From positions 1 to 20,446 of the IMG/VR virus record IMGVR_UViG_3300031601_000055: 20,446 bases of DNA; one strand, written 5' to 3'. The notes beneath the pieces were generated by a model. That model ran no database searches, was not told the origin of the DNA, and saw nothing but the letters and a program-made list of their open reading frames with translations. The stretch comes from a virus. This document shows, piece after piece, positions 1 through 20,446 of this stretch. The position numbers and the translations under genes are program-made. How positions within the stretch are numbered: the first letter of the stretch is position 1; every line of letters begins with the position of its first letter.

Positions 1-693
1 GTAGAATTTTATGAACGATCCTCGAATTTCCAAGACGTAATTGACCCAAATGGTATTAACATAATTGATTATCTTTCAATCTTGGATAATTTTTGGGAAG
101 TGGGGAAACCAATACAGGAAATACATGAGATTTTAAAAAAGGGTATTGCTGTCATATGTCTTCAAAAAAAGCCTGGGGCTGAATTTGCTAAAGGTGGAGC
201 AGTTACCCTTGAAGTCCCACGACTTGTAATCAATATGGACAACAACTCGCCCTTTGGTGGTGTCGCTAAAATTGCCAAAGCAAAAGCATGGGCCACAAAA
301 AATAATCCTAATGGTCTGGAACGAGATTATAAAATAGTAGATAGTTGGAAAATAATCCCTACCTCGGATTGGCGATATATGACAGAAAAAGAACGTATCA
401 AGGTTAATGCCGATTATGGAGCAGAAAAGGCCGCACAACAAGAATACATTTATGAATTTAGATTAGAGGATGGAACACTGGCTGGGTTAAATTATAGGGA
501 TAGGCAGGAATGGATAAATAAATATCCGGGAGTAGATGTTGATTTTGAGCTTACTGGCTTGAAAAAGAAACTTGATTTTAGATCATGGCTTAAACGTAAA
601 AACTGGTTTTTCCAGGTAGCGGCATATTTAAATCAGGCACAAATGAAAGCTTCACAGCAAGCATTAGGTGAACCATTGGGCGAAAGCGGATGA
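1..693 (+). CDS. RecA/DnaB-like phage ATPase, C-terminal part (5' end outside window)
   Basis: The frame is open from base 1 to the TGA at 691-693 (230 residues visible), so the true start lies to the left and the TTG at 82 is unlikely to be the start. The visible part looks like the second half of a RecA-fold ATPase core. A hydrophobic strand ending in Asp (NIIDYLSI, about residues 19-26) fits Walker B, and GIAVICLQKKPG followed by a Gly-Gly segment fits the next core strand and loop of phage DnaB/RecA-like NTPases. The Walker A region is not in the window. A basic C-terminal part ends in a Gln-rich tail. Its place at the end of an early operon fits a replication or recombination ATPase. Family assignment is fairly sure; exact role is inferred. 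Confidence 0.7.
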   Translation, partial: VEFYERSSNFQDVIDPNGINIIDYLSILDNFWEVGKPIQEIHEILKKGIAVICLQKKPGAEFAKGGAVTLEVPRLVINMDNNSPFGGVAKIAKAKAWATKNNPNGLERDYKIVDSWKIIPTSDWRYMTEKERIKVNADYGAEKAAQQEYIYEFRLEDGTLAGLNYRDRQEWINKYPGVDVDFELTGLKKKLDFRSWLKRKNWFFQVAAYLNQAQMKASQQALGEPLGESG

Positions 694-803
694 AAAAACT
701 ATACAAAATAATGGCCGATCTCTTAACACGATTGCCTTATACCCGCAGGACTAGCCTATCGGTTGACTGGTTGTTAATCAAAAGTGAGCGAGGTTCAGAA
801 TGA
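690..803 (+). CDS. small hypothetical protein (37 aa)
   Basis: The ATG overlaps the stop of the upstream ATPase gene by four bases, and its own TGA overlaps the next ATG by four bases (ATGA at 800-803). The product is basic (MKKLYKIMADLLTRLPYTRR at the N-terminus) with no recognisable domain. The double overlap is typical of translational coupling in phage operons and is the main reason for calling it. The Shine-Dalgarno site is poor (GCGG). It could be no more than a coupling bridge between its neighbours. Confidence 0.4.
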   Translation: MKKLYKIMADLLTRLPYTRRTSLSVDWLLIKSERGSE

Positions 804-1144
804 CACATATCAAAGAAATTATCCCCGGTGTTTTAATCCAGGCAGCAGAGAAACAAAGTGAACGGGGAAATAAAATGACTAAAATCCAAAAAGGAAAAAT
901 GATTTTTAAAACAAATCCAGACAAAGGATTTGTGTTTAAAGCATGGGAGACGGATTCAAAAGGCGACGCCCTTATAGAAGTTGAAAAAGATGGTGAAATT
1001 ATTCGTAGTTTTATTTTTCCAGCTTACAAGGTATGGAATATTCCTGCCCATGCAAATGATATCATCGAAAGCGAATTACAGAAAAATACCCATGGCTATA
1101 TAATGGCAGGATCAAACGGTTTTGGCGGGAATGTTTTTGCGTAA
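800..1144 (+). CDS. hypothetical phage protein (114 aa)
   Basis: Unknown function. The ATG at 800 overlaps the preceding stop and has AGG about 8 bases upstream. A second in-frame ATG at 874 has a GGGGA site and could be the real start, which would give a product of about 90 residues. The protein is soluble and mixed alpha/beta in composition, with a Gly/Asn-rich C-terminus (GSNGFGGN). No signal peptide, membrane segment or motif is seen. It overlaps the next reading frame at TAATG (1142-1146). Confidence 0.55.
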   Translation: MTHIKEIIPGVLIQAAEKQSERGNKMTKIQKGKMIFKTNPDKGFVFKAWETDSKGDALIEVEKDGEIIRSFIFPAYKVWNIPAHANDIIESELQKNTHGYIMAGSNGFGGNVFA

Positions 1145-1155
1145 TGAGGCGAAGT

Positions 1156-1335
1156 ATGATGATGACCAAAGAAGAAAAAGCGCAGTTTGAAGCAATGGTG
1201 TCAGCCTCACAGGTTATTCGTACCTGGACTACTGTGGCCGTTGAGTCAGGTCATCCGACCTGTTGGATGGATGATGTTGACGATATCAGGAAAATAGCCT
1301 GTATCGGATTGGGATTGAAAGATGCCAAGCTATAA
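1156..1335 (+). CDS. small hypothetical protein (59 aa)
   Basis: I chose the ATG at 1156 because GAGG (1146-1149) lies six bases upstream. The in-frame ATG at 1144 overlaps the previous stop and would add four residues, but has no good ribosome site. The acidic product has an N-terminal helix (TKEEKAQFEAMV) and a Cys-Trp-Met-Asp-Asp segment. No family is recognised. Its 3' end overlaps the next gene by 14 bases. Confidence 0.5.
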   Translation: MMMTKEEKAQFEAMVSASQVIRTWTTVAVESGHPTCWMDDVDDIRKIACIGLGLKDAKL

Positions 1336-1750
1336 AATCAAAAAACGGTCTCCAAAATGGGATAGTATTTTGAAAACCGGTTACTATATATATTCCAGAA
1401 TCTACTCGAAATGCAAGAATGGCCGGGCCTTTAGGCGTTACAGGATGGCTGGGCCTTACAGAAGCCGGAAGAAAGCAGCAGCGGCAGCCGGAATGCTCAC
1501 CTTAAAATTTAATGAATTTGCTAAGAAAGTCGAAAAGGAAGAAAAACAAGCATCGCGGCCAGACACAGAACAAGCGCCAAACAGGATGAAAATGGATAGA
1601 GAATCAGTGATGAAGCGTTGGGATAGTTGGTCGCAATATTATCGTGAAGGTGGTCGCGCTTCCTGGCCACGGGATTCGTTTGAGAGTTTGCTTGATTATT
1701 TTGAGAATGAAATCGCAGAAGCGATAAGCAGGTCTGACATGCAAAATTAG
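1322..1750 (+). CDS. hypothetical basic protein (142 aa)
   Basis: Unknown function. The N-terminal half is very basic (YKIKKRSPKW, then Arg/Lys-rich segments including RSRKKAAAAA), which suggests nucleic-acid contact. The C-terminal half is acidic and Trp-rich (KRWDSWSQYYREGG) and ends in a predicted helix. The gene starts inside its upstream neighbour. Its first 12 or so codons are repeated, in diverged form, at 1856-1905 downstream, including the motif YKIKKRSPKW, so this locus has undergone partial duplication. No known domain is visible. Confidence 0.5.
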   Translation: MPSYKIKKRSPKWDSILKTGYYIYSRIYSKCKNGRAFRRYRMAGPYRSRKKAAAAAGMLTLKFNEFAKKVEKEEKQASRPDTEQAPNRMKMDRESVMKRWDSWSQYYREGGRASWPRDSFESLLDYFENEIAEAISRSDMQN

Positions 1751-1763
1751 CCGTCTAACATTA

Positions 1764-1829
1764 GTTCTGCGAAGAGCTAGGATAGAATACGTCACAAGTT
1801 GCGTATACGCAACTTGGTCTTCTTAGAAC
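1764..1829. repeat. nested inverted repeat with a perfect 22-bp palindrome
   Basis: The core at 1795-1816 is a perfect 22-bp palindrome, CAAGTTGCGTA followed by its exact reverse complement. It is flanked by two further matching pairs: GTTCT (1764-1768) with AGAAC (1825-1829), and GAAGA (1771-1775) with TCTTC (1818-1822). There is no T-run after it, so it is not an ordinary terminator. It lies between the gene at 1322 and the duplicated fragment at 1853. It could be an operator, a recombination or processing site, or an inserted palindromic element; the sequence alone does not decide. Confidence 0.7.
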
Positions 1830-1852
1830 GGCAATTGGGGGGGGGATGAATA

Positions 1853-1954
1853 ATGTTACCAACGTATAAAATCAAGAAAAGAAGCCCGAAGTGGGGGGGG
1901 GATAGCATATCCCGGGCCGGAAGAAGAAAAACTGAAGACACACAGGAGAGCATC
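1853..1954 (+). pseudogene. duplicated 5' fragment of the 1322-1750 gene
   Basis: This stretch encodes LPTYKIKKRSPKW..DSI, which matches the start of the upstream protein (MPSYKIKKRSPKWDSI). In this copy a run of nine G (1893-1901) replaces the three G of the upstream copy and adds Gly-Gly in frame. The rest of the parent gene is missing apart from a short resemblance (GRRKTE against SRKKAA). The frame runs on into the gene at 1955, so an N-terminally extended fusion protein is formally possible. The ATG at 1853 is preceded only by a G9 run, whereas the ATG at 1955 has a much better ribosome site. Confidence 0.5.
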
Positions 1955-2134
1955 ATGGAACTAAACCCGGGAGAGGTCAGGATTTATTATCGCACAAAAG
2001 TTGGAGATATCGACACCGAACTTGACGAAGCACTGGGAGTCGTCTTAGAGAAATTCGGGTATCGAAGGTGGGCATCTGGATTTGAAATAGCAATTGATGT
2101 TCGGAATCTGGTGTTCGGCAAGAAGAAAAATTGA
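1955..2134 (+). CDS. small conserved-looking phage protein (59 aa)
   Basis: I chose the ATG at 1955 because AGGAGAG (1944-1950) sits at good spacing, rather than the in-frame ATG at 1853 in the duplicated fragment. The product (VRIYYRTKVGDIDTELDEAL, then FGYRRWASG) resembles small proteins common in phage early regions. In these a short beta strand is followed by an acidic helix and an Arg-Trp-Ala-Ser-Gly turn. No biochemical role is known to me. It is the last rightward gene before the convergent leftward operon. Confidence 0.6.
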   Translation: MELNPGEVRIYYRTKVGDIDTELDEALGVVLEKFGYRRWASGFEIAIDVRNLVFGKKKN

Positions 2135-2139
2135 AAATA

Positions 2140-2212
2140 GATGCAAAAAACTTTTGTATCTGGAATATGCGGAAGTATAAGTTTGCGAGCATAAAACTTG
2201 CCTCCCGCATAT
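2140..2212. terminator. two hairpins between convergent operons, possible bidirectional terminator
   Basis: The first hairpin (2140-2160) has a 9-bp stem, GATGCAAAA with TTTTGTATC, including one G-T pair. The second has an outer stem ATATGCGG (2165-2172) with CCGCATAT (2205-2212) and an inner AAGTTT/AAACTT pair. Both lie in the gap between a rightward gene ending at 2134 and a leftward gene ending at 2244, which is where terminators are expected. Neither has a strong T-run, so efficiency is uncertain. Confidence 0.35.
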
Positions 2213-2243
2213 CTGAAGGGGGAATTACTTTTACCCGATCTAA

Positions 2244-2576
2244 TCATCTTGTAAAGATTTGTCCATCTTTTGTATTCCTCCAAGCGGGATAAAGATCGTT
2301 CAACAGGCGATGAATGCCTGCCGCAACACGGTCGACGTGTTTATCTGCTGCCATCTTGGGGGTTTTCCCCCTGGCATAGTTTTTTCTTGCATATGCCCTC
2401 AATTTTTCCTCAGCCTCTTCGGGCACATGTAGATCCCCGCTTCTGTAAGCGGATATTGTCGATGGTGCGACGCCCAGTAACTCTGAGGTCTCTTTGTTAC
2501 GGATTTTCGCATGAGACTGCAAACTACAAAATTGTGCCGGGCTTATTGTCCTCGCCGGTGGTGTCTTGGCCCTCAT
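2244..2576 (-). CDS. helix-turn-helix DNA-binding protein (110 aa)
   Basis: Residues about 27-46 (NKETSELLGVAPSTISAYRS) have the pattern of a helix-turn-helix: a first helix, the turn Gly-Val-Ala, then a recognition helix starting Pro-Ser-Thr. The flanks are basic and Lys/Arg-rich, and the C-terminal helix contains RVAAGIHRLLNDLYPAWR. Its ATG overlaps the stop of the upstream ribbon-helix-helix gene by four bases and has a strong GGGAGGGG site. It probably regulates a nearby promoter or acts on phage DNA. The target is unknown. It is the last gene of the leftward operon. Confidence 0.6.
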   Translation of the reverse strand: MRAKTPPARTISPAQFCSLQSHAKIRNKETSELLGVAPSTISAYRSGDLHVPEEAEEKLRAYARKNYARGKTPKMAADKHVDRVAAGIHRLLNDLYPAWRNTKDGQIFTR

Positions 2577-2731
2577 TTCTCTTCCCCTCCCTTTTTTCTC
2601 AATTCCTGTTTATCAAGAAACTTATCAAGCGCACGCCTAACGGTTTCTGCCTGCTGAAATCCTTTTCCTTGACAGTAGGCCCGGAGCCGTTCCTTTTGTG
2701 CCTTTGGTAGATATATAGTGATTTTTACCAT
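2573..2731 (-). CDS. ribbon-helix-helix (CopG/Arc-like) DNA-binding protein (52 aa)
   Basis: The 52-residue product begins MVKITIYLP, a short beta strand with the alternating pattern of ribbon-helix-helix repressors. Two helices follow: KAQKERLRAYCQG and AETVRRALDKFLD. This matches CopG/Arc/MetJ-type proteins, which dimerise through the strand and insert it in the DNA major groove. The start has a CTGGAG site, and the stop is fused to the next start (ATGA). Tandem coupling with a helix-turn-helix gene suggests a two-gene regulatory unit. A related but decayed arrangement lies at 4280-4501. Confidence 0.75.
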   Translation of the reverse strand: MVKITIYLPKAQKERLRAYCQGKGFQQAETVRRALDKFLDKQELRKKGGEEK

Positions 2732-2793
2732 AATTTTTTCTCCAGAGCCTGCCCAGTCGCAACCGGGCAGGCGGGGTAGTGGTTTCAGATGTT

Positions 2794-3288
2794 TTATATT
2801 TTTCTGAATTTTCCTTTGTCATCTCTACAATACAATTTGCCACTCGCCCATAATTCCGCAATTTTTTCAACAACCGGGCTGGGAGCGCCGGTTTCTTTTA
2901 CTTCGACGCCATCGACAAAAGTTACTTCGTCGTTCCACTTCGCACGTTCCTTGGCGAGGTGGGCATTGACCTCCATTAGATGTTGCCCTGCAGCCCGGAT
3001 ATGAGCCAGTATTTTTTCTATGTCTTCGCAGGTATAAAAGCGCGGGACGACATACCCAAAGTCGTCGAAGAAAACGGACCTTCCATTTTCTTTTGTCCTT
3101 AAACAAGTGGCCTGCACTCCATCAAGGCATTCGGTTGTACTGTACACAACCGGCCCATTCTTGAGGTACAGATCCGGCAACTCTTTTTTGGGCAGGGCAT
3201 GGATTTGAGTAATTTGATAACCTTTTCCCCCTGCGCTACTGATTTCCCTGGTTGCCTCAATCCGGATTTCTGTGTTTTCTGTGTTCAC
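2794..3288 (-). CDS. hypothetical phage protein (164 aa)
   Basis: Unknown function. It starts at GTG (3288-3286), preceded by a strong TGGAGG site at the end of a leader that is repeated upstream of the next gene. The N-terminal half contains beta-rich segments (KGYQITQIHALP and GPVVYSTTEC). The middle contains FDDFGYVVPRFYTCEDIEKIL, followed by a long helical region (AHLAKERAKWNDE). No membrane segment, signal peptide or catalytic motif is obvious. It is one of three small genes upstream of the two regulators in the leftward operon. Confidence 0.55.
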   Translation of the reverse strand: MNTENTEIRIEATREISSAGGKGYQITQIHALPKKELPDLYLKNGPVVYSTTECLDGVQATCLRTKENGRSVFFDDFGYVVPRFYTCEDIEKILAHIRAAGQHLMEVNAHLAKERAKWNDEVTFVDGVEVKETGAPSPVVEKIAELWASGKLYCRDDKGKFRKI

Positions 3289-3354
3289 GATTTTCCTCCA
3301 GGCAGTTTATTTGCCAGTGCCCAGGGCGTTAAGGTCTACTATTAGACTAAATTT
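3287..3354 (-). repeat. leader repeat, copy A
   Basis: About 68 bases covering the ribosome site and upstream leader of the 2794-3288 gene. It is clearly similar to copy B at 3551-3618. In leftward orientation both copies contain TTAGTCTAAT, then a CGCCCTGGG motif, then a TGGAG ribosome site just before the start codon. Copy A also overlaps the stop codon of the upstream gene. Confidence 0.6.
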
Positions 3355-3553
3355 CGGCTAATTCGTCGGGATCGGTGTAGGGATTTTCTTCGCGCCATAC
3401 AAAATCCTCGTGATCACTGCAACAACAATTTCCTGCGTGTCCAGGGTGTAGCTCAGTATAGTAGCTGCCATTTTCGTCGCACAATAATACGGCGTGTGCC
3501 GACCGGTAATTGATATTTCTTTCCAGTTCTTTTAAAGCTTCTTGTTTTTCCAT
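3347..3553 (-). CDS. small hypothetical protein with Cys/His cluster (68 aa)
   Basis: The acidic product has a central Cys/His-rich stretch (HPGHAGNCCCSDHED), which could bind a metal, although the spacing matches no zinc finger I know. A CTGGAG site precedes the ATG. The N-terminal helix contains ELERNIN, also seen in the next upstream gene (IERNIN), and the two genes share the identical bases ATTGATATTTCTTTC (plus strand) there. A partial relationship between them is therefore possible. Function unknown. Confidence 0.5.
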   Translation of the reverse strand: MEKQEALKELERNINYRSAHAVLLCDENGSYYTELHPGHAGNCCCSDHEDFVWREENPYTDPDELAEI

Positions 3554-3618
3554 GATTTTCTCCAGGGCGGTTTATTGCCTTACCCAGGGCGGTGAAGTTA
3601 TTCGATTAGACTAATTAG
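3551..3618 (-). repeat. leader repeat, copy B
   Basis: The second copy of the leader repeat, upstream of the 3347-3553 gene. Two shorter relatives of its AAC-T-A-CGC-TGGG core lie in the leader of the operon, at 3931-3948 and 3986-4008. The repeat could be a shared translational or transcriptional control element, or a trace of gene-by-gene duplication. Confidence 0.6.
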
Positions 3619-3636
3619 GTTATTGCCCACGTGCCA

Positions 3637-3864
3637 TCAGTTTGCAAACCCCATCGTTTTAATACGGAGACTATGCTTTCTTCTTTTTTGGATTTGCTCT
3701 ATTAACACAGGTCCGTGTCCTTTGTCTTGTCCCCAAATATCGACCATATCTCCGTTTGCGATAGCCCGGGTTTTGCCAAAATCTTCATTGATATTTCTTT
3801 CGATTTCCATTCCTTTTTCCTGTTTAATTTGTTTTTCGCTACCTTTCATTTCATTTTTCCCCAT
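3637..3864 (-). CDS. small hypothetical protein (75 aa, or 57 aa from an internal start)
   Basis: The frame opens at an ATG at 3864. An internal ATG at 3810 has a better site (AACAGGAAAAAGGA) and would give MEIERNINEDFGK, which I consider at least as likely. The product is basic at the C-terminus (KRRKHSLRIK) and has a beta-like centre (NGDMVDIWGQDKGHGPVLIE). It is the first sizeable gene of the leftward operon. A 17-codon reading frame (3928-3875, MATALIRKALEVMKEQD) precedes it, with no clear ribosome site. Function unknown. Confidence 0.4.
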   Translation of the reverse strand: MGKNEMKGSEKQIKQEKGMEIERNINEDFGKTRAIANGDMVDIWGQDKGHGPVLIEQIQKRRKHSLRIKTMGFAN

Positions 3865-4180
3865 GTACCTGTGTCTAGTCCTGTTCTTTCATGACTTCTA
3901 AAGCCTTTCGTATCAGGGCCGTAGCCATTTCCCAGCATTAAGTTAATATTCCCAGATTAATTTGCTGCACTTACCTGTTTTTTTTCCCCCAGCGTTGAGG
4001 TTAATAATGTTGTTTTTTTATCTAATTATAATATAACATAGGTCGATCCGCCTGTCAATAGCAATCTAACAAATAAATAGAAATAATCTTCTAAAAGGGG
4101 GTAACTAGCTGATTTTACAGGAAAAGAAAGTTTGAAATAAATTAAAATAAAGTTTGGGGGAAGGGGGGAGGAGGGGGGAA
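3865..4180. other. gene-poor leader and intergenic region
   Basis: About 315 bases without a confident gene. It holds the 17-codon frame at 3928-3875, two short leader-repeat relatives, the leftward promoter at 4058-4030, and an AT-rich stretch (4059-4150). After these comes a G-rich block on the plus strand (4155-4178) with runs of five, six, two and six G. The G block lies just downstream of the terminator at 4181-4223, so it should usually not be transcribed from the right. Confidence 0.5.
4030..4058 (-). promoter_or_regulatory. leftward sigma70-type promoter
   Basis: TTGACA (4058-4053), a 17-base spacer and TATATT (4035-4030) give a near-consensus promoter reading left. It lies in a gene-free, AT-rich stretch about 170 bases upstream of the first sizeable leftward gene. 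It should drive the operon 3864 to 2244. A -10 variant TATTAT with a 19-base spacer overlaps it. Confidence 0.6.
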
Positions 4181-4223
4181 TAATAAAAAGCCCCTGACAG
4201 GCTGGGAGGTCTACCAGAGGCTT
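4181..4223 (-). terminator. intrinsic terminator for the leftward csx16/ERCC4 cassette
   Basis: Read leftward, the stem AAGCCTCTG pairs with CAGGGGCTT (one G-T pair) around an 18-base loop and is followed by TTTTTATTATT. This is a standard factor-independent terminator. It closes the transcript coming from 5186-4280 and separates that cassette from the operon starting at 4058. Confidence 0.75.
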
Positions 4224-4254
4224 AAGGAGAAAGGAGAATTAAGAAGTATTTATA

Positions 4255-4283
4255 CAGATATAGCAAGCAAGTAGGATTGTCAA
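4255..4283 (-). promoter_or_regulatory. possible weak leftward promoter
   Basis: TTGACA (4283-4278) is followed by TATATC after 15 bases or TATCTG after 17 bases. The -35 is perfect but the -10 is poor. Only about 30 bases separate it from the intrinsic terminator, so a transcript from here would be a short RNA of about 60-70 nt. Confidence 0.25.
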
Positions 4284-4400
4284 GTCCTTTCATCTTCGAG
4301 CTTATATTCCAGGGATTTAAGCAGCAGTGATTCCGTCACCTTCTGTGCGTAAGCGCGGTTGTCACAAAAGAAAATAGGTAGGCGGTATTTTGGCCCTCAT
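4280..4400 (-). pseudogene. decayed relic related to the start of the HTH gene
   Basis: The ATG at 4400 opens MRAKIPPTYFLL and then stops. The intact helix-turn-helix gene at 2576 opens MRAKTPPAR, and the bases around the start (AAATGAGGGCCAA) are identical in both places. In another frame, 38 codons from 4396 to the TGA at 4282-4280 (ending KSLEYKLEDERT) stay open but lack a start. The picture is of a disrupted gene whose start resembles that of the 2244-2576 gene. Confidence 0.4.
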
Positions 4401-4501
4401 TTTTCACCCCCCTTCTTATCGTAAATATCCAGAAAGATTGCAATAGCTTGGCGAACCAATTCCGCCGTAGGATATTCCATCAGCCCTGCCCTCAAAAGCA
4501 T
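4397..4501 (-). CDS. short RHH-like remnant or small protein (34 aa)
   Basis: ATG at 4501 overlaps the end of the Csx16-like gene; TGA at 4399-4397 overlaps the next ATG. The product contains TAELVRQAIAIFLDIYDKKGG, which aligns with the second helix and tail of the intact ribbon-helix-helix protein (AETVRRALDKFLD, then RKKGG). The beta-strand half needed for DNA binding is missing. It is either a truncated paralogue or a decayed gene. Confidence 0.4.
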   Translation of the reverse strand: MLLRAGLMEYPTAELVRQAIAIFLDIYDKKGGEK

Positions 4502-4854
4502 TGTGTCCAGCGACCGGCAGCGGCTGGCACCGGTCGTTTATGTTCCCATTTTCTATGGGTACGTTCTCCAAATAACTGTTCTATCTTATATGTCACAGGC
4601 GGAGATGCGATTGATCGCACTATCTTCGCTGTCAGCTCGACTCCCCTTAATTCAGAGGTGAGTCGTAATGGGACTTCGGTAAAGCTCGCTGTCAAACACG
4701 ACAACGAGTGAGGAAGAACGCCGAGGACATGGCGTCCTGTCACTTCTGCGGGACTGGCGTGGCTAAGAACTTCCACGTCTTTAGTCACAATCCCCTCTTC
4801 GACCAGATATTCTACTAGGCCAGGATGTCTGGTAACAACAACGTCAATTTTCAT
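4492..4854 (-). CDS. Csx16-like (VVA1548 family) protein, possible phage ring nuclease
   Basis: The N-terminal ~75 residues carry the pattern I associate with Csx16: VTRHPG at 7-12 followed by a helix, VLGVLP at 43-48, and PLRLTSELRGVEL at 62-74. Csx16 accompanies type III CRISPR systems. To my knowledge it has been reported to degrade cyclic oligoadenylate, the second messenger of those systems. In a phage it could blunt host type III immunity; this is inference. The ATG overlaps the ERCC4 stop (TTATGA) and an AAGGAG site lies inside the ERCC4 end, so the two are translationally coupled. The last ~25 residues are basic, look unlike the family, and are partly encoded by a GC-rich inverted repeat (4511-4536). 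An intact cyclic-nucleotide pocket cannot be judged from here. Confidence 0.65.
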   Translation of the reverse strand: MKIDVVVTRHPGLVEYLVEEGIVTKDVEVLSHASPAEVTGRHVLGVLPHSLSCLTASFTEVPLRLTSELRGVELTAKIVRSIASPPVTYKIEQLFGERTHRKWEHKRPVPAAAGRWTQCF

Positions 4855-5186
4855 AATTCTTTTCTCCTTATTTCAATCACCTTGTCAATTGACTTCGGGT
4901 TCATCCGACTGCGGTAATTACCGGTAGCCAAGTCACCTAGGCTTGTCTCTATAACCAGTGCAAAATATTCGTAGGATTTTGAGCGCTTGAGTTCTCGCTC
5001 AAAGCGATCTCTACCGATAGAGAGGGAGCCGACACAATCGTCTAAATTTTTCCGTTCGATTGCGATCTGGTCCTCGTATCCCTGGATTGAGTAATCACCG
5101 GTAGACAGAGTGGCGCGGATAGAAGGCGTCTTGAACTTGTAGGCGTTTTGCTCACGCGTATCGATAATTAGGGTGATATTATCCAT
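4851..5186 (-). CDS. ERCC4-family nuclease domain protein, C-terminally short (111 aa)
   Basis: The protein has the ERCC4/XPF nuclease signature: LIIDTREQ with Asp9 and Glu12, TGDYS with Asp31, and ERKNLDD (44-50), which fits the GDXnERKXXXD motif. Metal-binding acids are therefore present. After the YFALVIE strand and NYRSRMNP it ends at residue 111, well before the usual end of the domain, where other phage members continue for tens of residues. The final residues (IEIRRKEL) also encode the ribosome site of the next gene. It may be truncated and inactive as a nuclease, or have a reduced role such as DNA-end binding. The ATG at 5186 has only a weak site (GAG). A leftward promoter lies at 5399-5371. 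Confidence 0.7.
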   Translation of the reverse strand: MDNITLIIDTREQNAYKFKTPSIRATLSTGDYSIQGYEDQIAIERKNLDDCVGSLSIGRDRFERELKRSKSYEYFALVIETSLGDLATGNYRSRMNPKSIDKVIEIRRKEL

Positions 5187-5370
5187 TGCAATGTTCTCAT
5201 TTTTTGAGCGATTTTGTCAAGAGGGGGGTAAAAACAGAACTTATAATAATATCAAGCAGCTAGGTTATAGAGGTTTGGCTAAGTATTTAATATTATTGTA
5301 TATATTCCGTTGGGGCCTCTTTGGTTTGACTTTGACATGAGGGGGGGGGGTGAGAAGCCTTAATCAAAGA
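5187..5370. other. intergenic leader of the leftward cassette with a G10 run
   Basis: No gene is visible on either strand. It is AT-rich, with an uninterrupted run of ten G at 5341-5350. The motif TTGTCAAGAGG occurs twice (5214-5224 and 5393-5403), each time giving a leftward TTGACA. Only the second copy is followed by a reasonable -10. The rest is probably the untranslated leader of the ERCC4-like gene. Confidence 0.4.
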
Positions 5371-5399
5371 TTAATAATACCTGTTTTGGATATTGTCAA
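5371..5399 (-). promoter_or_regulatory. leftward sigma70-type promoter of the ERCC4/Csx16 cassette
   Basis: TTGACA (5399-5394), 17 bases, TATTAA (5376-5371). It reads toward the ERCC4-like gene, leaving a leader of roughly 175 bases. A second TTGACA at 5220-5215, nearer the gene, lacks a convincing -10. Confidence 0.45.
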
Positions 5400-5427
5400 G
5401 AGGCAGAGATGAAAATAATAGTAAACC

Positions 5428-5456
5428 TTGACAAATTCCCTTAAAGATCTTATGGA
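5428..5456 (+). promoter_or_regulatory. rightward sigma70-type promoter at the head of the late region
   Basis: TTGACA (5428-5433), 17 bases, TATGGA (5451-5456). It is placed back to back with the leftward promoter at 5399-5371 and about 55 bases upstream of the first rightward gene with a good ribosome site. It could start the packaging/head transcript. The -10 is only fair. Confidence 0.4.
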
Positions 5457-5511
5457 TACTGATAGTGCTGCATTTTTTGCATTATACAATATATGGTATT
5501 ACGGGGAAATT

Positions 5512-5715
5512 ATGAAAACAGTATTCCATAAACGGAAACGGGATGACCATCCTTGGAAGAATTCTCCAGTCCTTGAACTTGCCAGAGAACCAGTAGCAGG
5601 GGGTACCCACCGGCTTGGTGAGAAAAGTAAATTGTGGGAAGTGGCGGATGTTACCTGGTGCTTTGAGCCGGGGCCCGTGAATGTGTTTAGCCACTTTAGC
5701 TGCGGGGTTGTGTAA
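5512..5715 (+). CDS. small hypothetical protein upstream of terS (67 aa)
   Basis: I chose the ATG at 5512 because GGGGA (5503-5507) lies at suitable spacing and because the predicted promoter would overlap a longer reading from the in-frame TTG at 5428 or ATG at 5452. The product is basic at the start (KTVFHKRKRDDHPW) and hydrophobic at the end (VNVFSHFSCGVV). No domain is recognised. Its TAA overlaps the terS ATG by one base, so the two are coupled. Function unknown. Confidence 0.5.
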   Translation: MKTVFHKRKRDDHPWKNSPVLELAREPVAGGTHRLGEKSKLWEVADVTWCFEPGPVNVFSHFSCGVV

Positions 5716-6185
5716 TGGCAAAAGCAGGTCAGCCCACCAAATTCAACGAGAAGGTTAAGAAGCAAATCTTGTGTATGGCCCTCAAGGCGTTTACTGACGT
5801 TGAGATGTCCAATATTCTAAGTATTGACGAATCTACACTTACCCATTGGAAGAAAAAATACCCCAAGTTTTTCACGTCCGTAAAGGATGCAAAGGCTGAA
5901 GCTGACAAGAATGTGGTCAAATCTTTGTACCAAAGGGCATGTGGTTTTGCATGTCCGGCTGAGAAACGCACTGTAGTTGTTGATGGGGTGGAACGCACTG
6001 AAATGATTACAAAATTTTATCCGCCTGATCCTACCAGTATGATTTTTTGGTTGAAGAACAGGGACAGGGCGAACTGGAGAGATAAGCAGGATGTTGCCGT
6101 GAGTGGAGATTTGACGGTTAACGTAGTCAAGTTTGGTAAAATTGACGACGATATTGGGAAAAAGAAAGATGGACCGGAGACCTAG
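5715..6185 (+). CDS. terS: terminase small subunit
   Basis: TerS binds the packaging start site on concatemeric phage DNA and delivers it to the large subunit. The 156-residue protein has an N-terminal helix-turn-helix-like region (about residues 22-50: FTDVEMSNILSIDESTLTHW). A helical oligomerisation region follows, then the segment PPDPTSMIFWLKNRDRANWRDKQDV that is typical of many phage small terminases. The C-terminus is charged and probably contacts TerL. It sits directly in front of terL with a one-base overlap (TAGTG). The start overlaps the stop of the upstream small gene. Confidence 0.85.
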   Translation: MAKAGQPTKFNEKVKKQILCMALKAFTDVEMSNILSIDESTLTHWKKKYPKFFTSVKDAKAEADKNVVKSLYQRACGFACPAEKRTVVVDGVERTEMITKFYPPDPTSMIFWLKNRDRANWRDKQDVAVSGDLTVNVVKFGKIDDDIGKKKDGPET

Positions 6186-8506
6186 TGTCTAGCACTGTGA
6201 CACTCCCCAACAATTGGCATCCCAGACCCGACCAGATGGCACTATGGGCCTACATGGAGGCAGGTGGTAAGCGAGCCGTCGAAGTCGCACATAGGCGCTG
6301 GGGGAAGGATGATTGTGCTTTACATTATACAGCAACAGCAGTTTTCCAACGCGTAGGCAATTACTGGCACATGCTTCCCAAATATGACCAGGCGCGCAAG
6401 GCTATCTGGGATGCTGTTAACCCAAGGACGAGCTTGAGACGCATTGACGAGGCATTTCCCAAAGAAATCCGCAAGCGGACCCGCAACGATTCGATGTTTA
6501 TAGAGTTTCGTAACGGATCGACTTGGCAGCTGGTAGGGTCTGACAATTATAACGCTATCGTCGGATCACCCCCGGTCGGTTTAGTTCTTTCCGAGTGGGC
6601 GTTGGCCGATCCCATGGCATGGGCGTATCTTTCCCCTATCCTTGAGGAAAACGGCGGTTGGGTTATGTTCGTTTATACTAGCAGAGGGAACAACCACGGG
6701 AAGACTACTTTTGAGACAGCGAAAAGAACTGAAGGCTGGTTCGCCGAAAAGAAAACAGCGATCGAAACTAAAGTTTTTAGCACTGAACAGCTCGGGAGAA
6801 TACAAACTGAATATATTGATCTCTTTGGGTTAGAATTGGGGGGAGCGTTATTTTCCCAGGAATACTTATGCGTACCGGCTAGTACTTTAATCTGGACTGA
6901 TAGAGGCCAGAAACCGATTGAGGGACTTTCGGTTGGAGATATAGTATTAACTCATGCAGGCAGATGGCGCAAGATTACAAAATGTTTTTGCCGGGAATAT
7001 GAAGACGATTTGTGTAAAATAAAATCTTCTGGGAATTGCCAGGCCTTAATTTGTACTCCCGAACATCCAGTGCGTACATATAATCCAAAAACCCAGAAAT
7101 ATGAATGGGAAAAAGCTTCAGACATAACGGGGACTCACTGGATTACTTTTCCAAAGACACAATCTTCAAATTCTTTTATAAAGCCTGAATTAATAGAGTT
7201 GATTGGGTGGTATATCACCGAAGGCTCTGTAATGAAAAATGCAGTTTCTTTTTCATTAAATAAGAAAGAGACACATTATGTACAGAGAATCCAGGAAATA
7301 GCTGCCGAGTTTGGCAAATGTAGCAAACATGAACTTCCCACGGCTATGATGGTGCAGGTGTGTTCATGTAGATTAGCTGATTTTTTGGTTACGCATTGCG
7401 GATCTGGAGCTGCAAATAAAAGAATTCCATGGAATTTAATATCTGGGCACGAAGAACTTTTATATAACACTTTAATTGACGGTGATGGATGTAGAGGACA
7501 ATATAAAAGTGCTACAGAGGTATATTCGACTATTAGTCTATCTTTAGCAAGAGATGTACAGATGTTGGCTCACATAATCGGGAAAAGAGCTCGGATAAAT
7601 AAAGGCAAGACAGCAGGAATTGGTTTTATTGAAAAACGAAAGTGTAATTTTTCTGATTCTTATAATGTTTTTATGTCACCAACAGAAAAGAAAAAGTGTG
7701 GTAGACAAAAGGTTATATTGGCTAAACATTCTGCTGCATGCAAGGTTCTTTCTGTAGAAAAAGAAAAATATATAGGGAAGGTTTATAATATAGCAGTCCA
7801 GTTTGACGAAAGTTATGTAGCTAACGGGGTGGTTGTCCATAATTGCGATTTTGCCGGTGCGGTCATGGGCGCTTATTATGCTACCGCGATTGCCAAGGCC
7901 AGGGCTGAGAAGAGAGTAACAGTTGTTCCGTGGCAACCAGGACTAGAGGTTGACACCTTTTGGGATCTTGGTTTAGACGATTCGATGTCGATCTGGTTCA
8001 TGCAGCCAATGGGAAAATCATACCACTGGATTGACTACTGTGAGGGCGTAGGATTCGGCATGGAGCACTATGCTAAGCAACTCAAGGCTAAGCCCTACGT
8101 ATACGGTAACCATTGGATGCCGCACGATGCCCGCAACAGGGAACTTAGCACTGGGGAGATAGCGCACTCGGTAAAAAAAACTGCTGAAAATTTAGGTATT
8201 AAGCCTATAATAGTGGTTGACAGGGCTCGCAATATGGATGTAATTATGAGAGAGCATATCCCGGCCTGTCGGAATGCTATTGCTGTAAGCTGGTTCGACG
8301 AAGGAAAATGTTCTAAAGGTCTTGCAGGGTTAGAAAATTATCGATCAGAGTATAGCGAGAAGAAAAAGAAGTTAGGTGATAGGCCATTGCACGACTGGAC
8401 CTCTCATCCCGCGGACGCTTTTAGAACTTTTGGCGCAGGGTATAGGCAGATTACGAAACAAGAATTACCAAAAAGACAGTATCTTGGCGGATTCATGGGG
8501 AGATAA
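6185..8506 (+). CDS. terL: terminase large subunit interrupted by an intein
   Basis: TerL is the packaging motor and genome-cutting nuclease that docks on the portal. It starts at GTG (6185), overlapping the terS stop. Of the 773 residues encoded, 448 are extein. The ATPase part has an adenine-contact segment (HPRPDQ, 12-17), a Walker A-like AHRRWGKDD (35-43, with Asp where Ser/Thr is usual, as in several phage terminases), and Walker B VGLVLSE (131-137, Glu137 catalytic). The junction QEYL-CDFAGAVMGAYY is the start of the RNase H-like nuclease domain. Its first Asp is residue 555, directly after the intein's +1 Cys554. Later nuclease elements include DTFWDLGLDD and the end SHPADAFRTF. Splicing must occur to rebuild the nuclease site. 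Confidence 0.92.
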   Translation: MSSTVTLPNNWHPRPDQMALWAYMEAGGKRAVEVAHRRWGKDDCALHYTATAVFQRVGNYWHMLPKYDQARKAIWDAVNPRTSLRRIDEAFPKEIRKRTRNDSMFIEFRNGSTWQLVGSDNYNAIVGSPPVGLVLSEWALADPMAWAYLSPILEENGGWVMFVYTSRGNNHGKTTFETAKRTEGWFAEKKTAIETKVFSTEQLGRIQTEYIDLFGLELGGALFSQEYLCVPASTLIWTDRGQKPIEGLSVGDIVLTHAGRWRKITKCFCREYEDDLCKIKSSGNCQALICTPEHPVRTYNPKTQKYEWEKASDITGTHWITFPKTQSSNSFIKPELIELIGWYITEGSVMKNAVSFSLNKKETHYVQRIQEIAAEFGKCSKHELPTAMMVQVCSCRLADFLVTHCGSGAANKRIPWNLISGHEELLYNTLIDGDGCRGQYKSATEVYSTISLSLARDVQMLAHIIGKRARINKGKTAGIGFIEKRKCNFSDSYNVFMSPTEKKKCGRQKVILAKHSAACKVLSVEKEKYIGKVYNIAVQFDESYVANGVVVHNCDFAGAVMGAYYATAIAKARAEKRVTVVPWQPGLEVDTFWDLGLDDSMSIWFMQPMGKSYHWIDYCEGVGFGMEHYAKQLKAKPYVYGNHWMPHDARNRELSTGEIAHSVKKTAENLGIKPIIVVDRARNMDVIMREHIPACRNAIAVSWFDEGKCSKGLAGLENYRSEYSEKKKKLGDRPLHDWTSHPADAFRTFGAGYRQITKQELPKRQYLGGFMGR
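6869..7843 (+). mobile_element. intein with LAGLIDADG homing endonuclease, inside TerL
   Basis: A 325-residue in-frame insertion, residues 229-553 of the TerL frame. It begins with Cys229 (block A: CVPASTLIWTDRGQKPIEGL), has block B TPEHPV, and ends with a typical block F/G (KVYNIAVQFDESYVANGVVV, then His552-Asn553). Cys554 is the first extein residue, so all splicing residues are present. Two endonuclease motifs are visible: LIELIGWYITEG (336-347, Glu346) and LLYNTLIDGDG (425-435, Asp434). Both active-site acids are kept, so homing activity is plausible. The intein DNA looks more AT-rich than the terL DNA around it, which suggests a separate origin. Confidence 0.92.
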
Positions 8507-8510
8507 ACAA

Positions 8511-8756
8511 ATGAAAATAGTTGTTATTTTTCTCTTGGCGTTGTTATGGACGTTACCTTGCTATGCTTACAGAGACGGTGACATCGAAGATAGGATAAGT
8601 GACATCGAATGGACGCTGGCTACACAAGCTGACGAGCAGCGACGTTTAGATGATTTGAACAGGCGAGCCAAGGCGTTGGAGTCGATGCGGGATAGGATAA
8701 AAGCAGATCCATATTCTGGAGGACTTGGGTTGAGTACATCGACACACAGTAGATAA
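8511..8756 (+). CDS. small exported protein with helical C-terminus (81 aa)
   Basis: ATG at 8511 follows GGGGAG at proper spacing, five bases after terL ends. The N-terminus is a classical signal peptide: Lys, then IVVIFLLALLWTLPCYA, with likely cleavage after Ala. The remaining ~60 residues are charged and helix-forming (DIEDRISDIEWTLATQADEQ), consistent with a short coiled coil. The Cys in the signal region does not fit a proper lipobox. Function unknown; an envelope or lysis-related role is possible but unsupported. Confidence 0.6.
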   Translation: MKIVVIFLLALLWTLPCYAYRDGDIEDRISDIEWTLATQADEQRRLDDLNRRAKALESMRDRIKADPYSGGLGLSTSTHSR

Positions 8757-8779
8757 ACATTATTTATAAGGAGCCATAG

Positions 8780-9055
8780 ATGCCATACGTTAAGCTAATC
8801 ACGGGTGATATTTTCGAAGTTGCGGAAAACAAATTCAATGGAATCAAGAAGACCGGGAAGATTAATCCTTTTGCTGTTCATTACGATGGTAAGACCGGAG
8901 TGGGTTTTGTTGGATCTCATATCGTGGCTATGTATCGGGATAATCCAGCGCAACAGCTTCTGGTGGGGTCTTCGGTGACGCCGGAATTTGTAGAGAAGGC
9001 TGAGGCTGAGATACACGCAGGCCGGAAACCCGGTAGGCCTCCCAAGGCAAAATGA
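8780..9055 (+). CDS. hypothetical protein between terL and portal (91 aa)
   Basis: AAGGAG lies six bases before the ATG. The N-terminal two thirds are beta-rich (YVKLITGDIFEVAENKF, HYDGKTGVGFVGSHIVAMY), and the C-terminus ends in a basic tail, GRKPGRPPKAK, that resembles an AT-hook (RGRP-like) DNA-contact sequence. It lies in the packaging gene cluster. A DNA-binding head or packaging accessory is a reasonable guess, not more. Confidence 0.55.
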   Translation: MPYVKLITGDIFEVAENKFNGIKKTGKINPFAVHYDGKTGVGFVGSHIVAMYRDNPAQQLLVGSSVTPEFVEKAEAEIHAGRKPGRPPKAK

Positions 9056-9066
9056 GAGGATAAATC

Positions 9067-9402
9067 ATGTCAAAAGAAAGGCGCAATACAATTACAGGAA
9101 CTTTGGCCGGAACAGCATGGGTAACATTAAAAACCTTTGAGTTCCGCGGCAAGGTGAGTGAGATATGGGCCAAGATACCGGCTCTTTCAGGGACTTCGAC
9201 CGTGTCCTTCGCTCTATTCGATCATTCGCAGGAAACAGATGTAGACGAACGGTGGAACTCCGGCACAAAGGCTGAAAGCACCACACAGGACATGGTATTT
9301 GATCCGGCCAAGTCTGTGGCACGTGGTGATATGATCAAGATGAAAAAATCTGAGGCCGGGACTGAAACCGTAGAAGCTATAATTTTCTGGGAACGGAATT
9401 AA
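9067..9402 (+). CDS. hypothetical head-region protein (111 aa)
   Basis: GAGAGGAT precedes the ATG. The sequence suggests a small beta-sandwich: alternating Thr/Val-rich segments (AWVTLKTFEFRGKVSEIW, GTSTVSFALFD) and a final strand VEAIIFWERN. It lies just upstream of the portal gene. It could be a minor head or decoration protein; no family is recognised. Confidence 0.5.
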   Translation: MSKERRNTITGTLAGTAWVTLKTFEFRGKVSEIWAKIPALSGTSTVSFALFDHSQETDVDERWNSGTKAESTTQDMVFDPAKSVARGDMIKMKKSEAGTETVEAIIFWERN

Positions 9403-9417
9403 CGGGCTTGGCATAAA

Positions 9418-11601
<2,184 letters not shown>

Positions 11602-11882
11602 CAATTCACGATGTCCAATATTGATAAAGTATTAAACAAATTAATAAGTATCTGTCAAGCGTGAAAGTTTATGGTACAAAATAACAAAGGAGAACAAGCC
11701 ATGCCTTAAAAACATAGAGTTTAAAATTACATTTAAAATCAAATAACTAATAACTAACACGAGGACCATATAGGCCCGGTTAGCAATTCTTATGATCGGC
11801 TCATCCCCGCTAAAAGATGTTTTCGGTTCACCACTGTTAAACGGTGCATCGGCTCACTCCCGAAGAGTGAAAGGAAAGAACA
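11602..11882 (+). promoter_or_regulatory. portal-scaffold intergenic leader
   Basis: A 281-base gap, unusually long for this packed region. It contains a strong ribosome site (AAAGGAGA, 11686-11693) seven bases before ATG CCT TAA (11701-11709), a two-codon frame. That frame is also the in-frame end of a 12-codon frame starting at 11671. After an AT-rich stretch come three tandem hairpin repeats (11795-11870), then the scaffold ribosome site AAAGGAAAG. No strong promoter was found. Confidence 0.45.
11795..11870 (+). ncRNA. three tandem hairpin repeats in the scaffold gene leader
   Basis: Units begin CGGCTCATCC (11797), CGGTTCACCA (11824) and CGGCTCACTC (11850), spaced 27 and 26 bases. Each can fold a small hairpin: CATC/GATG around ten bases, CACTG/CGGTG (or CACC/GGTG) around a short loop, and TCACTC/GAGTGA around CCGAA. 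The stems differ in sequence but keep pairing, which suggests selection for structure. The last hairpin ends just before the scaffold ribosome site, so effects on translation or mRNA processing are plausible. Confidence 0.45.
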
Positions 11883-12917
11883 ATGGCAGAAGAAAAAACA
11901 ACAATAGAAGAGATTATGGAAGCAAAGGACATTCTCCCTGAAATCGAAGAAGTAGAAACTCCAGCGTTCTCCGGCGAAGAAATTACGCCCTCGCCAGGCG
12001 GAAAAGAGGCTGTTGGAAGTCCTGCACTCGAAGTTGATGCAGGGGGGGAGCCGGTAATCGCGCCAAAAAATCCTATAGATAAGCGGTTTGGTGAGCTCGA
12101 AACAGCCAACAATGGATTACTCGAAGAACTCAAAAAAGAAAGGAATAAGAGACAGAATCTTGAAGGCCGTTTTAGCCAGGTTAATGAATTTCTTGTCACC
12201 GCACAGCAACAGCGTCAGCAAGAGACCGCACAGCAACAGGCAGCGGCGCAACCGACTGTCCCTGAAGATCTTATGGTTGAGTTCAGGCAAGACGGAGACG
12301 GTGAAACCGAAACTCCTATAATCAAAGCTTCTGCAATTAGAGAAATAATCCGAAAAGAACTTACTCCACTCCAACAGGACTTAATGAGTACCAGAAATCA
12401 GCAAGTACAGCAGACGCAGTTTGATGGGCTACAGAAGATACAAAACAGCATTGTTTCAGAAAATGCTGCCTATCGAGGTGGTATGCAAAAATTAAGCGGT
12501 GAATGGGCTTGGATTAGCCAGAACTTTGACAATCTTGTTAACTCGACTGGTCGGGGTCCAAGGTCACAGCGAGAGGCTGAAGAAATGCTTTATTCGTCTG
12601 GTATAGAAGCAGAATTTGCAAAACGATATCCTGCTTCTGATTTTGAAACAGTTGTTGAGGCATTTATGGCTACCGGCTCGACTATTACCAGGAAGTTACG
12701 CAAGGCGTTGGGAATGGCGTCAGCGGCTAAAGGTACGCCTGGAAAATCTCTTGATCAAGCCAAACTTCTTGGTAGAAAGACGTCCTTTGCTAGTGTGCCT
12801 AATAGTAAAAAGCCGGGCATGAAACTTGAAAGTATTGCTGATTTACCGCTTGAGTCTCTCTTATCTTTAACCGAGACCCAGGCAGAAAAATTATATGACC
12901 TGATGGAGGAGGAGTAA
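11883..12917 (+). CDS. scaffolding-like protein
   Basis: Called mainly from position and composition: 344 residues, directly upstream of the major capsid gene. It has an acidic, disordered N-terminus (residues 1-65), a coiled-coil segment (about 70-95: LETANNGLLEELKKERNKRQ), a Gln-rich linker (about 105-122), further helical regions, and an acidic end (LYDLMEEE). Scaffolds guide capsid shell assembly and are then expelled or digested. AAAGGAAAG precedes the ATG. No protease domain is seen. Confidence 0.65.
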   Translation: MAEEKTTIEEIMEAKDILPEIEEVETPAFSGEEITPSPGGKEAVGSPALEVDAGGEPVIAPKNPIDKRFGELETANNGLLEELKKERNKRQNLEGRFSQVNEFLVTAQQQRQQETAQQQAAAQPTVPEDLMVEFRQDGDGETETPIIKASAIREIIRKELTPLQQDLMSTRNQQVQQTQFDGLQKIQNSIVSENAAYRGGMQKLSGEWAWISQNFDNLVNSTGRGPRSQREAEEMLYSSGIEAEFAKRYPASDFETVVEAFMATGSTITRKLRKALGMASAAKGTPGKSLDQAKLLGRKTSFASVPNSKKPGMKLESIADLPLESLLSLTETQAEKLYDLMEEE

Positions 12918-12924
12918 CAAAAAA

Positions 12925-12947
12925 TGAGGTAATAAAATGGCTGCTAC
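12925..12947 (+). repeat. repeated translation-initiation region, copy 1
   Basis: Twenty-three bases (TGAGGTAATAAA, then ATG and the first codons, through GCTGCTAC) that recur without mismatch at 14624-14646 in front of the 239-residue head-associated protein. A third gene at 14110 has a looser version (AGAGGT, then ATGGCTACTAC). They share a strong ribosome site and the Met-Ala-Ala-Thr start. Confidence 0.8.
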
Positions 12948-14046
12948 TGAATTTGCAACAGGTTCAGCGCAAAATGTTCTTAATTGGTCTACCAAGGCTT
13001 TCCGCGAGTCTCTAAAAAGCACACATCTTTTTCAGAAGTTTGTAGGACTCGGGAAAAAAGTCAATGGTATGCCTACAAAGAAACGCGCTGTAATTGAATT
13101 TTTTGACGAAATGGACAAAGGTGAGGGAGATACTGTCAAATACGATCTGTTAATGCAGATGACAAAAGATCCTATCACTGGAGATAACCGAGCCAAAGGA
13201 ATGGGCGAAGCCCTGGTTTATTACCAAGATTCGCTTGTTATCGACCAGATGAGGTTTCCGCACGAATTCAAGCGGATGTCTCAGCAAAGAACGCTACATG
13301 ATCTAAGAAGCGATGCTCAAGAAAATATCAGCGATAAATGTGGTGATACTCTTGAGAGTTATATGTGGCGATTTTTGTGTGGCGATACGACCATAAGCTT
13401 TGGTCAGTCGGGTACGGCTCCTGATAGCGCACACTACTATGTATGCGGTGATGTTTCTCATACAGGGACTATTGCCACAGATGAAGGCAGCCTTGGGGCT
13501 AATGATCAGCTTTCACTTGAGGATCTTGACTATGCCAAGGAAAAGGCAACTGTGCCGACGACGGGCATCCCTCCGATTCGTCCGGTTAAGATTGAGGGCG
13601 GCGAGTACTTTATAGTCGTTCTTCATCCATATCAAGCAACAGATATACGCTTAGGCATTGGGCCTGGCACTAATATTGACTGGACTACAATTCAGCAATA
13701 TGCAAATGTTCGTGGCCTCAAGAACCCTGTATTTACAGGGGCACTTGGCGTTTACCACGGCATGATAATTTTTGAGACTCACCATATACATTCCCCGGTT
13801 TCTAATGTACGCAGGGGAATGTTGCTTGGTGCTCAGGCCGGTTCTTTTGCTCTCGCCAATCCGTATGACAAGATGGATCAGTCAAGATACGGGAAAAAGA
13901 ATTACATGAGTTGGGCGGAGGATGCGGACGATTACGGTAATCAGAAAGGCATTTGCGGTGGAATGGTGTGTGGAATTAAAAAGAATACCTTTAATTCTAA
14001 GGACTTTGGCACATTAGCCATCACTTCTTATGCTGCTGCTCACTGA
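12937..14046 (+). CDS. major capsid protein, N4-gp56 family
   Basis: This protein forms the head shell, almost certainly with the HK97 fold. The 369-residue length and the segment order match the N4-gp56 capsid family: an N-terminal AQNVLNWSTKAFRESL helix, GDTVKYDLLMQMT, then GDNRAKGMGEALVYYQDSLV, FPHEFKRMS and later FIVVLHPYQATDIRLG. It lies after the scaffold-like gene and before head-associated genes. A GAGGT ribosome site precedes the ATG within a 23-base stretch that recurs exactly at 14624-14646. Confidence 0.88.
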   Translation: MAATEFATGSAQNVLNWSTKAFRESLKSTHLFQKFVGLGKKVNGMPTKKRAVIEFFDEMDKGEGDTVKYDLLMQMTKDPITGDNRAKGMGEALVYYQDSLVIDQMRFPHEFKRMSQQRTLHDLRSDAQENISDKCGDTLESYMWRFLCGDTTISFGQSGTAPDSAHYYVCGDVSHTGTIATDEGSLGANDQLSLEDLDYAKEKATVPTTGIPPIRPVKIEGGEYFIVVLHPYQATDIRLGIGPGTNIDWTTIQQYANVRGLKNPVFTGALGVYHGMIIFETHHIHSPVSNVRRGMLLGAQAGSFALANPYDKMDQSRYGKKNYMSWAEDADDYGNQKGICGGMVCGIKKNTFNSKDFGTLAITSYAAAH

Positions 14047-14069
14047 CATTAATTAATTAAAGGGAGGGG

Positions 14070-14092
14070 GGGAGGATCCTCTCCCATAATTT
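14070..14092 (+). terminator. possible weak terminator after the capsid gene
   Basis: GGGAGG (14070-14075) can pair with TCTCCC (14080-14085) around ATCC, followed by ATAATTT. The T-run is short and interrupted, so partial read-through is expected, which would favour high capsid mRNA over downstream genes. Confidence 0.3.
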
Positions 14093-14109
14093 CTAAGAGG
14101 TAAACAATT

Positions 14110-14559
14110 ATGGCTACTACGTATAATTTTACAGACGGGTCAATCGCTGGGGCAATAACCCCCAGGGTTAAGACTGCCGAAGAGAATGAGGTATTTTTTC
14201 TTCGCAACATTGTTGATTTTTCATTGCAGACAATAGAGGCCACTGCGACTGATACAGCCCAGGTTATCAATATTCCGGCGGGAACCACCGTTCTCACTGC
14301 CTGGCTTAGGGTAATTACTGCCGAGACAGCAAATGGAACAGTAGATCTTGGTTATGGGGGTGATCCTGACGTCTGGGGTGTTGCTCTTGCGGTTGATGGT
14401 GCTGCGGGAAGCCTGCTTGGATATCTTCGGGTTCCTTTATATTTCTCCGCTACTGATACCATTGACATCCTGGCTACTACAGATACCGGCGCTGTTGATA
14501 TTGACGGTTTAAAGGTTGAAGTCGTGGCGATGTGCGTGAAAAACCTTTCGGCATTTTAG
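14110..14559 (+). CDS. head-associated beta-rich protein, short paralogue (149 aa)
   Basis: Beta-rich protein encoded directly after the capsid gene. It is a paralogue of the next gene: both start YNFTDG, share (F/V)LRN.VDF, TAQV.N or VAQVLN, TTVL..W.R..TAE, LGYGGD and a final VP.YFS..DTID...DGL.VEV. The position suggests a capsid decoration, head-fibre or minor head protein. The ribosome site is AGAGGT. No catalytic motif is present. Confidence 0.6.
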   Translation: MATTYNFTDGSIAGAITPRVKTAEENEVFFLRNIVDFSLQTIEATATDTAQVINIPAGTTVLTAWLRVITAETANGTVDLGYGGDPDVWGVALAVDGAAGSLLGYLRVPLYFSATDTIDILATTDTGAVDIDGLKVEVVAMCVKNLSAF

Positions 14560-14585
14560 CTTGTAGGGGTAAATACAAATAATAC

Positions 14586-14620
14586 AAGGAAGGGTGATTT
14601 TCCAAGGTTCGCCCTTCCTT
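14586..14620 (+). promoter_or_regulatory. 12-bp stem-loop just before the second paralogue
   Basis: AAGGAAGGGTGA (14586-14597) pairs with TCGCCCTTCCTT (14609-14620) over 12 bp with a single G-T pair and an 11-base loop. It ends 15 bases before the ATG and is followed by the GAGGT ribosome site, not a T-run. It looks like an mRNA stability, processing or translation-control hairpin rather than a terminator. Confidence 0.6.
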
Positions 14621-14635
14621 ATGTGAGGTAATAAA

Positions 14636-15355
14636 ATGGCTGCTACATATAACTTTACGGATGGCACTATTGGGGGTCAGATGATCCCGAGTAGCCATTC
14701 TAAGATAAAATCCAAGAAGGCTGCTGTGCGGCCTTTATCACCAATAGATCAGCATCTTTTCGTTTTACGAAATTATGTTGATTTCACAAAGCAAACTTTG
14801 GATACGGGCGATACAGATGTTGCCCAGGTTCTGAATGTGATTGCCGAAACCACAGTTTTAGATGTTTGGGCTCGGATCGTCACGGCTGAAGGTACTGGAG
14901 CAATCCTCAACCTTGGCTATGGCGGTGATGTAGACAAGTGGGGTCAGGAACTCGCCATGGATGTCACAGGGGTAGTCCCTACCATTTACACCGCTTCGGA
15001 TACCTGGGATGCCGCTTCTCTTCCCGATGGCGATGAAGAAGCCAAAGAAGTTACGGTGAACGGGGCACAGTTGGGTGATATGTGCGTTGCTTATTACAGC
15101 ATTGACCTAGCTGACGTGGCGTTAACTGCCTCTGTTACGGCAGCCGATACAGTCACCGCGTTATTGCTGAATAACACAGGCGGTACACTTGATCTTGGCA
15201 CGGCTACTTTGACTGTGATGGTAAATAAAGCTCCACTAAGGCAAGTCCCGGTCTACTTCTCTACTGCCGACACTATTGATTTTTCCGGTGCCGGAACGGT
15301 CGATTGTGATGGGCTCATAGTTGAGGTAAGCGCACTTTGTTTCAGAACTGACTAA
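14636..15355 (+). CDS. head-associated beta-rich protein, long paralogue with inserted module (239 aa)
   Basis: Same framework as the preceding 149-residue protein, with about 13 extra basic residues near the N-terminus and an insertion of roughly 80 residues (about 112-196). The inserted module (GAQLGDMCVAYYSIDLADVAL, TASVTAADTVTALLLNNTGG) resembles a small beta module I recognise from phage head or fibre proteins. After it the shared C-terminal part resumes at PVYFSTADTID. This suggests a decoration or fibre protein extended outward by one domain. The initiation region is identical to that of the capsid gene. Confidence 0.6.
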   Translation: MAATYNFTDGTIGGQMIPSSHSKIKSKKAAVRPLSPIDQHLFVLRNYVDFTKQTLDTGDTDVAQVLNVIAETTVLDVWARIVTAEGTGAILNLGYGGDVDKWGQELAMDVTGVVPTIYTASDTWDAASLPDGDEEAKEVTVNGAQLGDMCVAYYSIDLADVALTASVTAADTVTALLLNNTGGTLDLGTATLTVMVNKAPLRQVPVYFSTADTIDFSGAGTVDCDGLIVEVSALCFRTD

Positions 15356-15373
15356 AAGGGAATACGCCAAGTT

Positions 15374-15472
15374 CTGGCGGAATTTAAGCCTGTAGAGACG
15401 GCAGCTCTGGCTATCAGTTGTTATGGTGGTGAAACTATTGTCTATGAAGCAGGAGATAACCTCAGTTGGTAA
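15374..15472 (+). CDS. possible small ORF with CTG start (32 aa)
   Basis: The 153-base gap between two head genes contains an open frame from the TAA at 15353-15355 to the TAA at 15470-15472. Its sequence looks protein-like (AEFKPVETAALAISCYGGET), but it has no ATG, GTG or TTG; CTG at 15374 lies 12 bases after AAGGGA. It may be a gene remnant, an unusual start, or chance. Low confidence. Confidence 0.2.
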   Translation: MAEFKPVETAALAISCYGGETIVYEAGDNLSW

Positions 15473-15508
15473 CAACTGGTAAGAATTATGGATCGGTAAT
15501 AAGAAAAG

Positions 15509-16135
15509 ATGACCACTCCAGATACCCTAATAACCGTAGCAAGATATGATCTTCGGGATATTGATGTAGCTGAGTATACTGTTGCCGAGCTTTTAGAGTA
15601 TCTCAACAGGGCCATATTCCAGCTTGACTATACGTTATCCGGAATCGGGAGCGATCTTGTAATGGCTGAGGATACGAGCAAAACTCTTGTGAGCGGCGAC
15701 AATTCGGTCGCTGTGCCGACAAATACCATAATTATTACCGATGTGTGGATTGATACTACTCAACTTAGTCCGATGACACCGCCTGCAAGACTTTATTATG
15801 AAAGAAAATGGATATCCTCTACTGGACAGCCTGACTATTGGTGTGTGATAGGGCAAAATATTGAATTTGAAGAGACTGCTGATGCTGATTATTCGCTGAC
15901 TTTATATTTGGACAAAGCAACCGGAACTCTGCTTATTGATGGAACCCTGCCTTATGCAGATCAATTTAATGATACCTTAAGACAAGCAGTGGTTGTTCAG
16001 GCCAAAAATCGCAACGAATTTGATGCTGGGATGGATGGAGCTTTAATGAAATTTTTCAGTCAAGCGGTAATGTCAAAAAATATTATGAGACGGTATGCAC
16101 CACAAATGCCTGCCAGAAGAAAATTGGATTTCTGA
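15509..16135 (+). CDS. probable head-tail adaptor protein (208 aa)
   Basis: Length and place (after the head genes, before the gp10-like propeller) fit the adaptor or head-completion proteins that bind under the portal in short-tailed phages. The N-terminal helices (TLITVARYDLRDIDVAEYTVAEL, then LLEYLNRAIFQLD) are followed by a beta-rich centre. The helical C-terminus contains LPYADQFNDTLRQAVVVQAK and ends in a basic tail (RRYAPQMPARRKLDF), as in several adaptor families. Sequence motifs are weak, so this rests on general pattern and context. Confidence 0.55.
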   Translation: MTTPDTLITVARYDLRDIDVAEYTVAELLEYLNRAIFQLDYTLSGIGSDLVMAEDTSKTLVSGDNSVAVPTNTIIITDVWIDTTQLSPMTPPARLYYERKWISSTGQPDYWCVIGQNIEFEETADADYSLTLYLDKATGTLLIDGTLPYADQFNDTLRQAVVVQAKNRNEFDAGMDGALMKFFSQAVMSKNIMRRYAPQMPARRKLDF

Positions 16136-16137
16136 AA

Positions 16138-18117
16138 ATGCCGTGGCCTACTTCAAATACTCAACCACGGCAATCACAGCCTTTAATGCTCTGGACTAAA
16201 CCTCTGGGCCTTAATTCGGTTGTCAATGAAAAGCAATTGCTCCCAGATGAGTTTGCTTCTTGCCAAAATTTCAAGCTCAACGATTTCGGAAAATGGGTAA
16301 CAAGAGACGGTCTCAAAAAAGTAAGTAGTGTCGCAACTGGCGCCGCAATAAAGCATATTGCCTATATTCCTATAGGAGCAAATACCTATATTTTTTTAGT
16401 TGATGCTGATCACAAAATTTACAAATGCACAGGAGTAGAACCCACTATCGATCCGGGTAACGCGCTTGCGACCCTGAGCGGTGAGGCAACCTTGGTGCCA
16501 TTTAACGGCTATTGTGTCATTCTTGATGGAGATTATATCAAAGTGACGCAGGGGACAACAGTTAGTCTTGCCTATGATGATGGAGTGGGCCACGCGGCCT
16601 ATCAACATAGCAATTTATGTGCAAATGATGATAATACTCAAAGTCTCTATTCTGGATCAAAAATCCGTTGTGGGACTAAGTTCACTACAGGCGTCTTTAC
16701 GGGTTATACGATTCCTTTAACTACCTTGGATATTTGGATCAATAAGGCAGGTTCTCCGACGGGCAACATTACGGCTAAATTGTTCAATGCTTCAGGGGAC
16801 ACATTGCTTGCAACATCTGCAGCAATCAACATTGCTACACTAACCACAAACGCCATACAAAAAAGCTTTGTATTTGATGGCAGCTATTTTATGGCCTCGG
16901 CCACTGAGTTTATTATCTGCTTAGAATATTCTGGCGGGGGTGCTGCCAATTATCTCAAAGTCCATGGCTCCACGGTAGCATCCGGTGGAGATCAATATTA
17001 CTATGATGGCACTTGGCACAATGTGTCTACCGCAAATACAAACTTAGGCGTAAAGCCTGGATTGCCACCTAAAGCCAAGTTTGGAGACGTAAAAGATAAT
17101 AGGCTTTTTGTAGCCGGCGACCCGGACCATCCCGGGTATATTTGGTATTCAAATGTCAATACTGTTTTCGACTGGTCTACCGCTACTTCCCTTTTGTCTA
17201 CAAACACTGGTTATGATACGGACGGTGGGGGGTATGTTTCTGCGGTTGACGATAACGCAAATTCGTATCCTGTGGGGGGGATTGTCGCTCATTACGGCGA
17301 TCTCTTTGTTTTCGGAAAAGAGCAACAGCCATATATCTCTCGTTTGACAGGAGCAACTCCTAACGATTTTACTCTCCCGCCATTGTTTCAACAGATATTT
17401 ACAAATCACAAAACTGTGAAAAGTTTGAGAAACGATGTTTGGCTGGCAAGTGGAGAATCTGTTCATAACATAGCAGGCGTACAAGAATACGGGGATATCA
17501 GGACTTATTCTCCTGGCGATCCCGTAAAGAATAAAATAGCTACCTATTTTGATGATAATGCCTTTGCTGAGTATAATCCGGCAGATGGACAATATTTAAT
17601 CAAACTTAATGGGTATGACAATGTGCTTGTTTGTCATGTAGCATACCCCATAAATTCAGAAGAGGGTCCGACCAGATATCCCTGGTCAGAATACAAATTC
17701 AAGAATCTTACTCCGACTGCTTTTGCGTCTTTCAATAATAAATTCTATGTAGGATGTTCAAATTATTATCTTTATAGACTAGATGATACTTTGGTTCAAG
17801 ATGATGGGGCAACTCCTGACTACGAAATAAAATCAGCAATCCTGGGAATGCCGGGGGCTTCCATCCTTGTACGAGATATGTTTATTGAATTAGCAAGCGC
17901 GGCAAATGCAAGCTGGACAATGGCATTTTATCGAAATGGGAGCGATTCGGCATTTCTGAGCAAAAATCTTTCAACCTCTGCCGGTCCAGTTCAATCCCGC
18001 TTAAATTTTTCCTGTGATTCAATTCAGGTAAAACTGGATACATTAACTTTTACAAGTCCTGTAAATATCCAGGGATTGGGATTATTGATTGCATCCATGA
18101 GAAGTAGAGGACACTGA
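16138..18117 (+). CDS. P22 gp10-like beta-propeller tail/DNA-stabilisation protein (659 aa)
   Basis: The start (SQPLMLWTKPLGLNSVVNE, then CQNFKLNDFGKWVTRDGLKK) matches the beginning of beta-propeller proteins that plug and extend the portal channel in P22-like phages. Later blades are visible, e.g. KHIAYIPIGANTYIFLV, AKFGDVKDNRLFVAGDPDHP, HYGDLFVFGKEQQPYI. An inserted module at about residues 158-304 (TTLDIWINKAGSPTGNITAK, EFIICLEYSGGGAANYLKV) looks like a carbohydrate-binding-type beta-sandwich. The gene begins three bases after the adaptor stop and ends one base before the fibre start. Confidence 0.7.
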   Translation: MPWPTSNTQPRQSQPLMLWTKPLGLNSVVNEKQLLPDEFASCQNFKLNDFGKWVTRDGLKKVSSVATGAAIKHIAYIPIGANTYIFLVDADHKIYKCTGVEPTIDPGNALATLSGEATLVPFNGYCVILDGDYIKVTQGTTVSLAYDDGVGHAAYQHSNLCANDDNTQSLYSGSKIRCGTKFTTGVFTGYTIPLTTLDIWINKAGSPTGNITAKLFNASGDTLLATSAAINIATLTTNAIQKSFVFDGSYFMASATEFIICLEYSGGGAANYLKVHGSTVASGGDQYYYDGTWHNVSTANTNLGVKPGLPPKAKFGDVKDNRLFVAGDPDHPGYIWYSNVNTVFDWSTATSLLSTNTGYDTDGGGYVSAVDDNANSYPVGGIVAHYGDLFVFGKEQQPYISRLTGATPNDFTLPPLFQQIFTNHKTVKSLRNDVWLASGESVHNIAGVQEYGDIRTYSPGDPVKNKIATYFDDNAFAEYNPADGQYLIKLNGYDNVLVCHVAYPINSEEGPTRYPWSEYKFKNLTPTAFASFNNKFYVGCSNYYLYRLDDTLVQDDGATPDYEIKSAILGMPGASILVRDMFIELASAANASWTMAFYRNGSDSAFLSKNLSTSAGPVQSRLNFSCDSIQVKLDTLTFTSPVNIQGLGLLIASMRSRGH

Positions 18118-18118
18118 C

Positions 18119-19225
18119 ATGGCTAAAACTCTTTGGCGGCAAACATTTAAGCAAAACGGGGTTCTTCTAAAGAATGCCGGTGTTTCGATTTATCTTGCCG
18201 GTACGTCTACACCTGCCCGTGTTTTTGATGCCAACGATAGCCTTCATGACACAGCGCCTCAAATCTATACCGATTCAGCAGGATTCGCTGATTTTTATAT
18301 TGATCCCGATGATTATTCTAGTGGGCAGCTATTTGACATAGTATGTCAACCCGATGCTCGCTGCAACACTGAAAACGAAGTAAGACTTCCATCTTTACAG
18401 ATTCTTCAGGATACGGAAGGATACAGAAATTATCGAAATGTATTTGCTCAAACATCTATGCCCACTATAGGTATGCGGGAAAATGACCTCTGGTTTGATA
18501 CGGATAATGACAATGAACCCTATAGATATGATGGAACCAACTGGTCTTCAATAAGAGACGGCACAATAGCAACAGCGGCCAACACCGCTAATTGGAGTCA
18601 GATAGCAGATGATGATACCCATAAACCTGACGATGGCGCTGATGTAACTAGTGCTAATAATTGTCTCAATCCTGGTGATTATACATCACAGCATAATTGT
18701 CTCAATCCTGGTGATTATACATCACAGCATAATTGTCTCAATCCTGGTGATTATACAGCCAGTCATACGGCCGATAACACGGTTTATGTAAATGGTTCTA
18801 CCACCCAAGCAGCCTATGGCTTTGATATGTATGGCGAATTTAGAATGCGCGCTGGGCAAGCTATAGATTTCCGTAGTTCAGGAGATGTGTTTTATGCGGC
18901 TATATTTGCAGATAATAATTATTTATATGTGCACTGTAATCGTGGAATTTACATGACTGCTGAAAGTGGTTATGCCTTGAGATTGAAATGTTCATATGAA
19001 GTGCAGATTTTTTCCCCAGCCATGGTTCCTTATACTAATTTATCTACAGATTTGGGATCACTTAGTTATAGATTCAGGGATTTATATGTACGTCATGTCA
19101 ATACAAGTGGACAAGTAGCTTGCGTAGATATAGTGAGAGCTTATAAGGCTGCTGGAAGACTTAAACTTTATAGCATTGTAGACCATTCTTTCTTGAGTCA
19201 GTATGAGTTTGAATTTACAACATAA
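18119..19225 (+). CDS. tail fibre protein (368 aa)
   Basis: The N-terminal ~90 residues (FKQNGVLLKNAGVSIYLAGT, then IYTDSAGFADFYIDPDDY) resemble the attachment part of phage fibres. MRENDLWFDTDNDNEPYRYD and ANWSQIADDDTHKPDDGA (about 120-177) are segments common in phage fibre repeats. Three tandem NCLNPGDYTSQH-type units follow (about 181-213). The distal part has TDLGSLSYRFRDLYV, typical of fibre tips. It should bind a host surface receptor. No C-terminal chaperone peptidase is seen. GAGG precedes the ATG. Confidence 0.7.
   Translation: MAKTLWRQTFKQNGVLLKNAGVSIYLAGTSTPARVFDANDSLHDTAPQIYTDSAGFADFYIDPDDYSSGQLFDIVCQPDARCNTENEVRLPSLQILQDTEGYRNYRNVFAQTSMPTIGMRENDLWFDTDNDNEPYRYDGTNWSSIRDGTIATAANTANWSQIADDDTHKPDDGADVTSANNCLNPGDYTSQHNCLNPGDYTSQHNCLNPGDYTASHTADNTVYVNGSTTQAAYGFDMYGEFRMRAGQAIDFRSSGDVFYAAIFADNNYLYVHCNRGIYMTAESGYALRLKCSYEVQIFSPAMVPYTNLSTDLGSLSYRFRDLYVRHVNTSGQVACVDIVRAYKAAGRLKLYSIVDHSFLSQYEFEFTT
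18658..18757 (+). repeat. 36-bp tandem repeat, about 2.8 copies, in the fibre gene
   Basis: The unit starting AATTGTCTCAATCCTGGTG recurs at 18659, 18695 and 18731, exactly 36 bases apart and without mismatches across the shared part. It encodes the 12-residue unit NCLNPGDYTSQH. Being in frame, copy-number change would lengthen or shorten the fibre shaft by 12 residues per unit. Confidence 0.95.
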
Positions 19226-19247
19226 TCTATAATTTTGGGAAAAATAA

Positions 19248-19589
19248 ATGAACACAGAACTTAGAGAATCAATTAAAGTAACAAGGGAAGAATTGACATT
19301 ACTGCGATTTGCATTTGATCTCGAAACAGAGAGAATGCAAGTTGAGGCTGTCAACAAAAAGTATGATGTTAATAACGAGCTAATTAATTCTGAACCGGTC
19401 CGGCTAATTTTCAGAAATGAAAGGTATAAAAAAGCCAGAGATTTTTGTTTAGCTGTTAATGCCAATACACCTGAGAGAATTCTCAATATGCTTTTACGGA
19501 AACTGGAAATAGATAGAAAGCTTAGTGATAATACGTTATGCGAATCTTTGCCGGAAGGTGTACTGCCTCATAGGGGGATAAAAAAATAA
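19248..19589 (+). CDS. hypothetical protein downstream of the tail fibre (113 aa)
   Basis: Starts at ATG after GGGAAAAATAA. Mostly helical and charged (ESIKVTREELTLLRFAFDLE, TERMQVEAVNKKYDVNNELI), without membrane segments. Its TAA overlaps the next ATG by one base, so the two are coupled. Function unknown; a fibre accessory or small morphogenesis protein is possible from position only. Confidence 0.55.
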   Translation: MNTELRESIKVTREELTLLRFAFDLETERMQVEAVNKKYDVNNELINSEPVRLIFRNERYKKARDFCLAVNANTPERILNMLLRKLEIDRKLSDNTLCESLPEGVLPHRGIKK

Positions 19590-19816
19590 TGGAGCAAAAA
19601 CAGAATCAAGAATTACTTGTTAGGGTACAAGATAAATTTGTTCCTTTTATGAGAAATTTCGATGCTGAAAACCGAGGCAATCGCCTAAGTAAAGAAATCA
19701 TTGCTGGATTTGGTGGATTCTTAGAAAATCTTGTTATGGAAATACTTGAAGAAGAACTGAGCAAGAAAAAAGGGCAGTCAGATTCTATATTGGATACAAA
19801 GACTGATGAGATATAA
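19589..19816 (+). CDS. small helical hypothetical protein (75 aa)
   Basis: ATG overlaps the preceding stop (TAATG). The centre is amphipathic and somewhat hydrophobic (EIIAGFGGFLENLVMEILEE) and the C-terminus is charged. It is too charged for a clear membrane helix, so a holin role is not supported. Unknown function. Confidence 0.5.
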   Translation: MEQKQNQELLVRVQDKFVPFMRNFDAENRGNRLSKEIIAGFGGFLENLVMEILEEELSKKKGQSDSILDTKTDEI

Positions 19817-19819
19817 TCA

Positions 19820-20446
19820 ATGAGTTTCCCAACTGGTTGGGGCCGCAAATGTGCCCTAGTAATACAATCAAGCAAGGTTGATGCCAATCAGGTAAACTTT
19901 CCTGTTTTGCTGACAAAGGATACTTTGCCATCTGAGATGTTTGATGCAGATGGAAGCTACCCTGCGCTCAGTGGTGGTGGTGATATCCGTTTTTCGTCTG
20001 ATAGCGCTGGGGACACCCAACTTGCCTGTGAAGTTGTTACCTCCACGATTGATAATGACCCAGCCAATGGAGTTGCCGAGATTTGGGTAAAAGTTCCTTC
20101 AATAAGCTCTTCATCTAACACAACCATTTACGTTTGGTATCATAAGTCTGGAGAAAGCCAGCCTGCAATAGACAATGCTTATGGTGCTGAGAATGTGTGG
20201 GACAGTAATTTTATTATGGTTCAGCATATGAATGATGCGACCACTTCTACCATTACTGATTCTACAAGTAATAGTAATGATGGGACGAAAAAAGCTGCGA
20301 ATGAACCAATAGAGGCTACTGGGAAAATAGGTAAAGGGCAGGATTTTGATGGTAGTGCTTCTGGCGATGATTATATAACACCAGCTAATATGCTTGTAGT
20401 TAATAATACCTCTTGGTCTATAAGTGCTTGGATTAGATCATCTGGA
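19820..20446 (+). CDS. DUF2341/LamG-like surface protein, N-terminal part (runs off the window)
   Basis: ATG at 19820, three bases after the previous stop; 209 codons are visible and open to the edge. The N-terminal part (KCALVIQSSKVDANQVNFPV, GGGDIRFSSDSAGDTQLACE, then NTTIYVWYHKSG) matches the beta-sandwich pattern of DUF2341. The following MNDATTSTITDSTSNSNDG and SWSISAWIR match the start of a LamG/concanavalin-like domain. Such proteins in phages usually bind glycans or form part of the tail adsorption apparatus. Confidence 0.75.
   Translation, partial: MSFPTGWGRKCALVIQSSKVDANQVNFPVLLTKDTLPSEMFDADGSYPALSGGGDIRFSSDSAGDTQLACEVVTSTIDNDPANGVAEIWVKVPSISSSSNTTIYVWYHKSGESQPAIDNAYGAENVWDSNFIMVQHMNDATTSTITDSTSNSNDGTKKAANEPIEATGKIGKGQDFDGSASGDDYITPANMLVVNNTSWSISAWIRSSG

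Follow-up and report, generated by a model that had tools for sequence, protein, structure and literature searches.

A perfect palindrome of 22 bp, CAAGTTGCGTATACGCAACTTG, lies at positions 1795-1816 of the 20,446-base virus record analysed here (the whole of which is referred to as the window), and it exceeds chance expectation. It was delimited by symmetry and shuffle tests as an unstranded element of two 11-bp arms with no spacer between them, and it may tentatively be read as a two-fold symmetric double-stranded DNA site for a dimeric DNA-binding protein of either the phage or its host. The palindrome occurs once in the window and is its longest perfect one, the runners-up reaching 14 bp, and a zero-spacer arm of at least 11 bp was obtained in only one of 500 dinucleotide-preserving shuffles of the window. 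Thus, both the perfect 22-bp inverted repeat and its improbability in 20 kb, as claimed in a preliminary description of this DNA, are borne out. When the dyad is read outward from its centre, it ends at 11 bp and is followed by seven consecutive mismatches. The palindrome is also non-coding, whereas coding sequence makes up approximately 85% of the window under the chosen gene set.

Surrounding genes and a truncated gene copy

An ORF at 1322-1750 and a gene at 1955-2134 are separated by 204 bp, and in this gap the palindrome begins 44 nt past the stop codon of the ORF, on its sense strand. The gap is preceded by rightward genes at 1-693, 800-1144, 1144-1335, and 1322-1750 (all on the + strand, the last three overlapping at their ends), and the genes beyond 1955-2134, from position 2244 onward, run leftward. 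Gene 1-693 encodes the end of a primase-like protein, with 37% identity to a BK063671 protein annotated as DNA primase; the only annotated phage records it matched were BK063671 and MK170447, both of which are listed with methanogen hosts. The ORF at 1322-1750 (+) encodes 142 aa with a basic N-terminus. No relatives of it were found in 19 candidate stretches, in 14 stretches retrieved with a degenerate peptide pattern or in four related records, and its protein had no match among annotated phages. An AlphaFold model built without relatives had a mean pLDDT of 50.3; a likeness of the N-terminus to AP2-like DNA-binding folds is no more than an unsupported impression. The likely start of gene 1955-2134 (+) is ATG 1955, located behind AGGAG.

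A diverged second copy of ORF 1322 survives as a truncated 5' remnant at 1853-1954 (+), which continues in frame into gene 1955; the palindrome is located between the intact copy and this remnant. Positions 1318-1361 and 1852-1895 are 70% identical and represent a partial gene duplication, at whose edge the palindrome had rightly been located in the preliminary description. The remnant reads YKIKKRSPKW, two extra Gly and DSI, and its likeness to ORF 1322 is limited to the start. Within the ten codons compared between the two copies, all eight nucleotide differences are synonymous, suggesting that the second copy was probably maintained as a protein before its truncation, as far as a small sample of ten codons can indicate; the codon preceding these ten shows a Ser/Thr difference, and two Gly codons have been added just after them in the second copy. 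Elsewhere in the window, self-matches offset by 36 bp at 18657-18767 correspond to a tandem repeat encoding NCLNPGDYTSQH in the ORF at 18119-19225.

Two runs of nine G are found on the + strand close to the palindrome, one just downstream of the element (1837-1845) and the other inside the remnant (1893-1901), where it comprises two Gly codons more than the intact copy. Together with a run of ten G at 5341-5350, they are the only + strand runs of at least eight G in the window, and they are possible slippage sites or sequencing-sensitive spots. It is conceivable, and in our view very improbable, that the palindrome and the two G runs form a single switchable early control region, in which a dimer-binding site or a self-dimerising RNA upstream of slippery G tracts would set the translation of a fusion between the remnant and gene 1955 and yield a variable early product.

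Flanking pairs and RNA folding

Two further pairs of complementary segments flank the palindrome on the + strand, GTTCT/AGAAC (1764-1768/1825-1829) and GAAGA/TCTTC (1771-1775/1818-1822), and had been taken as parts of a larger nested dyad. They are indeed complementary; however, the inner pair is separated from the palindrome by 19 nt on the left side and by 1 nt on the right, and the arrangement is therefore asymmetric and off the axis of the palindrome. Two nested 5-bp stems also appeared in 50, 183, and 663 of 3000 shuffles with flanks of 31, 40, and 50 nt, respectively. Within 1740-1850, the predicted probability of these pairs is only about 0.05 because a competing three-way fold is favoured, which makes them a minor alternative fold. 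The stretch 1764-1829 folded alone does adopt them, and 5 of 1000 shuffles, in which the palindrome was also broken, fold as well.

The favoured fold spans 1745-1836 (+) and consists of an outer stem (1745-1748/1833-1836, 1750-1754/1828-1832, and 1755-1758/1823-1826), whose left arm contains the stop codon of ORF 1322-1750, a hairpin at 1761-1780 with a GCGA loop, and the palindrome hairpin. With these hand-picked ends, it has a z-score of -4.5 and was equalled by none of 1000 shuffles that also destroyed the palindrome, and by 40 of 2000 shuffles that kept it. For the region 1740-1860, the + strand gives a z-score of -2.15 (3 of 200 shuffles equal, the palindrome being destroyed as well); the predicted energies of the + and - strands are -32.4 and -25.0 kcal/mol, and the two are alike relative to shuffles (z -2.15 and -2.16). 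When the palindrome was kept and fixed flanks of 40, 60, 80, and 100 nt were shuffled, the real fold was equalled in 260, 237, 710, and 392 of 1000 cases on the + strand and in 204, 624, 813, and 430 of 1000 cases on the - strand, giving no excess on either. Since flanks shuffled around a fixed palindrome fold equally well, the surroundings contribute no convincing structure. The excess of the larger nested structure vanishes under this control, and we dropped that structure as evidence; a nested dyad beyond chance is not convincingly supported. An integron attC site was considered for the outer arms by eye and dropped. With regard to a MITE-like element, there was no second copy in the window, and the exact outer arms at 48-78-nt spacing were not present in the viral contigs.

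We also scanned the whole window for folding (1696 tiles of 96 nt, starting every 24 nt, with 30 shuffles each). Z-scores below -4 were confined to eight tiles in six regions, all away from the palindrome element, over which the - strand tiles at 1753 and 1777 had z-scores of -3.3 to -3.4; the 24-nt tile starts failed to frame 1745-1836. The strongest RNA-fold excess of the window, with z-scores from -6.0 to -6.8 against 30 shuffles, was observed at 14689-14832 (+), within the ORF at 14636-15355. Where the rightward and leftward gene blocks converge, 2134-2244 forms a long bulged hairpin and a second hairpin (z -4.06, none of 200 shuffles equal), its excess over shuffles being larger than that of 1740-1860. 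ARAGORN detected no tRNA or tmRNA genes in the window, and Rfam 15 gave no match there at gathering score; at E-values up to 10, four matches were obtained in 1600-2000, the best with an E-value of 0.072 and 20.4 bits versus a gathering score of 65.

Related viruses and sequence searches

Searching for the palindrome in related phages, as proposed in the preliminary description, did not recover it. In exact searches, the 22-mer and an 18-mer were absent from the viral contigs and a 20-mer from the species genomes; the 20-mer was also absent from four related records at up to three mismatches. Of the 20 loci fetched, which total 198,500 bases, one contained perfect zero-spacer palindromes of at least 18 bp, namely two overlapping, AT-only ones in L013. 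Distant blastn searches with 1740-1850 returned only chance-level matches of 19-35 nt, in two phage records (E 4) and two plasmid records (E 0.9 and 3), and no mention of the 16-mer core GTTGCGTATACGCAAC was found in the literature searched.

Two partial relatives, L004 and L007, cover the map place of the palindrome, and both have different DNA there. The pieces of L004 DNA that align, which come mostly from structural genes, are 71-86% identical. L004 carries relatives of gene 1955 (window 1955-2134 versus L004 2010-2192, 39% identity over 61 residues) and of the HTH-like protein (42%, 76 residues), has different small genes upstream, and lacks a comparable palindrome at the corresponding place. 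L007, which was retrieved with the left-end primase-like fragment (one of 12 stretches), is 82% identical in the primase end, carries different genes at the corresponding place, and has no such palindrome there. A near-identical record, L003 (99.98% identity to the window), starts at window position 4779. Considering that the collections searched may omit the records nearest to the window, the absence of the palindrome is weak evidence as regards near-identical phages.

The structural genes of the window match terminase, portal, and major head protein families. Among the annotated-phage matches listed for portal and capsid (15 of 52 and 15 of 62 records, respectively), identities are 20.6-31.3% and the host is bacterial wherever one is named. 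Portal searches recovered the same three viral loci twice (three of three and three of 104 stretches), and none of 32 stretches from species genomes contained a portal relative. The large terminase subunit (ORF 6185-8506, +, 773 aa) contains an intein at codons ~229-553, with above-cut-off matches to Pfam Intein_splicing (E = 8.7e-10) and LAGLIDADG_3 (E = 1.8e-6); the 451-aa ORF at the terminase place in L004 looks uninterrupted. The portal protein (9418-11601, +) has 29 consecutive glutamines near its C-terminus (residues 688-716), and the longest glutamine run in the L004 portal is three.

Possible roles of the palindrome

Operators of dimeric phage repressors are known for both HTH and Arc/Mnt-like RHH proteins, and the palindrome has the two-fold symmetric DNA that characterizes them. 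It would offer approximately two helical turns of symmetric double-stranded DNA, with half-sites GTTGCG/CGCAAC, to a dimeric DNA-binding protein, presumably encoded by the phage or its host, and binding of such a protein could act to damp or to punctuate early transcription running rightward toward gene 1955. The sharp edge of the symmetry at 22 bp and the presence of small regulator-like genes nearby are consistent with this reading. The preliminary description had assigned RHH and HTH proteins to the phage: an RHH-like small gene does match phrog_876 (E = 2e-5) and the Arc-like phrog_582 (E = 6e-4), whereas the HTH matches of a second small gene are weak and below cut-off. Both genes run leftward (RHH-like 2573-2731 and HTH-like 2244-2576, both -) and lie 0.4-0.9 kb from the palindrome.

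Several observations count against an operator. The palindrome is located beyond the 3' end of the RHH-like and HTH-like genes, inside the rightward gene block, and not at the start of the block of the regulators as in known operators of dimeric repressors. There is no clear promoter beside it: a promoter-like match at 1734-1761, just upstream, has 9 of 12 positions and belongs to a class with 17 members found in the window versus 11.7 ± 3.8 expected. A near-consensus extended -10 sigma-70 promoter-like site (4058-4030, -; TTGACA-17-TATATT with TG, 11 of 12) lies ahead of the leftward genes and far from the palindrome. The site is also single: in the 20,446-base window, no further 22-mer match with up to three mismatches and no 11-bp half with up to one mismatch was detected apart from the palindrome and its two arms, gapped half-site matches are at chance level (9 versus 7.9 expected), and no additional copies or half-sites were observed at other control points of this fragment. 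Moreover, L004 keeps a relative of the HTH-like protein yet has no such palindrome; the RHH-like protein has no match at the same place in L004 (L004 3796-3954 gave no alignment and no RHH match), and the comparison with L004 therefore bears on the HTH-like protein only. Of the symmetric operator originally suggested, then, the dimer site is weakly favoured, and the location of the leftward genes, the lack of a clear promoter, and the single site speak against it.

Other features were observed in the leftward genes. Their leaders at 2742-2775, 3291-3345, and 3551-3600 (-), as well as L004 5265-5310 and 3950-4000, have GCCCTGG-type repeats or hairpins immediately before the ribosome site, and CGCCCTGG occurs three times versus 0.31 expected. 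Among the five leaders folded, that before the RHH-like gene had a z-score of -3.9 and one from L004 a z-score of -2.4, the other three being approximately at chance. Further along, a Cas_VVA1548/Csx16 gene overlaps an ERCC4-type nuclease gene (4492-4854 and 4851-5186, both -). The Csx16 match is above cut-off for Pfam PF09652 (E = 9.2e-15) and below it for NCBIfam TIGR02620 (20.7 bits, cut-off 46.35). Because Csx16 is named in passages of a ring-nuclease paper (PMC12409355), this gene is a candidate for counter-defence against type III CRISPR.

A second explanation, which we consider rather doubtful, is that the palindrome acts at the RNA level, as a hairpin in the rightward early transcript where the ORF 1322 message ends, being either a leaky intrinsic-terminator-like element or a processing or stability element. 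Its RNA form is a 9-bp hairpin with a UAUA loop and pair probabilities of 0.94-0.99, followed by the tail GUCUUCUUAG, on the sense strand behind a gene. It is the sole uninterrupted Watson-Crick hairpin of at least 7 bp (3-9-nt loop) touching non-coding DNA of the window, a count that misses G-U pairs and bulges, and at least two stronger hairpins exist. However, 60 shuffles give an expectation of 0.4 uninterrupted hairpins of at least 9 bp with a 3-8-nt loop per window, and thus the full two-fold symmetry, not the hairpin strength, is the unusual property; a self-complementary 4-nt loop would be a 1-in-16 coincidence for an RNA element. Like intrinsic (rho-independent) terminators, the palindrome has a T-rich tail, with at least five T in the tail window, and was classed as terminator-like; unlike them, it has interrupted T's only, and such sites do not exceed chance in the window (9 versus 7.0 ± 3.1 in shuffles). 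The tail GTCTTCTTAG contains no real T-run, in agreement with the preliminary description and in contrast to L007, where a GC hairpin behind the rightward small genes is followed by TTTTTTT. RNase III processing hairpins of the T7 type lie between phage early genes, and the palindrome is likewise an intergenic hairpin in an apparent early gene block; it differs from them in its short stem and in that no conserved position or sequence was found. The chance-level folding of the fixed-boundary flanks and the lack of an Rfam match at gathering score also argue against an RNA role.

It is about equally doubtful that the palindrome has no function and is a chance or rearrangement by-product in a decaying gap around the copies of ORF 1322. 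For instance, an imperfect inverted repeat could have been 'corrected' by template switching after duplication, recombination, and deletion; mutation of this type at such repeats is treated in passages of two papers (PMC7202029 and PMC3820800). The truncated gene copy and the two runs of nine G adjoin the palindrome, no counterpart of it was found elsewhere, and when many windows are scanned, something as rare as 1 in 500 should turn up and be reported. On the other hand, there is no imperfect ancestor to demonstrate such a step, the palindrome is flawless in its symmetry, with sharp edges at a length that would suit a dimer site, and it lies outside genes in a gene-dense window.

A recombination or end-forming site (an integrase core, a resolvase site, or a protelomerase-type telomere site) is highly improbable: a perfect palindrome of this length beside a duplication would suit it, and the telO/telRL protelomerase sites of linear plasmid phages have a perfect 22-bp palindromic core, a likeness in length, but the flanking segments are off the centre of the palindrome and are not concentric nested inverted repeats, no further copies were detected in the window or in four related records, and ResT-TelK_cat (PF16684), Phage_integrase (PF00589), and Resolvase (PF00239) were each found in none of five records that are not known to be complete (that of the window and four related ones).

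Because complete two-fold symmetry is unusual, the balance tips slightly to a dimer site, ahead of a transcript hairpin and of a neutral relic. The nested-dyad part of the original observation is weak and does not merit pursuit on sequence alone, and nothing tested, with L004 and L007 as the comparable relatives, shows that the palindrome is conserved or extraordinary. Its function could be of an ordinary kind, for instance that of a small hairpin or of a place where a two-part DNA-binding protein docks, and it raises no general question. If it is an operator, it would add one more regulator site, useful for locating the control circuit of a phage from a group with few relatives found in this analysis.
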